From Persicimonas caeni (GTDB lineage: Bacteria; Myxococcota_A; Bradymonadia; Bradymonadales; Bradymonadaceae): a stretch of DNA of 64,000 bases. A model generated the notes under the pieces. That model had not been told where the DNA came from, did no database searches, and saw nothing but the letters and a program-made list of their open reading frames with translations. Shown here piece after piece: positions 1 to 64,000 of the stretch (the first letter of the stretch is position 1; each line of letters starts with the position of its first letter). The position numbers and the translations under genes were made by a program. The stretch spans positions 3,809,074 to 3,873,073 of the forward strand of contig NZ_CP041186.1 in the NCBI RefSeq assembly GCF_006517175.1, read 5' to 3'.

Positions 1-768
1 GAGTTGGGCGCGGTACGACAGGTCGAGGTCCTCGGTGAGCGTGTCGTGCTCCCAGCCGCCGGCGTCGATGATCGTCTCCTTTCGCCAGATGCCGGCCGTG
101 CCGTTGAAATTAAAGAAGCGTCCGGCGCGGTTACGCGCGGTGTGCTCGAGCACGAAGTGCCCATCGAGCAAGATCGCCTGGGCGCGCGTGAGCAGGCTGA
201 ACTCGCGGTTGATATGTTCCCAGCGAGCCTGCACCATGCCGATCTCTTCGTCGGTGAAGTGGTCGATGGTGTCGCGCAGAAAGCTTGGCTGCGGCACGAA
301 GTCGGCGTCGAACACGGCGATGAACTCGCCGCGCGCCTTGGCCATGCCCGCTTCGAGTGCGCCAGCTTTGTAGCCGGTGCGGTCTTTTCGGTGGTGCAGG
401 CTGATGTCGAAGCCGCGCTCGCGCATCTCGTCGACCAGCTTGGCCGCCTTGTCGGTGGTGTCGTCGGTCGAGTCGTCGAGGACCTGAATCTCGAGGCGAT
501 CTTTGGGATAGTCGAGCTGGCAGACCGCGCGGATGAGCCGCTCGACCACATACCGCTCGTTGTAAAGGGGGAGTTGGACGGTGACGACCGGAAGCTGCTC
601 GGGCGCGAAGCGATCCTTGGGCTGCGGGTCGTCTCCCTGCGCAAACTTTTTGTACAGGGCCACGATGGCGTAGCGGTGCGAGCCGTAAAACGATAGCACC
701 AGCAAGATCGCAAAGTAGACCGTCAGGACAACGATCTGCAATGTGGTCAAATCTTCGAACTCGAGCAT
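1..768 (-). CDS. Family 2 glycosyltransferase, cellulose-synthase-like (C-terminus beyond window edge)
   Basis: Processive-type GT2 that would transfer sugar from a nucleotide sugar at the inner membrane. The first 256 codons are present and the frame is open to base 1, so the protein continues beyond the window. One membrane segment lies at about residues 8-30. The catalytic domain starts near residue 61 with PVVTVQLPLYNE. DDS at 98-100 and DAD at 154-156 are the UDP-sugar and metal-binding aspartates, and TED at 245-247 supplies the likely catalytic base. The Q-x-x-R-W motif would fall just past the edge. Start is the ATG at 768. It is divergent from the prenyltransferase gene at 942. The product could be a glucomannan/cellulose-like polymer or a glycolipid; the substrate cannot be read from sequence. 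Confidence 0.88.
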   Translation of the reverse strand, partial: MLEFEDLTTLQIVVLTVYFAILLVLSFYGSHRYAIVALYKKFAQGDDPQPKDRFAPEQLPVVTVQLPLYNERYVVERLIRAVCQLDYPKDRLEIQVLDDSTDDTTDKAAKLVDEMRERGFDISLHHRKDRTGYKAGALEAGMAKARGEFIAVFDADFVPQPSFLRDTIDHFTDEEIGMVQARWEHINREFSLLTRAQAILLDGHFVLEHTARNRAGRFFNFNGTAGIWRKETIIDAGGWEHDTLTEDLDLSYRAQL

Positions 769-847
769 AACGCTACAACGTCTGAGGCTTTGGGGACGGT
801 CGTCTTGCAGCGAAGACGTATCTGCAAGGCCTACACTTTGCTACACC

Positions 848-869
848 GAGAACCAAGAACCAAGAACCG
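848..869. repeat. Short direct-repeat cluster (AACCAAG heptamers), copy 1
   Basis: Three heptamer-like units reading GAACCAAGAACCAAGAACC sit just upstream of the promoter of the prenyltransferase gene. An almost identical cluster with one more unit lies at 15367-15395, ahead of queE. Both copies are intergenic and 5' of a gene, so a shared regulatory or small repetitive element is possible. The function is unknown. Confidence 0.6.
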
Positions 870-870
870 T

Positions 871-899
871 TTGCTAGGCTAAGAGAATCAACTTAGGCT
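871..899 (+). promoter_or_regulatory. Candidate sigma70-type promoter of the prenyltransferase gene
   Basis: TTGCTA at 871-876 and TAGGCT at 894-899 are separated by exactly 17 bases, and the expected transcription start near 906 lies 36 bases before the ATG at 942. The same TTG-N17-TAGGCT pattern recurs at 40482 and 52617, and as TAGGGT at 11873, which strengthens the call. Confidence 0.5.
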
Positions 900-941
900 G
901 AGCGGACGCAACACTGGCACAACGCCACCACCCAGAAATCC

Positions 942-1910
942 ATGTCACAAAGCGAAACATCCACCACCGAGAAATCGCGCGCGAGTCTATGGCGTATGGC
1001 GCGCGGTGTCTTCGTGACCCTTCGGCCGCATCAGTGGGTCAAGAACTTCTTTGTGCTCGCGCCGCTCTTCTTCTCGAAGAGCTTCATGAGCCCCGAGAAG
1101 GCCGCGCTGGCCGTCTCGGCGGCGTTTTTGTTCTGCCTGGCTGCCGGTACCGTCTATCTGTTCAACGATGTCTTCGACATCGAGAAAGACAAAAAGCATC
1201 CGGTCAAATGTCGACGCCCGATCCCATCTGGCGAGCTTCCCTTGCCGGTGGCCAAGGCGACTGCTTGGCTTCTGGGGGCGGGCACGATCGCCGGCTCGTT
1301 CGCACTGGGCCCGTGGACGGGCGCGGTCATTACCGGCTATTTGCTCATGAACCTGGCCTACTCGACGGTGCTCAAGAACGTCGCTTTTCTCGACGTGACG
1401 ATCATCGCCACGGGCTTTGTGTTGCGCGTGCTCGCCGGGGCGTTCGCCATCAATGTGTTCATCTCCGAGTGGCTGATCGCGTGCACCTTCTTCTTGGCGC
1501 TGTATCTCGGCCTGGGCAAGCGCGATCACGAGCTTCGCCTCTACCTGAACGGCGAGGTCAAAAAGTCGCGCAAGGTCCTCGAGAGCTACCGCGCCGAGCA
1601 CCTCGACTTTGCCGTGCTCTTCGTGGCCGGGCTGACGATCGCCGTCTACACGGTCTACACGCTGACTGCTGCGCTGCCCGAGATCGCCACGGCGCTTCCC
1701 TACCAGCCGCTTCGCAGCCAACCGACACCGTTCACGTCGCCGTGGCTGCCGGTGACGGTGCTCTTCGCCGTCTTTGGCATCACCCGCTTCTATCAGCTCA
1801 TCAACAAGGACTCGCCGGAGAGTCCCACCGACTTGCTCCTGCGAGACGCCCCGTTTCTGATCAACATCTTTTTGTGGGCCGCGGTGATGCTGGTCCTGGC
1901 GTTCGCCTAG
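942..1910 (+). CDS. UbiA-family prenyltransferase, decaprenyl-phosphate phosphoribosyltransferase-like
   Basis: Integral membrane enzyme of 322 residues that transfers a group to or from a polyprenyl phosphate. The first Asp-rich motif is N75-D76-V-F-D79-I-E-K-D, followed by the conserved K-x-x-R-P-I-P-S-G. The second conserved stretch is Y140-STVLKN with D151, and LRVLAG follows. About eight hydrophobic segments are visible. The combination RPHQWVKNFFVLAPLFF near the N-terminus and NDVFDIEKD is typical of the Rv3806c-like branch rather than of quinone-type UbiA. In actinobacteria that branch makes decaprenyl-phosphoribose; in this type of organism it probably serves an envelope glycan. It is divergent from a polymerising glycosyltransferase, which fits such a role. 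The exact acceptor and donor are not known. Confidence 0.85.
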   Translation: MSQSETSTTEKSRASLWRMARGVFVTLRPHQWVKNFFVLAPLFFSKSFMSPEKAALAVSAAFLFCLAAGTVYLFNDVFDIEKDKKHPVKCRRPIPSGELPLPVAKATAWLLGAGTIAGSFALGPWTGAVITGYLLMNLAYSTVLKNVAFLDVTIIATGFVLRVLAGAFAINVFISEWLIACTFFLALYLGLGKRDHELRLYLNGEVKKSRKVLESYRAEHLDFAVLFVAGLTIAVYTVYTLTAALPEIATALPYQPLRSQPTPFTSPWLPVTVLFAVFGITRFYQLINKDSPESPTDLLLRDAPFLINIFLWAAVMLVLAFA

Positions 1911-1952
1911 AAAAGACGGTTGGAACGGTGGGGGAGATTCAAAAGCATTGAT

Positions 1953-2005
1953 CACGCTGCCGATCCGCAAACGCGCCCTTGGAACCACGCTGCCGATCCG
2001 CAAAC
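1953..2005. repeat. 20-bp direct repeat, two copies, 33-bp period
   Basis: The sequence CACGCTGCCGATCCGCAAAC occurs at 1953-1972 and again at 1986-2005, with 13 bases between. It lies in the 289-bp gap between the convergent ends of the prenyltransferase gene and the CNNM/CBS gene. No gene or terminator hairpin is evident in the rest of this gap. Confidence 0.85.
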
Positions 2006-2199
2006 CTAAATCTTTAGATGTTTCAATAGGCGGGGTCGCACTCCCGTGGACGACGTGGGCGTTCTGAACGGATGGTCGAATCGTAAACGTCGAGTATCGA
2101 CCCGAGTCCAGGGCTCGAAACCTCGACCACCGGCGTGGGAGCCGGCCTATTTTTATATCTAAGATTGACGTTTGGAGGATCGACCGCCTCGCCGACTCG

Positions 2200-3354
2200 C
2201 TATTCAGACGGCGGCGGCTCTGCGCCTTTGTCGGGCGAGCTGCTCGAGTCGGGCGACTCCGCGCCGGGCCGTGACGGCAGGTCGATGCCCAGGTCGTCGG
2301 CGGTGTCGTCTTCGGTCACAAGTCCGAGGCGTTTGGCGCGGTTGTACCACTGGTGGCGCGCCAAGACCTGCATGTCCTGGATGAGGTCGACCTCGTCGAC
2401 GATCTCCAGGCCGAGGAGGGTCTCGACCAGGTCTTCCATCGTCACGATGCCCGCCATGCCGCCGTACTCGTCGACGACCAGCGCCAGGTGCTCTTGGGTC
2501 TCGATGAGCCGCTCGAACAACTCGCGAAGCGACAGCAGCTCGGGGACGACCAGGACCTCGCGGCGTAGGTCACCCAGCTTCGAGTCGCCGCGGTCGTTGG
2601 CCAGTTCGAGCAACAGATCGTGCTTGAGCACGTATCCGGTGATGTCGTCGCGGTTTTCGCCGTAAATGGGGATACGCGAAAAACGCGGGTTGGGCCGCTT
2701 GTCGAAAAACTCTTCGACGCTGCGATCCTCGGGGGAGGCGAGCACGACGGTGCGCGGGGTCATGATGTCTTTGACGCGCAGCGACTTGAAGCGAAGCAGG
2801 TTGCGCAGGATACGCGACTCTTCCTCTTCGAAGACGCCTTCGCGGGTGCCGATGTCGGCCAGCGCGCTGAACTCCTCACGGCTGACGGTATGCGCCTGCT
2901 TTTTGGGCGAGATGATCCGCGTGAGCGCCTTGGAGAGGAGCACGAACGGGTACATCAGCCAGATCATCGGGATCAGAATGCGCGTGGCCCACGGCGCCAG
3001 TCCACGCCAGTACGATGCGCCCAGCGTCTTGGGAATGATCTCCGAGAAGATCAGGATCGCCAAGGTGAGCACCGCCGAAAACACAGCGATGAGTGCATCG
3101 CCAAAGACGACCTGCGCCTGCGCACCGGCGCCGGCAGCGCCCACGGTGTGCGCAATGGTGTTCAGGCTCAGAATCGAGGCGAGCGGGCGGTCGATGTCGC
3201 GCTTGAGCTTCTCGAGGCGCTCGCCAACCTTGTCACCTTGCTGCTGGAGCGCAGCGACGTATGAGGGGCTGACACTTAGCAGGACCGCTTCCAGTACAGA
3301 GCACAGGAAGGAGACCCCGAGCGCCAAAAGCACGTATAGAATGAGTAGCGTCAT
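2200..3354 (-). CDS. CNNM transmembrane and CBS-pair domain protein (HlyC/CorC-like, no C-terminal CorC domain)
   Basis: Inner-membrane protein of 384 residues from the ATG at 3354; the same frame is open upstream to a start at 3405, adding 17 residues. The CNNM (DUF21) region occupies roughly residues 1-170 with four hydrophobic segments and the conserved stretch LNTIAHTVGAAGAG. A CBS pair follows, starting with VKDIMTPRTVV and ending with VDEYGGMAGIVTMEDLVETLLGLEIVDE. Relatives are cation-efflux or Mg/Co homeostasis proteins. The usual C-terminal transporter-associated CorC_HlyC domain is missing; instead there is a short acidic, Pro/Ser-rich tail. It is transcribed away from the Mla operon. 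The transported ion is not predictable. Confidence 0.88.
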   Translation of the reverse strand: MTLLILYVLLALGVSFLCSVLEAVLLSVSPSYVAALQQQGDKVGERLEKLKRDIDRPLASILSLNTIAHTVGAAGAGAQAQVVFGDALIAVFSAVLTLAILIFSEIIPKTLGASYWRGLAPWATRILIPMIWLMYPFVLLSKALTRIISPKKQAHTVSREEFSALADIGTREGVFEEEESRILRNLLRFKSLRVKDIMTPRTVVLASPEDRSVEEFFDKRPNPRFSRIPIYGENRDDITGYVLKHDLLLELANDRGDSKLGDLRREVLVVPELLSLRELFERLIETQEHLALVVDEYGGMAGIVTMEDLVETLLGLEIVDEVDLIQDMQVLARHQWYNRAKRLGLVTEDDTADDLGIDLPSRPGAESPDSSSSPDKGAEPPPSE

Positions 3355-3465
3355 GAACTCGTAATCGTCGGACCCAACGGGGACGGAAAACCCAGTGTGG
3401 AGCACACCACACGCCCCGTCAATGTTTCGCGGAATTTAACACCATGTCACGCTCGAACAAACTCC

Positions 3466-3554
3466 CATCCGCATCCGCGCCATCCGCATCCGCGCTATCC
3501 GCGCTATCCGCGCTACCAGCGCTATCCGCGCCCCAAACCCCCAAACCCCCAAAC
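3466..3554. repeat. Low-complexity tandem repeats (CGCTATCCG and CCCCCAAA units)
   Basis: Imperfect nine-base units of CATCCGCGC and CGCTATCCG type run from 3466 to about 3531. They are followed by three CCCCCAAA units to 3554. They lie in the divergent gap between the CNNM gene and the Mla operon, immediately upstream of a candidate promoter. This unstable-looking sequence could affect promoter spacing or local DNA structure. Nothing else was found in the gap 3355-3662. Confidence 0.8.
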
Positions 3555-3557
3555 CTT

Positions 3558-3586
3558 TTGGCTTTGCATCTCATCCTGCATACAAT
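3558..3586 (+). promoter_or_regulatory. Candidate promoter of the Mla operon
   Basis: TTGGCT at 3558-3563 and TACAAT at 3581-3586 have a 17-base spacer. The -10 matches the consensus at five of six positions; the -35 is weak. Transcription would start near 3593, upstream of both possible starts of the first gene (GTG 3627, ATG 3663). Confidence 0.45.
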
Positions 3587-3662
3587 AGCCTCGTATGTGC
3601 TACGCAAGCTGTGAAATGATGTAGACGTGGCACCTTTTGGTGGAGCGGGGGCGTTTGCCCGA

Positions 3663-4772
3663 ATGGAAATCACGCGCGAAGACATCGATGGGGGACGCAC
3701 CGTGCGGTTGAAGCCGCGCGGCGCCTTGGACGTCGACCATGCCGAGAAGCTGCACGCCGAGTTCGAGCACCTCTGCGCGCAATCTGGCGTCGAGCAGGTC
3801 GTCGTCGACTTCTCGGAGGTGCGCGAGCTCGACTCGGCCGGTATCGCGGTCATCTCGCTGGGGTCGTATCGCCTCGGCGAGGTCGGACGCCAGTTACACA
3901 CCGAAAACCTGAGCGACGAGCAGCGCGACGCGCTCGACCTGATGCCCCAGTTTACCGGCGAGCTGGCCGAAAAATATGTCCCCACCTTCTTCGAGTCGGT
4001 CGGAGAGCTGGGGTTGAACGGCTGGCACGAGCTCAAGCACTACTACGACACGTTTACCGACGCCGTCTTCGCCTTCGTCGATATGTTCAAGGGGCGCTTC
4101 CCGCCCAAAAATTCGGTCACCGAGCAGTCGGTGGCCATCGGCGTCGACGCCTTTCCAATCATCGGGCTGCTCAGCCTTCTTCTCGGCCTGATCATGGCCT
4201 TCCAGTCGGCCTACCAGCTGCGCCAGTTCGGGGCGAATATCTACGTGGCCAACCTGGTGGTCATCTCGATGGTGCGCGAGTTCGGCCCGATGATGACCGG
4301 CATCATGCTCGCCGGGCGCAGCGGCTCGGCGATCGCCGCCGAGTTGGCGACCATGAAGGTCCAGGAGGAGATCGACGCACTCCAGACCATGGGGATCAAC
4401 CCCAGCCGCTACCTGATTCTCCCGCGCATGATCGCGATTACGATCGTTACGCCGTCGCTGGCGCTGATGAGTGATATCATCGGCGTGTCCGGTGGCTTTT
4501 TGATCGGTACGCTCTACCTGGACCTGTCGGCCGACTCGTATATCAACCAGACGCTGATCTCGGTGACGCTGGGCGATGTGATGCACGGGCTGCTCAAGAG
4601 CGTGGTCTTTGCTTGGATCATCGGCACGATTGCTTGTTACGCTGGAATGAACGTGCGCGGCGGCGCCAGCGGCGTAGGCCGAGCGACCACCCGGGCGGTG
4701 GTGGCCTCGATCTTTATGATCATTGTGGCCGACAGCATCTTTACGACCGTCTCCACATTGATGGGCGGATGA
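3663..4772 (+). CDS. mlaE: MlaE-family lipid ABC transporter permease with N-terminal STAS domain
   Basis: Permease subunit of the Mla/MCE system that moves phospholipids between outer and inner membranes. The protein has 369 residues from the ATG at 3663; a GTG at 3627 in the same frame adds 12 residues, and the ribosome-site evidence does not settle the choice. Residues 1 to about 105 form a STAS domain of the MlaB type (LKPRGALDVDHAEKL; ELDSAGIAVISLGSYR), fused here to the permease rather than encoded separately. The MlaE domain follows, with the conserved REFGPMMTGIMLAGRSGSA, ELATMKVQEEIDAL and GINPSRYLILPR stretches and five to six membrane segments. It heads an operon with mlaF, mlaD and a lipoprotein gene. 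Confidence 0.93.
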   Translation: MEITREDIDGGRTVRLKPRGALDVDHAEKLHAEFEHLCAQSGVEQVVVDFSEVRELDSAGIAVISLGSYRLGEVGRQLHTENLSDEQRDALDLMPQFTGELAEKYVPTFFESVGELGLNGWHELKHYYDTFTDAVFAFVDMFKGRFPPKNSVTEQSVAIGVDAFPIIGLLSLLLGLIMAFQSAYQLRQFGANIYVANLVVISMVREFGPMMTGIMLAGRSGSAIAAELATMKVQEEIDALQTMGINPSRYLILPRMIAITIVTPSLALMSDIIGVSGGFLIGTLYLDLSADSYINQTLISVTLGDVMHGLLKSVVFAWIIGTIACYAGMNVRGGASGVGRATTRAVVASIFMIIVADSIFTTVSTLMGG

Positions 4773-4782
4773 GAAGGCGTCT

Positions 4783-5601
4783 ATGAGCGAGCAGAAGACA
4801 TCCGAGCCTGTCATCGAGTGCCGCGATTTGGTCTGCGGCTACGGCGACGTCGCGGTGCTCGAGGACGTTAATGTCGAGATTTTCCGCGGCGAGATCGCCG
4901 CGCTTTTGGGCGGATCGGGCTCGGGCAAATCGACCTTGCTCAAAACGATCGTGGGCTTGTTGCCGCCACTTTCGGGCGAGATTCGCCTGTTGGGCGAAGA
5001 TATCTACGCGATGACCCCCAAAGAACGCAGCCGAGTGCTCAGGCGCACCGGCATGCTCTATCAGTACGGGGCGCTGTTCGGCTCGCGCACCATCTACGAC
5101 AACATCTCGTTGCCGCTTCGCCAGCACACCAATCTGCCCGAGCCGGTCATCCGCGAGATGGTTCGCCAGAAGCTGGCGCTGGTGGGGCTCGAGGGGCTGG
5201 AGTTTCGACTGCCGGCCGACGTCTCCGGCGGCCAGAGAAAACGTGTCGCCCTGGCACGCGCCACGATCATGGACCCTGAAATCGTCTTCGCCGACGAGCC
5301 CTCCGCCGGTCTCGACCCGGTGGTGGCGGCGGGCCTGGACGCCCTGCTGCGCCAGATGCAGCGCCTCTTCGGGGTCACGATGGTGGTGGTGACCCACGAG
5401 TTGGAGAGTATCAAGATCTTGGCCGACCGCGTGGTCATGCTCGCCGATGGGCGGGTGCGCGCCGTCGGCACCGTCGAAGAGCTGTCCAACAGCGACGACG
5501 AGATCGTCTATAACTTTTTCCACCGCGTCCCGCCCGATTATGTGGACGCGGGTGATGGCGGCAGCAGCGTCTTGGACGCGATGGCCGATAGTCAATCCTG
5601 A
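4783..5601 (+). CDS. mlaF: MlaF-like ABC transporter ATP-binding protein
   Basis: ATPase subunit that powers the MlaE permease; cytoplasmic face of the inner membrane. In its 272 residues the Walker A GGSGSGKST lies at about 43-51, the Q-loop is in MLYQYGALFGS, the signature is VSGGQRKRVALARA, and the Walker B is IVFADEP followed by the D-loop SAGLDP and a switch histidine in VVVTHELES. The LYQYGALFGS Q-loop context is characteristic of MlaF. It lies 10 bases after mlaE and 15 bases before mlaD, so the operon arrangement is clear. Confidence 0.95.
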   Translation: MSEQKTSEPVIECRDLVCGYGDVAVLEDVNVEIFRGEIAALLGGSGSGKSTLLKTIVGLLPPLSGEIRLLGEDIYAMTPKERSRVLRRTGMLYQYGALFGSRTIYDNISLPLRQHTNLPEPVIREMVRQKLALVGLEGLEFRLPADVSGGQRKRVALARATIMDPEIVFADEPSAGLDPVVAAGLDALLRQMQRLFGVTMVVVTHELESIKILADRVVMLADGRVRAVGTVEELSNSDDEIVYNFFHRVPPDYVDAGDGGSSVLDAMADSQS

Positions 5602-5616
5602 TACGGTAGATGCGCA

Positions 5617-6639
5617 ATGGCGACACGCACGCAAAAGGTCAAACTCGGCGTCTTCTTGACGGCGGCTACCGTGCTCTTTGCCGGCACGGTCATCGTGCTG
5701 ACGGGCATGGGGCTGTGGGAGGAGCGCTGGACCTACTTCATCGAGTTCAGTGAGAGCGTCAGCGGCCTCGAGCAGGGCGCGCCGGTCAAGCTGCGCGGTG
5801 TGCGGGTGGGCACGGTCGACGCGATTCGAGTCGACCCCGACAACGTCGAGGTCGTCGAGGTGCGCATTCAGGTCGACAAGGGGACGCCCATCAAGACCGA
5901 CACACAGGCGTACATTAACATGCAGGGGATCACCGGCTTGAAGTTCATCGAACTCGCCGGGGGCACCGCCGAGGCGAAGCTGTTGCCGCCGGGAAGCGAG
6001 ATCCAGGCAGGCCAGAGCATGCTCGAGCAGTTGACCGGTCGCGCCACCGACATCGGTCTGAAGGTCGAAAAGCTGCTCAACAATATTTTGTACATGACCC
6101 GCGACAAGAACCAGGAGCGGGTCGACCAGATCATTGCCAGCGCCGAGGCGTCGACCCAGAACCTCGAGCAACTCAGCTCCGAACTCAGCCAGACCCTGCA
6201 GGTCACCCGCTCGCTGGTCGCCGATAACCGCGAGGAGCTCGACCAGCTCATCTCGAACGCCGGGGAGACCTCCGCGCGCGCCAACGAGACGCTCACCGAG
6301 ATCAACGAGCTGACACGGTTGGCCCAGCAGGCGGTGCGCGGCGCCAAGATTCCCGAGACGGTCGCCGAGTTCCGCCAGACCAACACCATGGTCCAAGAGC
6401 GCCTCCAAGGCCTCGAGGTGGGCAACACCATGCAGAAGGTGACCGCTGCCCTCGACACGCTGACGGTGCTTTTGCAGAACTTGAGTCAGACGGTCAACCA
6501 GAACCAGGACCAACTCCGGGCCACGTTCTACAACCTCCGTTTGGCCGCCGAGAGTTTCAAAAATCTGGCGCGCTCACTCCAATCTCAGCCGTCGCGATTG
6601 CTCTTCGACGACAAACCCGAACCACGTGAACTTCCATGA
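5617..6639 (+). CDS. mlaD: MlaD/MCE-domain substrate-binding protein
   Basis: Periplasmic lipid-binding subunit anchored in the inner membrane. Of 340 residues, about 10-30 form the N-terminal membrane anchor. The MCE domain spans roughly 38-120 (YFIEFSESVSGLEQGAPVKL, then GVRVGTVDAIRVDP and ITGLKFIELAGG). The C-terminal 200 residues are long, helical and Gln/Glu/Leu-rich, longer than in E. coli MlaD and closer to the extended coiled-coil MCE proteins that can form a periplasmic conduit. Its stop overlaps the start of the next gene (ATGA at 6636-6639), indicating translational coupling with the lipoprotein. Confidence 0.94.
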   Translation: MATRTQKVKLGVFLTAATVLFAGTVIVLTGMGLWEERWTYFIEFSESVSGLEQGAPVKLRGVRVGTVDAIRVDPDNVEVVEVRIQVDKGTPIKTDTQAYINMQGITGLKFIELAGGTAEAKLLPPGSEIQAGQSMLEQLTGRATDIGLKVEKLLNNILYMTRDKNQERVDQIIASAEASTQNLEQLSSELSQTLQVTRSLVADNREELDQLISNAGETSARANETLTEINELTRLAQQAVRGAKIPETVAEFRQTNTMVQERLQGLEVGNTMQKVTAALDTLTVLLQNLSQTVNQNQDQLRATFYNLRLAAESFKNLARSLQSQPSRLLFDDKPEPRELP

Positions 6640-7286
6640 TTGATTCGAATTTGTATGTGCGATGGTCGGTAATGCTGGTGTTGGCGTTGGCGCTGGGGGC
6701 TGCGAGCGCCTGTGGCGGGTCGACGCCCGAGGTCAAGCACTACCGGCTCGACCTCCGGCCACAGCAGACGGCCTCGGAAGTGGGCGACAAGCCGGTGCTC
6801 GGCATCGAGCAGTTCACCACCGACGCTGCCTACGACGAGCCCAAGATTGTCTACCGAAAGACGCCCTACGAGCTGAACTACTACTACTACCACCGTTGGG
6901 CGACGAACCCGGGGATGTTGGTCACGGATGCGCTGCGGCGCGGCTATGCGGCGACCGGGCGCTTCGAGTCGGTCTCGACCGGGCAGGTGGTCGGCAGCGA
7001 CGTGGTGTTGTCGGGCCATATCTCGGCCATCGAAGAGGTCGATGTCACCGAGGAGAAGTGGCTGGGCCGTGTGGTCCTCGAGATGCGGCTTCGCGACGGT
7101 CAGACCGGGGACTTGCTGTGGACGAAGGTATTTGAAGAGCAAGAGAGGCTCGCCGAGCGCACCCCTGCCGGGCTCGCCCGAGCGGTCAGCGAGGCGTTGA
7201 CGCGCGTCGTCGACCAGAGCGCCGACGACATCGCGCAGGCCGCGCGCCAGTCGGGCGCGACGATGAGCTCGAGGCTGGGGTTCTAA
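6636..7286 (+). CDS. ABC-type transport auxiliary lipoprotein (PqiC-like), last gene of the Mla operon
   Basis: A 216-residue protein with a lipoprotein signal peptide ending in the lipobox A-S-A-C around residue 26. The mature part (VKHYRLDLRPQQ; VLGIEQFTTDAAYDEPKIVYRK; YYYHRWATNPGMLVTDALRRG) follows the pattern of auxiliary lipoproteins paired with MCE systems, which are thought to be the outer-membrane partner. Its start overlaps the mlaD stop. In E. coli this role belongs to PqiC for the Pqi system, and the Mla system uses MlaA; no MlaA gene is seen here. Partner assignment is by operon position. Confidence 0.85.
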   Translation: MIDSNLYVRWSVMLVLALALGAASACGGSTPEVKHYRLDLRPQQTASEVGDKPVLGIEQFTTDAAYDEPKIVYRKTPYELNYYYYHRWATNPGMLVTDALRRGYAATGRFESVSTGQVVGSDVVLSGHISAIEEVDVTEEKWLGRVVLEMRLRDGQTGDLLWTKVFEEQERLAERTPAGLARAVSEALTRVVDQSADDIAQAARQSGATMSSRLGF

Positions 7287-7304
7287 GACTTGGCCGCGCC
7301 AGCC

Positions 7305-9827
7305 TCAATCTCCCGGAAGCTCGAGCTTGTCGGTGGTCTCGAATTTGAGGACTTCGACCTGATGGAGCAGGTAGACGGTGCGAAGCACCAGGTCTTTGCG
7401 GTCCTGTGAGCTCTCGTCGAGGATCGAGTTCAGGTTGCTGCCCGCGTCGAGCTGGGTCAGGATGCGAAGCTCGCGTGAACTCAACCGAAGTCGGTCGACG
7501 TCGACTGGCGCCCGCGTGGACTCGAAGATCGAGGTGTGTCGGCGCCCCTGATAAAACCCGTTGATCAGATCGAGGGGGATATACTCGCGGCAGGCCTGCA
7601 CAATCGTCGAGTAAGTGTCCAGCCCCAGCGGATAGCCCATCGTGTCGGGCTCTTGATTCTCGTAGTACCCGTAGTGACCCCGCGACCAGGTGAAGACGTC
7701 GAGCAGCTTCTCGCGCATTTGCTCGGCCAGAAGCTCGAAGATGTCGTGAGCCTCGACCGCGCCGATGGCGACCAGCGCGTCGCCCAGGCGTCCGCCCCAC
7801 TCGCTCAGCCGCGCCAGCGCTTCATCGAGCTGTGCCTGGGTGATGCGGTCGCGGCGGATCAAAAAGGAACCCAAGAGTTCCTCTTTCTTATTCGAGTCGA
7901 CCAAGATCGGCTCCCCGTCGCGCATGAAGATCGACTTTTCGACCGACCCGTCTTGGACGTGCAGTCGCCCGGTGGCCCCGGAGCGATGCAGACGTGCCAG
8001 GATGCGCGCAAACGGCACCCGCGACAATTCGCCCTCGTAGCTGGCGTATTGGCTGCGCAACTCCTCGATGGCCTGTTGCGCCGATTCGTCGTCGTGCATG
8101 GTCGCGTCGTCGGCCTCGTCGGGTACCGAAGGCGGCTCTTTGTCGACATCCGAGTCGTTGACCACGCTCGAGGTCATCTCGAAGGCGGCTCGGCTTCCCG
8201 TCTCGCGGGCGGTCGACTCGGAGAGTCCCCGGCTGAGCTGTTCGAGTGAGGAGACCGCGTCCTCGAGTTCCCTGGCGAGGTCGTGGTCTTCGGGCAGGGT
8301 CGTGGTCTCTCGGCCGACCTCCTCGGGCGCCGGTCCACGCAGGGTGTCGGGGCGATCCTCGTCGGCTTCGGAATCATCGGCGTCCGAGTCGTCTGTGTCG
8401 GCGTCCGAATCTTGCGGCTCGGCGGCCGGCGGCGCGTCCGCCTCCGAGGGGGCGTCGTCGGGCGCACCCTTTGGGTCGATCACCTCGTCGAGCTCGTCGA
8501 CCTGTTCGAGCGGCCGCCATGCACCGCCGTCGATGGAGACGCGGTCGCCCACGACTTCTTCCTGCTCGGAAACCAGGCCCACCAGCGTCTCGAGCCCCAT
8601 CGGCCCGTAGATCAGCCCGCTCGAATCGCGGTAGCGGTAGCGCTGGTCGTCGGTGGCGTCGAGCGTGGTATGCGATTCGTCGGCGGCATCGCTCTCGGCG
8701 GCATCGCTCTCGGCGGCCGACGACTCGTAGGCCTCGCTCATCGGCACCTGGTCGGCCATCTGCAGCGCCTTTTCGGCGGCGGGCGCGGGCGTCTTTTCGA
8801 GCGCCGGCTTCTCTTTGGGCGGTCGTTTCGCCTCGGCCATGAGCTGCTGCAGGCGCGGCTCGGCGCGCCGCTTCGTCTTCTCTTTTTCGATCTCGTCGGC
8901 GAACAGCCGGCGCATGAAGTTCGACAGGTCGGTGCCGGTGACCTTGATGCTGTGGTGGTAGCAGAAATCGACCAGCGCCTGGTAGAACTCGCCGGAGGTC
9001 TGGAAGCGCTCCTCGCGATGCTTGGTCAGCGCGCGCTGGACAATCGTGCGCAGATCTTGAGGCAGCGGCTCGGCCTTCTCGAGGCCTTTGGCGATGTCGG
9101 CGTCGCGTACCTGCAGCATCACCTCGAGGTCCGAGCTGCCCACAAAGAGCCGGCTCATGCTCAACGCCTCGAAGAAGACTACGCCGGCGGCGAAGACGTC
9201 GCTGCGCGCGTCGATCTCCTCGCCCATGACCTGCTCGGGGCTCATGTAGCCGACCTTGCCTTTGAGCGTGCCGCTCTCGGTCAAGGTGCGCTCGATGGCG
9301 GCCTTGGCTACCCCGAAGTCGCCCACTTTGACGTCGCCCGCGTAGCTGATCATGATATTCGACGGGCTGACGTCGCGGTGGATGATGTTCAAGTCCTCGC
9401 CGAACGGGTCTTTGGCGCGGTGGGCGAAGTTGAGCCCCTTGAGCATCTCCATGGTGATGAAGAGCACCAGGTTGAGCGGGATCTTGAGGTTGCGCTCGGC
9501 GCAACGCGCCAGCACCTCGAGCAAATCCTTGCCGAGCACGTACTCCATGGCGATGTAGTACTGCCCGTCGATCTCACCGAGATCGAAGACCTGCACGATG
9601 TTGGCGTGGTAGAGGCTGACCGCGATCTTGGCCTCGTTGATGAACATCTCGACGAATTCGCTGTCGTCGACGAGGCTGGGCAAGATCAACTTGATCGCGA
9701 ATTCTTTCTCGAAACCAGCCGCCCCAAAGGTCTTGGCGCGATAGATCTCGGCCATTCCCCCGGTGCCGATTTTACCCAGCAGGGCGTACCGCCCGAACTT
9801 CGTGCCTTCGCCGAAATGATCGACCAC
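7305..9827 (-). CDS. Ser/Thr protein kinase with GYF-like and DUF4388 domains
   Basis: An 840-residue Hanks-type kinase. The kinase domain covers about residues 13-290: GTGGMAEIYRA glycine loop, catalytic Lys in FAIKLILP, IIHRDVSPSN catalytic loop, VGDFGVAK and VGYMSPEQV. An acidic Ala/Glu-rich linker follows. Near 395-450 a GYF_2-like unit reads YRYRDSSGLIYGPMGLETL. A second very acidic linker leads to a DUF4388/PatA-N-like region from about 600 to the C-terminus (ELSRVPFARILARLHRSGATGRL). No membrane segment is seen, so it is probably cytoplasmic. It is convergent with the Mla operon, with only 18 bases between. Partner and substrate are unknown. HRDVSPSN in place of HRDLKPxN is common in myxobacterial kinases. 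Confidence 0.9.
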   Translation of the reverse strand: MVDHFGEGTKFGRYALLGKIGTGGMAEIYRAKTFGAAGFEKEFAIKLILPSLVDDSEFVEMFINEAKIAVSLYHANIVQVFDLGEIDGQYYIAMEYVLGKDLLEVLARCAERNLKIPLNLVLFITMEMLKGLNFAHRAKDPFGEDLNIIHRDVSPSNIMISYAGDVKVGDFGVAKAAIERTLTESGTLKGKVGYMSPEQVMGEEIDARSDVFAAGVVFFEALSMSRLFVGSSDLEVMLQVRDADIAKGLEKAEPLPQDLRTIVQRALTKHREERFQTSGEFYQALVDFCYHHSIKVTGTDLSNFMRRLFADEIEKEKTKRRAEPRLQQLMAEAKRPPKEKPALEKTPAPAAEKALQMADQVPMSEAYESSAAESDAAESDAADESHTTLDATDDQRYRYRDSSGLIYGPMGLETLVGLVSEQEEVVGDRVSIDGGAWRPLEQVDELDEVIDPKGAPDDAPSEADAPPAAEPQDSDADTDDSDADDSEADEDRPDTLRGPAPEEVGRETTTLPEDHDLARELEDAVSSLEQLSRGLSESTARETGSRAAFEMTSSVVNDSDVDKEPPSVPDEADDATMHDDESAQQAIEELRSQYASYEGELSRVPFARILARLHRSGATGRLHVQDGSVEKSIFMRDGEPILVDSNKKEELLGSFLIRRDRITQAQLDEALARLSEWGGRLGDALVAIGAVEAHDIFELLAEQMREKLLDVFTWSRGHYGYYENQEPDTMGYPLGLDTYSTIVQACREYIPLDLINGFYQGRRHTSIFESTRAPVDVDRLRLSSRELRILTQLDAGSNLNSILDESSQDRKDLVLRTVYLLHQVEVLKFETTDKLELPGD

Positions 9828-10061
9828 CAGTGTTGCCTATATGAGTCTATGGAGGTGCAATTTGCTTCCGCGGCGATGTTAGCACAACGGTTCGCCTACG
9901 GTCTACCGATCGCGCGTCGTCCCATCGGCTTGTGTGCCGACGGCTGCCGCGGCGCCGCCCACCATGCACCAGTTCCTCGCCACGCACCAGTTGCAAGATG
10001 GGCGCAACCGTGGAACTCTCCGCACAGTAGTTTGCAACGACGCGGCACGCACAGGAAGGTC

Positions 10062-10667
10062 ATGACCAAGCATCGTAGCCCAGATGAGCGCGCGACCCAG
10101 ATTCTGGACGCAGCGCGCGCTTGCTTTATGCGCAAAGGCTATTTTGCCACCAAGATGGACGAGATCGCCCGGGAGTCGGGCCTGTCGAAAGGGGGCATCT
10201 ATTTTCACTTCGACTCCAAGCGCGACATTTTTCGCAGCCTGGTCGAGCGCGAGTACAACCGCGACATGGAGTTCATCGACGGGGTCTTGGACGCCGAGAA
10301 CGATATTGCCACCATTTTGATCGGGCTGGGGGAGCATTTCGTGCAGCAATTCGCCGCGACCGACAAGCCGCGGTTTACCGCCATCATTGCCGAGATGGCC
10401 ATCCGCGACGAAGAGATCGACGAGATGGTCCAAGAGCTGCAAGAAAGCTATATCGGTCGATTGGCCAGCGTGTTGGAGCGTGCGATGGACGAGGGGCAGG
10501 TAAGACGGCTCCACGCCACCTCGGCGGCGACGCTGCTCAAGGCGATCATCGATGGGATTCAGGCGGGAATGGCCGTCGGCGGGAGTACCCCGGATCTCGA
10601 GAAGCTACTCGAGACGAGCATGGAGGTGCTCACCCGCGGACTGCTGACCGACGAGGCGCTCGGCTGA
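10062..10667 (+). CDS. TetR/AcrR-family transcriptional regulator
   Basis: A 201-residue one-component regulator. The N-terminal helix-turn-helix is plain: ATQILDAARACFMRKGYFATKMDEIA, then SGLSKGGIYFHFDSKRDIF at about residues 34-52. The C-terminal ligand domain resembles TetR_C_6-type regulators (LIGLGEHFVQQFAATDKPRFTAIIAEMA). The start is the ATG at 10062, set by AGGAAGG at 10053-10059. The frame is open far upstream, antisense to the kinase gene, but the protein homology begins here. The upstream gap 9828-10061 holds two direct copies of GCACCAGTT (9966, 9984; 18-bp period), which could be part of an operator. The ligand is unknown. Confidence 0.93.
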   Translation: MTKHRSPDERATQILDAARACFMRKGYFATKMDEIARESGLSKGGIYFHFDSKRDIFRSLVEREYNRDMEFIDGVLDAENDIATILIGLGEHFVQQFAATDKPRFTAIIAEMAIRDEEIDEMVQELQESYIGRLASVLERAMDEGQVRRLHATSAATLLKAIIDGIQAGMAVGGSTPDLEKLLETSMEVLTRGLLTDEALG

Positions 10668-10703
10668 GCGCGCTCGCCGTCGGAGTGGGAGGGCGCTGCT
10701 CTA

Positions 10704-10916
10704 CTACTTGTTCTCGGCAGGCTGCTCGGCGCCCTCGTTGGCTTCTTCGGCCGGCGGGGCGGGCTTCGCTCCATCGGGAGCGCCTTCGGTCTGCGCTGCT
10801 TCGCCGCCGTGGGCCGGGCCGTGGCTGCCGGCCTGTGCGATGAAGCTTCCGATGGCGACCACGATCACGATCGCCACCAGCCCGCCAAAGATTCCCTGAA
10901 TGACTTCCTTACCCAT
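10704..10916 (-). CDS. Small single-pass membrane protein with Ala/Pro/Glu-rich tail
   Basis: Hypothetical protein of 70 residues. Residues 8-28 form one hydrophobic helix (IFGGLVAIVIVVAIGSFIAQA) and the rest is a low-complexity Gly/Ala/Pro/Glu tail. A GAGAAAGG-like ribosome site lies about 8 bases upstream of the ATG on the minus strand. It is convergent with the TetR gene, 36 bases apart. No family is recognised. The reading frame is supported by membrane-helix composition and the ribosome site only. Confidence 0.6.
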   Translation of the reverse strand: MGKEVIQGIFGGLVAIVIVVAIGSFIAQAGSHGPAHGGEAAQTEGAPDGAKPAPPAEEANEGAEQPAENK

Positions 10917-11048
10917 TTTTCGTGCCTTTCTCGTTGCCTAAACTCTAGCCAGCCGTGATTTGCCGCCGCACGCTATTATATTCGCGCCACGGTTGCAACG
11001 GTTGTCGTGTCCCTGCCCACCCGAGACCCCATAACCCCGAACAAATCT

Positions 11049-11810
11049 ATGTCCGAACAAGCCCAAGCCGAAGAAAAACGCCTCACTCACGCCGAATCGG
11101 CGCGCACCATGCTCGCCGCAGCCCGTCGAGGCGTGCTCTCGACGCTCGAGTCCGAAGAAGGGCACCCCTATGGATCGTTGGCCGAATTCGTGGCCACCGA
11201 TGAAGGGGATGCGATCTTCTTGCTGAGCGATCTGGCCGAGCATACCCACAACTTCAAGGCCGACGCACGCGCCTCGCTCTTCATCGCTCCGGGCATGGCC
11301 GACGGCCGCCCTCTGGCGCTCGAGCGGGTCACCCTCGTGGGCGAGATCGAGCCGGTCGAGGACCGCGACGCCTACCGCGACGCTTATCTGGAGGCCCACC
11401 CGCACGCCGCCGGCTACATCGACTTTTCCGACTTCGCCTTCTGGCGCCTGCGCGTCGAGAAGGCGCGGTATATCGGCGGTTTCGGCCGCATGAGCTGGGT
11501 CGGCGAAGAGGCCTACCGCGCCGCCTCGCCCGACGCGATCGCGCTGGGCTCCGCCGGCGCCGTCGAGCACATGAACGACGACCACACCGACGCGATCCTC
11601 GACTACGTGCGCGCCTTCTCCGACATCGAAGCGCCCACGAGCGCCCGCATGGTCGCCCTCGACCGCTACGGCTTCGACATTCAGGCGGCCACCGAAGACG
11701 GCCGCGAGCGCGTGGTGCGCGTGCACTTCGACGCGCCTCTCCGCGGGCCCGGACAGGTCAGAAAGGCGATGGTCGAAATGGTGCAAAAGGCGCGGGCTCA
11801 GCTCAGCTGA
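11049..11810 (+). CDS. HugZ-like pyridoxamine 5'-phosphate oxidase-family FMN-binding protein
   Basis: A 253-residue protein with a split-barrel FMN-binding domain at the N-terminus (ESARTMLAAARRGVLSTLESEEGHPYGSLAEFV, through RVTLVGEIEPVED) and a DUF2470-type C-terminal domain (GAVEHMNDDHTDAILDYVRAF; ARMVALDRYGFDI). This two-domain layout is that of HugZ/HutZ-like proteins that bind or degrade heme. The start chosen is the ATG at 11049; an in-frame start at 11007 would add 14 residues without support. It stands alone between the small membrane protein and the cysteine-repeat gene. The heme role is known for some family members and is only inferred here. Confidence 0.85.
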   Translation: MSEQAQAEEKRLTHAESARTMLAAARRGVLSTLESEEGHPYGSLAEFVATDEGDAIFLLSDLAEHTHNFKADARASLFIAPGMADGRPLALERVTLVGEIEPVEDRDAYRDAYLEAHPHAAGYIDFSDFAFWRLRVEKARYIGGFGRMSWVGEEAYRAASPDAIALGSAGAVEHMNDDHTDAILDYVRAFSDIEAPTSARMVALDRYGFDIQAATEDGRERVVRVHFDAPLRGPGQVRKAMVEMVQKARAQLS

Positions 11811-11872
11811 CCGGAAGCCGGCGCCCGCGACCGAAACCGGGCGTCGATCTTCAAGTCTCTGCGCGCGCTAAT

Positions 11873-11901
11873 TTGATGCTCCTAACCCCGTGTGGTAGGG
11901 T
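11873..11901 (+). promoter_or_regulatory. Candidate promoter of the cysteine-repeat lipoprotein gene
   Basis: TTGATG at 11873-11878 and TAGGGT at 11896-11901 are 17 bases apart, and the ATG follows at 11950. It has the same form as the TTG-N17-TAGGCT elements at 871, 40482 and 52617. Confidence 0.4.
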
Positions 11902-11949
11902 GTACGCCGTCTGAGATCCTAAATTTTCACGGCGTACTGAGGCCCTACA

Positions 11950-14900
11950 ATGTCTCGACGTAGATTTTTACCTTTCGCATTTCTGCTCGCGCTTTTCGCG
12001 CTCTTGCTGCTCAACAGTTGCGGGCGATCGGTGCTCGGAGATCGCTGTCAAACCGACGCCGACTGTGACGCCGGAGCCCAGTGCATCGGCAACTACTGTT
12101 CGCAGCCGGTCGCGTGTATCGACTCGACCGATTGCGCCGACGGCGAGATTTGCCGCGCCGGGGTGTGCACCGTGCCGGTCGATTCGTGCACGGTCGATAG
12201 CGATTGCGACGAGGGCGAAGTCTGCGTCGACGGCGCCTGCCAGATCGACGAGGTCTGCCAGACCGACGCCGACTGTGACGAGGGCGAGGTCTGCAACGCC
12301 GACACCGGCCAGTGCGTCGGCAGCGAGTGTGAGGACGACTTCGACTGCAGCTTCGGTGAAGTCTGTGTCGACGGCGTGTGCGAAGACGACTGCGCCTGCG
12401 CGACCGACGAGGATTGCCCGTTCGGCTACGTCTGCGACGGCTGTGAATGCCGCCAGCGCGGCGAGTGCACGAGCGACCAGGATTGCGCGGACGGCGAATA
12501 CTGCAACGCCGACAATATCTGCGTGGAGATCCCGCCGGAGTGCGAGATCGACGACGACTGCACCGACGGCATGATCTGCGAAGACGGAAGCTGCCGGCTC
12601 GGCTGTCGTCAAGACCGCGACTGCCCGCCCACGACCGTCTGTGAAGACGGCGTGTGCGTGGCCGAGTGCTTCGAGAACTCCGATTGTCCCAACGATGAAA
12701 TCTGCCGCGACAACGTCTGCGTGGTCGCCGAGTGCCAGGCCGACGCCGACTGTGGCCTTGGTGGCACCTGTAACGACGGCACGTGCGAATACGATCGCTG
12801 CCAGAGCGACACCGACTGCGACGCCGGCGAGCAGTGCGCCGACGGGATCTGCATCCCCCGAGAGCCGCCCGCGTGCGTCGACGACCGCGACTGCGCGATG
12901 GACGAGTTCTGCAACGAGGCCGGCGAGTGCGAGTTGATCGCTCCCGATTGCGTGCTCGACAGCGATTGCGACCCCGGCGAAGTCTGCATCGATGGGCGCT
13001 GCCTGACCGACGTGGAGTGCCGCATCGACGAGGATTGTGGTCCCAATCAGGTCTGTGTGAGCAACGCCTGCGAGCCGGCGGGCTCCTGCCAGGCCGACAG
13101 CGACTGCGGCCCGGCCGAGCGCTGCATCGGTGGGAGCTGCTTCTTCGTCGGTGATTGTCGCGGCGACGACGACTGTCGCCCCGACGAGATCTGCAACGAG
13201 AGCTTCCGCTGCGAGCGCGTCGATTCGTGCGACAACATCTCTTGCCCGCCCGATACGGTCTGTCAGGACGGCCAGTGCATCCCGACCAGTCAGTGTCAGA
13301 TTGACGCCGATTGCCCGGCCGACTTCCTGTGCGATCCGGCCACTGGCCAGTGCGTGCCACGTCCGCCGCAGTGCCAGATCGACGCGGATTGCCCCGGTGA
13401 CGAATCGTGCGTCAACAACCAGTGCGTCTTCACCGGCGACTGCCGCAGCGACTCCGACTGTCGCACCGGCGAGGTCTGCCAGAACAACTTCTGCACCAAC
13501 CCGGGCGGCTGCAGCCGTGACTCCGATTGCCCCTCCGGCGAAGAGTGTGAGCCGATCTCGCGCACCTGTCAGCCCGAGGTCGATTGCACCAGCGACGCCG
13601 ACTGTCAGCAGGGCTTCCAGTGCATCGGCGACCGATGCGTCGATGTGCGCCAATGCACCAGCGACGCCGACTGCCCGACCGGCGCGGTCTGCAACGATTT
13701 CTTCTGCCAGCCTGCGCCCGAGTGCCGCGTCGACAGTGATTGCCCGCAGGGCCAGCGCTGCGACCTGAATAACTGCGTGGCCCAAAGCTGCACCGACGCC
13801 AACGACTGCCCGCCCGCCTGGCAGTGCATCGCCCAGCGCTGCGCGCCGCCGCTGTTGTGCCAGAGCGACTCGGACTGCCCGCTGCCCAGCATGCAGTGCA
13901 TCAACAACACCTGCCAGGATCCCACCGGCTGCCAGAGCGACGCCGAGTGCCCCGGGCCGACCAGCTGCGTGGCTGGTCAGTGCCTGCCGGTGCCGCCGGC
14001 CAACTGCCAGACCGACGCCGACTGCCCCAGCGGGCGCATCTGTGAGTTCGGCTTCTGCATCCGTCCCCCCGGCGAGTGCCAGTTCGACAGCGACTGCGGC
14101 CCCAACGAGCGCTGCCTGAATTACCAGTGCCAGTTCGTGCCCGAGTGCAGCGCCGACAGCGATTGCGCTCAGGGCGAAAGCTGCGTCAACGGCACGTGTC
14201 AGTCCACCGCCCAGTGCACCACCGACAGCGACTGCGCGCTCGGCGAGACCTGCGACAGCGGCCAATGTGTGCCGCAGCCCGGGTGCACCACCGACAACGA
14301 GTGCGCCGACGGCGAAATCTGCCAGAACGGCCGCTGCGGGCCGGGCTGCCGCATCGACGCCGACTGTGAGTCGGGCTTCGAATGCTCTCCCAGTAGCAAT
14401 ACCTGCGAGCCGATCACCTCGCAGTGTGTCGACGACGCCGACTGCCCCACCGGTGAGGTCTGCGACCGCGGTGTGTGCATCCCCTCGAACAATCAGTGCA
14501 CGAGCGACGCCGACTGCCCCACCGGCACCGAATGCCTGGCCGGGCAGTGCAAGACGCCGCCGGCTTGCCGAAACGACAGCGACTGCTCGAGCGGCGAACG
14601 CTGCGACTTGTTCAGCGGCGAGTGCATCGCCGACACCACCTGCTCGACCGACAGCGACTGCCCCACCGGTCAGTTGTGCATCGGCGACCAGTGCAGCCAG
14701 GTCTCCGGCTGCCAGACCGACAATGACTGCCCGTCGGGCACCGAGTGCCGCAACAACGTCTGCCTGATCGCCGGCGACTGCCAGAGCGACAGCGACTGCG
14801 GCGCCAACGAGCGCTGCGAGTTCCAGTACTGCCAGCCGACGACCTGTCAGAGTGACAGCGACTGCGCCAACACCTTCCAGTGCCTGGCCAACCGCTGCGT

Positions 14901-15267
14901 GCTCGGACCCTACTGTGGTCAAGACAGCGACTGCCCGAACCCGTCGCAGTGCATCAACAACACCTGTCAGAACCCGGGCGGCTGCACCGCCGACAGCGAC
15001 TGCCCCTCCGGTCAGTACTGCTGGGCCGGTGCCTGCTACGCCATCCCCGCGCCCGAGTGCTCGGTCGATGCCGACTGCGGCCCCAATCAGGAGTGCAATT
15101 ACGGCTTCTGCCAGGACACCTCGGTGCAGTCATGCCGCATCAACTCCGACTGCCCCACCGGCGAGTTGTGCGTCAACGGCACCTGCCAGTCGGGCACCCA
15201 GTGCCTCGACGACGGCGACTGCAACTTCAACGAAGTCTGCCGCGGCGGCCAATGCGTGGTCCCTTAA
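11950..15267 (+). CDS. Giant lipoprotein of 46 tandem four-cysteine repeats
   Basis: A 1105-residue secreted lipoprotein: signal peptide of 24 residues with lipobox L-N-S-C, then almost nothing but repeats. By hand I count 46 units of about 23 residues with the pattern C-x4-D-C-x5-6-C-x3-5-C, typified by CQTDADCDEGEVC. Unit 18 (CDNISCPPDTVC) is shortened. Nearly all units carry Asp before the second Cys, giving roughly 184 cysteines and a highly acidic chain. It resembles Dickkopf-like or EB-type cysteine-rich repeat families in spacing, but no enzymatic domain is present. Early units are acidic (DEGEVC), later ones Pro/Thr/Ser-rich (CPTG). It is probably a disulfide-rich surface rod; calcium or metal binding is possible. 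A perfect terminator follows at 15301. Confidence 0.92.
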   Translation: MSRRRFLPFAFLLALFALLLLNSCGRSVLGDRCQTDADCDAGAQCIGNYCSQPVACIDSTDCADGEICRAGVCTVPVDSCTVDSDCDEGEVCVDGACQIDEVCQTDADCDEGEVCNADTGQCVGSECEDDFDCSFGEVCVDGVCEDDCACATDEDCPFGYVCDGCECRQRGECTSDQDCADGEYCNADNICVEIPPECEIDDDCTDGMICEDGSCRLGCRQDRDCPPTTVCEDGVCVAECFENSDCPNDEICRDNVCVVAECQADADCGLGGTCNDGTCEYDRCQSDTDCDAGEQCADGICIPREPPACVDDRDCAMDEFCNEAGECELIAPDCVLDSDCDPGEVCIDGRCLTDVECRIDEDCGPNQVCVSNACEPAGSCQADSDCGPAERCIGGSCFFVGDCRGDDDCRPDEICNESFRCERVDSCDNISCPPDTVCQDGQCIPTSQCQIDADCPADFLCDPATGQCVPRPPQCQIDADCPGDESCVNNQCVFTGDCRSDSDCRTGEVCQNNFCTNPGGCSRDSDCPSGEECEPISRTCQPEVDCTSDADCQQGFQCIGDRCVDVRQCTSDADCPTGAVCNDFFCQPAPECRVDSDCPQGQRCDLNNCVAQSCTDANDCPPAWQCIAQRCAPPLLCQSDSDCPLPSMQCINNTCQDPTGCQSDAECPGPTSCVAGQCLPVPPANCQTDADCPSGRICEFGFCIRPPGECQFDSDCGPNERCLNYQCQFVPECSADSDCAQGESCVNGTCQSTAQCTTDSDCALGETCDSGQCVPQPGCTTDNECADGEICQNGRCGPGCRIDADCESGFECSPSSNTCEPITSQCVDDADCPTGEVCDRGVCIPSNNQCTSDADCPTGTECLAGQCKTPPACRNDSDCSSGERCDLFSGECIADTTCSTDSDCPTGQLCIGDQCSQVSGCQTDNDCPSGTECRNNVCLIAGDCQSDSDCGANERCEFQYCQPTTCQSDSDCANTFQCLANRCVLGPYCGQDSDCPNPSQCINNTCQNPGGCTADSDCPSGQYCWAGACYAIPAPECSVDADCGPNQECNYGFCQDTSVQSCRINSDCPTGELCVNGTCQSGTQCLDDGDCNFNEVCRGGQCVVP

Positions 15268-15300
15268 GGTTGCTTGTCGGCTATAAACTGCGCTAATAGC

Positions 15301-15340
15301 AAAGCGCCCGTCGGAATGGACCGACGGGCGCTTTGTTTTT
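15301..15340 (+). terminator. Strong intrinsic terminator after the cysteine-repeat gene
   Basis: Perfect 14-bp stem AAAGCGCCCGTCGG / CCGACGGGCGCTTT (15301-15314 with 15321-15334), loop AATGGA, followed by GTTTTT. It lies 33 bases after the stop codon. Confidence 0.95.
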
Positions 15341-15366
15341 GCTTCTTGCTGTGCTTCGCAGCCTTC

Positions 15367-15395
15367 GAGAACCAAGAACCAAGAGCCAAGAACCG
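15367..15395. repeat. Short direct-repeat cluster (AACCAAG heptamers), copy 2
   Basis: Four heptamer-like units between the terminator and queE. The first 18 bases (GAGAACCAAGAACCAAGA) are identical to the cluster at 848-869; this copy has an extra, slightly diverged unit. It ends 33 bases before the queE start. Confidence 0.6.
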
Positions 15396-15427
15396 AAAAG
15401 CAGTTGCTTGCAGTAAGGCGTACCGCG

Positions 15428-16066
15428 ATGAAGGACGACCAGCTACGTTTAACCGAAATCTTCTACAGCATCCAAGGCGAGTCCACGCGCGCCGGGCTAC
15501 CGTGCGTCTTTGTGCGGCTGTCGCGTTGCAATCTGCGCTGCTCGTGGTGCGACACCCCCTACTCGTTCAAAGGGGGCGACAAGAAGAGCCTTGACGACAT
15601 CGTCGCCCAGGTCGAGAGCTACGGCTGTAACTTGGTCGAGATCACCGGCGGAGAGCCGCTACTGCAGCCCGACGTCCATCCGCTGATGACACGGTTGTGC
15701 GACGAGGGCTACGAGGTGCTCATCGAGACGTCCGGGTCGCTCGACATCGCGCCGATCGACGATCGGGTGCGCGTGATCATGGACCTGAAGGCGCCGGGCA
15801 GTGGCGAGGTGGAGAAGAACCTGTGGGAGAATATCGCCGAGCTCAAGCCGACGGATGAGGTCAAAATCGTGGTGCTCGATCGGCAGGACTTCGACTGGGC
15901 GGTCGAGGCCTGCCGCGAGCACGAGCTGTTCGAGCGTGTCGATGAGGTCCACTTCTCGCCGGTGCACGGCGAACTCGACTCGAACACGCTGGCGAATTGG
16001 ATCTTGGAGGAGAGGCTTCCGGTCAGGCTGAACTTGCAGATCCACAAGTTCATGGGGGTAGAGTGA
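15428..16066 (+). CDS. queE: 7-carboxy-7-deazaguanine synthase
   Basis: Radical-SAM enzyme that converts 6-carboxy-tetrahydropterin to 7-carboxy-7-deazaguanine in queuosine biosynthesis. Of 212 residues, the N-terminus reads LTEIFYSIQGESTRAGLPCVFVRL, the family signature, followed by the cluster motif C-N-L-R-C-S-W-C at about 38-45 and the SAM-binding ITGGEPLLQ. ATG at 15428 is chosen because this is where homology begins; an in-frame start at 15404 lies upstream. The protein is the length usual for the short QueE type. No other queuosine gene is nearby. Its 3' end abuts a degenerate copy of the nested-hairpin element at 16070. Confidence 0.95.
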   Translation: MKDDQLRLTEIFYSIQGESTRAGLPCVFVRLSRCNLRCSWCDTPYSFKGGDKKSLDDIVAQVESYGCNLVEITGGEPLLQPDVHPLMTRLCDEGYEVLIETSGSLDIAPIDDRVRVIMDLKAPGSGEVEKNLWENIAELKPTDEVKIVVLDRQDFDWAVEACREHELFERVDEVHFSPVHGELDSNTLANWILEERLPVRLNLQIHKFMGVE

Positions 16067-16069
16067 CGA

Positions 16070-16163
16070 CTATTTGAGCTGACAAAGTACGATTTGGGGG
16101 CTGCCGCACTGGATATCCGTGCAAAATCACGACCCTCAAATTGTAGTTTGTCTGCCGCAATAG
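16070..16163. repeat. Nested-hairpin intergenic element, degenerate copy C
   Basis: A 94-bp stretch filling the gap between the convergent queE and IHF genes. It begins CTATTTGAG, ends CAATAG, and contains the motif ACGACCCTCAAATTGTAGTTTG (16129-16150), with ACGATTTGGGGG as the opposing arm. The same motif recurs in copies A (29005) and B (35559). The small GAGGGCG hairpin and the conserved tail of the other copies are missing. It may work as a bidirectional terminator. Confidence 0.7.
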
Positions 16164-16165
16164 AC

Positions 16166-16456
16166 TCAGTTGTACTCGTTGAGGACGTCGACGCGCTCGC
16201 GCAGTTCCTTGCCCACCTTGAAATGCACTGACTTCTTGGCGTCGACGAAGACCTCTTCGCCGGTGCGCGGATTGCGACCCACGCGGGCGTCGTACTCGCG
16301 GATCGAGAAGCTTCCAAAGCCGCGCAGCTCGATACGGTCTTCCTGGAGCAGCGCGTCCTTCATCGCATCAAAAATTGCATTGACCACGTCATAGGCGCGG
16401 TTTTTGGGGATATCGATGCGCTCGGCAACAACTTCGATAAGTTCGGATTTGGTCAT
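16166..16456 (-). CDS. Integration host factor / HU-family DNA-binding protein
   Basis: A 96-residue nucleoid protein that bends DNA as a dimer. The sequence starts MTKSELIEVVAERI and carries RIELRGFGSFSIR, the beta-arm GRNPRTGEEV and a C-terminal HFKVGKELRERV. The N-terminal TKSELIE and the GRNPRTGE arm tip with its intercalating proline fit the IHF-beta type better than classical HU. Length is normal for the family. A perfect inverted repeat lies upstream at 16480. It is convergent with queE. Confidence 0.93.
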   Translation of the reverse strand: MTKSELIEVVAERIDIPKNRAYDVVNAIFDAMKDALLQEDRIELRGFGSFSIREYDARVGRNPRTGEEVFVDAKKSVHFKVGKELRERVDVLNEYN

Positions 16457-16479
16457 CGTACAACTCGCGTCAAACTTAC

Positions 16480-16497
16480 TTTAACCAATCGGTTAAA
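16480..16497. promoter_or_regulatory. Inverted repeat upstream of the IHF/HU gene, possible operator
   Basis: TTTAACC-AATC-GGTTAAA is a perfect 7-bp inverted repeat with a 4-base centre, ending 24 bases before the gene start on the minus strand. On that strand TTTACT-N17-TTAAAG overlaps it, so a bound dimer could control a promoter here. No regulator is assigned. Confidence 0.5.
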
Positions 16498-16613
16498 TCT
16501 CAGTAAAATCACCCACCTAACGCCTTTGGCCGCTTTCGTGGGGAGCGGCAGTTAATGACAACCGGATGGAGTTGTCAACCGGCGACTGTGGGTCCCCTTC
16601 GTGGTCAATTCGT

Positions 16614-17885
16614 CTACTTCTTTTTACCGACGTGAACGCGGAAGAGCTGCTGACCCATAAAGATGTAGTCGCCGTTCTCCAGCTGCGTCTTCTCCCAGAG
16701 CTTGGTCCAAGTGCCGTTCGAGGAGTTGAGATCGACCAAGTAGCACTGGCCGTCCTCGCCCGTATAGATCTGAGCGTGTCGACTCGACATGAACTTGTCG
16801 TGCGGAAAGATGATGTCGCCTTTCTCACGTCCGAGCACCGCGCCCGATTCGGGCAGGCAGTACACGTTCTGGACGACGTTTCCGATGCCAATCTGCAAGA
16901 TCTTGTAGTTGCCACCCGGGGCCGGGCTGCCCATGTAGCGGGTGCCGTCGGACGATTTGGTCTTGGGGGTGATCGACTGCTCGAAGCGCTCGAAGCGCAG
17001 CACCTGGCGACCCATCAAGAAGGAGTCGCCGGGCGTCAGGCGCACCTCGTCACGAAGCTTCAGGAAGGTGCCGTTGAGGCTGTAGAGATCTTCGATGTAC
17101 AGATCGCCGTTCTCGATGTGTAGTCGAGCGTGCTTCGGGCTCAGAAAGGCGTCGGTGGGAAACCGGGTGTCGCCGTCTCGGCCGAGCGTGGTCTCCAAAA
17201 ACTCGAGCGGAATGGAGATCCCGTCGGAGCCGTCCTCGTTGATCGACACGAGGTGGACGTCCCAGGGGTTCTCCTGCTTGGCTGCCGCGGAGGGGGGCGG
17301 CGGCTGGCGTTGGGGCTCGGGGCTTTTGGCGCCACTGGGGGCCTTGGCAGCGCTCTTGAGGCTGCCGCCGCACTGCACGCAAAAGCGCATGCCAGGCGGG
17401 TTGCTGGCGTGGCAAGACGAGCACACGATGCCCTGCGCATCGCTCTGCGGGCTCTTGGCGGTCGTCGCCGGCTGGACGACGGGGGGATCGACCATACGAT
17501 CGGTCTGGTCGATCGGCTGCTCGGTATCGACGGTCTCGTCGACCTCTTCGAGCACGTAGCCCTCGTCGGGCTCATCTTGGCTGTCGAGGGCGTCGAGCAA
17601 AAAGTTTTGCAGCTCGTCGTCCGAGATGTTGGGATCGGGCTCGTCCTGGCTGTCGAGGCTAGGGGCCTCGTCGACCTCGGACAGAGCGGCGCCAGGCCCC
17701 CGAAAGCGCTTGGCCATCTGGGAGATCGCGTCTTCGTCGTCGGTCACGTTCGAGCCGAGATCGAGTCTGTCGGAGACCGGGTTGCGGAATCTCCCCTTCA
17801 TCTTGATACCGTCATCGGAGTCGTCGGGGCCCTTCCCCTCGCTCGGTCCCGACAAAGCCTGTGAGGCCAATTTTCCCTCGTCCAC
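16614..17885 (-). CDS. Protein with zinc ribbon and two FHA domains
   Basis: A 423-residue, probably cytoplasmic phosphothreonine reader. Residues 1 to about 155 are acidic and disordered, with repeated DSQDEPD blocks. A zinc ribbon follows at about 160-185 (CSSCHASNPPGMRFCVQCGG). The first FHA domain is at about 235-300 (TTLGRDGDTRFPTDAFLSPKH and NGTFLK). The second is near 350-420 (AVLGREKGDIIFPHDKFMSSRH, then DLNSSNGTWTKL). Both contain the G-R, S-x-x-H and N-G core residues needed to bind phosphothreonine. Three Ser/Thr kinases in this window are candidate partners, though none is adjacent. It lies upstream of the IHF gene on the same strand, 157 bases away. Confidence 0.92.
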   Translation of the reverse strand: MDEGKLASQALSGPSEGKGPDDSDDGIKMKGRFRNPVSDRLDLGSNVTDDEDAISQMAKRFRGPGAALSEVDEAPSLDSQDEPDPNISDDELQNFLLDALDSQDEPDEGYVLEEVDETVDTEQPIDQTDRMVDPPVVQPATTAKSPQSDAQGIVCSSCHASNPPGMRFCVQCGGSLKSAAKAPSGAKSPEPQRQPPPPSAAAKQENPWDVHLVSINEDGSDGISIPLEFLETTLGRDGDTRFPTDAFLSPKHARLHIENGDLYIEDLYSLNGTFLKLRDEVRLTPGDSFLMGRQVLRFERFEQSITPKTKSSDGTRYMGSPAPGGNYKILQIGIGNVVQNVYCLPESGAVLGREKGDIIFPHDKFMSSRHAQIYTGEDGQCYLVDLNSSNGTWTKLWEKTQLENGDYIFMGQQLFRVHVGKKK

Positions 17886-18230
17886 TGATTTGCCTCCAAT
17901 CGGTCGGCGAAATTCGAGTTGTGGCGCGTGTTCTGGACGTTGGACAATCTACAGCACGCTATGGGTCGATGCAAGATGCTCGACCGGAAAACAACTGCCG
18001 AAAACCGACGGATTTTTGAACGCTGGCAAGTGTTTAGCGCCCGCGCGCCGACCCTATTCGGTGCATAGACTTGACAATCGTCGGATCACCTGCCAAGTTC
18101 CGCTCCCTCAGGGAAGGGCTTCGCGGGCCCGTACGTTGAATCCATCGCATACATGCCGTCTTTTAAGGCCGGCATTTGCCGAAGATACAGCCGCAAGCTA
18201 CCAACGCCTTCGAGCCAGAAAGGAACGATT
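17886..18230. other. Divergent gap between the FHA gene and rpmB
   Basis: No gene seen. On the plus strand TTGACA at 18071-18076 with CAAGTT 17 bases later is a possible but weak rpmB promoter. A small hairpin ATGCCG-N11-CGGCAT (18153-18175) lies in the presumed leader, ahead of the ribosome site AGAAAGGA at 18216. Confidence 0.35.
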
Positions 18231-18473
18231 ATGTCGCGCAAATGTAAATTGACGAACAAGAAGCCGCTGGTTGGCAACAAAGTCTCGCACGCCAACAACC
18301 GCACGAAAATGCGGCAGCAGCCGAACCTCAAAAAGAAGCGTATCTACATCCCCGAAGAGGATCGCTGGGTGCGTGTCAAGCTGTCGGCGCGCGCGCTGCG
18401 CACCGTCTCCAAGAAAGGCCTGCTCGCCTTCTTGAAGGACAAAGGCCTGCGTCTGAAGGACGTGTTGGCTTAA
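18231..18473 (+). CDS. rpmB: 50S ribosomal protein L28
   Basis: An 80-residue basic ribosomal protein of the large subunit. It begins MSRKCKLTNKKPLVGNKVSH and contains ANNRTKMRQQPNL, the standard L28 core. The start is fixed by AGAAAGGA 8 bases upstream. Only one N-terminal CxxC-type cysteine (C5) remains, so this looks like the zinc-free form. It is not adjacent to rpmG or other ribosomal genes here. A terminator follows within 60 bases, so it is a single-gene unit. Confidence 0.97.
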   Translation: MSRKCKLTNKKPLVGNKVSHANNRTKMRQQPNLKKKRIYIPEEDRWVRVKLSARALRTVSKKGLLAFLKDKGLRLKDVLA

Positions 18474-18498
18474 TCTGCCGAGACAGTAAGAATCACCG

Positions 18499-18533
18499 AG
18501 CGCCGTATCGCTATGTCGATGCGGCGCTTTGTG
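18499..18533 (+). terminator. Intrinsic terminator after rpmB
   Basis: AGCGCCG-T-ATCG pairs with CGAT-G-CGGCGCT across a six-base loop (18499-18527), followed by TTTGTGTGTTT. One unpaired base on each side makes a single mismatch in an otherwise strong stem. Confidence 0.8.
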
Positions 18534-18648
18534 TGTTTGAGCGATCGGTCTGTTTCCCGACCACGCTCACCCTCCGCTTTTTCCAGCGCCCATCTGTGTG
18601 CTACCTTCTTGGAAGTAACGCAGCTTTCTTTTCCCTCTGGCGCTGACC

Positions 18649-20598
18649 ATGAACGAGGACCTCGTACACAGCGACCTCGCCCCCTCGACGGTGCGAGCCC
18701 GTGCCAACAGCACGGACAGCCGTGAGGCGCTCTTGGCCTGGCTGAGTCGGCCCAAGACTAGCCTCGAGGACACGATCCGCGAGCTCTCCTCCGAGCAGCT
18801 CACCCGCCTTCTCGAAGAGATTGGGGAAGTGCTTCGCCAGCAAGAGGCGAAATTTACCTGCATGCAGGAGATCGGCAGCGCGCTGGGCCAGACGATCCAG
18901 CTCGACGAGCTGTTGCACCTGATCATGGAGAAGATCACCCGGTTGATGGAAGCCCAGCGCTCGACCCTGTTTTTGGTCGACGATGAGACCGGTGAGCTGT
19001 GGAGCAAGGTCGCCCAGGGGGGCGTCGACACCGAGATCCGCCTGCAGGCGGGTCAGGGCTTGGCCGGTTGGGTCGCGATGACCGGCAAGAGCATCAACGT
19101 GCGCGACGCCTACAACGATCCGCGTTTCAACCCCGACGTCGACGCTCAGACCGGCTACAAGACGCGCAACATGCTGTGCCAGCCGGTGCGCAACCAAGAG
19201 GGCCACATCATCGGGGTCGTCCAGGTGCTCAACCGAAACTCGGGCGATTTCACCATTCAGGATGAAAATCTGCTCAGCGCGATCGCCAGCCAGACGGCGG
19301 TCGCCATCGAGAACAGCAAGCTGTACCTGTCGGTGGTCGACAAGAATATCGAACTTCGGCGCACCCAAAAGGAGCTCGAAAAGAAGGTCAACGAGCTCGA
19401 TCTGCTCTACGAAGTCGAGCGCGAGTTGAGCCGCGCGCTCGATCTCGACGATCTCATCGAGACGATCACCCAAAAGGCGCTCGACCTGATCTCGGCGCGC
19501 GCCTCGGCGCTGACCCTCCGCGAGGACGACCACAACCGCATGTATGTGCTCGTCGATCGCTCCCCGAAGATCAGCGATCGCCAGTGGGAGTTCTCCACCA
19601 GCGTCATCTCGTGTGGCCGCGGCATCGCCGGTAAGGTCATCGAGTCGGGCGATCCCTTCGTGTGCGACATGGGCAACTGCGGAGTGGTCTCCGAGGCGGC
19701 CAGCTACGAGATCGGCTTCGAGGTGCACAACGTCATCTCGGTGCCGCTATTCGATGACGACGAGTGCATCGGCGCCCTCGAGGTGATGAACCGCTTCCAC
19801 GACGCGCCCGAGGACGGCGACGAGCCCCGAAGCGGGTTCACTGAGGACGACAAAAAGATCCTGACGCTGATCGCCGGCCAGATCGCCGCGGCGGTCGCCA
19901 CACGCCGGCACCGCCAGGAGCAAGAGAAGGCCGAGCGTCTGGCCACCATCGGCCAGATGCTCACCGGTGTGGTCCATGATCTCAAAAACCCGATCGCGGT
20001 CATCTCCGGCAACGTGCAGTTGATGGCCAAGGCCGACGATCGTGAAAAGCGCGACGAGTACGCCGCCAGCATCAAAAAGCAGTTCAAGCACCTCAACCAG
20101 ATGACGCGCGAGTTGCTCGTCTTTGCCCGCGGTGACACCGAGATCACCGTCGATGAGGTCATCTTGAGCGAGTTTTTCGCCGAGGTCGGCGAATTGCTGC
20201 GCCACGAACTCTCCGACACCGACGTCGAATTTCGCACCCGCCTCGATTACGAGGGCAAAGCGTGCTTCGACAGCGGCAAGATGAAGCGCACGATCGTCAA
20301 CCTGGCTCGAAACGCCGCCGAGGCGATGACCGACGGCGGCGTCTTCGAGATGTCGGTCGATCGGAATGAGGAGACCGGCGAGTTGGTTTTCGCCTGCCGT
20401 GACACCGGTCCGGGTATCCCCGAGGAGATCCGCACCACGCTGTTCGACTCGTTCGTCACCAAAGGTAAAAAACACGGCACCGGCCTGGGCTTGGCGATCG
20501 TCAAAAAGATCGTCGAAGAGCACGGCGGTGAGATCACCTTCGAGACTGAAATAGGCAAAGGAACGACGTTCTATATCTCTTTGCCCCAATCCGACTGA
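18649..20598 (+). CDS. Sensor histidine kinase with two GAF domains
   Basis: A 649-residue cytoplasmic histidine kinase; no membrane segment is visible. After an N-terminal helical region, GAF 1 covers about 75-225 (LDELLHLIMEKITRLMEAQRSTLFLVD) and GAF 2 about 260-410 (LDDLIETITQKALDLISARASAL). The dimerisation helix carries the phospho-acceptor in GVVHDLKNPIAVISGN at about residue 443. The ATPase has the N box NLARNAAEAM, G1 DTGPGIP and G2 GTGLGLAIVKKIVEEHGG. There is no receiver domain and no response-regulator gene adjacent, so the partner is elsewhere. The next gene, a TPR/HEAT lipoprotein, starts 6 bases after the stop and is probably co-transcribed. Confidence 0.94.
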   Translation: MNEDLVHSDLAPSTVRARANSTDSREALLAWLSRPKTSLEDTIRELSSEQLTRLLEEIGEVLRQQEAKFTCMQEIGSALGQTIQLDELLHLIMEKITRLMEAQRSTLFLVDDETGELWSKVAQGGVDTEIRLQAGQGLAGWVAMTGKSINVRDAYNDPRFNPDVDAQTGYKTRNMLCQPVRNQEGHIIGVVQVLNRNSGDFTIQDENLLSAIASQTAVAIENSKLYLSVVDKNIELRRTQKELEKKVNELDLLYEVERELSRALDLDDLIETITQKALDLISARASALTLREDDHNRMYVLVDRSPKISDRQWEFSTSVISCGRGIAGKVIESGDPFVCDMGNCGVVSEAASYEIGFEVHNVISVPLFDDDECIGALEVMNRFHDAPEDGDEPRSGFTEDDKKILTLIAGQIAAAVATRRHRQEQEKAERLATIGQMLTGVVHDLKNPIAVISGNVQLMAKADDREKRDEYAASIKKQFKHLNQMTRELLVFARGDTEITVDEVILSEFFAEVGELLRHELSDTDVEFRTRLDYEGKACFDSGKMKRTIVNLARNAAEAMTDGGVFEMSVDRNEETGELVFACRDTGPGIPEEIRTTLFDSFVTKGKKHGTGLGLAIVKKIVEEHGGEITFETEIGKGTTFYISLPQSD

Positions 20599-20604
20599 TA
20601 GCCT

Positions 20605-21642
20605 ATGCCCAAGCTTCGCTACTTCGTCACCCCGCTGGCCCTGTCGATCGCCCTGACGGGCGGCTGCAAATACACCGGCGGCGACGATCCTTCCGCCGAT
20701 CAGCAGCCAAGCGCGCCCGCCAAGGACGACCCCGCCGAGCAAGATCCCGCCGAGCAAGATCCCGCCGAGCAAGACCCGGCTCGGGAGCCCGGTTCCGAGG
20801 CAAAAGCCGACGAATCGGCGGAGGCCCAGGCGGACGACGCGACGGCAAAAGAAGATCCCAACGGCCTCGGCGAGGGTACCGACGTCCAACGACGGCTCAT
20901 GGCCAAGGCGAAGCAGGCCTTTTTGACCGAGGATCTCGACCGCGCCGAAGAATTGTTCGGGGCGTTGGTCAAAACCGAGCCCGTCTCCGGCCCGCAAGTC
21001 TCCGGGGCGATCGCGCTCGCTCAGATCTACAACGAAACCGACCGTCCCGAGAAAGCGCTGGAGTTGTACGACCAGCTCGCCGAGCGCGTCGACGATATCC
21101 CCGAGGTCCAGCTGGTCATCGCCCGTGCGTTCGCCCAGCAGGGCGAGTCGACCCGGGCCATCGAGGCCTACAAAAAACTCCTCGCCACCCAACCCGATTA
21201 TGTGTTCGCGCTGCTCGAGCTCGGCCAGATCTATTCGGACGCGGGGCGCGAGGAAGAAGCGACCAAGACGCTCTACAAATACGAAAAGAAGATCTACGCG
21301 CTCGCGCAGCAGCTCGAGAGCGCCGAGACAGAGCCCGCCGAGCGGATCCGTATTCTCGATGTCTTTTCGCTGGTGAGTGACGATCGCGCCACCGAAGCGG
21401 TGGTCAAATCGCTGGGGGCCAAGGAGCCTCAGGTGCGCCAGAAGGCGGCCACCGTGCTCGGCGAGACGGGCGCCGGGGAGGCCAAAAAGGTGCTCGAGCA
21501 GGTCTCCATCAACGACCCGCATATGGGCGTGCGCATGGCCGCCAAAGATGCGCTCAAGAGACTCGAAAAGCTCGGCACCGAGAGCGGAGAGCAGATCGGG
21601 CCGAGCTTCGTCGAGGATGAGAACCAGATTCCCACCGAGTAA
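20605..21642 (+). CDS. TPR and HEAT-repeat lipoprotein
   Basis: A 345-residue protein with a lipoprotein signal peptide ending in L-T-G-G-C (Cys near 22). A low-complexity linker follows, including three copies of DPAEQ. TPR-like helices occupy about residues 95-215 (DLDRAEELFGALVK; RPEKALELYDQLAERV; STRAIEAYKKLLA). HEAT-like repeats occur at about 270-330 (QVRQKAATVLGETG; GVRMAAKDALKRL). It probably serves as a protein-protein scaffold at the membrane. It follows the histidine kinase by 6 bases, which suggests an accessory role, although kinase and lipoprotein would sit in different compartments. Confidence 0.85.
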   Translation: MPKLRYFVTPLALSIALTGGCKYTGGDDPSADQQPSAPAKDDPAEQDPAEQDPAEQDPAREPGSEAKADESAEAQADDATAKEDPNGLGEGTDVQRRLMAKAKQAFLTEDLDRAEELFGALVKTEPVSGPQVSGAIALAQIYNETDRPEKALELYDQLAERVDDIPEVQLVIARAFAQQGESTRAIEAYKKLLATQPDYVFALLELGQIYSDAGREEEATKTLYKYEKKIYALAQQLESAETEPAERIRILDVFSLVSDDRATEAVVKSLGAKEPQVRQKAATVLGETGAGEAKKVLEQVSINDPHMGVRMAAKDALKRLEKLGTESGEQIGPSFVEDENQIPTE

Positions 21643-21675
21643 AGGGCAGCGCGTTCGTCGCTGCCTGCGACATTC

Positions 21676-24558
21676 TCACTGCAGCAAGAACACACCTTCG
21701 TCGCCCCTGATATCGAGGGCGCGGAAGTAGATGAAGTTGCTCGCCGGATCGGGGACGATCAGCCAGCGTCCTGCGGGCAGGTTATTCTCTGCGAGCACCT
21801 GTGTCGGCAGCACCGTGGTCGTACGGTAGCTGTCGGGTGAGAAGTTACGCTCGACGCTGAATCGGTACGAGAACTCCTCGTCGGCGCTTCGCGCCGGGTC
21901 CACCGGGGCCTGCGCTCCCTCGGGCGCGAATCCTTCGAAGAGTTGGAAGCTGAAGTAGGGGCCTTCGAACAACTCGCCGGTCTGCACGCGCGCATTGAAG
22001 CGGGCGTCGTCAGCGCCGAATTTGGGCTGGCAGGTGCCCAGCACGCTGGTGCGGTCGGACAAGAAGCCGGAGCGGTCGCCGACGACGATCCACTCGTCGT
22101 TCGCGCGGATTTCGTAGCGCACGCCCTCGGCAAAGCAACCTCGCGACGGCAATTCATCGACGAAATTCTCGCCTTCGTCCTCCTCGGCGATCACCGACAG
22201 CACGAGCGCGTCGGGGCGCACCTCGGAGATCTCCCAGGTGCGGAAATCGCGCGCATCTTGGTCGTCGACAAAGATGTCACACTGGCTGGGAATCTCGCCG
22301 TTGGGGTCGACCGGCGTCGACAGAATCGTCAGGCGGTCGCCCTCTTGGACGCCCGTCTCACACAAGTCGAGGCCGACGACGGTCAGCTCGCCCGGCTCCT
22401 CGGCGACGATGCCGTCGTCTCGGTTGGTGCCGGGGATGACCCCCTCCCAAGTCACGGTGACCGACTCTTGGACGATCGCCTGGTCGGCGACGCTGACGAA
22501 ATTCTCGACGGCGACGCTGCCCTCGTCGGTGGGCTCGAGGCCCAATGTGCTCTGTTGCAGAAGCGAGGCGCGGTCGAACTCCCGATCTTCAATGGCCGCG
22601 GCGAGCGCATCGTCGCCGACGGAGGCCGCGAACGGGTCGATGGGCTGCGGGCGAAGTGGCGAGGTGCAGCTTACGTCGACAGGGCCGTCGAGGGAGGCGC
22701 GGAGCGCGTCGACGAAGACCTGCGGGTTCTCGCATGTGCCCAGGCCGCGCACGCGGCTCTGGCGGTCACTGGAGTCCTGAAGCTGGAAGTTCGGGTTGAC
22801 GACCTGGCGGAACCCATCGCCCTCGACGAGTCGTTCGCCCGCGCAGTCGACCTCTTCGAGCGTGCCCTCTCCGCCGAGACATTCCTCGACGTCGTACTCG
22901 ATCGGGAACGCAGGGAGGTCGAGGCAGTTGGCCTCAGCGGCTGGATCGGTGACCTCGCACTCCACACTGGCAGCGTTGAGGTTGTAGACGAATCCACCGT
23001 CGGTGGCCACGAACGCGCCGAAGACGTAGCGCACGATGTAGTGCGAGTCGTCCTGCGGGTCTTGCCAGGTGACGTCGCGCTCGACGAGTGCGTCGACGGC
23101 GGTGGGCGCCGGGGGCACCGAGATGCCGAGCTGGCTGGAGAACGGCGTGCGGTCGCGACCGCCGGCGTCAAAGGCGTCGATGAGCTCGAGGCGGGTGGCG
23201 TCGACCACGATGACCTGATTGTTGGCCTGGTCGACGGCGTACAAAAAGTTGCCTGCCGGGTCGATGCTCACGGAGGTGTAGCCGAGTGGTTCGGCGGCGC
23301 GCTCGGTGCGCCCGACGTCACCATAGCAGGCGTCGTCGGCCGGATAGTCAGTCTGTCCGTCGTCGTCGTTGTCGCGCCCGTCCATGCAGGCGAGCGTGGC
23401 ATCTGCGACGATGGGCGCGTCTTCGGCGCCGCCGCTGTAGAGGCAGTCGGGATCTTGGCGGTCGATGAGGCCGTCGGGTTGACCTTCTTCATTGTCGACG
23501 CCGTCGGAGCACTCCCCCTGCGGGGTTCGGCCGATGCCGTCGGGGCTCTCCGAGCCGCGCGGGCCGTAGCATTGCGGGTCGTTCTGGTCGACGAGTCCGT
23601 CGCCCTCGTTGTCGATGCCGTCGGAGCAGCCAAACGTCAGCCCGACACGCGCGACTTCACAGGGCGCGGCGTCGCCTTCGAGGCAGCCGTCGTCGAAGGT
23701 GTCGAGGCCCGTGTCGGTGACCGCGAAGACCGAGGCGAAGTTGGCGTCGGTGTAGACGGCGTAGACGAGATCGCCAGTGGGGCCGACGACCAGGTCGCTG
23801 ACCGTGCCCGGCAGCGCGATGGTCTGGCCGGCGTCCTGCGTCGGCACGTCGTCGCAGCCGGTGTCGGCGGGCGCCTGATCTCGATCGATATTGCCTTCTT
23901 CGTCGATGGCGTTCTGGGGAAATGCGCACTCGACTTCGTCGTGCGTCCACAGCCTGGACGGGTTGGTCAGCGCCACGACGAGTGTTCCGGGGGCGTCGGC
24001 GCTCGGCTTCGGGGTCACCACCACCTTTTTGGGGGCCTCGTCAAAGACGATATCGTCTTGGAGCGCCTTGAGCACCGTCAGGTTGATCACCGACACGGAG
24101 GCGTCGGCCTGGTTGACCGCGTAGGCGGTCGTGCCCGTGCCGGCAGCCACGTCGACCGGTGAATTGCCCACCGGAATGTGGGTCACGCCGGGCACGGCCG
24201 GGTCGAGGTCGACCAGCCGAGGGGTCCGTTGCGTGTCTTCCCGGGTGTTGCGGGTCATGTCGATGACGCCGACGCTGTTGCCGGTCTGGTTGGCGACCAG
24301 GCCGATGGCGCTGACTTCCTCGACGCCCTCCTCAGTGGTGCCGCATTCGCTCAGCACGGGCCGCACCGCGCCGCCAAACGGCGCGCTGCTCGTCATGCAG
24401 ACTTGGCCTCGGGCGATGGTCATCGCACGGGGCGACTGCAGACTCGCCGGCTGTTCGAAGTCGTCTTCGCTGCAGCCGGCGGACAGGCCGGCTCCCAAGA
24501 TCAGGGCACCAACAAGGGCGGTTGCGTTTGTAAGTCGCATCATAGTCAAAGCCGTCAT
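21676..24558 (-). CDS. Large lipoprotein with YncE-like propeller segments and three MopE-type metal-binding motifs
   Basis: A 960-residue secreted lipoprotein (signal ends L-S-A-G-C near 29). Beta-propeller-like stretches include GLVANQTGNSVGVIDMTRN and YAVNQADASVSVINLTVLK, and a later FLYAVDQANNQVIVVDATRLE. Between them, at about residues 305-405, three Asp/Cys motifs occur: CSDGIDNEGDGLVDQNDPQC and two variants (CSDGVDNEE..., CMDGRDNDDD...). These match the calcium- or copper-binding motif common in Myxococcota secreted proteins. Its ATG overlaps the stop of the upstream gene by ATGA, so the two lipoproteins are translationally coupled. The C-terminal 400 residues belong to no family I recognise. 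Confidence 0.85.
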   Translation of the reverse strand: MTALTMMRLTNATALVGALILGAGLSAGCSEDDFEQPASLQSPRAMTIARGQVCMTSSAPFGGAVRPVLSECGTTEEGVEEVSAIGLVANQTGNSVGVIDMTRNTREDTQRTPRLVDLDPAVPGVTHIPVGNSPVDVAAGTGTTAYAVNQADASVSVINLTVLKALQDDIVFDEAPKKVVVTPKPSADAPGTLVVALTNPSRLWTHDEVECAFPQNAIDEEGNIDRDQAPADTGCDDVPTQDAGQTIALPGTVSDLVVGPTGDLVYAVYTDANFASVFAVTDTGLDTFDDGCLEGDAAPCEVARVGLTFGCSDGIDNEGDGLVDQNDPQCYGPRGSESPDGIGRTPQGECSDGVDNEEGQPDGLIDRQDPDCLYSGGAEDAPIVADATLACMDGRDNDDDGQTDYPADDACYGDVGRTERAAEPLGYTSVSIDPAGNFLYAVDQANNQVIVVDATRLELIDAFDAGGRDRTPFSSQLGISVPPAPTAVDALVERDVTWQDPQDDSHYIVRYVFGAFVATDGGFVYNLNAASVECEVTDPAAEANCLDLPAFPIEYDVEECLGGEGTLEEVDCAGERLVEGDGFRQVVNPNFQLQDSSDRQSRVRGLGTCENPQVFVDALRASLDGPVDVSCTSPLRPQPIDPFAASVGDDALAAAIEDREFDRASLLQQSTLGLEPTDEGSVAVENFVSVADQAIVQESVTVTWEGVIPGTNRDDGIVAEEPGELTVVGLDLCETGVQEGDRLTILSTPVDPNGEIPSQCDIFVDDQDARDFRTWEISEVRPDALVLSVIAEEDEGENFVDELPSRGCFAEGVRYEIRANDEWIVVGDRSGFLSDRTSVLGTCQPKFGADDARFNARVQTGELFEGPYFSFQLFEGFAPEGAQAPVDPARSADEEFSYRFSVERNFSPDSYRTTTVLPTQVLAENNLPAGRWLIVPDPASNFIYFRALDIRGDEGVFLLQ

Positions 24559-25901
24559 TGAATCTTGCTGATCACCGTGTGGTAGCGTGACAGCTCGGGT
24601 GCCTCGGGATTGCGGTTGAGCGGATTGATGTCGATGACCGCCACCGAACCGCAGCTTCCGGTCGACGCGCAGTCAACGGAGCTGTCTTGGGCGTCGTCGA
24701 ACAGGGTGACGAACAGCCGGCAGCGTTCGTCGGCCTCCGAGCAGCCGCTGGTCGGCGGCTCGATGGCCATCTCGTAGGGGCTGGCGTCGAGCAAGATCTC
24801 GTCGGTGATCGTCAGGCTGTCGACGTCGACCACCTGGATCGACTCGTCGTCGAAGCTCGAGATATAGGCCAACTGACGGCCCTGCGGAGTGGTGTGCAGC
24901 ACGATGTCGCTGGGCCCGTCTGGCAGCGGCAGCGCCGAAGCAACCTCGTGGGAGGTGCCGGTGCCTTCATCGGGGTCGGCGGCCACGAGCTTGACCACGT
25001 GCATCGCGTCGGGGCGGCGGGTGACCACATAGAGTCGGTCGCCGGCGTCGTTGAACGCCATGCCGCGCGCGTCGATGGGAATGATATTGTTGTTGATCGT
25101 GCCGTGGTTCAGCTCGAAGAAGCCGCGCTGGATGATCGCCTCGACCTCGCCTTCCTCGTTGATGAACGGCTGGAAGATGCCCACGCCGTTGGTGCTGCGC
25201 GCGCCCACATACAGGTTCTGGGTGCCGGGGCGCCGGGCGATGGTGGTGGCGCGGAAAAACGGGGCCGTCTGAATCGTGCCGCCGGCCAATTGTCCGCCGG
25301 GCAGGCTGATCGACGAGACGCGTGCGGCCTGGTTGTCCCGGCTCTGCAGGTGCGTGGTGTTGATGACGTCGACCGGCTCACCGCCGCGCTCGACGGTGAA
25401 TACCGACAGGGCGAACGGGTCGGGCGGAAGCTCCGCGCCGCCCGACTGGTCGGGCACGCGGTCGATGACGCATTCGGCGGGGTCGGAGGTCTGCGCGCCG
25501 TCGGCTCCGGTGCAGAAAAGCGCGCTGCCGTCGTCGGCCACCTCGTAGGCGACCACCACGTCGTCGGCCCGGGCGGTCACATACGCTTTGGAGGCGTCTT
25601 CGTTGAGCTCGATGAACGCGCCGAAGGAGGGCAGAAAGGGGGTCTGCTCCGCTGCGATCTCGAGCGTGTCGGCGTCGATGACGCTCACGGTGCCGCCCGC
25701 GCTGGGTCGGTAGCGCGCGTCGAAGTTGCTATTGACCACGTACAGGTAGCGCCCGTTGGGGTGAAAGGTCACCCCGATGGGGTAGTTGAGCTGGTCGCGG
25801 CGGGGCAGCGAGCCCTCGAACTCGTTGTTGCAGCTTGTCGGCACAACCAGTGCCGCCAGCAAAAACAACACTATTGTAAGCAGCCGGATTCGGGGTTTCA
25901 T
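24555..25901 (-). CDS. YVTN/YncE beta-propeller lipoprotein
   Basis: A secreted lipoprotein of 448 residues from the ATG at 25901 (MKPRIRLL), ending its signal in VVPTSC. An ATG 15 bases upstream at 25916 is possible, and the frame stays open to 26033. No good ribosome site marks any of them. Propeller blades are recognisable: YPIGVTFHPNGRYLYVVNSN, GGTVSVIDADTLEIA, QLAYISSFDDESIQVVDVDSL. Such proteins hold a seven-bladed fold and usually bind proteins or cofactors. It is first in a two-gene operon with the MopE-motif lipoprotein (ATGA overlap), and the pair probably functions together on the cell surface. Confidence 0.87.
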   Translation of the reverse strand: MKPRIRLLTIVLFLLAALVVPTSCNNEFEGSLPRRDQLNYPIGVTFHPNGRYLYVVNSNFDARYRPSAGGTVSVIDADTLEIAAEQTPFLPSFGAFIELNEDASKAYVTARADDVVVAYEVADDGSALFCTGADGAQTSDPAECVIDRVPDQSGGAELPPDPFALSVFTVERGGEPVDVINTTHLQSRDNQAARVSSISLPGGQLAGGTIQTAPFFRATTIARRPGTQNLYVGARSTNGVGIFQPFINEEGEVEAIIQRGFFELNHGTINNNIIPIDARGMAFNDAGDRLYVVTRRPDAMHVVKLVAADPDEGTGTSHEVASALPLPDGPSDIVLHTTPQGRQLAYISSFDDESIQVVDVDSLTITDEILLDASPYEMAIEPPTSGCSEADERCRLFVTLFDDAQDSSVDCASTGSCGSVAVIDINPLNRNPEAPELSRYHTVISKIQ

Positions 25902-26130
25902 GGGCGGTTCTGGCATCGGTGTATGCGGGCCGGAGACGGGCGCCCGGCGTATCGTAGAGGGTGGATTACCACCGTGATCGGTCTGAATGCAAGTTGGTCG
26001 CCGAAAAGCAACGCCCCCGGCGGTTGTCCGCATTGACGCACACGCAGCAAATCGCTACTCCATAAACCAGCAAAAGCTGGTCGTTTCTATGCATTTCGAG
26101 CGGCGTCGCCGTCGCCAAGGAGTTGCAACC

Positions 26131-27285
26131 ATGCGTTACTCGGTCCTTGTTCCGTCTCTCCTGCTCGCCCTGGGCGTCTCTGCGTCGGCCTCGGCCGAAT
26201 CCAAGGTCTACAACTGGCCCGACAGCGACATGCCCGTGCTGGTCGAGAACGACTCGGGGCTCATTTTCATCACCAACGAGAAGCGCCCCCACCGTGTGTA
26301 CACTTGGAAGGCGCGCAACGATGGCGACGCAGACAACCTCTATCTGGTCGACCTCGACGGCGACCAGTCCTACGAGGTCGTGGGCGCCGGCAAGCCGACG
26401 TTTGTGCTCAAGACCAACAGCGACCCGATGTGGCAGCTCGAGAAGGGCTGCGATCAGACGATCGTGGCCGATTTCGTGGCCGACGACAAACTCGACCTGT
26501 TGTGTCAGAACAGCAAGGCGATGAAGGTCTACACCTACGACGGCCAGTTCGTCTGGGAACTGTCCCTGGGCCGACGCATCGACCACTGCCGCGCCGGTGA
26601 CTACAACGGCGACCTCAAAGCCGACCTCGAGTGCAAATACCGCGGCATGAACAAGTGGGCGCGCATCGACGCCGCCGGTGAAGTCCTTGCCAAGGAACTC
26701 GCCGAGCCCGAGATTGCCGAAGACGCCGTCGACCTGAGCGAAGCCAGCCCGGTCGAGCTGTCCGACGCGGTCAAGAAAGCCGCCAAGGGCGCCGAAATCG
26801 ACGGCGAGGTCCAGGCCGGCCTGCAGAAAGACCTCGACGGTGACGGCAAAACCGAGACCGTGGCGGTGACCGACAAGTCGATCTTCATCATCAGCGCCGA
26901 TGGCAAGACCAAAGAGAAGTTTGCCGCGTCGGCCAAAAAGTACAGCCGCAAACCCTTCGCCAAGCTCAACAGCGTCTACGCCAACAACTTCGCTGACAAC
27001 CAGAAGGCCCAAGAGGTCGTCAACGGCCTGCAGGACAAGCTGTCCAAGTGCTACGCCAGCCGCGTGCGCCGCAACCGCTTCACCGGCACCGGCCAGCTCA
27101 TCTTGACGGTCAACGTCAATGAAAAGGGCAAGGTCAGCGCGGTCAACAAGCTGCACTCGGCGATCAACGACAAGAAGGTCGAGAATTGCGCCAAGAAGGT
27201 CTTGAAGCGCGGTGACTTTCCGAAGGCCGAAGGGGGCACCGGCACGATCAACGTGAACATGAAGTACACGTTTCGGGACGAGTAA
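26131..27285 (+). CDS. Secreted AgmX/PglI C-terminal domain protein with FG-GAP-like N-terminus
   Basis: A 384-residue exported protein with a cleavable signal (ALGVSASASA, residues 1-20). The N-terminal half has VCBS/FG-GAP-like Asp-rich turns (VDLDGDQSYEVVGAG; FVADDKLDLLCQNSK; AGDYNGDLKADLECKY), which often bind calcium in propellers. Another such turn is DLDGDGKTE. The C-terminal 100 residues are the AgmX/PglI-type domain: KCYASRVRRNRFTGTGQLIL, then NVNEKGKVSAV and CAKKVLKRGDFPKAEGG. Related domains occur in gliding-motility and secretion proteins of Myxococcus. Start is fixed by AAGGAG at 26117-26122. It is 36 bases upstream of hutU; a functional link is doubtful. Confidence 0.85.
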   Translation: MRYSVLVPSLLLALGVSASASAESKVYNWPDSDMPVLVENDSGLIFITNEKRPHRVYTWKARNDGDADNLYLVDLDGDQSYEVVGAGKPTFVLKTNSDPMWQLEKGCDQTIVADFVADDKLDLLCQNSKAMKVYTYDGQFVWELSLGRRIDHCRAGDYNGDLKADLECKYRGMNKWARIDAAGEVLAKELAEPEIAEDAVDLSEASPVELSDAVKKAAKGAEIDGEVQAGLQKDLDGDGKTETVAVTDKSIFIISADGKTKEKFAASAKKYSRKPFAKLNSVYANNFADNQKAQEVVNGLQDKLSKCYASRVRRNRFTGTGQLILTVNVNEKGKVSAVNKLHSAINDKKVENCAKKVLKRGDFPKAEGGTGTINVNMKYTFRDE

Positions 27286-27321
27286 GAATCAGCGAACGCT
27301 GCAAATACAACGGAGAATAAC

Positions 27322-28980
27322 ATGAACGATCGACTCCCCATCCGCGCCCCGCGCGGCACCGAATTGCGCTGCAAGGGCTGGATTCAAGAGGCCGCGCTTC
27401 GCATGCTGATGAACAACCTCGACCCGGAGGTCGCCGAGGCGCCCGAGCGCCTGGTGGTCTACGGCGGCACCGGCAAGGCGGCGCGCAACTGGGAGTGCTA
27501 CGACCGCATCGTGCGCGAGCTCGAGCGCCTCGAAGACGACGAGACGCTGTTGGTGCAGTCGGGCAAGGCCGTCGGGGTCTTCAAGACCCACAAAGATGCC
27601 CCCCGCGTGCTCATCGCCAACTCGAACCTCGTGGGCAAGTGGGCCAATTGGGACCACTTCAACGAGCTCGAGAAGCAGGGCTTGATGATGTACGGCCAGA
27701 TGACCGCCGGCAGCTGGATCTACATCGGCACCCAGGGCATCTTGCAGGGCACCTACGAGACGTTCGCCGCCGCCGGCAAAAAGCACTTCGACAGTGACCT
27801 GTCGGGCAAATTCGTGCTCACCGCCGGTCTGGGCGGCATGGGCGGGGCGCAGCCGTTGGCGGCGACCTTCAACGGCGCGGCTTTCCTGGGTGTGGAGGTC
27901 GACAAGCACCGCATCGAGCGGCGCATCGAAACCGGCTACTGCGACAAGTGGACCGACGACCTCGACGAGGCGCTCGCCTGGATCATGGACGCGAAGGAGA
28001 AAGGCGAAGCGCTGAGCGTCGCGCTCCTGGGTAACGCCGCCGAGGTCCACCCCGAGCTGCTCGAGCGCGGCGTGATTCCCGACATCGTCACCGACCAGAC
28101 CGCCGCGCACGACCCGCTCAACGGCTACGTGCCCGCCGGCTACACCGTCGAAGAGGCCGACGCCTACCGCGAGAGCGATCCGTCGGGCTATCTCGAAGAG
28201 GCCGTCGAGAGCATCACGCGCCATGTCGAGGCGATGGTCGGCTTCAAAGATGAGGGCGCGATCGTCTTCGACTACGGCAACAATATCCGCCAGGTCGCCC
28301 TCGACAACGGCTTCGAGCGCGCCTTCGAGTTCCCCGGCTTCGTGCCCGCCTACATCCGCCCGCTCTTCTGTGAGGGCCAGGGGCCGTTCCGCTGGGCGGC
28401 GCTGTCGGGCGACCCGCAAGATATCTACAAGACCGACGAGGCCATCCGCGAGCTCTTCCCCGAAAAAGAGCACCTGATGCGCTGGATTGACATGGCCCAA
28501 GAGAAGGTCCACTTCCAGGGCTTGCCGTCGCGCATCTGCTGGCTCGGCTACGGCGAGCGGGTCAAAGCCGGCCTGAAGTTCAACGAGATGGTCAAGAATG
28601 GCGAGCTGAGCGCACCGGTGGTCATCGGCCGCGACCACCTCGACTGCGGAAGCGTCGCCAGCCCCAACCGTGAGACCGAGTCCATGAAGGACGGCACCGA
28701 CGCGGTCGCCGACTGGCCGATCCTCAACGCCATGCTCAACGCCATCGGCGGGGCGAGCTGGGTCAGCTTCCACCACGGCGGCGGCGTGGGCATGGGCTAC
28801 AGCCTGCACGCCGGCCAGGTCATCGTGGCCGACGGCACCGATGCGGCGGCCGCGCGCCTCGAGCGCGTGCTGACGACCGATCCCGGCATGGGCGTCATCC
28901 GCCACGCGGATGCGGGGTATGAGAAGGCGATCGATTGCGCGAAGGAGCATGGGGTGCGGGTTCCGCATCTTGATGATTGA
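27322..28980 (+). CDS. hutU: Urocanate hydratase
   Basis: Second step of histidine degradation: urocanate to imidazolonepropionate. The 552 residues match the family's usual length. The NAD-binding loop [10 protein letters not shown], the [13 protein letters not shown] stretch with the active-site cysteine, and [19 protein letters not shown] are all present. The start [15 protein letters not shown] is the normal family N-terminus. hutI follows 200 bases later, separated by the nested-hairpin element copy A. hutH and hutF/hutG are not in this window, so the pathway is only partly visible. Confidence 0.98.
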
Positions 28981-29004
28981 GGCGCCTCGGTTTTCGAAGG
29001 CCTG

Positions 29005-29155
29005 CTATTCGAGGCGAGGGCGAATGACGCCCTCGATAAACTACAATTTGAGGGTCGTTTCGATGCGGCTTATGTGATCGTTGGCACGACCCCCAAATTG
29101 TAGTTTGCGCCGAATTTCAGGCGCCTAAAATAGCAGGCGCCACTCATCTGCAAGG
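29005..29155. repeat. Nested-hairpin intergenic element, copy A
   Basis: Lies between hutU and hutI. The ends form an inverted repeat: CTATTCGAGGCG (29005-29016) against GGCGCCTAAAATAG (29120-29133). Inside are a perfect 8-bp hairpin CGAGGGCG-AATGA-CGCCCTCG (29015-29035) and a long hairpin whose arms are CTACAATTTGAGGGTCGT (29041-29058) and ACGACCCCCAAATTGTAG (29087-29104). A tail CAGGCGCCACTCATCTGCAAGG follows to 29155. Copy B at 35559 shares every part, with compensated differences. It could be a MITE-like element or a transcribed three-way-junction RNA. Confidence 0.85.
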
Positions 29156-29180
29156 CGAACGAACGGAACGACACACACCA

Positions 29181-30467
29181 ATGAACAACACATTCACCAT
29201 CCACGCCCGCCAACTCCTCACCATGCCCGAGGAGTCCGACGCACTGCGCGACTACGACCCGCAGGCCGATCTCCACGCGCGTGACCGCGAGATCGTCGGC
29301 GCCATCGACGACGCCGGCGTCTTCGTCAATGACGGCCAGATCGAATGGTTCGGCCCGTACGAAGAGCGCACCGAAGAGGCCAAGCAGGCCCCGCAGATTC
29401 GGGCCGAGCTGGTCACCCCGGGCTGGGTCGACTGTCACACCCACGCCGTGTTCGCCGGCGAGCGCGCCGACGAATTCGTGTTGCGCAACGCCGGGCGGCC
29501 CTACGTCGAGATTTTGGAGGAGGGTGGCGGCATCCTCAATTCGGTCGACGCGCTTCGGCGTGCATCGACCAAGGAGCTCGCCGACGCGCTGCTCGAGCGC
29601 GTCTTCGACTCGGTGCGAGCGGGCGTGACCACCCTGGAGGTCAAGACCGGCTACGGGTTGACGACCTCCGACGAGCTCAAGTCGCTCAAGGCGATTCAGA
29701 TGGTCGCCGACCAGGAGGTGCCTTGCGAGCTGGTCCCCTGCTTTTTGGGGGCGCACGCCATCCCGCGTGAGTACCGCGACCGCCGAGACGAGTATGTCGA
29801 CCTGGTCTGTGAGGAGATGATCCCGAAGGTCGCCGAGCAGAACTTGGCGCAGTATTGCGACGTCTTCTGCGACCGCGGCGCGTTCACCGTCGACGAGGCG
29901 CGCCGCATCCTGACGACCGGCCAAGACCACGGGCTCATCGCCCGCATCCACGCCGACGAACTCACCGACGCCGGCGCTGCGCGCTTGGCCGCCGAAGTAG
30001 GCGCCGCCAGCGCCGACCACCTCGAGTACACCTCTGACGACGCCATCGCCGCGATGGCCGACGCGGGCGTGGTGGGCGTGTTGATGCCCGCGGTCAACTT
30101 GTTCTTGGGCACCACCGACCACCTCGCCCCGGCCAGGAAGCTCTTGCAGGCCGGCTGTGAGGTCGCCGTGGCGACCGACTTCAACCCGGGAAGCGCCATG
30201 ACGCAGGACTTAGGCCTGATGCTCACGCTCGCCTGCACGCTCTACAAGATGACCCCGGGAGAGGCGCTGCGCGCGGTGACCATCGGCGCGGCCAAGGCGC
30301 TTCGGCGCGACGATATCGGCCGCATTCGCACGGGCGTGACGGCCAACCTGACGATGCTCAGCGTCCCCTCGATGACCTACGTTCCGTATCACTTCGGCAC
30401 CAGTCATGTGAGCGGCGTGGTGCAAAACGGCGAATTTGCCTACTGGACCGAACAGGACACGGTATGA
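29181..30467 (+). CDS. hutI: Imidazolonepropionase
   Basis: Third step of histidine degradation: opens 4-imidazolone-5-propionate to formiminoglutamate. The 428-residue protein has the metal-binding DCHTHAVFAGERADEF near residue 80, KTGYGL at about 158-163, the His/Glu segment ARIHADELTDAGAARLAAE, SADHLEYTSDD and the ATDFNPGSAM loop near 335. It is the usual length plus a short N-terminal addition. It is on the same strand as hutU but separated from it by the copy A hairpin element. Its stop overlaps the start of the next small ORF (ATGA at 30464-30467). Confidence 0.97.
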   Translation: MNNTFTIHARQLLTMPEESDALRDYDPQADLHARDREIVGAIDDAGVFVNDGQIEWFGPYEERTEEAKQAPQIRAELVTPGWVDCHTHAVFAGERADEFVLRNAGRPYVEILEEGGGILNSVDALRRASTKELADALLERVFDSVRAGVTTLEVKTGYGLTTSDELKSLKAIQMVADQEVPCELVPCFLGAHAIPREYRDRRDEYVDLVCEEMIPKVAEQNLAQYCDVFCDRGAFTVDEARRILTTGQDHGLIARIHADELTDAGAARLAAEVGAASADHLEYTSDDAIAAMADAGVVGVLMPAVNLFLGTTDHLAPARKLLQAGCEVAVATDFNPGSAMTQDLGLMLTLACTLYKMTPGEALRAVTIGAAKALRRDDIGRIRTGVTANLTMLSVPSMTYVPYHFGTSHVSGVVQNGEFAYWTEQDTV

Positions 30468-30742
30468 GTGAGGCGCTCGAGAGGCTCGAGGATTTCTTGG
30501 AGGAGCTGCTGGACGAGGGCGCCGAGCGGCTGGTGGTCCGCTGGGTCGACGAGACCCGCCCGGTACCCGAAGACGAGAGTGGCTTTACCGTCAAACGCGT
30601 CATCCGCGCCACTCTGACGGCGCGCATGGGCGACGAGGTCGTCCAACGCGACTTCGACGACATCGCCTACAAAAAACTGCGTCAGACGGTGGCGATGTAC
30701 CCCTTCCAGACGCTGTACCGCAGCGATAATCTGACGCGTTAG
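30464..30742 (+). CDS. Hypothetical 92-residue protein overlapping hutI
   Basis: No family recognised. It is charged, with an amphipathic, Glu/Leu-rich N-terminal helix (ALERLEDFLEELLDEGAERL), then a beta-rich middle (TVKRVIRATLTARMGDEVVQ) and a basic C-terminus. Its ATG overlaps the hutI stop as ATGA, suggesting translational coupling and membership of the hut operon. Overlap and unusual charge pattern favour a real gene. A GC-rich palindrome directly after its stop (30745) may end the operon. Confidence 0.6.
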   Translation: MSEALERLEDFLEELLDEGAERLVVRWVDETRPVPEDESGFTVKRVIRATLTARMGDEVVQRDFDDIAYKKLRQTVAMYPFQTLYRSDNLTR

Positions 30743-30744
30743 TT

Positions 30745-30820
30745 CCTCCCCGAGTCGGGGAGGGGTGGCGAGGCGGAAGTGGAGGGTTTCTGAACCCCCT
30801 CCGCATCCCCGCGTCGGGGA
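30745..30820. repeat. GC-rich palindrome cluster, copy 1 (REP-like)
   Basis: CCTCCCCG-AGT-CGGGGAGG (30745-30763) starts three bases after the stop codon. GGAGGG/CCCTCC forms a second hairpin (30781-30803), and TCCCCGCGTCGGGGA (30806-30820) a third. The convergent kinase gene ends at 30826. A closely related palindrome follows the GGDEF gene at 53672. It may act as a bidirectional terminator and belongs to a dispersed family. Confidence 0.75.
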
Positions 30821-30825
30821 GAGGA

Positions 30826-32301
30826 CTACTGTGTCGAAAGGAAGTACAAGAACACGCCCAGGATCAACCCTCCGATCACCACACCCAGCAAGATCTCTTT
30901 GACCACGCTCGAGCTCTTGGCCTCGGCGGCCGGGGAAGGCCGCTCGCTGGCGAGGTCGATTTCGTCGGTGGCGCGGATGTTGGCGGGTTGAGGGCCAGAT
31001 CCGCCGAGCATGGCCGCGTGGTCGTCGCGGTTGAACTCCTGGGTGGGCTGCTCGTCGATCGGAGGGGCGAACGAGCCGGTATTGCGGGGTTCGACGCGGG
31101 GCGAGCTGTCTTCGATGGGAGCGACGTCGTAGCCGGAGCGACGGTTGGTCGTGGCCATGTCGTCGCCCGCAGGATCGAGGTCGTAGCTGGGACGCTCTTT
31201 GGTGGTGCCCAAGCCGCCGACCGGCCCCGACTCTTCGTAGGCGGGAAAGTCGGCGAACGGGTCGATGGAGCGCCTTCCACCCCCTCTGGACTGGGCGTTC
31301 CCGTTGGGCTGGCCGCCGTCGTTGGCCAGGGCCTGGTCGATCTCGCGCATCGAGGGCATCCCCAGCGAGTGCGGGGTCGTCGAAGCGTCTTCGTCGGCCT
31401 GGCCGAACTCGTTGGGCACCCGGGGGTTGCCCGGCTTCGAGGAGCGGCGCCCCTCGCCCAGGTCGAGCGTTTCCAGGTCGAGCACCATGTCGGTGGCGGT
31501 CTGGTAGCGCTTGGTGACGTCCTTTTCGACTGCGCGTTCGATGATGTCGGCAAAGATCGACTCGTTGACCTCGGCCGGAAGCTTCAGGGGTTTGTCGGAG
31601 GCTTGGAACAGGATCGTGTCGTAGACCGACTCGATCTGGACGAGCTTCTCGCCGGTGAGCATCTCGGCGATGATCAGCCCCATGGCGTACAGATCGGCCT
31701 GAGGGCCGACGTTTTTCTTGTGTACGAGCTCGGGCGACATATAAGCGGGGGTGCCCACCAGGGTCTTGGCGGCGGTCAGCTCCTCGCTCTGGTCGTCTTC
31801 GAGGGCTTTGGCGAAGCCAAAATCGAGCACTTTGACGTGTCCCTTGCCCCCGTCGTTGACCAAAAAGATGTTGGCCGGCTTCAAGTCGCGGTGGACGATT
31901 CCCAACTCGTGGGCAGCTTCAAGAGCAGACAACGTTTCAAGGGAGATACGCCGCACCAGTCGAGGATTGAGCGCACCGTGATGGCGCAACAGCGTCTTGA
32001 GATCGGTGCCCTCCAGAAACTCCATGGCCATGTACGGCAGGCCCGAGAGGGTCTCGCCGTAGTAGAAGACGCGCAAGACATGGGGATGGCGCAGGCTGTA
32101 GATCAGCCGTGCCTCACGCTCGAAGCGCTGGCGAAGCTCGTCCTCGTCGTGAGGGCCGGGCTTGAGCACTTTGAGCGCGAGGGTGCGGTCCTCGAGGAGA
32201 TCATGGGCTCGATAGACCGCGCCAAAATTTCCATGGTCGAGCTCGGACTCGATGCGAAACACATCATCGACGACCTCGCCGACCTCGGGCATCCGAGACA
32301 T
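30826..32301 (-). CDS. Membrane-anchored Ser/Thr protein kinase
   Basis: A 491-residue Hanks-type kinase. The catalytic domain spans about residues 10-275: HGNFGAVYRA glycine loop, LALKVLKPG with the catalytic Lys, GIVHRDLKPANIF, VLDFGFAKAL and the activation loop ending GTPAYMSPELV. A 180-residue Ser/Pro/Asp-rich linker without recognisable domains follows. A single membrane helix at about 468-488 (EILLGVVIGGLILGVFLYFL) ends the protein, so the kinase is cytoplasmic with almost nothing outside. It is divergent from the S41 protease gene. Substrates are unknown. Confidence 0.93.
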   Translation of the reverse strand: MSRMPEVGEVVDDVFRIESELDHGNFGAVYRAHDLLEDRTLALKVLKPGPHDEDELRQRFEREARLIYSLRHPHVLRVFYYGETLSGLPYMAMEFLEGTDLKTLLRHHGALNPRLVRRISLETLSALEAAHELGIVHRDLKPANIFLVNDGGKGHVKVLDFGFAKALEDDQSEELTAAKTLVGTPAYMSPELVHKKNVGPQADLYAMGLIIAEMLTGEKLVQIESVYDTILFQASDKPLKLPAEVNESIFADIIERAVEKDVTKRYQTATDMVLDLETLDLGEGRRSSKPGNPRVPNEFGQADEDASTTPHSLGMPSMREIDQALANDGGQPNGNAQSRGGGRRSIDPFADFPAYEESGPVGGLGTTKERPSYDLDPAGDDMATTNRRSGYDVAPIEDSSPRVEPRNTGSFAPPIDEQPTQEFNRDDHAAMLGGSGPQPANIRATDEIDLASERPSPAAEAKSSSVVKEILLGVVIGGLILGVFLYFLSTQ

Positions 32302-32565
32302 CTCGGCGACTCCTGGCGCTGGACTTCCTTAAGACGCGTCGGCGGCCATTGTGCAACAGAATGCAGTGGGTGTCATGTGGAGAAAGTCGCGAGGAATACA
32401 TTAAACCGTTATGTCCGTTCATCACTCGGACACGACAGCGGGTTCTTCGGGGTGAGGGCTTGCCGCGGAGCGCATCCTGCGCAAGGATAGAGCCTACGGG
32501 ACACGTTCTCTCTCCTTATTTACTTGCTGTCTGTAATTTGTTGATCTCACACAGTACGAACAGGC

Positions 32566-35556
32566 ATGGAAAAACTGATGGGCAACCTCAAGCGCCACGG
32601 GCGTTTCATTGTCGCCTTCCTCTCGCTGGCCATCGCGTTTGTTCTGAGCGTTCAGTTCAGCGACCGCGGGGTGCAGTTCGATTTGAAGAACTCCGAGGTG
32701 TCGGCCTCCGAGGGTAAAGACGGCGAGTACGACTTGTCGGCGCTCAAGATCCTCAACCGGGTCTTGCTGCGCATCAAGGACAACTATGTCGAGCCCGAGC
32801 GCGTCGACCCCAACAAGATGCTCATCGCCGCGCTCGACGAGGTGCAAAACTCGATCACCGAGTTGGTGGTCACCTTCGTGGGGGGCAAAGAGAACCCGTC
32901 GGCCATCAAGGTCCACGTCAACGGGTCGACCAAAAGCTTCAAGGTCAAGGAACTCGAGAGCCTCTGGGAGATGAGCTTCCGGCTGCAGAAGATGTTCCGC
33001 TTTGTCGAAGAGCATCTGCAGGAGGACCCCGATCTCGACTTTCGCGAGATCGAGTACGCCGCCATCAACGGTATGCTCACCACCCTCGACCCGCACAGCA
33101 CGCTCCTGCCGCCTCGCCACTACGAGGAGATGCAGACTCAGACCGGCGGTAAATTCGGCGGCCTGGGCATCGTCATCTCCATCCGTGACGGCGAGCTCAC
33201 CGTCATGAGCCCGATCCCGGACACCCCGGCGGCCAAGCAAGGCATCAAGGCCAAAGACAAGATCGTGCGCATCGGCGAAGAGTCGACCATCAACATGAAC
33301 CTCAACGAAGCCGTCAGCATGATGCGCGGCGAGCCGGGCACGGCGGTCGATATCTGGATCAAGCGCAAGGCGTGGAGCGAGCCCAGAAAGTTCACCGTGA
33401 CCCGCGCGATCATCAACATCGAGTCGGTCGACAGTCAGGCCTTGGGCGACAAGGTCGGCTACATCCGCATCAAGAACTTCCAGGCCAACACCCACAGCGA
33501 CCTGGTCAAGCACCTCAAGAAGCTCAAAAAGAAGATGGGCGGCATGCAGGGGCTCGTCCTCGACCTGCGCGACAACCCCGGCGGTCTTCTGGACCAGGCC
33601 ATCAAAGTCAGCGACGCCTTCCTCGACCAGGGAGCCATCGTCAGCACCGTGGGCGTGGGGAACAAGATGCGCGACAAAAAGGTCGCCACCAAGTCGGGCA
33701 CCGAGCCCAAGTATCCCATCGTGGTGCTGGTCAACGCCGGCAGCGCCTCGGCCTCCGAGATCGTCAGCGGCGCGCTGCAGAACCACGACCGCGCCCTGGT
33801 CGTCGGTGACACCACCTTCGGCAAAGGCTCGGTCCAGGTGCTCTACGAGTTCAACGACAACTCGGCGCTCAAGCTGACCGTGGCCCAGTACCTGACCCCG
33901 GGCGACATCTCCATTCAGGGCAAGGGCATCGCCCCGGACCTGCGCCTCGTGCCGGTGGCGCTGGCCGACGGCGAGGCCGACATGTTCCTGTCGAACAATA
34001 TTTTGCGTGAGAGCGACCTCGAGAGCCACCTGTCCAACGCCGCGGCGCACGCCGCCGGTGACGGCGTCGGCTTTGTGCGCTTCCTCGAAGACGTGCCCGC
34101 CGACGGTGAAGAGGAGGAGTTCGAAGATCCCAACGCCTTCAAAGAGGACTTCGAGATCAAGTTCGGCCAGCAACTCGTCGCCGCCGTGGGCAAGACGTGG
34201 AAGCGCCAGGCGCTGCTCGAGAAGCTGCAGCCCGAGCTCGGCAAGATCTCCGAGCGTGAGATGAAGGAGATTCAGAAAAAGCTCTCCACGCTCGACGTCG
34301 ATTGGTCTGAAGGTGAAAACCCGGAAACGGCCAACGTCGACCTCGAAGTGACCACCTCGGTCGACAAGGATACCGTCAAGGCCGGCGAGAAGGTCAAAAT
34401 CACCGCCAAGGCCACCAACAAGGGCAAAAAGACCCTGCATCGCCTCAAGGCCATCTCCTCGAGCGACAACCCCGTGCTCGATGACAAGGAGTTTTTGTTC
34501 GGTAAGCTCGCGCCCGGTGCGTCCAAAGAGTGGACCGTCGAAGTCGAGCTTCCCAAAGACGCCATGAGCCGCCACGACCTGCTCGAGTTCCAGGTCAGCG
34601 GCCCCGAAGACAAGTTCGGTGACACGGTCAAAAAGCCGCTTCGCATCGTCGGCCTCGACCGGCCTCAGTTCGCCTTTGCCTACGAAGTGGTCGACGCCAG
34701 CGGCGACGGCGTGCTTCAAAAGGACGAGAAGGTGACCTTCCGCACCATCGTCAAGAACGTCGGCCAGGCCGACAGCAACGAGACGATGGTCTACCTCAAA
34801 AACCTCGCCGGTGAGGCCGTCTACCTCGACAAGGGCCGCGTCAAGATCGACAAGATCGAAAAGGGCACCGAAGAGGTCGCCGAGTTCGAATTCCACCTCA
34901 AGGAGATCCCCGAGAACGATTACATCGAGCTCGAGATCGACGTCTTCGACAACGTCTTCCGCGACTTCGTCCACAAAAAGATCAAGGTGCCGTTTGCCGC
35001 CAGCAAGGACAAGGTCGCAGACGCCAAGGGCGTGGCCAAGGTCAAAAGCGGCCCGGCTAAGCTCTTCCTGGGGGCCACGACCAAGGCCGATGTCGCCGCC
35101 ATGGCCGACAAGGACGCCACCCTGCCTGTGGTCGGAAAGCTCGACGATTGGGTCAAGGTCGACCTGGGCCGACGCAAGGCTTGGATCCAGAAGTCGCTGG
35201 TCGACTACGATTCGGGCGCCACGGCCGAACTCAGCGGCGTGACCCGGCGCAACAACTTCCAGTCGCCGCAGGTCGAACTCAACCCGTCGACGATGATGAC
35301 CTCCAAGGACTCGGTCTCGCTCGAGGCGGTCGTCGAAGATGATTCGTCCATCAAGGACTACTACATCTTCGTGGTCAACCGACAGGACGCCACCAGCATC
35401 AACACGCGCAAGCTCGAGTACACCAAGGTCGACGGCCAGAAGGCCGAGATCGCCTCGAAGATTCCGCTGTTCAAGGGGATGAACCGCGTCTCGATCATCG
35501 CGCGTGACGAAGACGGCATGCAGACGAGCCAAGACACGTACATCTACCGCAACTGA
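32566..35556 (+). CDS. S41-family C-terminal processing protease with large C-terminal extension
   Basis: A 996-residue periplasmic protease anchored by an N-terminal segment (residues 12-29). A PDZ domain lies at about 185-275 (GLGIVISIRDGELTVMSPIP, KAKDKIVRIGEES). The S41 catalytic core has LDLRDNPGGLL, the nucleophile Ser in AGSASASEIVSG near 395 and the general-base Lys in TTFGKGSVQ near 420. Typical CtpA proteins end near residue 450. Here about 500 residues follow: helical acidic region, an immunoglobulin-like CARDB-type segment (KVKITAKATNKGKKTL), a second one with a calcium-like loop (DASGDGVLQKDEK), an SH3b-like part (GPAKLFLGATTKADV...DDWVKVDLG) and a final beta domain. The extension may direct it to peptidoglycan. 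Confidence 0.92.
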   Translation: MEKLMGNLKRHGRFIVAFLSLAIAFVLSVQFSDRGVQFDLKNSEVSASEGKDGEYDLSALKILNRVLLRIKDNYVEPERVDPNKMLIAALDEVQNSITELVVTFVGGKENPSAIKVHVNGSTKSFKVKELESLWEMSFRLQKMFRFVEEHLQEDPDLDFREIEYAAINGMLTTLDPHSTLLPPRHYEEMQTQTGGKFGGLGIVISIRDGELTVMSPIPDTPAAKQGIKAKDKIVRIGEESTINMNLNEAVSMMRGEPGTAVDIWIKRKAWSEPRKFTVTRAIINIESVDSQALGDKVGYIRIKNFQANTHSDLVKHLKKLKKKMGGMQGLVLDLRDNPGGLLDQAIKVSDAFLDQGAIVSTVGVGNKMRDKKVATKSGTEPKYPIVVLVNAGSASASEIVSGALQNHDRALVVGDTTFGKGSVQVLYEFNDNSALKLTVAQYLTPGDISIQGKGIAPDLRLVPVALADGEADMFLSNNILRESDLESHLSNAAAHAAGDGVGFVRFLEDVPADGEEEEFEDPNAFKEDFEIKFGQQLVAAVGKTWKRQALLEKLQPELGKISEREMKEIQKKLSTLDVDWSEGENPETANVDLEVTTSVDKDTVKAGEKVKITAKATNKGKKTLHRLKAISSSDNPVLDDKEFLFGKLAPGASKEWTVEVELPKDAMSRHDLLEFQVSGPEDKFGDTVKKPLRIVGLDRPQFAFAYEVVDASGDGVLQKDEKVTFRTIVKNVGQADSNETMVYLKNLAGEAVYLDKGRVKIDKIEKGTEEVAEFEFHLKEIPENDYIELEIDVFDNVFRDFVHKKIKVPFAASKDKVADAKGVAKVKSGPAKLFLGATTKADVAAMADKDATLPVVGKLDDWVKVDLGRRKAWIQKSLVDYDSGATAELSGVTRRNNFQSPQVELNPSTMMTSKDSVSLEAVVEDDSSIKDYYIFVVNRQDATSINTRKLEYTKVDGQKAEIASKIPLFKGMNRVSIIARDEDGMQTSQDTYIYRN

Positions 35557-35558
35557 CT

Positions 35559-35708
35559 CTATTTGAGGCGAGGGCGAACAACGCCCTCGCAGAACAACGA
35601 TTTGAGGGTCGTTTCAATCACCACAGTCGGTGCATTGAAACGACCCTCAAATTTTTTGCGCCGCTTTTCAGGCGCCTCGAATAGTAGGCGCCACGCCTCT
35701 GCAAGGCC
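35559..35708. repeat. Nested-hairpin intergenic element, copy B
   Basis: Fills the gap between the convergent S41 protease and bcp genes. The ends CTATTTGAGGCG (35559-35570) and GGCGCCTCGAATAG (35671-35684) pair. Inside are CGAGGGCG-AACAA-CGCCCTCG and the long hairpin with arms CGATTTGAGGGTCGTTTCAAT (35598-35618) and ATTGAAACGACCCTCAAAT (35634-35652). TTTTTT follows the second arm. The tail TAGGCGCCACGCCTCTGCAAGG matches copy A. The long stem differs from copy A, yet stays fully paired. Confidence 0.85.
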
Positions 35709-35711
35709 TAC

Positions 35712-36185
35712 TCACACGCTGTCGCGCAACAGACGATCCACGTGCCCTTTGGCGCGCACGTTGTCCTGGATCTCGGCGATCTTGCCCTCTTCGTCGATGA
35801 AGAACGTCGAGCGCACGATCCCCGTGTAGGTCTTGCCGTAATTCTTCTTCTCGCGCCACACGCCGTACGCCTCGGCGACCTGGTGGTCCGGGTCGGCCAA
35901 GAGCGTGAAGTTCAGGTCGTGCTTGTCGCGAAACTTCTCGTGGCGTTCGACCGGATCGGGCGACACGCCCAGCACCTTGAAGCCTTTGTCTTCGAAGGTG
36001 TCCATATTGTCACGGAAGTCGCACGCCTGGGTGGTGCAGCCGGGAGTCATGTCCTTCGGGTAGAAGTACAAAACGACCTTCTGGCCGCGGAGATCGCTCA
36101 GCGAAACCTCGCCCGCGTCGTCGGAATCGAGCGTGAAATCGGGAGCCTCGTCGCCTACCTTCAAAACTGGGTTGGTGCCCATCAT
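35712..36185 (-). CDS. bcp: Thioredoxin-dependent peroxiredoxin of the BCP/PrxQ type
   Basis: A 157-residue thiol peroxidase that reduces hydrogen peroxide and organic hydroperoxides using thioredoxin. The active site reads DMTPGCTTQACDFRDN: peroxidatic Cys in TPGC and the resolving Cys five residues later, as in the alpha-2 type of PrxQ. The fold signature VGDEAPDFTLDSDDAGEVSLSDLRGQKVVLYFYPKD starts the protein. Start could be either Met of the initial MM. It is convergent with the S41 protease gene across the nested-hairpin element. Confidence 0.96.
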   Translation of the reverse strand: MMGTNPVLKVGDEAPDFTLDSDDAGEVSLSDLRGQKVVLYFYPKDMTPGCTTQACDFRDNMDTFEDKGFKVLGVSPDPVERHEKFRDKHDLNFTLLADPDHQVAEAYGVWREKKNYGKTYTGIVRSTFFIDEEGKIAEIQDNVRAKGHVDRLLRDSV

Positions 36186-36259
36186 TTACCTCGTTTGTGT
36201 TGATGCTATCAAATTTCGTTCCCACTCATATGAAATGCGCCCCAAATGAGCAAGATGCT

Positions 36260-36304
36260 CCTCCACCGTGGGGGAGGTGTCTCGCACGCGGTACCGTGCG
36301 AGAC
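36260..36304. repeat. Pair of hairpins in the gap upstream of the small membrane protein
   Basis: CCTCCACCGTGGGGGAGG (36260-36277) is followed at once by a perfect 10-bp stem GTCTCGCACG-CGGTAC-CGTGCGAGAC (36279-36304). The gap 36186-36445 contains no gene. The first hairpin resembles the palindromes at 30745 and 53672. It may be a further member of that family or part of a terminator-like unit. Confidence 0.6.
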
Positions 36305-36445
36305 GCAGGGAGCACCATCAACCCACCACTCGCCATTTGACTTTCAACGCCCCCTCGTGGAAGGTCACAGCGCTTTGGCGCGTTGGATAGTTGAGGCGCA
36401 TCATACCTTTGCTACCAAGGCCATTTGGAGAACGGAGACGGCGCG

Positions 36446-36688
36446 ATGGAACCAGTTCGCATCCGACAAGACGTCGACCCCAATTCACGAGAGTATCGGC
36501 GCAACCTGATCATCGTGATTGGGATCTTGCTCTTTTTGACGGTCACCGGAGGCACCATCCTCGGCTATAAAATCCGCACGGCCGAGAACGCCAAGGCTGC
36601 GTCCGAGGCCGCGGCCGAATCGGGCGAGCGGACCGCCGAGCAGAAGGAAAAAGATCGCGCGATGGAGATCTTACGCGAGAAGAAGTAG
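36446..36688 (+). CDS. Small membrane protein upstream of mtaB
   Basis: Hypothetical protein of 80 residues. A soluble N-terminus (MEPVRIRQDVDPNSREYRRN) is followed by one membrane helix at about 22-43 (LIIVIGILLFLTVTGGTILGYKI), then a helical, Ala/Glu/Lys-rich tail likely to form a coiled coil. GGAGA lies about 10 bases upstream of the ATG at 36446; an in-frame TTG at 36425 is less likely. mtaB begins 23 bases after its stop, so the two are probably co-transcribed. No family is recognised. Confidence 0.65.
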   Translation: MEPVRIRQDVDPNSREYRRNLIIVIGILLFLTVTGGTILGYKIRTAENAKAASEAAAESGERTAEQKEKDRAMEILREKK

Positions 36689-36711
36689 TCATCTAAGAAG
36701 TACCGGCCACC

Positions 36712-37974
36712 ATGAAAGTCCACTTTGTCACACACGGCTGCAAGGCCAATCAGTACGACACCGAAAAGTTTCGCCAGGAGCTCGAGGCCCGCGGGGCGGT
36801 CGCCGTCGACGACCCCCTCGAGGCGGACGCGTGCGTGGTGAACACCTGCACGGTGACCAACAACGCCGATGCCGGCGCGCGCAAGGCGATTCGCCGCCTC
36901 AAACGTGACAACCCGGACGTCCAGATCATCGTGGCCGGCTGCTCGGCGGCGCTTCGCTTCGACGACTATATGGACATGGACGAGGTCACCGGGGTGGTCA
37001 AAGGCCACGACGCGGTGGCCGTGGCCGGCATGGTCGCCCCCGAGGCGCCGCTGGTCGATCGCGACGAAGAGCCCATCGGTGGGGTGCTACTGGAGAAGAA
37101 CGAGCGTGGCACGCGCGGCTGGATGAAGATCCAGGACGGCTGCAACCGTCGCTGCTCGTTTTGCGCCACCAAGCTCGCCCGCGGCAAGAGCCGCTCTCGC
37201 CTCGAAGACGACATCGTCGCCGAGGCCGAGCAGCTCGCCGAGTTCCACCGCGAGCTCGTCTTTACGGGCATCCACATCGGCCACTACGGCCACGATCTGG
37301 AGGGCGGCAAAAAGGAGCACACGCTCTCCAAGCTCATCCGCCGGCTGCTCGATGAAGTCCCCGACGTGCGTTTTCGGCTCGGCAGCATCGAGGCGACCGA
37401 GATCGACGACCTGATGATCGACCTGCTCGAGACCTCCGGCGGGCGCCTGGTGCCCCATCTGCACGTGCCCATGCAGGCCGGCTCGAACGCCGTGTTGCGC
37501 AACATGCGCCGCTGGCACACCCGCGAGCAGTACCGCGATCGTCTCGTCGAGATCGTCGAGCGGCTGCCCTATCTGGGCCTCGGCGCCGACGTCATCGTCG
37601 GCTTCCCCGGTGAGACGGACGAGGACTTTGCCCAGACACGCGACCTGGTCGAGACGCTCCCGTTTACCTACCTGCACGTGTTCCCTTACTCCGAGCGAGA
37701 CGGCACGGTGGCCGCCGACATGGACGACAAGATCCACGGCGACATCAAGTCGGCGCGCAGCCAGGAGCTTCGCGAGCTCGCCCAGGCCAAGGGCGAAGCC
37801 TACCATCGCTCTCGGGTCGGCCAGGCCGCCGAGATCGTCGTCGAGGAGAACAACTACGGCGTGACCGAAGATTACCTGCGGGTGCGCCTGACCGGGAATC
37901 CCGACGAGCGCACCGGCGATCTGGTCTATGCGCCGCTGCAGATGGATGATGGTGAATTGATCGCTCGGGTCTGA
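36712..37974 (+). CDS. mtaB: tRNA (N6-threonylcarbamoyladenosine-2-methylthio) methylthiotransferase
   Basis: Radical-SAM enzyme that adds a methylthio group to t6A37 in tRNAs reading ANN codons. The 420 residues have the UPF0004 domain with three cluster cysteines (HGCKAN, VNTCTVTN, AGCSAA), the radical-SAM motif C-N-R-R-C-S-F-C near 144-151, PMQAGSNAVLRNMRR and VIVGFPGETDEDF, and a C-terminal TRAM-like segment. It fits MtaB better than MiaB or RimO by overall layout and by HGCKANQYDTE at the N-terminus. An MBL-fold gene follows by 15 bases. Confidence 0.92.
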   Translation: MKVHFVTHGCKANQYDTEKFRQELEARGAVAVDDPLEADACVVNTCTVTNNADAGARKAIRRLKRDNPDVQIIVAGCSAALRFDDYMDMDEVTGVVKGHDAVAVAGMVAPEAPLVDRDEEPIGGVLLEKNERGTRGWMKIQDGCNRRCSFCATKLARGKSRSRLEDDIVAEAEQLAEFHRELVFTGIHIGHYGHDLEGGKKEHTLSKLIRRLLDEVPDVRFRLGSIEATEIDDLMIDLLETSGGRLVPHLHVPMQAGSNAVLRNMRRWHTREQYRDRLVEIVERLPYLGLGADVIVGFPGETDEDFAQTRDLVETLPFTYLHVFPYSERDGTVAADMDDKIHGDIKSARSQELRELAQAKGEAYHRSRVGQAAEIVVEENNYGVTEDYLRVRLTGNPDERTGDLVYAPLQMDDGELIARV

Positions 37975-37989
37975 ACCGAAGAGAGAACC

Positions 37990-38829
37990 ATGCTCGAACA
38001 GCTCTGGCTGTTTCACTGTGGGTGGATACGTGTGCCCCGCCCGATCATCGTGGCGGGCGCTCCGATGACGTTTCCGCGCCTGCCAATGCTCGCCGCACTC
38101 GGCTATCACTCCGAGCACGGCCCTTTTTTGATTGACGCGCCGTTTGGCCACGAGGGCCCCTCGAACGTCGGCTCGATGATGGGCGCGCTGCTTCGCGGCG
38201 CCGGTCTGAAGTTCGAAGACGAGTGGTCGGTGGTCCCGCGCCTCGAGCAACTCGGTTTTCGCCCCTCCGAGATCAACCACATCTTGATGACTCACCTCCA
38301 CTACGATCACACCGGTGGGATGAAGGAGTTGGGCCACGCGCATTTCCACATCGCCCGCAGCGAGTGGGAGTTCCCGCTGAGCCTCACGCCCTTCACCGCG
38401 CTTCGCGAGGGCTACCAACTCGACGATTTTCGGGCGATGCGAAACCGCGTCGAGCTATTCGACGACCCCGCCCCTCTCGAAGAAGACCCCGATGGGGTCG
38501 ATTTGTTCGGCGACGGCTCGGTGCGCGCGGTGGGCCTGCCCGGCCACTCCATCGGCCACGTCGGCTACCGGTTGACCTTTGACGACGGCCGGCGCGTCTT
38601 TTTGGTCGGAGACGCCGCCTTTTGCGTCGAGCACATCATCGAGCGCCGCCGGCTGGGTCGCATGCCGCGCTCGTTCGCCTACAACCTCGCGCAGGCCGAG
38701 GAGACGCTTCGCTCACTGCGCCTCTACCACGACGAGCATCCCGACGAGGTCATCGTCCCCTCCCACGACTTCGAATGGGGCGAGCGTTGCCTCGACGGGC
38801 CGACGCCGCTGCATCGGTTGGAGGGTTGA
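37990..38829 (+). CDS. Metallo-beta-lactamase-fold hydrolase, lactonase-like
   Basis: A 279-residue dinuclear metal hydrolase. Metal ligands: THLHYDHTGG near residue 98-107, GLPGHSIGHVGY with His near 181, and VGDAAF with Asp near 208; a terminal His occurs in VPSHDFEWGE. The long lid with two leading Gly/Pro stretches and the overall layout resemble AHL-lactonase or related families. Its ATG comes 15 bases after mtaB, so it is in the same transcript. The substrate is unknown. Start at 37990 has a GAGAGAACC context upstream. Confidence 0.85.
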   Translation: MLEQLWLFHCGWIRVPRPIIVAGAPMTFPRLPMLAALGYHSEHGPFLIDAPFGHEGPSNVGSMMGALLRGAGLKFEDEWSVVPRLEQLGFRPSEINHILMTHLHYDHTGGMKELGHAHFHIARSEWEFPLSLTPFTALREGYQLDDFRAMRNRVELFDDPAPLEEDPDGVDLFGDGSVRAVGLPGHSIGHVGYRLTFDDGRRVFLVGDAAFCVEHIIERRRLGRMPRSFAYNLAQAEETLRSLRLYHDEHPDEVIVPSHDFEWGERCLDGPTPLHRLEG

Positions 38830-38855
38830 ACCCCCCCAATCCACCGTGCTAGCGT
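38826..38855 (+). promoter_or_regulatory. Weak candidate promoter for the deaminase gene
   Basis: TTGAAC at 38826-38831 and TAGCGT at 38850-38855 have an 18-base spacer; the gene starts at 38897. It overlaps the end of the upstream hydrolase gene. Confidence 0.25.
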
Positions 38856-38896
38856 CTCCCGTTGCGTAAACGCCAACTGCCAACGAGAGAACGAGC

Positions 38897-40237
38897 GTGA
38901 CTGACTCGACGACCCTGCTGCGCAACGCCACCATCGTGACCATGAACGACGCCTTCGACGTCATCGAAGGCGACGTGTTGATTCGTGACGGCAACATCGA
39001 GGCGGTGGGCCAGGTCGACGTGCAGCAGGCCGACGGAGCCGAAGTCGTCGACGTCGGCGGCCAAGCGCTCATCCCCGGCTTTGTGCAGACCCACATCCAC
39101 CTGTGCCAGACGTTGATGCGCAACCTGGCCGACGACATGGTGCTCATCGACTGGCTGCGAAAGCGCATCTGGCCCTACGAGGCCGCCCTCGAGCCCGACG
39201 AGCTGTACGCCAGCGCCGAGCTGGGACTGGCCGAATTGGTGCTGGGCGGCACCACCACGCTGCTCGACATGGGCACTGTGCGTCACACCGACGCTGTGGG
39301 CGAGGCGGTCAAAGCCTCGGGCATCCGCGCGTTCATCGGCAAGTGCATGATGGACCACGGTGACCAAGTCCCCGGGCCGCTGCTCGAGGACTCGAAGGAG
39401 AGCCTGCGTGAGAGCCTCGCTCTGGCCGAGCGTTGGGACGGGGCGGCCGAGGGGCGTATCCGCTATGCCTTTGCGCCACGCTTCGCCGTGTCGTGCACGC
39501 GCGGGCTTCTTGAGTCGGTGGTCGAGGCGGCCAACGACCTCGACCTGCATATCCACACCCACAGCTCCGAAACCGAATTCGAAAACGAGTTCACCCACAA
39601 GCATTACGGGGTGAGCAACATCGAGTTCCTCGAGCAAATCGGCATGACGCGGCCCAAGAGTGTCTTCGCCCACGGCGTTCACGTCAGTGACCACGAATGC
39701 CAGGTGCTCGCTCACACCGGCTCGGCGGTCAGTCACTGCCCGTCGAGTAACCTCAAGCTCGCCAGCGGCATTGCGAATATGCCGCGCTACGACAAGTACG
39801 GCGTGCAGGTGTCGCTGGGCGCCGACGGGGCGCCGTGCAACAACAACCTGGACGCCTTCGTCGAGATGCGCCTGGCTGCGCTCATCCAAAAGCCGATCCA
39901 CGGCCCGCGCGCCATGCCCGCCCGTCGCGTGCTCGAGTTGGCGACCATCGACGGTGCCCGCGCGCTGCACATCGACGACAAGGTGGGAAGCATCGAGGTG
40001 GGCAAGAGCGCCGACCTGGTGGTCGTCGATCTCGACGCCGATCCGGGGTGTGGCCCGGGAGGGGACGTCTACTCGCGCCTCGTCTACTCGGCTCACCGCA
40101 GCAACGTGCGCCATGTATTCGCCTCCGGGCGTCAGGTGGTGCGCAACGGCGAACTCGCCGGCGTCGATCTCGACCGGGTGCTCGACACCGCTGCAGGCGC
40201 GCAACGCGCCGTCGTCGAGCGGATGGAAGAGATCTGA
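38897..40237 (+). CDS. 5'-deoxyadenosine deaminase-like amidohydrolase
   Basis: A 446-residue amidohydrolase of the ATZ/TRZ/SAH-deaminase group. Metal ligands are in FVQTHIHLCQTL near residue 60-72, HIHTHSSETE, FAHGVHV and LGADGAPCNNNLD. The runs RIWPYEAALEPDELYASAELG, LDMGTVRHTD and HCPSSNLKLASGIANMP fit the 5'-deoxyadenosine deaminase (DadD) type, which deaminates adenosine-derived SAM byproducts to inosine forms. MTA/SAH deaminase or guanine-type hydrolase cannot be ruled out. Start is a GTG at 38897 with GAGAGAACGAG upstream. The neighbouring radical-SAM mtaB generates the type of byproduct this enzyme would remove; this link is inferred. Confidence 0.86.
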   Translation: MTDSTTLLRNATIVTMNDAFDVIEGDVLIRDGNIEAVGQVDVQQADGAEVVDVGGQALIPGFVQTHIHLCQTLMRNLADDMVLIDWLRKRIWPYEAALEPDELYASAELGLAELVLGGTTTLLDMGTVRHTDAVGEAVKASGIRAFIGKCMMDHGDQVPGPLLEDSKESLRESLALAERWDGAAEGRIRYAFAPRFAVSCTRGLLESVVEAANDLDLHIHTHSSETEFENEFTHKHYGVSNIEFLEQIGMTRPKSVFAHGVHVSDHECQVLAHTGSAVSHCPSSNLKLASGIANMPRYDKYGVQVSLGADGAPCNNNLDAFVEMRLAALIQKPIHGPRAMPARRVLELATIDGARALHIDDKVGSIEVGKSADLVVVDLDADPGCGPGGDVYSRLVYSAHRSNVRHVFASGRQVVRNGELAGVDLDRVLDTAAGAQRAVVERMEEI

Positions 40238-40330
40238 GTTTCCCGCCACCCCTGCTGTATGCCCTTCAGGCCCCGATTGATCCCCCTGAACACGATACCG
40301 CTCTGGGCGGTGGACTGGGCGGCTCTGTCT

Positions 40331-40346
40331 TTGACCGAGCGGTCAA
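40331..40346. promoter_or_regulatory. TetR-type palindrome TTGACCG-AG-CGGTCAA
   Basis: A perfect 16-bp inverted repeat of the TGACCG-NN-CGGTCA form that many TetR-family regulators recognise. It lies 94 bases after the deaminase gene and 151 bases before the cold-shock promoter, so its target is unclear. The only TetR gene in the window (10062) is distant. A half-match, TTGACCGATCGG, is at 62830. Confidence 0.45.
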
Positions 40347-40349
40347 TGT

Positions 40350-40371
40350 GCCCGTGGAGGCCTCCACGGGC
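40350..40371. terminator. Perfect 22-bp GC-rich palindrome, possible terminator
   Basis: GCCCGTGGAG / CTCCACGGGC with GC at its centre pairs fully without any unpaired loop. Only CGATTTCT follows, so the U-run is weak on the plus strand. It could end the deaminase transcript or serve as a protein site. Confidence 0.4.
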
Positions 40372-40481
40372 CGATTTCTAGCGGCAGAAGCCACAGTGAA
40401 ACTGTTTTCTTCGTATTACGAGTAAAGCGTTCTCCACGCAAACTAAAAAAACTGCCCCCAGAAATAATTTGACACCCCTCG

Positions 40482-40510
40482 TTGACCGTTTTGGGGGCCA
40501 TTCTTAGGCT
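40482..40510 (+). promoter_or_regulatory. Candidate promoter of the cold-shock gene
   Basis: TTGACC at 40482-40487 and TAGGCT at 40505-40510 with a 17-base spacer. It implies transcription from about 40517 and a leader of about 180 bases before the ATG at 40697, which fits a cspA-type gene. Confidence 0.55.
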
Positions 40511-40516
40511 CGAAGA

Positions 40517-40696
40517 CGTGGTGGAGGTAATGCCCAGTATCCACCATGCCTCCCAGGCGCAGTAGCTCAAGGAGGAGATTATGGGGTGGATATCGGTGGG
40601 TGCCGATATCGACGGGATCGGTGTGTGGTGCACCGTCTCCAAGGCGAACAACTCAAGGTTCTGTCAGTGTTCAGCTCAAGGAAGGAGAAAGAAGTT
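40517..40696 (+). promoter_or_regulatory. Long structured leader of the cold-shock gene
   Basis: About 180 bases with no convincing gene. It holds a perfect 8-bp hairpin GATATCGG-TGGGTG-CCGATATC (40589-40610), then GGTG...CACC pairing, two copies of CTCAAGG(A), and the ribosome site AAGGAG at 40682-40687. CspA-family mRNAs use such leaders as temperature switches; whether this one does is untested. Confidence 0.45.
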
Positions 40697-40915
40697 ATGA
40701 CAACTCAGGGCTCTGTCAAGTGGTTCAATAACGCAAAAGGGTACGGATTCATCCGAGTGGATGGTGTCGACGAAGATATCTTCGTGCACTACAGCTCCAT
40801 TCTGGAGGACGGCTTCAAGACCTTGAAGGCCGATGAAGACGTCGAATTCGAACTCCAGCGCGGGCCCAAAGGACTGCACGCCACGGACGTCGAGCGACTT
40901 GGACTTCCCAACTAA
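40697..40915 (+). CDS. Cold-shock domain protein
   Basis: A 72-residue single-domain RNA chaperone. GSVKWFNNAKGYGFI contains RNP1 (KGYGFI) and EDIFVHYSSI contains RNP2. The C-terminus has the usual EFELQRGPKGLHATDVE. The start is fixed by AAGGAG 10 bases upstream. The frame runs open upstream to 40586, inside the leader, but the extra residues are not part of the domain. It is a single-gene unit with its own promoter. Confidence 0.97.
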   Translation: MTTQGSVKWFNNAKGYGFIRVDGVDEDIFVHYSSILEDGFKTLKADEDVEFELQRGPKGLHATDVERLGLPN

Positions 40916-40935
40916 CTTTTCCACGCTCTCATTGT

Positions 40936-40982
40936 CGAGTCGGCCGGCGCGTCATCCTCGAGATGGCGGCACGGCCGACTCG
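40936..40982. other. Long hairpin after the cold-shock gene
   Basis: CGAGTCGGCCG (40936-40946) pairs perfectly with CGGCCGACTCG (40972-40982) across a 25-base loop that itself can fold. No U-run follows, so termination is uncertain. Confidence 0.5.
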
Positions 40983-41064
40983 GCAAGATCGGTCTCATCA
41001 TAATCTTAACAACCAGGCACTTCTTTTTTCTGAAAGCGCCTACCGCTCGACGAAAGACAACAAC

Positions 41065-41511
41065 ATGAACGAAGCTCTCGTTGCTTCCTCGCCGAACCCG
41101 ACCTCATCAAACCCGATGAGGGCGGCGGCGGGGCACACGTATCTCTGCGTAACCGACCTGTACGAGCAGCAGTTGCGTCAGGGGAACTTGGTCGCAGCGC
41201 AATGTGTCTCGTGCAGCCAACACCACTTTCCTCCCACCGATCTGTGCCCGCATTGCCAGTCGGCCCACATGCGTCCGCTGGCGTTGTCCGGACGCGGCCG
41301 GCTCTGCTCGGCCGAGATTGCCGCGAGTCCCGAAGAGCTTTCCTTGGGGCGCATTCTGCTCGAAGAAGGCATCCACGTACGTGCGCTGCTTGTCGGCGCC
41401 TTTCGCGACCCTCAGGTCTTGCGTGCCAGCTTGGCCCAAAAGCCCGTCGAGGTGACTCCGGCCGTCCTGTCGACCTGCGGTGTGACGATCCTGGCTTTCA
41501 AGCCTGCCTGA
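41065..41511 (+). CDS. Zinc-ribbon/OB-fold (DUF35-like) protein
   Basis: A 148-residue protein from the ATG at 41065. The zinc ribbon reads CVSCSQHHFPPTDLCPHCQS at about residues 49-68. The following region (LSGRGRLCSAEIAASPEELSL; HVRALLVGAF) is OB-fold-like. DUF35 proteins usually associate with thiolase or HMG-CoA-synthase-type enzymes and act in acyl transfer. No thiolase is near. The ribosome site is poor and the open frame extends back to 40963, so the start is not certain. Confidence 0.75.
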   Translation: MNEALVASSPNPTSSNPMRAAAGHTYLCVTDLYEQQLRQGNLVAAQCVSCSQHHFPPTDLCPHCQSAHMRPLALSGRGRLCSAEIAASPEELSLGRILLEEGIHVRALLVGAFRDPQVLRASLAQKPVEVTPAVLSTCGVTILAFKPA

Positions 41512-41545
41512 GTACCCTGGAGCGACGGCCTGCGTCGCTCCGATT

Positions 41546-42199
41546 TCAGGCGCTCGGCTCCCCCTGCATCTCGAGTTCGGCAGCGTATACCTCCCGGTAA
41601 TGCGCCCGCTCGATAAACCACCAAAAAGCTAGGATGCTCACCTGCATGAAGGCGGCTGCCAGTAGTGCATGCAGCGAGGCGAGTGCAATCGCCACGCCGT
41701 AGGCGTGCGCGTAGCCGATCGTGTACATGGGGTTGGAGAACCAGCGGTAGGGGCCTTCGGCGCTGTGTTCGATCTCGTCGGGCGGGGCGAAGAAATCGAC
41801 CCAGTAGTAGCCGTCGCCGATGGTGCGCCGCGCCCAATGCTTGATGCCGTAGCCCACTGCGACCAGCAGCCCGCCGATCGTCCAGTAGAACCAATCTCCG
41901 ACACCCAGCGCCATGGTGTCGCGCGTGACGACGGCGAGGACCACCAGGCTGATTCCGTAGTTGTTCATGATGACCGCGGCCGGCTCCCTGAATCGGCGGA
42001 ACCCCTCTTCGGGCCCCCACCGGCTCGTAAACCAACTGGCGCTGTCTTCAAGCCACAGCGACACGCCCACAAAGCCGACGTAGGCCAGGGTGCTTGCGAT
42101 CAGAAAGCCCGTCGCGGCCCATGTATGGCCGGACCAAACGAGCGCAATCCACAGGGCGGCGAGTACGGCGTACGAGAGGATCGATTTAGCTGAAAGCAT
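41546..42199 (-). CDS. Isoprenylcysteine-methyltransferase-like membrane protein
   Basis: A 217-residue protein with about six membrane segments. The C-terminal motif GPYRWFSNPMYTIGY and the following IERAHYREVY form the SAM-binding core of ICMT/PEMT-type methyltransferases. In bacteria such proteins methylate lipid headgroups or small molecules; the substrate is not predictable. It is convergent with the DUF35 gene, with 34 bases between, and lies downstream of the WD40 gene by 117 bases on the same strand. Confidence 0.8.
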   Translation of the reverse strand: MLSAKSILSYAVLAALWIALVWSGHTWAATGFLIASTLAYVGFVGVSLWLEDSASWFTSRWGPEEGFRRFREPAAVIMNNYGISLVVLAVVTRDTMALGVGDWFYWTIGGLLVAVGYGIKHWARRTIGDGYYWVDFFAPPDEIEHSAEGPYRWFSNPMYTIGYAHAYGVAIALASLHALLAAAFMQVSILAFWWFIERAHYREVYAAELEMQGEPSA

Positions 42200-42316
42200 C
42201 TATCCTTTGCCATGATGGCTCTCGGAGTCGCGAAAACACGAGTAGCACGGAATGTTTCGGTGCTACGACGTTAACAGCGCTCCGGCGTCGAGGCAAAGGC
42301 TGCTGGCGGAAGGTAC

Positions 42317-45300
42317 TCAGCCGCGTTTGTAGAGACGCAGCTTCCCGTCGTCGGTGCCGACGGCAAGATAGTCGTCTTTGCGCTGTAGCGCCCAGGTCGG
42401 GGTGTCGAGTTCGAGGGTCTGGAAGGGCTTGTCGGCGCGAGGCACGTACAGGTGGACCTGTCCGTCTTTTCCGCCCGAGGCGATCGCTCCGTCCTTGGCG
42501 ACGGCTGCGGTGGTGGCTTCGCCCCGGTGCGTGACCAGCTCGCGCGTGCCGTGCTCGTCGGTGATCGACACACGCCCGTCGGCCGTCGTCCACACGTACC
42601 CCGCTTTGCTCTGGTCCAAGCACAAGATCTTGCCGAATCCGTCGAGCTGGTCGATTTGCAAACCGGCAGGGTTCCACACCCTCAACGAGCCGTCATGGCC
42701 CACCGTCAGCAAGCCCTTGGAGCCAAAGTCGACGCCGGACACAGGTCCGCCATGCCCGCTGAGCACTGCGCCGAGTTCGCCATCTTGGAGGTGCCACGCC
42801 CGCGCGGTGCCGTCGAAGCTGCCGCTAAGGATGACCTTGCCGTTTCTGGAGATGGCCAAGCTCGAAATCCAAGATTCGTGGCCGGAGAGTTGGGCATGGC
42901 GCACAATCTCAGCCTTGGCGAGCGTCTTCTGGGGAATCAGCCAGGCGTGGATCAGGCTATCGTCGCCCCCCGCGAGCACCATGGTGCCGTCGGGGGTAAA
43001 GACCACGTCGTTGAGCCCGTCGCTGCCCACGTGGAACTGGTGCTTTTGAGTGCCGTCGAAGCCCCAGATCGCCACGGTGTCGTTGCCCCCGCAGCTGGCC
43101 AGAAGCTTGGTCTGCGGGTAGATGTCGCAGCCGTAGACCCAACGGTGGGGCGTGTCGTACTCGCGCACAAGCTTGTAGGCCGTGTCGGCCGCCAAGGGCC
43201 GCTTGATGATGCCCATGCCGGGCGCTGACGCCGCCGATCGACGGTCCCACAGGTCACGGAAGTCGGTCTCGATAACCTCCGGGCCCTCGGACTGTGCCGA
43301 TGTGGCCTCACCGGCCTTGGAGACTTCGGGGACTTCGAGGTCCGACGCCTCCGAGTCGCCGGGGCTGAGCCTGCCCGCGCTTCCCGTGCCCAGTCTGCCT
43401 TTGCGCAAGATGCCGAGGCTCTTACCGCTGATCTGCTTGGTGGAATCCTCGGGCGCTTCTTGTGTAGGCGTGCGAAACTCGTCCGCCAGGCTGACCTCAC
43501 GCGCCGCGGTCGACTCGCCGAAGTTGAGCGAATCGGGGGTGATATTCTGCTCGACTTTGGTGTACTCGTCCGGCGCTCGCAGCGGGCGCGCACCGGTAAG
43601 CGTACCGCTGCGGTTTTCGTTGGAGTGGCGCACCGGCCCGTTGCTCTGGTCCAGCTCGTCTTCCACCTCCGAAGGCATCCCGAACTGCGTGGTGTTGCCG
43701 TAGATATCGGGGACGAGATCCTCGTCGTCGGCAAGCGGATCACTTGACTCATTGGCGAGGGCGGAATCATCGAGCGTCTGCGGCTCGGATTCGTCGACTG
43801 TCTGCGGCTCGGACTCGTCGACTGTCTGCGGCTCGTCGACTGTCTGCGGCTCGGATTCGCCGACTGTCTGCGGCTCGTCGACTGTCTGCGGTTCGTCCGC
43901 CGTCTGCGGTTCCCCAGGAGGCATCGCCACGTCATCTTCGGTGGGCGTTGTCCGCTCTTGGTCGGAGCGCAGCGACGGGGGCAGCTCGGACGAAGCTTGG
44001 GAGTGGGCCTCCGAAGGGTCGAGAAGGCCGCCAAAGTCCGAAAAGACTTCGCTCTCAATGCCAAGATCGAGGTCGAGGTGCGAGTCGACCGATTCCATCC
44101 CGGCCGGCCTCTTCGTCTTCTTTGTCGCAGCGTGCTCCGCCGTGCGCTGCTTGAGCTTGCCAAGGCTCGCCTTGAGTCTGTGCTTGAGGCTGTCGGAGTC
44201 GGGATCCTGCTCGGGCTCGGGTGCTTGCTCGGGCTCGGGTGCTTCTTCCTGCGCACGATCGCTCGCGAGCGCCTCCTCGACAACGCTTTGGTCGAGCATT
44301 TGAGTCGCTGCATCTGCGTGGAACGCATTGGCGGGGTCGATCTCGTCTTCGTCATCGGCAAAGTCGCCTACGGAAGAAACGACATCGAGCCCGAGATCAT
44401 CGGGAGCGCTCTCCAAAAAATCGCTCAGAGAACCATCTTCCTCGCCATTCTGGTCGGCTTCCTCGTCTGCGAGCGCCTCGTCGAGTTGGTCGAGGGGTGA
44501 TTCTCCCTCCTCGTCTTGCGCAGCGTCGTCGGCGAGCGCGTCGTCGAGCTGGTCGAACGCCGACTCGTCTTCGTCGACTTCTTGGCCTCCGTCGGCGAGC
44601 GCGTCGTCGAGATCGAGCCCCGGCTCGTCATCGAGTTCCGGGTCGAACGGCTCCTCGTCGCCGTCATCTTCAAGGCCGCCCTCATCTTCTCCAGCGTAGG
44701 ACGCGAATCGATCGACGGCGTCTGACTCCTCATCCGAGAGCGCGGCGTCGAGCTGGTCCTCGGCGCTGTCGAGAACTCGGTCGTCGTGCGATGGCACAGC
44801 CTCGTCGAGCGCCTGTTCGGGCACGTCGAGCTCGTCGTCGTCGACGGCTTCATCGAGGATGGCCATGGGCGTCTTCGCCCCGGGCTCGCTCTTGTGGCGA
44901 AGCTCACGAACCGCGCGCTCGGCGTCCATGGGGCGCTCGGTGCGAACACCCAGGTTACTCTGGACGTCGTCGTCGGCCGACGGGTCGGCGCCAAACGCGT
45001 CGGCGCCGAGTTCGAAGCCGCCCGAGACGCTCTCTCCGAGCAGGCCGATGCAGCGAAAGTCGTCGGTGGTCCAGATACGCGCCGTTTTGTCGCTGGAGAT
45101 CGTCACAAAGCGCGCGTCGTCGAGCGGAGTCAAACCCAGAATCCAGTCGGTGTGGGCGGACGAAAACTGCTCGAGCTGAGCCTCCTGCCAGTTCCACACG
45201 CCGACGTGCTGGTCGTAGCTGGCCGAGACCAGGTGGGGCGTCTGAGGGGGAAAGTAGAGCTGCGAGACGTAGTCGCGGTGGTACTCGTAGGAGTAGCGCG

Positions 45301-46117
45301 GGGTGAGCGAGTCGGCGGCGTACAGGCCAATGGTGTTGTCCCAACTCGCCGCGGCGATGAATTCGTCGTCGGGTGTCCAGGCGACGTCGACAACCCAACC
45401 GTGGTGCTCGAAGGCGGCGGCGACGAGCGGTTTGGCGGCCGACTCGCGCACGTCCCAGAGGTAGACTCCGTTGTCCATGCAGCCGCTGACAAGGTGCGTG
45501 CCCGACTGCGAGAACGCCAGGCAAAGCGGCCAAGCTTCGCATCCCTCGAGGGTGAGCGTCTCGGCGTGCGAGTTGGTGTCCCACAGCTTGATGAGGCGGT
45601 CGCGCCCGGCGCTTGCGAGCTGGCGGCCATCGGTGGAGAAGGCGAGGGCGGTGATGTCGTTTTTGTGGGCGTCTTCGGCGACATGCACTGTCGGCTCGGC
45701 CTGACCGTCGGGCACGACGAGCACGACTTCGCCCTGCTTGCAACCAAGGGCGAAGAAGTAGCTGTCGCCGTCGAAGCTGCCGCTGGCGGCAAAGATACAC
45801 GGCTCGACGTCGAGCTTGAGTTCCCAGACAAGTTCGGCGGTCGCGTCCTGGTCGGCGGTGGCGTCACCGTCGAACTCGGGAAGCCTCCAGGCTGCCAGGG
45901 CGCCGGTTGCGTGGGCGGTGACGACGACCCTGGGGGCGATGAAAGTCAGCCCGCGCAAGGCGCTGCGAGCGGTCGCCAATTCGAAGTCAGGTTTGCGGCG
46001 AGGCGCCGACTCGGACGCCGCTGTCGACACGGACCAGATGGAGACGGTCTGTGAGCCGACCGCTACTGCCAAGAGGCCAGATTTCGGGTCGTGGCCATGA
46101 TGGACGCGGTTCAACAT
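42317..46117 (-). CDS. Giant double WD40-propeller protein with acidic repeat linker
   Basis: A 1266-residue protein from the ATG at 46117 (MLNRVHHGHDPKSGLL). The frame is open to 46330, but the added 71 residues come partly from a REP palindrome, so the shorter start is preferred. Propeller 1 covers about residues 1-385 (DAHKNDITALAFSTDGRQLASAGRDRLIKLWD), with at least six blades. A linker of about 600 residues follows, Asp/Glu/Ala-rich, with repeats such as FDQLDDALADDA and seven EPQTVDE-type units. Propeller 2 covers the last 270 residues (GHESWISSLAISRNGKVILSGSFDG). It has no signal peptide. It is probably a cytoplasmic scaffold. Confidence 0.9.
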   Translation of the reverse strand: MLNRVHHGHDPKSGLLAVAVGSQTVSIWSVSTAASESAPRRKPDFELATARSALRGLTFIAPRVVVTAHATGALAAWRLPEFDGDATADQDATAELVWELKLDVEPCIFAASGSFDGDSYFFALGCKQGEVVLVVPDGQAEPTVHVAEDAHKNDITALAFSTDGRQLASAGRDRLIKLWDTNSHAETLTLEGCEAWPLCLAFSQSGTHLVSGCMDNGVYLWDVRESAAKPLVAAAFEHHGWVVDVAWTPDDEFIAAASWDNTIGLYAADSLTPRYSYEYHRDYVSQLYFPPQTPHLVSASYDQHVGVWNWQEAQLEQFSSAHTDWILGLTPLDDARFVTISSDKTARIWTTDDFRCIGLLGESVSGGFELGADAFGADPSADDDVQSNLGVRTERPMDAERAVRELRHKSEPGAKTPMAILDEAVDDDELDVPEQALDEAVPSHDDRVLDSAEDQLDAALSDEESDAVDRFASYAGEDEGGLEDDGDEEPFDPELDDEPGLDLDDALADGGQEVDEDESAFDQLDDALADDAAQDEEGESPLDQLDEALADEEADQNGEEDGSLSDFLESAPDDLGLDVVSSVGDFADDEDEIDPANAFHADAATQMLDQSVVEEALASDRAQEEAPEPEQAPEPEQDPDSDSLKHRLKASLGKLKQRTAEHAATKKTKRPAGMESVDSHLDLDLGIESEVFSDFGGLLDPSEAHSQASSELPPSLRSDQERTTPTEDDVAMPPGEPQTADEPQTVDEPQTVGESEPQTVDEPQTVDESEPQTVDESEPQTLDDSALANESSDPLADDEDLVPDIYGNTTQFGMPSEVEDELDQSNGPVRHSNENRSGTLTGARPLRAPDEYTKVEQNITPDSLNFGESTAAREVSLADEFRTPTQEAPEDSTKQISGKSLGILRKGRLGTGSAGRLSPGDSEASDLEVPEVSKAGEATSAQSEGPEVIETDFRDLWDRRSAASAPGMGIIKRPLAADTAYKLVREYDTPHRWVYGCDIYPQTKLLASCGGNDTVAIWGFDGTQKHQFHVGSDGLNDVVFTPDGTMVLAGGDDSLIHAWLIPQKTLAKAEIVRHAQLSGHESWISSLAISRNGKVILSGSFDGTARAWHLQDGELGAVLSGHGGPVSGVDFGSKGLLTVGHDGSLRVWNPAGLQIDQLDGFGKILCLDQSKAGYVWTTADGRVSITDEHGTRELVTHRGEATTAAVAKDGAIASGGKDGQVHLYVPRADKPFQTLELDTPTWALQRKDDYLAVGTDDGKLRLYKRG
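43778..43912. repeat. Tandem repeat coding EPQTVDE units
   Basis: Within the linker of the WD40 gene, units of 18 or 24 bases encode about seven copies of EPQTVDE or SEPQTVDE. On the plus strand it reads as repeated GACTGTCTGCGGCTCG. Thr is followed by acidic residues, a context that phosphothreonine readers can recognise. Confidence 0.85.
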
Positions 46118-46311
46118 ACAAGCAGATCCCTGCGGATACGTCGGGCAAGTTTCTCCGGTCGACTGTACGACATGCGCCCCGATTCGCAAAGTCGCCCGGA
46201 CCGGTTGCCCCCGAAAAAGGACGCCGGCAGACGCCACAACCGCATCCAACCCTGCCACGATTTCAGCCACCATGCTGAAAACAGAAAATTCACCCCGATC
46301 TCGCCGCTCCC

Positions 46312-46338
46312 CCCACACGGTGTCAGACACCGTGTGGG
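46312..46338. repeat. REP palindrome, copy upstream of the RAYT gene
   Basis: CCCACACGGTGT-CAG-ACACCGTGTGGG is a perfect 12-bp hairpin with a 3-base loop. The core CGGTGTCTGACACCG (minus-strand reading) recurs at 48043 and 48076, and imperfectly at 47704. It lies in the otherwise empty gap 46118-46496, 158 bases before the transposase start. Confidence 0.85.
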
Positions 46339-46496
46339 TTAGCTTTCATGCGCATCACGGCGCGATCGGGGAGCCGATCTTCTGCCGCATCTCCGAAAAA
46401 AATTTCGCTCGATCACGCAACGAATCTCCCCTTTTTGCCGAAAACCGTAATGAGGGCTGTAGACGAACCTTCAATTATTCACGGAGCACGGCACCC

Positions 46497-47459
46497 ATGG
46501 GACACCCGCTGCGAAATCAGGAAAAGGACGCCATCTACGAACTCGGCAACCGCACGCTGCACCAGATCTATGCGCTTTTGCCCGAAGAGCAGGTCAACGC
46601 CATCATCCTGGGACTGCTGTCCAAGTACGCCTGGATGTATGGGGTCGAAATCTTCGCCTTTTGCTTCATGTCCAATCACTTCCACATCCTGGCGCGCTGT
46701 CGCTCGCTGCAGATGCATCTGTTCATGCGCGACTTCCAGAGCCAGCTCGCTCGAAAGATCAACAAGTTACGCAACCGCACGGGCACCTTCTGGGAGCGTC
46801 GCTACACCGCAACCAAGGTCCTCACAGACGAGGCGATGCTCCAACGCCTGCGCTACATCGTGTGCAACCCGTCTGAGTCGAACCTCGTACACCACCCGAA
46901 GCAGTGGCCGGGGCTGTGCTCGTGGGACATCCACAAAAGCGGAAAGCCGATGGTGGGAGAGGTCGTCAACCGCAAGACGTACTGGGCGGAGAAGCGCAAG
47001 AAGAAGAACGAAGGCAAGACCGAAGCCGAGCTCATCGAGATGGCCACCGAGCGGTATGCGCTCGAGATGGCCAAACTTCCGCAGTGGCAGGAGCTCGACG
47101 ATGACGCCTACCACCAAAAGATCGTCGACGAGTGCCACGAGCACGCAGGTGAGCTGGCCAAAAGGCGCAAGACTCCGTGTTTAGGGCCCCAGAAAGCGCT
47201 CAGTGTGAAGTGGAACGACCGCCCCAAAAAACCCAAGAAGGCACCGCGTCCCCTGTGCCATGGTGGCGACTGCAAGCAGCGCCAAACCTACCGCGAGGAC
47301 TACTTCGCCCTCGTGACTCGCTACCGAAAGGCCATCGACCGATGGCGCAACGGAAAGTCACCGGTGACTTTCCCCGACGGCACCATCCCACCGGGCCGCC
47401 AGTTCTGCGTGGGCGGCAGTCACGACATTCGCCGTGAGCCGCCGCCGACGCTCAACTGA
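46497..47459 (+). CDS. REP-associated tyrosine transposase (RAYT, HUH/Y1 family)
   Basis: A 320-residue single-strand DNA transposase of the IS200-like family that is associated with REP palindromes. The HUH motif is in FCFMSNHFHILARC near residue 60 (H-F-H). The catalytic Tyr lies in the helix around ERRYTATKVLTDEAMLQRLRYIVCNPSES. The start is the ATG at 46497 with GGAG at 46483. A C-terminal extension of about 100 charged residues goes beyond the usual RAYT length. REP-like hairpins lie 158 bases before and about 245 bases after it. It has no terminal repeats of its own, as expected for domesticated RAYTs. Confidence 0.9.
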   Translation: MGHPLRNQEKDAIYELGNRTLHQIYALLPEEQVNAIILGLLSKYAWMYGVEIFAFCFMSNHFHILARCRSLQMHLFMRDFQSQLARKINKLRNRTGTFWERRYTATKVLTDEAMLQRLRYIVCNPSESNLVHHPKQWPGLCSWDIHKSGKPMVGEVVNRKTYWAEKRKKKNEGKTEAELIEMATERYALEMAKLPQWQELDDDAYHQKIVDECHEHAGELAKRRKTPCLGPQKALSVKWNDRPKKPKKAPRPLCHGGDCKQRQTYREDYFALVTRYRKAIDRWRNGKSPVTFPDGTIPPGRQFCVGGSHDIRREPPPTLN

Positions 47460-47703
47460 GCCCTATCCCTTCCGCTGTGCCAGCCATCGTACCCCGCTCG
47501 CTCGTGCCTCTTGAGTCGTGAGTACGCCGAACTGTATCTACAGTGTGCCTGTCGATGCTTCTACGTCCGCGGTTGGCAGAGCGAGACGTCTCAAAGCGAC
47601 GCCGTGCGTGGTGCGAGGTCGAACACCGGGTCGACTTGCACCATCACGAGGAGTCTGTTTTCTGCGCCAAACGCCCTCAGAACCGCTTGTTAGCCTGACC
47701 GAC

Positions 47704-47781
47704 ATGGTGTCTGAGACCGTTCGGGGACAGATACCGTTCGGGGGCCAGTTGCCCCCCAAATGGGCGCAGTCACCTGTCCCC
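47704..47781. repeat. REP-like palindromes downstream of the RAYT gene
   Basis: Imperfect ATGGTGTCTGAGACCGT at 47704-47720 is the REP core with two mismatches. Directly after it, GGGGACAG (47723-47730) pairs with CTGTCCCC (47774-47781), enclosing the hairpin GGGGGC-CAGTT-GCCCCC (about 47740-47757). Both motif types are of the kind found next to RAYT genes. The remaining gap 47460-47892 has no gene. Confidence 0.7.
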
Positions 47782-47892
47782 TCCGTTCGACGCTTCGCTA
47801 GACGAACTGACTATTCAAAAGTACGCGGGGCGCGTGTTCTCCTCCGCCTGGCGGATGAACTCAGTTTTAGGGTGAGCAGGCGAGGAGAAGTG

Positions 47893-49953
47893 ATGCAGAA
47901 GGGCAGTTTGATTGCGGTGGTCGTGGCGCTTGTCGTGGGGCTCGCTGCGTGCGACGGCGACAGTGATAACGATTCGGCCAGCAACGGTCAGGGGCAGGCC
48001 GATGCTTCGGTCGCTGACGCGGGATCAGATGCTGCTGGCGACGCGGACACGGTGTCTGACACCGGTGACGATGCCGCGGACACGGTGTCTGACACCGGTT
48101 CGGGACAGGATTCCGGGGGCACGGATACAGACGATCCCAACGCCGACAATGACGGCGACGGCGCCGTCGCCTCGGTCGACTGCGACGATGACGATCCGCT
48201 ACGCGCCCCTGGCTTCGCCGAGGGCTGCGACGCGATCGACCGCGACTGTGACGGCACTGCCGTCGAGCCCGATACGGTCAGCTTCTTTCCGGCCGCTGGC
48301 GGCGACCCCATCGCGTTGACCGACCAACTCGCCAGCGCGTCGCTAGCCAACCCCGCCGAGCTCACTCTGACCGAAGACGGTGAGCTTCGATTTTGCGAGG
48401 GTGACTTCGCGGTGGGTGTGGCGGCGGGGTCACACACGGTCACTGTGACCGGTGACGATCAGAGCACGACCACCCTCGAGGCGACTGGCGGGACCTGCCC
48501 CATTGACAGCGACGGCGACCTGTCGGTGCGTGACATGACGCTGGTGGGCCGCGACAGCAATTGTTTGGCCGTGATCCGCGGCCACGGCCCCACGCTCGAC
48601 GTCCAGGACGTGACCATCCGCGACCACGCCGTCACCGGCTACGGGGCGGCGGCCATCAGCATCGGCAACGAGACCTCGGCCAGCGTCGAGCGCACCACCA
48701 TCGAGGACGTCACTCAGGCGCTCTTTGCCAAGGTGGCCGGCGGGAGCACCTGTGTTTTCGACATCGATGACCTCACCATCTCCGGCCAGGCCGACAAGTC
48801 CGAGTTTTGGTGCGGTCAGGGCACGACTGTGCGCAACGTCACGCTGACCGACAGCATCGAGGGCTTCGAGATCTGGTCGAACGTGACCGTCGACGGCGTT
48901 ACCATCACCAACAACGGTTCGTCGGCGAGTCCGGCCGCCGAGTTGCTCACGCTACGCCGCGCCGGCTCGGTCACGATCACCAACGTGGTCGCCACCGACA
49001 ACGTCTCGGACCGCACGGCGTTCAATCTTCTGGCGAACAGCACCGGTGACCTTACGCTGAGCAATGCCGAGTTTCGCAACAACACCGGGGCGGGGATTTT
49101 GGGGCTGGGCGCCGAGACGGTCACGGTCCGCGACGTCGTCGTCGCCAACAACGCCAGTGGAGTCAACCAGGTAATCAACGTCTTTAGTGACGAGCTAGCG
49201 TCGCTCTCCTTTCACAATCTGACCGTCGAGAACAACACCAGCGAGCGCGCCGCGCTCTACAAAGGCTATCAACACTCCGTCACGCCGACCTTTACCGGGG
49301 CCAATGTCTTCCGAAACAACGCCTCCTCGGGCGCGGCGGGGGCGCTCTTCTGGCATCTCGAAGACGGCGCCACGATCGACTTGTCGTCGGTGACTTTCGA
49401 GGGCAACAGTGCTGACGACATCGGCGGTGCGGTGCGACTCAGTACCTCCCGGTTTGGCAACGCCGTCACCCTCGTAGGCGGCACGTACCGCAACAACACC
49501 TCCGGAGCCGACGGTGGGGCGGTGAACGCCGCCGGCATGAACCTGACCGTTCAGGGCGGCTCCTACCAGGGCAACACCGCCGCCGGCCAGGGCGGCGCGA
49601 TTTACTCGGAGAACCTCGTGGCCGTCGACGGCGGCACCTTCGAGGACAACACGGCCGCCCACGGCGGCGCCATCCAGGGGAAGTTTCAGATTCCGAACGC
49701 CACGATCACGGTCAGCAACGCCACTTTCCGTCGCAACACCGCCACCACGGCCGGTGGTGTGGTCGATCTGTTTCCGTCGATCGCCACCACCAGCATGGGC
49801 AACGTCCAGTTCAACGCCTGCACCTTCGGCACCGGCAACGACGCCAACACCCCCGGCGACGTCCACCTGAGCGGTTCCGCTTCCCCCGCCCACCAGACTC
49901 CGCCCAACGGCACCGGCCTTTGTGAGTTGGGCAATTCATGCAGCGCGCAGTAG
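47893..49953 (+). CDS. Right-handed beta-helix lipoprotein with MopE-like motif
   Basis: A 686-residue secreted lipoprotein; signal ends G-L-A-A-C at residue 20. The start is set by GAGGAGA at 47882-47888. After a low-complexity Asp/Ala linker (two ADTVSDTG units derived from REP DNA) comes a MopE-like segment (DNDGDGAVASVDCDDDD, then CDAIDRDCDG). The remaining 550 residues form short Asn/Thr/Val repeats of the parallel-beta-helix type found in pectate-lyase-like and polymorphic outer-membrane proteins (VTITNNGSSA; VFRNNASSGAAGAL; GGAIYSENL). It probably is a surface adhesin or sugar-binding protein. No enzymatic residues are obvious. Confidence 0.87.
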   Translation: MQKGSLIAVVVALVVGLAACDGDSDNDSASNGQGQADASVADAGSDAAGDADTVSDTGDDAADTVSDTGSGQDSGGTDTDDPNADNDGDGAVASVDCDDDDPLRAPGFAEGCDAIDRDCDGTAVEPDTVSFFPAAGGDPIALTDQLASASLANPAELTLTEDGELRFCEGDFAVGVAAGSHTVTVTGDDQSTTTLEATGGTCPIDSDGDLSVRDMTLVGRDSNCLAVIRGHGPTLDVQDVTIRDHAVTGYGAAAISIGNETSASVERTTIEDVTQALFAKVAGGSTCVFDIDDLTISGQADKSEFWCGQGTTVRNVTLTDSIEGFEIWSNVTVDGVTITNNGSSASPAAELLTLRRAGSVTITNVVATDNVSDRTAFNLLANSTGDLTLSNAEFRNNTGAGILGLGAETVTVRDVVVANNASGVNQVINVFSDELASLSFHNLTVENNTSERAALYKGYQHSVTPTFTGANVFRNNASSGAAGALFWHLEDGATIDLSSVTFEGNSADDIGGAVRLSTSRFGNAVTLVGGTYRNNTSGADGGAVNAAGMNLTVQGGSYQGNTAAGQGGAIYSENLVAVDGGTFEDNTAAHGGAIQGKFQIPNATITVSNATFRRNTATTAGGVVDLFPSIATTSMGNVQFNACTFGTGNDANTPGDVHLSGSASPAHQTPPNGTGLCELGNSCSAQ
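48043..48099. repeat. Two in-frame REP palindromes inside a coding sequence
   Basis: A 24-bp unit containing GGACACGGTGTCTGACACCG occurs at 48043-48066 and, identically, at 48076-48099; the period is 33 bp, keeping the frame. Its core is the palindrome found at 46312. Each copy encodes ADTVSDTG in the lipoprotein linker. Confidence 0.9.
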
Positions 49954-49995
49954 GGCGCCGAGTCGCGGGGGCGCGCCACCTCGCCCCCGCCTCGA

Positions 49996-50024
49996 TTGCG
50001 ACCGGCGGGTGTGTGGCGTATGGT
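49996..50024 (+). promoter_or_regulatory. Candidate promoter of the BON-domain gene
   Basis: TTGCGA at 49996-50001 and TATGGT at 50019-50024, 17-base spacer, 42 bases before the GTG at 50066. Confidence 0.35.
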
Positions 50025-50065
50025 GCTCGGGAATGGATATTTGATCCCGAGCTGTTCACGAATCT

Positions 50066-50530
50066 GTGACGACTGTACGTGCGACAAATCGAGGCCCGCG
50101 CCGGTGGGTTGCAGCTCTGGCCGTGATCGCGGCCTTGGCCGCCGTCGGCGCCTTCTTGGCGCTGCGAACGAACTCCGGCGCAGAGCCTTCGCTCAAAGAC
50201 GCCGGCTCACCAGTATACGTGCGCCCTGTGGGCGCAGTGCGTCTGGTCGCCAGCATGGATCCGGCCGAGCCGGATGGCGACGGTCCGTCGCTTCCGGGGC
50301 GCGACCCGGCGACCGTGCCCGACAGTCGCATCCAGGTCGACATCGCCGTCAAACTCCAGGAGATGGGCCTGCCGGTCGAGCCGCTCGACATCACCGTCGA
50401 GGATCGACTCGTGACCCTCGAAGGCCGCGTCGAGGATGCCCTGCTGCGCGACGCCATCGAGGTGACCGTGCGCTCGGTCGAGGGCGTGCGCGAGGTCGAC
50501 AACCGCCTCCAGGTCATCCAAACTCAGTAG
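50066..50530 (+). CDS. BON-domain protein with N-terminal membrane anchor
   Basis: A 154-residue protein starting at a GTG. One membrane segment at about residues 13-33 (WVAALAVIAALAAVGAFLAL) anchors it or serves as an uncleaved signal. The C-terminal half is a BON domain, at about 90-150 (IQVDIAVKLQEMGLPVEPLD, then ITVEDRLVTLEGRVEDALLR and VEGVREVDNRLQV). BON domains bind phospholipids and are found in OsmY-like envelope proteins. The patatin gene follows after 39 bases, past a short TCCAAACYCAGTAG duplication. Confidence 0.85.
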   Translation: MTTVRATNRGPRRWVAALAVIAALAAVGAFLALRTNSGAEPSLKDAGSPVYVRPVGAVRLVASMDPAEPDGDGPSLPGRDPATVPDSRIQVDIAVKLQEMGLPVEPLDITVEDRLVTLEGRVEDALLRDAIEVTVRSVEGVREVDNRLQVIQTQ

Positions 50531-50569
50531 GTCGTCCAAACCCAGTAGTCCGCGGAGTAGTCCGAGTCG

Positions 50570-51811
50570 ATGTCTCCTCCAGTACGTGCAGTCGTTCTTT
50601 CAGGTGGTGGTGCGCGCGGCGCCTACGAGGCGGGCGTGCTGCGCTATATCCTCGAGGAGTTACCCGACGATCTGGGGCACGCTCCGCGCTTCGACGTCAT
50701 CTGCGGCACGAGCGTCGGCGCCATCAATTCGTCTTGGCTGGCAGCCACGCTCGACGACCCGGCGTTCTGCTTCCAGCGGCTTTGGTACTTGTGGCGCACG
50801 CTCAACTTCGACCGCGTCATCCAGCCGTCGCTCCCCAAAATCTTCAGCCTGGTGCGTAACCTGCTGGGCATGGAGTCGTTCGACGATAAGGTCGGCGCCA
50901 TCGCTGCCAACGAACGTCCCGGCGGCATCCTCGAGACGAGCTTTTTCGACCGGCTCATCCGCAAAGAGCTTCCGCTGGACAATATCGAGCGCAACCTCAA
51001 GCGCGGTGTCATCGACGCGGTCACCGTCTCGGCGACCAATATCGCCACCGGCCAGACGACCATTTTTGCCCAGACCGCCGACAACCGGCTGCCGCCGTGG
51101 ACCCGCGATCCCCGCCGTATCGCCATCGGCGGTCCGATCACCGCCGACAAAGTCTTGGCGAGCGCGGCGATCCCGTTCATGTTCCCGCCGGTCAAGCTCG
51201 GCCACCACTGGTTTTGCGACGGCGGGCTTCGCCAAAACACTCCCTTGTCGCCGGCGCTTCGCTTCGACGCCAACCGCGTGCTGGTCATCTCGCTGCGAAG
51301 CCGCGGCGACTGGCCCAAGCCCGGCCCCTTCGACGCGCCGCCCGACGCCCCGGACGCACGTTTTCCCGACGTGGGCATGCTCATCGGCAAGCTCCTCGAC
51401 GCGCTGCTCCTCGACCCGCTCGACTACGACATGAGCGTGCTCGAGCGCATCAACGGCATCCTGCGCTACGGCGAAGAACTCTTTGGCGACGACTCGTTCA
51501 CCGACGCGCTCAACGAGGTCGTCGAGGTCTACCGCGGCCAAAAGTACCACATCGTCGAGCCGCTTCTCTTGCGGCCCAGCGAGGACCTCGGCCGTCTCGC
51601 CTCCGATTTTGCCGTCCAGCAATCCGACGCCTTCTGGGGATCGCGCATGATGGCGTCGGTGGCCCGCGCGGCTGCCGAGCGTGACTATCGCGAGAGCGAT
51701 CTGCTCAGCTACCTGTTGTTCGACGGGGGCTATACGGGCCAATTGCTCGATATGGGGTATCGCGATGCGGAGGCGATTCACGACGAGCTGGTGGAGTTCT
51801 TCCGGGATTGA
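50570..51811 (+). CDS. Patatin-like phospholipase
   Basis: A 413-residue acyl hydrolase. The oxyanion-hole motif is GGGARGAYEAG near residue 11-21, the nucleophile Ser is in FDVICGTSVGAIN near 45-50, and the catalytic Asp is in CDGGLRQNTPL near 220. ASAAIPFMFPPVKL precedes it. All residues of the Ser-Asp dyad are present, so it should be active on phospholipids or neutral lipids. It has no signal peptide. It follows the phospholipid-binding BON gene by 39 bases, and could share its transcript; both concern membrane lipids. Confidence 0.94.
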   Translation: MSPPVRAVVLSGGGARGAYEAGVLRYILEELPDDLGHAPRFDVICGTSVGAINSSWLAATLDDPAFCFQRLWYLWRTLNFDRVIQPSLPKIFSLVRNLLGMESFDDKVGAIAANERPGGILETSFFDRLIRKELPLDNIERNLKRGVIDAVTVSATNIATGQTTIFAQTADNRLPPWTRDPRRIAIGGPITADKVLASAAIPFMFPPVKLGHHWFCDGGLRQNTPLSPALRFDANRVLVISLRSRGDWPKPGPFDAPPDAPDARFPDVGMLIGKLLDALLLDPLDYDMSVLERINGILRYGEELFGDDSFTDALNEVVEVYRGQKYHIVEPLLLRPSEDLGRLASDFAVQQSDAFWGSRMMASVARAAAERDYRESDLLSYLLFDGGYTGQLLDMGYRDAEAIHDELVEFFRD

Positions 51812-51894
51812 GGTCCCGAAAAACAACGGTTTTCGAAAGATCTCGAATGATGTACTTTACTCGGGTCATCGATAGCGATTGAAACGAGGCGTGT

Positions 51895-52560
51895 GTGCAT
51901 TCGACGGGTTCCTACAGGCCCCGGGGGCGACTGATCGTGGGCGTGCTCGTCGCGTTCGCGCTGGCTGGCCCGCACTTCGTACAGGCACAGCAAGCCCAGT
52001 CCAATCCGAGCGCTCCGGCCTCGGCCGAGGGCGACTCGACGGAGAGCGAACGAGCCGAGTCGATTCGCCGCCAACTCGTCTTTGCCTTGAGCGCCTATCA
52101 TGGCGCGCCGACGCGCGACGCACTCGACGCCATCGGGGCGCCCGATCTCGTGGCGAGTCACCTGCGCGATCTGGCTCGAACCAACAAGCTGCGGCCGTCG
52201 ATGCGCCTGCGTGCAGTCGACATGCTCGGCCACTATCGCGACGCAAAGACCGTCGCGTTTTTGGGGCGAGTCGTCGACGAGCCCGCCTCCGTTGCGGTGC
52301 GCGAGCCCCGGCAACTCGAGTTGTTGCACCACCACGCCATCGCGAGCTTCGCGCGCATTCGCGGCGAGCAGGCGGTGGCAAAGCTGGCGCCTTTGGTGGT
52401 CGCTGGTGACTTGCAGCTTCGTTTGACCGCTGTGACGGCGCTGGGGCGTTTCGGTGGCCCGGCCGGTCGCAAACGGTTGTACGACCTGCGAACGAGCATC
52501 GACGATCCGGTGGTCCTGCGCACCCTGAACAAATATGTCGTTCGTCCGTCCAAAGAATGA
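51895..52560 (+). CDS. Secreted HEAT-repeat-like protein
   Basis: A 221-residue protein with a signal peptide (LIVGVLVAFALAGPHFVQAQ, cleavage near 32) starting at a GTG at 51895; no strong ribosome site is seen. The mature part is helical with HEAT-like units: SMRLRAVDMLGHYRDAKTV and LQLRLTAVTALGRFGGPAGR. It probably forms a small periplasmic scaffold. The function is unknown. Gene spacing (84 bases after patatin, 152 before GGDEF) does not show an operon. Confidence 0.7.
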   Translation: MHSTGSYRPRGRLIVGVLVAFALAGPHFVQAQQAQSNPSAPASAEGDSTESERAESIRRQLVFALSAYHGAPTRDALDAIGAPDLVASHLRDLARTNKLRPSMRLRAVDMLGHYRDAKTVAFLGRVVDEPASVAVREPRQLELLHHHAIASFARIRGEQAVAKLAPLVVAGDLQLRLTAVTALGRFGGPAGRKRLYDLRTSIDDPVVLRTLNKYVVRPSKE

Positions 52561-52616
52561 ATTCGAGACCCGCCGGGCCGTCCGTGTCGTCGCTGAGTTC
52601 GACTGCGGTACGTAGG

Positions 52617-52645
52617 TTGCTTCAGCGGGTCTACTCGGGTAGGCT
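52617..52645 (+). promoter_or_regulatory. Candidate promoter of the FHA-GGDEF gene
   Basis: TTGCTT at 52617-52622 and TAGGCT at 52640-52645, 17-base spacer, 67 bases before the ATG at 52713. It matches the other TTG-N17-TAGGCT elements. Confidence 0.5.
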
Positions 52646-52712
52646 TTATAGGCACACACGAGCGGCCAGGAGCTCGAGTTCCAAGCGTGAGGTTGTGAGA
52701 AAGTAGGGTTCC

Positions 52713-53669
<957 letters not shown>

Positions 53670-53671
53670 CC

Positions 53672-53718
53672 CCTCCCCGCGTCGGGGAGGTGGCGGCGAA
53701 GCCGTCGGAGGGGGGCTC
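53672..53718. repeat. GC-rich palindrome, copy 2 (REP-like)
   Basis: CCTCCCCG-CGT-CGGGGAGG (53672-53690) follows the stop of the GGDEF gene by two bases. Next comes TGGCGGCGAAGCCGTCGGAGG, which forms a weaker hairpin. It has the same sequence pattern as the palindrome at 30745, including the TGGCG that follows. It may terminate transcription. Confidence 0.75.
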
Positions 53719-53789
53719 AAAAACCAGCCCCGAATACCCACCTCAAATTTTTTGCAATTTCCCATAGAGCGGGTAGCGTAACTGTTGTT

Positions 53790-54746
53790 ATGCACCCGCT
53801 CGTTGCACGTATACATCCTAGCTACCGTACGGCGTTCGTCGCCTGGTTTGTCACCCGCGCCTTGTTGTGGCTGACGATGGCCACCTCCGGACGATCGCCG
53901 CTCTTTTCGCCCGACAGCTTCGACGGCGGCGCGCCCGCCTGGAGCCTGCTCGTCCACGGCATCGGCGCGCTCGGCGCCCACGGCCCGCTAGTATTGGCCG
54001 CACTCGCCGAACTCGTCCTGCTCGCCGGCATCATCGGCGTGTACCGATTCGTGCGCCGCGATCAACTCCCGCAGACCGCCGACCGGGCCACTTGGCTGTG
54101 GGCGGCGTGCCCGGCGATGGTGTGGACGCTGCCGGCCGCCGACTGGAGCTTTGCCATCGGCCTCGTGGCGATTTCGTTGGCCGCGCTGTCGGCCAGCCAT
54201 CACCTGCTCGCCGCGGTCGCACTGATGACCGCCATGGCCTTCAAGCCCGAGGCGGTCTTTGTGTGGCCCGGCGTCGCGATCCTCGGCTGGAAGAATTACC
54301 AAGCCGGCAAGCAACACGCCGCGAGCCCGTGGCTGACCACGCTCGGGCCGCCGGCAGCGTTTTCGGGCATCATGCTGTTGGCGATGTCGATGGCCGGGCG
54401 CATGGGCGTGTCGTTGCGTACACTGCAGACCGGCAGCGAATGGCGCCAAGGCTTTGCGTGGCAGGGCCTCTCGGCGCACGTGCCCGACTTGTTCTTGGCC
54501 GCTGCTGCCGTCAGCGCGCTGTGGATGGCCCTTGCGTACTTCAAGCAAACACCGAAGAGCTGGCCTTTGATGGTCGTGCCATGTGTGGCGTGGCCCTTCT
54601 TGCAAGAGCCGCCGACCGCCGCGATCGCAGCGTTTTTGTTCGCCGTGCCCCTCTTCGCCTACCTGGCGAAGGCGTCAGATGATCCGAACCTGGAGAGGCC
54701 GCTTCTGGCGGCGTTTGTGGGCGGGTTGTTGGTGTTGGCGCTTTGA
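53790..54746 (+). CDS. Polytopic membrane protein, possibly GT-C type glycosyltransferase
   Basis: A 318-residue integral membrane protein with about eight segments. The hydrophobic pattern and residues such as FKPEAVFVWPGVAILGWKNY recall PIG-V-like or other GT-C mannosyltransferases, whose members use polyprenyl-phosphate sugars. The similarity is weak, no catalytic DD/DE pair can be pinned, and another transporter-like role is possible. A TTGCAA-N16-TAGCGT pair (53752-53779) precedes the gene. It is convergent with the deoxynucleoside kinase gene, 1 base apart. Confidence 0.6.
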   Translation: MHPLVARIHPSYRTAFVAWFVTRALLWLTMATSGRSPLFSPDSFDGGAPAWSLLVHGIGALGAHGPLVLAALAELVLLAGIIGVYRFVRRDQLPQTADRATWLWAACPAMVWTLPAADWSFAIGLVAISLAALSASHHLLAAVALMTAMAFKPEAVFVWPGVAILGWKNYQAGKQHAASPWLTTLGPPAAFSGIMLLAMSMAGRMGVSLRTLQTGSEWRQGFAWQGLSAHVPDLFLAAAAVSALWMALAYFKQTPKSWPLMVVPCVAWPFLQEPPTAAIAAFLFAVPLFAYLAKASDDPNLERPLLAAFVGGLLVLAL

Positions 54747-54747
54747 T

Positions 54748-55458
54748 TCAAAGATACTTCTCGATCGCGGTGACGAGCTCGTGGCAATCGACGAGGTTGG
54801 TCACGTAGTCGAGCTTGTCGGTCGGCAGGATGACCAGCGGCGACAGGTCGTAGGCCTCGATCCAATTCTCGTACAACCCGTGCAGCCGCTCGATGTACTC
54901 GACCGGGATATTCTGCTCCATCTCGCGGCCGCGCATGGCGATGCGCTTTTGGACCGTGCTCACCGGGCAACGCAGGTAGATCATGACGTCGGGCGGGCGA
55001 ATCTCGTCCTGGATCGACTCGTACAGGTTCCGGTACGTGCGGTAGTCGCGCTCGCTCATCGCGCCGGTCTGGTAGAGGTTCTCGGCGAAGATCTCGGCGT
55101 CCTCCCAGATCGTGCGATCTTGGATGACGTTTTGCGGCGAGGCGTCGAGCTCCTTGTGCAGCTTGAACTTGGCGGTCAAAAAGTAGACCTGACTGTGGAA
55201 GCTCCATCGCTCCATCTCGTCGTAGAAGTCCTCCAGATAGGGGTTGGCCTCGTTGGGCTCGAAGAAGGGCTGGATGTCGAAGCGCTGGCTCAAAAAATCG
55301 ACGATCGAGCTCTTGCCGGCGCCGATATTGCCGGACACGGCGATGTAGCGTCGGTTGTCCGGCAGGACCGGTTTTGCTAGCTGGACGGTCGACTGGTCGC
55401 TCGCCTTGGGGGCAGTGCTGCGGTCGACTTCAACGATGTGGAAAAAATCACTCATCAA
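54748..55458 (-). CDS. Deoxynucleoside kinase
   Basis: A 236-residue kinase that phosphorylates deoxynucleosides in the salvage pathway. The P-loop is AVSGNIGAGKSSIVDFL near residues 41-57, the substrate-binding DRTIWEDAEIFAENL near 120, and a lid-like ERSLx equivalent, CPVSTVQKRIAMRGREMEQ, near 165-185. It fits the dCK/dGK/dAK family. An MM at the N-terminus leaves two starts; 45 residues precede the P-loop, longer than in most relatives. It is convergent with the membrane protein gene, 1 base apart. The preferred base is unknown. Confidence 0.9.
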   Translation of the reverse strand: MMSDFFHIVEVDRSTAPKASDQSTVQLAKPVLPDNRRYIAVSGNIGAGKSSIVDFLSQRFDIQPFFEPNEANPYLEDFYDEMERWSFHSQVYFLTAKFKLHKELDASPQNVIQDRTIWEDAEIFAENLYQTGAMSERDYRTYRNLYESIQDEIRPPDVMIYLRCPVSTVQKRIAMRGREMEQNIPVEYIERLHGLYENWIEAYDLSPLVILPTDKLDYVTNLVDCHELVTAIEKYL

Positions 55459-55655
55459 TTACTGCCTGTCGCCGTGCGAATGTATCGTCGAGGGGGCGCG
55501 TTATGTTACTGACTTGGACGTGGATCAACAACGACTTTTTATAACCGCCACGGACGCCGAGAGATCAAAGAGAGAAGAAGAAAAAAGAGCGAAAGCGTGA
55601 CGCCTTGGGCGACCTTCGCGGTTCATACGCAGTTTTTTGAGAACGAGGAACGAGA

Positions 55656-56303
55656 ATGAGCAGTCGAGATATCATCATCGAGTCGCTGACCGTCGGCCCG
55701 ATTCAGACGAACGTGTACGTGGTCGGTTGTGCCGAGACGGGTGAGGGCGTGATCGTCGACGCAGGCGGCGATCCCGAGGGGCTCCTGGGGTTGGCGGACG
55801 AGCACGATTTGAAGATCACCAAGATCTTGCAGACCCACGCCCACATCGATCACGTGGCGGCGATCCCCGAGATCAAAGAGGCGACCGGCGCGCCGATCTA
55901 TCTGCACCCGGACGATATGATGCTGTGGCAGGCGGCGCCCCAGCAGGGCCAGATGTTCGGCATTCCGGTCGAGCAGCTGCCCTCGCCCGACAAGGAGTTG
56001 TTCGACGGCCAGACGATCGCCATCGGCAAACTCAGCGCCGAAGTGATCTTTTTGCCCGGCCACAGCCCGGGGAGCGTCGGGTTCCATATTGCCGAGCATT
56101 CGGTGATCTTGAGCGGTGACGTGCTCTTTGCGGGCAGCATGGGTCGCGTCGACTTGCCCGGCAGTGATCGCAACCAGATGCGCGCCTCCCTCGAGCGCAT
56201 CAGCGGACTCCCCGACGACACCCGCGTGCTCTCCGGCCACGGCCCCGCCACGAGCATCGGCCGAGAGAAGCAACTCAACCCCTTCCTGAAGCAAGACTGG
56301 TAA
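55656..56303 (+). CDS. Metallo-beta-lactamase-fold hydrolase, glyoxalase II-like
   Basis: A 215-residue zinc hydrolase. Metal ligands: THAHIDHVAAIPE near 68-80, FLPGHSPGSVGF near 139-150, and LSGDVLFAGSMGRVDLPGSD near 157-175. The GSxGRxDLPGSD tail is typical of the YcbL/glyoxalase-II-like group. SGDVLF supplies the bridging Asp. It has no signal peptide. It is convergent with the third kinase gene, 15 bases apart. The substrate (a thioester or S-lactoyl compound) is inferred from the family. Confidence 0.92.
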   Translation: MSSRDIIIESLTVGPIQTNVYVVGCAETGEGVIVDAGGDPEGLLGLADEHDLKITKILQTHAHIDHVAAIPEIKEATGAPIYLHPDDMMLWQAAPQQGQMFGIPVEQLPSPDKELFDGQTIAIGKLSAEVIFLPGHSPGSVGFHIAEHSVILSGDVLFAGSMGRVDLPGSDRNQMRASLERISGLPDDTRVLSGHGPATSIGREKQLNPFLKQDW

Positions 56304-56318
56304 TTCGCCAGGGACGAC

Positions 56319-57953
56319 TCAACGGAACCAGATCGCCCAGACGATGGCGCCCGACAGTCCCGCGATGAGCAGCAGGCCGCCGAGCAGCAAATAGAGCTGC
56401 AGGCGGCTCAGCGAGGCGTTGCCGCGGGCCATCTGCTCGATCTGCTGCTTGGCGTCATCGGGCGCGCGGTGGGTCAGTGAATCTTGCCCGGCGGCACGGG
56501 CGCGCATCGGTTCGGGGTCGACCTGCTCGTCTTTGACCACCCGGGGGCGCGTCACGTCCTGCGTGTTGACGTCCTCGGTGGCGATGGGTTGGCTGCGATC
56601 GGCGTCCCGGCTGTGAAACGGGTGGGTCGTCTCTTGAGACAGCGACTGCATCTCCGAGGAGGTATCGGCGGTCAGCGCGTTCTGTGACTCGCGTGTATCG
56701 GCGTCGGCCATCGGCAGCGGCTGGGTGCGCTCCTGCGAGTCGACACCCACCAGGCTCTTCTTGCCGGCGCCGGCACTCTTATCGGCGCCAGGACTCCTAT
56801 CGGCGCGATCCATCGGCGCGGTGGTGCGCAACTCCTGGCTGTTGTCGGCGTCTTTCTGAACATGAGCTTTGAGCCGCGAGGCATCGAGCTGCACGGTCGC
56901 GTCGAGCGTGTCGACCTGCGGCGGAGCTTGCTCCTGGGTCTCCTTCGTCTCGTTGATCAGCTCTTGGAACTGCGTGATGTCGAGCTCGCCGGTGCGGTCG
57001 ATGGCGATCTCGTCGGCCATCATGGCATACTCGAGCAAGCGGGCCGGCAGCGGAGCCGTGTCGGTGTCGGTGTCGTCGTAGTCCGGCTCGTCGGCCTTGA
57101 GCGTGAGCAGCGCGGAGGTCAGTGCTTTGACCGACTGGTAGCGATCGGCCGGCTTTTTGGCCAGCGCCTTGAGGATGATCTCCTCGAGCCGCGGGGAGAT
57201 CTCGGGGCGAAGCTCGCTGGGCGGAGTGGGCCGCGCTTCGACCTGCGCCATCATCAGGGCAAACTCGGTCGACGCGTTGAAGGGGACGTCGCCCGTACAG
57301 AGCTTGTAGATGGTCACGCCCAGGCTGTAGATGTCGGCGCGCCCGTCGATGTCGCGTGAGCCGACGATTTGTTCGGGGCTCATGTAGTGCAGCGTTCCCA
57401 CCGTGGTGCCCGCCGCGGTTAGATCTTTGCCGCCGCGCTCGACCTTGGCCACACCGAAATCCATGACCTTGGGGACCATGCCCGAGGCGGAGGGCTGCAG
57501 CAGGATATTCGACGGCTTGATATCGCGGTGGATGACCCCTTTGTGGTGCGCAAAGCCGACCGCCGAGAGCACCGGGAGCATCAGGCTGAGCAGTTCTTGG
57601 GGCTCGAGGGGGCCGTGATCTTGGAGGTACTCGTCGAGCGTCGGCCCGTCGATATACTCCATGATGATGGCCAACTGCGGCTGCTCGACGATGTCGTAGA
57701 CGTTGATGATGTTGGGGTGGTCGAGGTAGCGCTGGATGCGCCCTTCGTCCAAAAAGCGGGTGCACACCACCGGGTTTTGGCTGTAGTAGGGGTAGAGCAC
57801 CTTGATGGCGACCTTCTCACCGGTGGCGCGATCGTGGGTCAGATGGATGGCGGCCATGCCGCCCTCGGCGACCTGGTGCTCCACGACGTACCGATCGAGC
57901 AGGATCTCTCCTGGCTCGAGAGTGGTCGGTGCCGTTTGTTCATTGCTCGCCAT
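56319..57953 (-). CDS. Membrane-anchored Ser/Thr protein kinase with Ser/Thr/Asp-rich linker
   Basis: A 544-residue Hanks-type kinase. The catalytic domain lies at about residues 20-285: EGGMAAIHLT glycine loop, VAIKVLYPY, GVIHRDIKPSNILL, VMDFGVAKVE and VGTLHYMSPEQI. The linker is rich in Gln/Thr/Asp and has repeated SQExTxP-like motifs (SQERTQPLP, SQETTHPF, NTQDVTRP). A single C-terminal membrane helix (LQLYLLLGGLLLIAGLSGAIVWAIWF) ends the protein. A second kinase of the same layout is at 30826. Start: ATG 57953. The linker Thr residues may be phosphorylation sites. Confidence 0.93.
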   Translation of the reverse strand: MASNEQTAPTTLEPGEILLDRYVVEHQVAEGGMAAIHLTHDRATGEKVAIKVLYPYYSQNPVVCTRFLDEGRIQRYLDHPNIINVYDIVEQPQLAIIMEYIDGPTLDEYLQDHGPLEPQELLSLMLPVLSAVGFAHHKGVIHRDIKPSNILLQPSASGMVPKVMDFGVAKVERGGKDLTAAGTTVGTLHYMSPEQIVGSRDIDGRADIYSLGVTIYKLCTGDVPFNASTEFALMMAQVEARPTPPSELRPEISPRLEEIILKALAKKPADRYQSVKALTSALLTLKADEPDYDDTDTDTAPLPARLLEYAMMADEIAIDRTGELDITQFQELINETKETQEQAPPQVDTLDATVQLDASRLKAHVQKDADNSQELRTTAPMDRADRSPGADKSAGAGKKSLVGVDSQERTQPLPMADADTRESQNALTADTSSEMQSLSQETTHPFHSRDADRSQPIATEDVNTQDVTRPRVVKDEQVDPEPMRARAAGQDSLTHRAPDDAKQQIEQMARGNASLSRLQLYLLLGGLLLIAGLSGAIVWAIWFR

Positions 57954-58050
57954 CGAGACCTGCAGCTTACCCAGAGACTTCCAGCTTCGGTATAGTCTAG
58001 TTCAATACTACAATTGCGCAAAGAATTGCGGTTTTTGAGCGGAGTTAGGG

Positions 58051-58809
58051 TTGAGTAGCGCCGAATCCGAGCCAACGAAAAAGTGGATCGCCGCGGCGGT
58101 GATCGCCATGATCGGTGGGGGCGTGCTGGTGGCGATGTGGTCGCTCGCCGACGACCCGGCGGCGCCATCGTCGACGACGTCCGAAGAGGCGGCGTTTCGG
58201 GCCTTCGAAGCCTCGGAGCCGGCCGCCAAGCAGGGCGCGGAGGGCGAGCCTGAGCGAGACGCGGGCGGCGACGAGCCGACGGCCGACGCGCGTCGGTTTC
58301 AGGGAACGATTGTGCGCCCGCCCCCTCTCGAGCCATCGGCGTCGAGCGACTCGCAGACTGACGCCGGGAGCAGCGCCGACGTGCGTCTGTGGCAAGATCC
58401 GGTCAACCAGCGAGTGCTCGGCCAGAAAAAGTGGATGGCCCACCTGCCCGATGCCGCCTCCCAAGAAATCGACGAAGAACTCGAAAAGGAGCGCCCCCAG
58501 CGCTACCCCATCGACTTGACGGTGCGCCGCTCCGGGGTCGACGTCGCCAAGGAGATCGTCGAGGGGTGCTACGAGCGCCTGCTCGAGCGCAACCCGCAGG
58601 CCGACGGGCGACTGGCGGTGGGATTCAACATGGTGGCCGACGGCTCGACCGCGCGCTTCAAAGACGTCGACGTGTTGGTCAAGGTGCGCCTCTATGACCC
58701 AGCCTTCGATGACTGCATCATCGATGAGTTGTCGCGCGCGTCTTTTCCCACCAGTGAGGAGGGGGTGATGTGGGTCGAATATCCGTTTGTTTTTGAAGAA
58801 GGATGGTGA
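58051..58809 (+). CDS. Membrane-anchored protein with AgmX/PglI-type C-terminal domain
   Basis: A 252-residue protein starting at a TTG (58051) with GGAG at 58041. A membrane helix lies at about 12-33 (WIAAAVIAMIGGGVLVAMWSL). A disordered acidic linker follows. The C-terminal 90 residues are the AgmX-type domain (CYERLLERNPQADGRLAVGF, then VKVRLYDPAFDDCIIDELSRASFP), with the two conserved Cys. It is divergent from the third kinase gene by 97 bases. A relative is at 26131. The domain acts in motility or secretion complexes of related bacteria; here the function is not known. Confidence 0.8.
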   Translation: MSSAESEPTKKWIAAAVIAMIGGGVLVAMWSLADDPAAPSSTTSEEAAFRAFEASEPAAKQGAEGEPERDAGGDEPTADARRFQGTIVRPPPLEPSASSDSQTDAGSSADVRLWQDPVNQRVLGQKKWMAHLPDAASQEIDEELEKERPQRYPIDLTVRRSGVDVAKEIVEGCYERLLERNPQADGRLAVGFNMVADGSTARFKDVDVLVKVRLYDPAFDDCIIDELSRASFPTSEEGVMWVEYPFVFEEGW

Positions 58810-58940
58810 TCGGGGCGTCCAATGAGGGCAGGAGGTGTCTGCTCAGCGCTGGACCCCCGCACACCCAAGCGTTATGCTGGGCGCGCAAGACAACAACGCA
58901 ACAGACGCCGTTTTTTTTCGATAGATGACGAGGTGGAATC

Positions 58941-59534
58941 ATGTGGATTGTCGCGGTCGTGTTTCTGGGCCTGATGGTATTGGCCGGAATCTTCTTTGTA
59001 AGCGTCTATAACAAGCTCGTAACCAAGCGAAACCGCTACGAAAACGCGTTCTCGCAGATCGATGTGCAGCTCAAGCGGCGCCACGATCTCATCCCGAACT
59101 TGGTCGAGACGGCCAAAGGGTACATGAAGCACGAAAGCGAGACGCTCGAGGCGGTCATCGCCGCGCGCAACAAAGCGGCGTCGGCGGAGAAGCGTGCCTC
59201 GCAGAACCCGAGCGACTCGAGCGCCATGCAGGCGCTGATGGGCGCCGAATCGATGCTGTCGGGGGCGTTGGGCAACCTGATGGTCACCGTCGAGGATTAC
59301 CCGGAGTTGAAGGCCGACGAGCAGATGAGCAAGTTGATGGAGGAGCTCTCCTCGACGGAAAACCGCATCGCGTTCGCCCGCCAGGCGTTCAACGACTCGG
59401 TGACTTCGTACAACATCGACCGCGAGAAGTTCCCGGCGGTCATGGTCGCCAACATGTTCGGCTTCCAGAAGGCCACTCTGTTCGAGATCGAGGTCGAAGA
59501 AGAGCGTCAGGCTCCCCAGGTCGCTTTCGGTTGA
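58941..59534 (+). CDS. lemA: LemA-family protein
   Basis: A 197-residue helical membrane protein. One N-terminal segment (residues 2-22), then the LemA core: NRYENAFSQIDVQLKRRHDL, IPNLVETAKGYMKHESETLE and the C-terminal AFNDSVTSYNIDREKFPAVMVANMFGF. Its function is not well known; it is often next to genes for membrane metalloproteases. The M48 gene follows after 28 bases, so it is a probable two-gene operon. Confidence 0.93.
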   Translation: MWIVAVVFLGLMVLAGIFFVSVYNKLVTKRNRYENAFSQIDVQLKRRHDLIPNLVETAKGYMKHESETLEAVIAARNKAASAEKRASQNPSDSSAMQALMGAESMLSGALGNLMVTVEDYPELKADEQMSKLMEELSSTENRIAFARQAFNDSVTSYNIDREKFPAVMVANMFGFQKATLFEIEVEEERQAPQVAFG

Positions 59535-59562
59535 GCCTCGCACTCGAGACAGAATTTAGTCG

Positions 59563-61644
59563 ATGAAGAACTTTTTCGAGCATCAGGACGTCGCCCGGAA
59601 GAACACGTTTCGTCTGGTCGTCCTGTTCGGCCTGGCGGTGCTCATCACGATCGTGGCGGTCTATTTTGTCGCCGTGATCGCCATCGAGGGCCAGGCGCTG
59701 TGGCTCCCCTCCGCCCACGATGGGGTGACCACGGCGAGCTGGTTCAACTTCGACGCGCTGCTCTTGGCGTCGATCGGCACGCTGGCGTTGGTGGGCGGGG
59801 GCACCTTCTGGAAGATCCACCAGCTGGCTCGCGGCGGCGGAAGCCTTGTCTGTGAGCAACTCGGCGGTCGGTTCGTCGACTTTCGCACCGACGACCTCGC
59901 CGAGCAGCAACTCATCAACGTCGTCGAAGAGATGTCGATCGCCAGCGGCGTGTCGGTGCCCCTTCTGTACGTGCTCGACAACGAGTCGGGCATCAACGCC
60001 TTTGCGGCCGGCTTCACCCCCAACAACGCAGCCATCGCCGTGAGCCGCGGCTGCCTCGAGATGCTCAACCGCGACGAACTCCAGGGGGTCATCGCCCACG
60101 AGTTCAGCCATATCCTCAATGGGGATATGCGCATGAATATCCGCATGATCGGCGTGCTGCACGGCATCCTGATGCTCGCGGTGACCGGCCGGGTGCTCAT
60201 GCGTATGGCGTTTCACGGCTCGGGCCGACGCTCGCGCTCGAGCCGCGACTCGGGCGGGGGCGTGATCTGGTTGGGAATCATCGGCCTGGCGCTCTTCATC
60301 ATCGGCTACGTGGGACGTTTTTTCGGCGCGATCATCAAGAGCGCCATCAGTCGCCAGCGTGAGTACTTGGCCGACGCCTCGGCGGTGCAGTTTACGCGCA
60401 ATCCCAAGGGGCTCTCCGGGGCGCTGCTCAAGATTGGCGGCTACTCGGTCGGCTCGCGCATTCACTCGCCGGAGGCAGACGAGGTCAGCCACCTCTTTTT
60501 CGGCGACGCGCTCGAGCCGAGCTGGCTCAGCTCCGTCTTTGCCACGCACCCGCCCCTCAAAGACCGGATTCGCCGCGTCGACCCGGGCTTTAGCGGCGCA
60601 TTTCCGAAGGTCAAAAAGCCCAAAGAGCTCGAGCAAAAGAAGGTCGAGGCCGAGAAGCCTCGCTGGGAGATTCCCGTCGCGGGCGGCGCCTCACAGCCGG
60701 CGGCGCAGATGGCCGCCGCAGGAGCCATGGGGCTAGCCGCCGACGGCGGGTCGCCACAGGCCAGCGAGCCTCAGGCTCGCCGAGCGCGCCCGCGAGCGCA
60801 GGGCCAGCGCATGAACCTCGAGGCCGACGCCGTGCTCGACTCGATGGGCCAGACCTCCGAAGAGCACGTCGACTACGCGCGCGGCGCATTGGAGGCCATT
60901 CCCGCGCCGATTCGTGAGGCGGCGCGCGACACCTACTCGGCCGCCGCGGTCGTCTTTGCGTTGCTCATGGACGTCGACCCGAGCACGCGCCACACCCAGT
61001 TGGAAGTGATCAACCGAGAGCTCACCCGTGGGCTCGCCGAGGAGACGCGCCGTTACGCCAACCAGCTCGAAGGGCTCGATCCGGTCCATCGCTTGCCGCT
61101 GGTCGAGATCTTGGTGCCCGCGCTGCGCCAGATGTCCGAAGGCCAGCACGCGATGTTCATCAAGATCTTGGACCGACTCATCTACGCCGACAACCGCGTG
61201 TCGCTCTTCGAGTTTTCGCTCGAAAAGCTCCTCAAGCATCGTCTGGAGGCGAGTCACGGAGGCGGCGGAAGGCGCGTGGCGCAATACTACTCGCTCACGC
61301 CGCTTCGTAACGACGTCGTCTTGTTGCTGTCGTGCCTGTCGTGGGCCGGCCACAGCGACACCGGCGGCGCCGAGATGGCGTTTCGCGAAGGGACGAACTG
61401 CCTGAAAAACGCCAGCGTCAAGAACAAGGCTGACCTGCTCGCCAAATCGCGCTGCTCGTTCGAGGAGCTCGACGGCGCCCTCGACCGCATCTCCCAGGCC
61501 ACCAACGGCGTCAAGCAGCAGATCGTCAACGCCACGGCCCACTGTGTGCTCGCCGACGAAGAGGTCACCGCCGAGGAGGCCGAGCTGTTGCGCGCGGTCT
61601 GTGAGGTGATCGATGTGCCCCTGCCGCCGTTTTTGCCCGCCTAG
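59563..61644 (+). CDS. M48 (HtpX-like) membrane metalloprotease with C-terminal TerB-like region
   Basis: A 693-residue zinc protease of the inner membrane. Two N-terminal helices (about 18-40 and 65-83) lead into the M48 domain with the zinc motif HEFSH near residues 179-183 (GVIAHEFSHILNGDM) and a third ligand Glu in SRQREYLADASA. Two more membrane segments lie between. The C-terminal 300 residues are helical and include ADEEVTAEEAELLRAVCEVI, which looks like a TerB fold, and DVDPSTRHTQLEVINRELTR, likewise. HtpX has about 290 residues; this one is over twice as long. It is paired with LemA, consistent with membrane protein quality control. Confidence 0.9.
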   Translation: MKNFFEHQDVARKNTFRLVVLFGLAVLITIVAVYFVAVIAIEGQALWLPSAHDGVTTASWFNFDALLLASIGTLALVGGGTFWKIHQLARGGGSLVCEQLGGRFVDFRTDDLAEQQLINVVEEMSIASGVSVPLLYVLDNESGINAFAAGFTPNNAAIAVSRGCLEMLNRDELQGVIAHEFSHILNGDMRMNIRMIGVLHGILMLAVTGRVLMRMAFHGSGRRSRSSRDSGGGVIWLGIIGLALFIIGYVGRFFGAIIKSAISRQREYLADASAVQFTRNPKGLSGALLKIGGYSVGSRIHSPEADEVSHLFFGDALEPSWLSSVFATHPPLKDRIRRVDPGFSGAFPKVKKPKELEQKKVEAEKPRWEIPVAGGASQPAAQMAAAGAMGLAADGGSPQASEPQARRARPRAQGQRMNLEADAVLDSMGQTSEEHVDYARGALEAIPAPIREAARDTYSAAAVVFALLMDVDPSTRHTQLEVINRELTRGLAEETRRYANQLEGLDPVHRLPLVEILVPALRQMSEGQHAMFIKILDRLIYADNRVSLFEFSLEKLLKHRLEASHGGGGRRVAQYYSLTPLRNDVVLLLSCLSWAGHSDTGGAEMAFREGTNCLKNASVKNKADLLAKSRCSFEELDGALDRISQATNGVKQQIVNATAHCVLADEEVTAEEAELLRAVCEVIDVPLPPFLPA

Positions 61645-61665
61645 ATCGGCAATCAGTTTGCCGCT

Positions 61666-62706
61666 CTAGAATCTCCCCAACAACATCAACGCCGGCTCGT
61701 CGTCGATGACCGACGGCGAGAACGTAAAGACCGGCGTGCTCGAGTCGGGCTCCCCTTTGGGCAGGCGTGCGGTCTCGGCGGCGTCGTCCTCGTCGTCTCC
61801 CCAGCCGTAGTGCAGCGCAGTCGGCAGCACCCAGCCGGCGGTCAAACCGAGGACTGTGCCGAACAAGAGGTCGGAGGGGTAGTGGTGCTCGGTCATCACA
61901 CGGGTGAACCCGTTGACCACCGCGTTGCCGATCATGACCCCGCAGGCCAGATCATCGGCAAAGCCACCGCCGTACAGCGGCATATGCTCGTGGTGCAAAC
62001 AGGTCAGCCCGGCGGCCGTGATGGCGGTCGCGGGGTGGCCGGCGATAAAGCTTCGGGCGTACTCGCTGCTCTCCGGGTCGCAGATACTGCCGCGCCGCTC
62101 CGGGTCGTCGCAGTTGGCGGACGTGGGGCGCACGCGACCCACGTAGAGCTGTGTGCCCCACAAGACGGCCGCGACGGTGCCGAAGGCCTGCAGGTCGATC
62201 CAGGCCAACTGCCAGGCGACCTCCCAGTTGTCGTGCAGGTAGCCCGGGACGATGACCGAGTCGAAGGCGCGGTAGGCCATCGAGCCGAAAAAGCCGATGT
62301 CGCTGACCTCGATCAGGTTGCTTCGCCACGGGTCGTCACGCACGGCGATGGCGTCCAAAATCTCCTGGTCGATCGAAATGGTGCCTTCCCAGTTCGGCTC
62401 GGGGTCGTCGAGCGCGAAGCGCGCGGTAAACCCGAAGGCGTTCAGGCCGACCGCGGTGGGATATTGCCACCAGCGCACCTTCTCCCAGTTGTCGTTCCAA
62501 CGCACCTCCGTCGAGGTCGAGGCGTTCGAGTCTGGGGTGGCCCCTGTCTCACCGTCAGCCGGCTCGTCCAACGGACGGGCCTGTGCCGACGGGTCGGCAC
62601 TGCTGTCGCCCTCTTGGGCAAACGTGACGACGGGCGTGACGACGGTGAGCACAGCCAGGGCGATGGCGAGCAGGCTTGGGCGCACAGCGGTCTCCTGCGG
62701 TGGCAT
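61666..62706 (-). CDS. PAP2-family phosphatase (lipid phosphate phosphatase)
   Basis: A 346-residue protein with an N-terminal signal (LLAIALAVLTVVTPVVTFAQ) and several membrane segments. The PAP2 motifs are VGRVRPTS (motif 1), SFIAGHPA (motif 2, Ser replaced by Ala before Gly-His) and TRVMTEHHYPSDLLFGTVLG (motif 3, His nucleophile and Asp). Motif 2 deviation (A-G-H for S-G-H) is notable, because the Ser is usual but not universal. It probably acts on a lipid phosphate or polyprenyl diphosphate. It is convergent with the M48 gene, 21 bases apart. Confidence 0.88.
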   Translation of the reverse strand: MPPQETAVRPSLLAIALAVLTVVTPVVTFAQEGDSSADPSAQARPLDEPADGETGATPDSNASTSTEVRWNDNWEKVRWWQYPTAVGLNAFGFTARFALDDPEPNWEGTISIDQEILDAIAVRDDPWRSNLIEVSDIGFFGSMAYRAFDSVIVPGYLHDNWEVAWQLAWIDLQAFGTVAAVLWGTQLYVGRVRPTSANCDDPERRGSICDPESSEYARSFIAGHPATAITAAGLTCLHHEHMPLYGGGFADDLACGVMIGNAVVNGFTRVMTEHHYPSDLLFGTVLGLTAGWVLPTALHYGWGDDEDDAAETARLPKGEPDSSTPVFTFSPSVIDDEPALMLLGRF

Positions 62707-62875
62707 CAGTCATGATGCGACGACAAACGGATGGCGTGTGGCTGAATTTAAACCGTACGCAGCAGAGACAAGAGCTGGCGGGGCTTCGGGTGGGTCTAAG
62801 TGATTGGACGCGCTCGGGAAAATAAATATTTGACCGATCGGGGGACGTGCCCAGAATCAAATTTGAAGTCGCGAT

Positions 62876-62904
62876 GAGGTCGTCGGTTACGAGATGACGA
62901 CCTC
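62876..62904. repeat. Perfect 9-bp inverted repeat upstream of the candidate RNA
   Basis: GAGGTCGTC and GACGACCTC enclose an 11-base loop. It could be a regulatory site or the start of the structured RNA. The only promoter-like pair seen nearby is weak: TTGAAG 62863 with GTTACG 17 bases later. Confidence 0.6.
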
Positions 62905-62921
62905 GTCGATTCTCACCGTGG

Positions 62922-63253
62922 CCTGTTTAGACCGCAGTGAGCAACAAGGCCCACCTCCTCAAACGAGGTAAGGCCTGCAAAAAGGTCCATGGGAGCGTAA
63001 AAACCTCCATCGGACCGAGACAGGTATGTTGTTCGTGACTGAATTAGCATCCAGATGATGTCTGCCGCGGCGTAAAAAACCACGGCAGTTGTCGGCCGTC
63101 GTAGGTGGAAAGCCTGCGGTAGCTAAACGGACGCTGGACAGATCTCGTCGCGGCTTTCAGTCAGCTGAGGACGCTTTCAGAAATGAGAGCTGCCCTTAGC
63201 CAAAGAGGCTCCGATTGCGTACCCCACAAGGGATGCAACGGAGCCTCTTTTTT
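62922..63253 (+). ncRNA. Candidate structured non-coding RNA, family unknown
   Basis: About 330 bases with no open frame, ending in a strong terminator. GTTTAG-ACCGCAG (62925-62937) pairs at long range with CTGCGGT-AG-CTAAAC (63114-63128). Inside that: AGGCC-ACCTC with GAGGT-GGCCT, GGTCC...GGGAG with CTCC...GGACC, and CTGCCGCGG with CCACGGCAG (63062-63088). The hallmarks of tmRNA, RNase P RNA, SRP RNA and 6S RNA are absent. It lies between PAP2 and yebC, which point away from or towards it, and it needs its own promoter. Family and boundaries are uncertain. Confidence 0.6.
63202..63253 (+). terminator. Strong intrinsic terminator of the candidate RNA
   Basis: AAAGAGGCTCCG (63202-63213) pairs perfectly with CGGAGCCTCTTT (63239-63250). 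The loop region adds TTGC/GCAA and CCC/GGG pairs. TTT follows, so six T in a row with the stem end. Confidence 0.92.
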
Positions 63254-63265
63254 GTGTAAGGGGGG

Positions 63266-63332
63266 GACTAAGAGTTACTAAGGGTGACTAAGAGTTACTA
63301 AGGGTGACTAAGAGTTACTAAGGGTGACTAAG
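63266..63332. repeat. Tandem 20-bp repeat array
   Basis: GACTAAGAGTTACTAAGGGT occurs three times without change (63266-63285, 63286-63305, 63306-63325), then a partial GACTAAG. It lies directly after the RNA terminator. Confidence 0.95.
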
Positions 63333-63355
63333 CTAGCGTGTTGGACATGGCTGCT

Positions 63356-63395
63356 TTAGTTCCCCTTAGTTCCCCTTAGTTCCCCTTAGTTCCCC
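63356..63395. repeat. Tandem 10-bp repeat array
   Basis: TTAGTTCCCC occurs four times without change (63356-63395), followed by TTAA. Its reverse complement (GGGGAACTAA) shares ACTAAGGG with the 20-bp array at 63266, so the two arrays face each other as an imperfect inverted repeat 23 bases apart. Confidence 0.95.
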
Positions 63396-63401
63396 TTAAA
63401 C

Positions 63402-64000
63402 TCACTCCGCCGCCAACTGCTCGGCGACGTCGTCCGACAATTCGAGGTTGTGGTAGACGTTCTCGATGTCGTCGTGGTCCTCGAGCTCCTCGATGAGCGC
63501 CAGGTTGGTCTCCACGGTGCTCAGGTCGGGGGCGATGTGGTTGTCGGCGAGCTTGGTGATCTCGTCGGTCATGAACTCGTCGTAGCCGGCCTCTTCGAGG
63601 GCGGTGCGCATCGCCATGTAGTCGGCGACCTCGGTCTGGATGGTGACCACGCCGTCTTCCTGCTCGAAGTCGACCGCGCCGTTTTCGAGCGCGACCTCCA
63701 TGAGGTTCTCCAAGTCCTCGACCTTCTCCTCCGAGATGCTCAGAAGCCCGCGATCCTTGAACATCCAGTTGACGCAGCCACTCTCGCCCAGGTTGCCGTT
63801 GCGCTCGCTGAACATGTGGCGAATCTCGGCGACGGTGCGGTTTCGGTTGTCGGTCGCGCCCGTCAAAAAGATCGCCACCCCGCCCGGGCCGTAGCCCTCG
63901 TAGGTGAACTCGTCATAGCTGACGCCCTCGAGCTCGCCGGTGCCCTTCTTGATGGCCCGCTCGATATTGTCCTTGGGCATGTTGGCGTCTTTCGCCTTGT
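63402..64000 (-). CDS. yebC: YebC/PmpR-family protein (N-terminus beyond window edge)
   Basis: TACO1/YebC-type protein that helps translation of certain motifs or acts as a regulator. The visible 199 residues correspond to the C-terminal four-fifths of the family. MPKDNIERAIKKGTGE is preceded in frame by K-A-K-D-A-N up to base 64000, which matches the internal position of this stretch in the usual 245-residue protein; the real start lies off the window. Conserved segments: YEGYGPGGVAIFLTGATDNRNRT and HMFSERNGNLGESGCVNWMF. Its 3' end abuts the 10-bp repeat array and is convergent with the candidate RNA. Confidence 0.95.
   Translation of the reverse strand, partial: KAKDANMPKDNIERAIKKGTGELEGVSYDEFTYEGYGPGGVAIFLTGATDNRNRTVAEIRHMFSERNGNLGESGCVNWMFKDRGLLSISEEKVEDLENLMEVALENGAVDFEQEDGVVTIQTEVADYMAMRTALEEAGYDEFMTDEITKLADNHIAPDLSTVETNLALIEELEDHDDIENVYHNLELSDDVAEQLAAE

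Follow-up and report, generated by a model that had tools for sequence, protein, structure and literature searches.

Dispersed cloverleaf-forming DNA repeats in Persicimonas caeni and their association with a small Y1/HUH transposase gene

Two copies of a nested-hairpin element share a four-way fold

Two intergenic sequences in a 64,000-nucleotide stretch of the Persicimonas caeni genome (hereafter the window), designated copies A and B, share an arrangement of nested hairpins, raising the question of what they are and how they came to lie where they do. An earlier note on this DNA suggested that they could form a three-way-junction RNA or represent a MITE-like element. The sequences confirmed both copies and the layout that note described (Table 1), in the order CTATT...GGC, H1 (GAGGGC stem), H2, H3 (GCGCC stem), GCC...AATAG, and tail. 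The outer repeat, the GAGGGC hairpin H1, and the long hairpin H2 had been recognized, but a third GC hairpin, H3, had been overlooked, and once H3 is counted, the fold becomes a four-way junction, or cloverleaf, rather than a three-way one. Folded as single-stranded DNA, both copies were far more stable than shuffled sequences (z -6.6 for A and -9.6 for B, with 0 of 200 shuffles as good), while the degenerate copy C gave a z of -3.55.

The tail of copy A, GGCGCC..TCTGCAAGG, extends to about 29156 and that of copy B to 35711. The conserved unit reaches beyond the core at both copies, where a foot motif, AATAGCNGGCG-N8-CTGCARGGC, is found; in the whole window this motif has only two occurrences, one at each of these copies, against an expectation of 0.06. 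As previously described, copy A follows hutU and copy B follows a protease gene: the genes adjoining A are hutU and hutI, and those adjoining B encode an MXAN_5808-type S41 peptidase and thiol peroxidase. Copy B occupies the entire convergent gap between its neighbors, from stop codon to stop codon.

Table 1. Coordinates of the repeat copies in the window and of the RAYT-A gene
Feature	Position	Strand	Remarks
Copy A, whole element	28981..29157	+	between hutU and hutI; left foot is the second type (GGCGCCTCGGTTTTCGAAGGCCTG), right foot the common type
Copy A, core CTATT ... AATAG	29005..29133	+	145 bits to model R1; R1 match 28996-29142
Copy A, hairpin H1	29015..29035	+	CGAGGGCG-N5-CGCCCTCG
Copy A, long hairpin H2	29038..29106	+	AAACTACAATTTGAGGGTCGT ... 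ACGACCCCCAAATTGTAGTTT
Copy A, hairpin H3	29107..29124	+	GCGCC-N8-GGCGC; GTAGTTT before it
Copy A, right foot	29129..29156	+	AATAGCAGGCG-N8-CTGCAAGGC; motif also clustered around sister transposase RAYT-B
Copy B, whole element	35557..35711	+	between S41 peptidase and thiol peroxidase genes; no left foot
Copy B, core CTATT ... AATAG	35559..35684	+	132.6 bits to R1; R1 match 35550-35693
Copy B, hairpin H1	35569..35589	+	GAGGGC stem
Copy B, long hairpin H2	35599..35655	+	loop inverted relative to copy A
Copy B, hairpin H3	35658..35675	+	GCGCC-N8-GGCGC
Copy B, right foot	35680..35707	+	1 mismatch to foot motif
Copy C, degenerate simple form without H1/H3	16061..16172	.	25 bits to R1; nearest to RAYT-A flanking repeats, z 16-21
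RAYT-A (L034)	C1:667997-668503	minus	single-copy Y1/HUH transposase gene

The element belongs to a dispersed family with a conserved cloverleaf

When copy A was used as a DNA query against its own genome, 79 matches were obtained, many of them arising from opposite strands or fragments of a single locus. A covariance model, R1, was subsequently built from 20 aligned copies; in the genome of 8,047,206 bases it detected about 65 distinct places, 43 of which score at least 50 bits and 29 at least 100 bits. Copies A and B belong to a family that comprises about 40 to 65 self-folding and probably mobile DNA repeats in this predatory bacterium. The search of relatives that the earlier note had proposed also yielded matches: at an E value of 0.001, R1 matched 4 of 57 related genomes (G002, G014, G017, and G020), all of one related genus, and none of the remaining 53, indicating that, as far as searched, the family is confined to the bacterial family of the host.

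Within the 20 aligned copies, 95.3% of pair cells were standard pairs, compared to 39-50% when the partners were slid by 1-3 columns, and double changes were present at 10 pairs, located in H1, H2, and the outer stem. The clearest compensation in the genome-wide family is in H2, where GGGTCG/CGACCC is replaced by GTGTTC/GAACAC or, in longer form, the arms GGGTCGTTTC/GAAACGACCC by GTGTTCCCC/GGGGAACAC. The earlier claim that the long stem varies yet stays paired is therefore upheld across the genome, but not by the two copies on which it was based, as A and B alone provide little evidence of compensation in this stem. That note had also named a lack of further copies and of compensated changes as evidence against its reading, and both were found. 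The compensated changes represent few lineages and do not amount to a large number of independent events; they could also be generated by hairpin template copying, without selection for structure.

Scoring of the 29 strong copies identified H1 in 26 of them and H3 in all. In the aligned copies from this genome H1 and H3 are unlike, departing from the inverted pairing of REPs within a REPIN, and since mutual pairing is impossible, the clover is the only fold; some G014 copies carry two H3-type hairpins. The orientation of the H2 loop relative to H1/H3 is divided 13 versus 7 among scorable copies, suggesting inversion or recopying of H2. In 24 of the 29 strong copies, H3 has GTAG or GTTG a few bases ahead of it; this tetranucleotide is absent from copy B, and the outer foot is frequently GTAGGCC, but variable. 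An open frame of some kind is present in 19 of the 29 cores.

Some loci (L013, L004, L020, L026, and L016/L019) contain a second, truncated copy in tandem, broken within the H2 loop, or have H2 duplicated internally, which suggests that the hairpin caused slippage or that strand transfer was aborted there. Separately, a row of weak, closely spaced R1 matches, each about 179 nt long, at G000:C1:6155394-6157192 (L082) looks like an array of a related palindrome.

Members of the family flank a Y1/HUH transposase gene

The host genome contains 26 Y1_Tnp matches, the six strongest of which cover the domain almost end to end. All six of these genes have adjoining repeats, and near-identical direct copies flank those at L032 to L035. 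The repeats flanking one of them, RAYT-A, are two 126-nt direct copies, 94% identical, with the ends CTATTTG...AATAG and the arms ACTACGATTTGGGGGTCG/CGACCCTCAAATTGTTGT. R1, whose training set did not include these loci, has matches on either side of RAYT-A (L034:1182-1324 and 2115-2257) and on either side of a 57% identical homologue in G014 (L104/L128), apparently the MAG Myxococcales bacterium CSSed165cm_511; the flanks of this homologue include the H3 hairpin and the CTATTTG end. RAYT-A and its homologue thus share the arrangement of a REPtron, in which a Y1/HUH gene lies between copies of the repeat. When copies A, B, and C were aligned directly to the RAYT-A and G014 flanks, z values of 6-21 were obtained, while values for the flanks of other Y1 genes in the same genome were mostly about 0-3, the exceptions being copy A with the RAYT-C flank (6.5) and copy B with the L031 flank (3.5). 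An autonomous IS200/IS605 insertion sequence, for which several near-identical transposase copies would be expected, was rejected, as the next-best match to RAYT-A in its own genome is 58% identical. No relative of RAYT-A was found in viral contigs.

The weaker R1 matches in G002, G017, and G020 occur without a close RAYT, and no R1 matches were found flanking the Y1 genes of these genomes; their assemblies are in 490-610 contigs, so that losses during assembly are possible. Co-occurrence at the family level was not significant (among 21 genomes, each of the two was present in five, and both together in two).

We consider it probable that copies A and B represent REPIN-like mobile DNA that is non-autonomous, folds into a cloverleaf, and is moved in trans by a small Y1/HUH transposase.

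The transposase resembles TnpAY1 subclass 1.2 and has sisters in the same genome

The A2 alignment contains an invariant HxH and an invariant Y-N3-QK-N2-H, the latter represented by YVVHQKDNH, YIAHQKDHH, YVDKQKEHH, and YVAKQKKRH, in which the first H of HH varies. The proteins match Y1_Tnp, and the NCBIfam IS200 model was matched by all four of the host's short proteins tested, two of them above the cut-off, while none of the same four matched the REP_Tyr_transpos model. A class-2 TnpA-REP was ruled out on this basis and because all A2 members have Y---Q--H rather than Y---NP. The nearest solved structures to the RAYT proteins are the ISDra2 and ISHp608 TnpA. Assigned by motif only, the enzymes resemble TnpAY1 subclass 1.2 of Quentin 2018 (PMC6006769), in which this subclass was listed without REP and mainly in Cyanobacteria and Bacteroidetes.

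Two sister enzymes share 56% (RAYT-B, 6,666 kb) and 45% (RAYT-C, 4,646 kb) identity with RAYT-A, and each has its own dispersed palindromes, so that all three, like the transposases of REPtrons, are accompanied by a repeat family of their own. The RAYT-A and RAYT-B families have the foot motif in common: it has 7 matches in the 8 kb around RAYT-B, with 0 expected. The H2 arms of copies A and B match the RAYT-A flanks. Given that the foot is found with RAYT-B and the core with RAYT-A, the full element is a mosaic of both, and because the copies flanking RAYT-A lack H1/H3 and the foot, the mover of the full form may be either sister enzyme.

Other Y1 genes were also noted. At L032 (C1:6464265-6464603, minus strand), such a gene lies between two 236-nt direct repeats that are 99% identical, fold at -181 to -190 kcal/mol as RNA, and are unrelated to the window family; this is possibly a recent, active unit. 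The genome also contains about 20 Y1 genes of greater length (roughly 260-520 aa), which form a set separate from the short RAYTs, and the window itself encodes a 395-aa Y1_Tnp protein (46272-47459) that matches the NCBI REP-associated tyrosine transposase model below the cut-off.

Placement of the copies favors mobile DNA over RNA

Genomic context was derived from simple gene calls based on codon usage, among which hutU and hutI are recovered. Nearly all copies are intergenic (59 of 61), and the 61 gaps comprise 44 co-directional, including two overlapping cases, 13 convergent, and 4 divergent; REPs also prefer unidirectional and convergent gaps (PMC3733652). The co-directional intergenic copies include 21 in the sense and 21 in the antisense orientation. 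Target-site duplications, which the earlier note had proposed looking for at the ends, were not found in the 10 copies with both feet, where the observed value equaled that of the shuffled control. Intergenic, orientation-balanced placement without target-site duplication fits mobile DNA better than RNA. In several relatives, hutU adjoins hutI without the element, and copy A therefore looks like a lineage-specific insertion, although these gaps are too diverged for base-exact empty sites. The hutU-hutI gap in two related genomes, G018 (L209) and G013 (L211), contains other short tandem hairpins (GGGTGCCAGGCGTTCGATCG), implying that palindromes without relation to one another accumulate in this gap.

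A transcribed structured RNA, or an mRNA 3'-end stabilizer or terminator, kept for its RNA fold would account for the strong fold and covariation and for copies lying mostly downstream of genes. However, the exact balance of orientations, the lack of T-run terminators, the lack of any Rfam match at gathering scores, the absence of the element from the relatives' hutU-hutI gap, and the presence of the repeat on either side of a transposase gene argue against this explanation, which we regard as very unlikely, and the three-way-junction RNA of the earlier note was not borne out. Some copies may still have a secondary RNA effect. An intrinsic terminator or promoter role was rejected, as a search for such patterns at the copies found none, and an attC/integron reading was dropped because no GTTRRRY/RYYYAAC ends were seen.

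The alternative suggestion of a MITE-like element proved correct insofar as the copies are dispersed, multi-copy, lineage-specific, and tied to a transposase, with H2 in both orientations, but not with respect to target-site duplication or the type of enzyme, which is a Y1/HUH single-strand transposase. Decaying relics of a classical MITE, derived from an unseen DDE transposon with the ends CTATT or GGCCTTGC, would likewise be multi-copy, non-coding, and bounded by terminal inverted repeats; given the 10 testable copies without duplication and the match of the copies to repeats flanking a Y1/HUH transposase, such an origin is very improbable.

It is also conceivable, if unlikely, that the elements spread earlier and are now domesticated, for example as putative cruciform or nucleoid-protein binding sites or topological insulators. 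Their gap-filling position, the excess of convergent over divergent gaps, and the extreme stability of the DNA fold are consistent with this idea, but the foot and H2 sequences vary widely among copies and the truncated tandem copies look neutral.

A proposed mechanism and comparison with known systems

For elements mobilized in trans by a Y1/HUH transposase, the following mechanism is likely by analogy with IS608 and TnpA-REP (PMC8266576). Mobilization, recognition, nicking, the strand used, and current activity are inferred, whereas the family itself, its fold, its placement, and the repeats on either side of the transposase gene were observed directly. One strand would become single, for example on the lagging-strand template, and would fold into the cloverleaf, with the feet and CTATT/AATAG forming the outer stem, together with the GC hairpins H1 and H3 and the long H2. 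RAYT-A (C1:668 kb), and possibly also RAYT-B, supplied in trans, would recognize the hairpins, and the transposase tyrosine would nick near or at the feet. The folded strand could then be moved or copied and rejoined in intergenic gaps without target duplication. More tentatively, it is possible, though we lean against it, that enzymes of the subclass 1.2 kind mobilize palindromes in Bradymonadales, with non-equivalent side hairpins locking the clover and with foot and core modules reshuffled between sisters; such a reading would liken the element to a single compact unit that combines the hairpins found at the left and right ends of IS608.

Like the REPIN/REPtron systems (Bertels and Rainey 2011, PMC3116915; Nunvar 2010, PMC2817692), this family consists of dispersed, extragenic, multi-copy palindromes with tandem clusters, compensatory changes in a spacer hairpin, and copies on either side of a single-copy tyrosine transposase gene. 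A less stable 'clover' fold was considered for REPINs (Bertels and Rainey 2011, PMC3116915), whereas here H1 and H3 do not pair and the clover is the sole fold; in addition, the unit measures about 155-200 nt, GTAG at the foot appears not to be strict, and the enzyme has Y---Q--H instead of the class-2 Y---NP. With TnpAY1 subclass 1.2 (PMC6006769), the system shares a core-only Y1 protein near IS200, a signature resembling Y---Q--HH, and a low copy number, but at least four such genes with adjoining long palindromes are present in one Bradymonadales genome. TIRtrons/TIRYT (Di Nocera 2013, PMC3733652) likewise have tyrosine transposase genes flanked by long dispersed repeats, some self-complementary; their flanks, however, are terminal inverted repeats, many with GGGGWSAS, and their proteins belong mostly to subclass 2.1, whereas the flanks here are mainly direct copies of a multi-hairpin element. 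The PATEs of Haloquadratum (PMC3119063) are similarly transposase-free, palindromic, linked to the IS605 type, and without target duplication, but lack terminal inverted repeats, while the ends here are inverted repeats.

REPtron-like systems would thereby be extended to a transposase subclass and a bacterial class for which no report of them was found, and the family would provide a natural repeat for which the hypothetical clover is the sole available fold. With three sister enzymes, three palindrome families, and mosaic elements in one genome, P. caeni is a good place to study repeat recognition.

Other features of the window

Elsewhere in the window, a 1105-aa open frame (11950-15267) contains cysteine-rich repeats, many of them about 69-75 nt apart, and a tandem repeat, GAGTTACTAAGGGTGACTAA, composed of alternating 10-base units, is located at 63262-63332.
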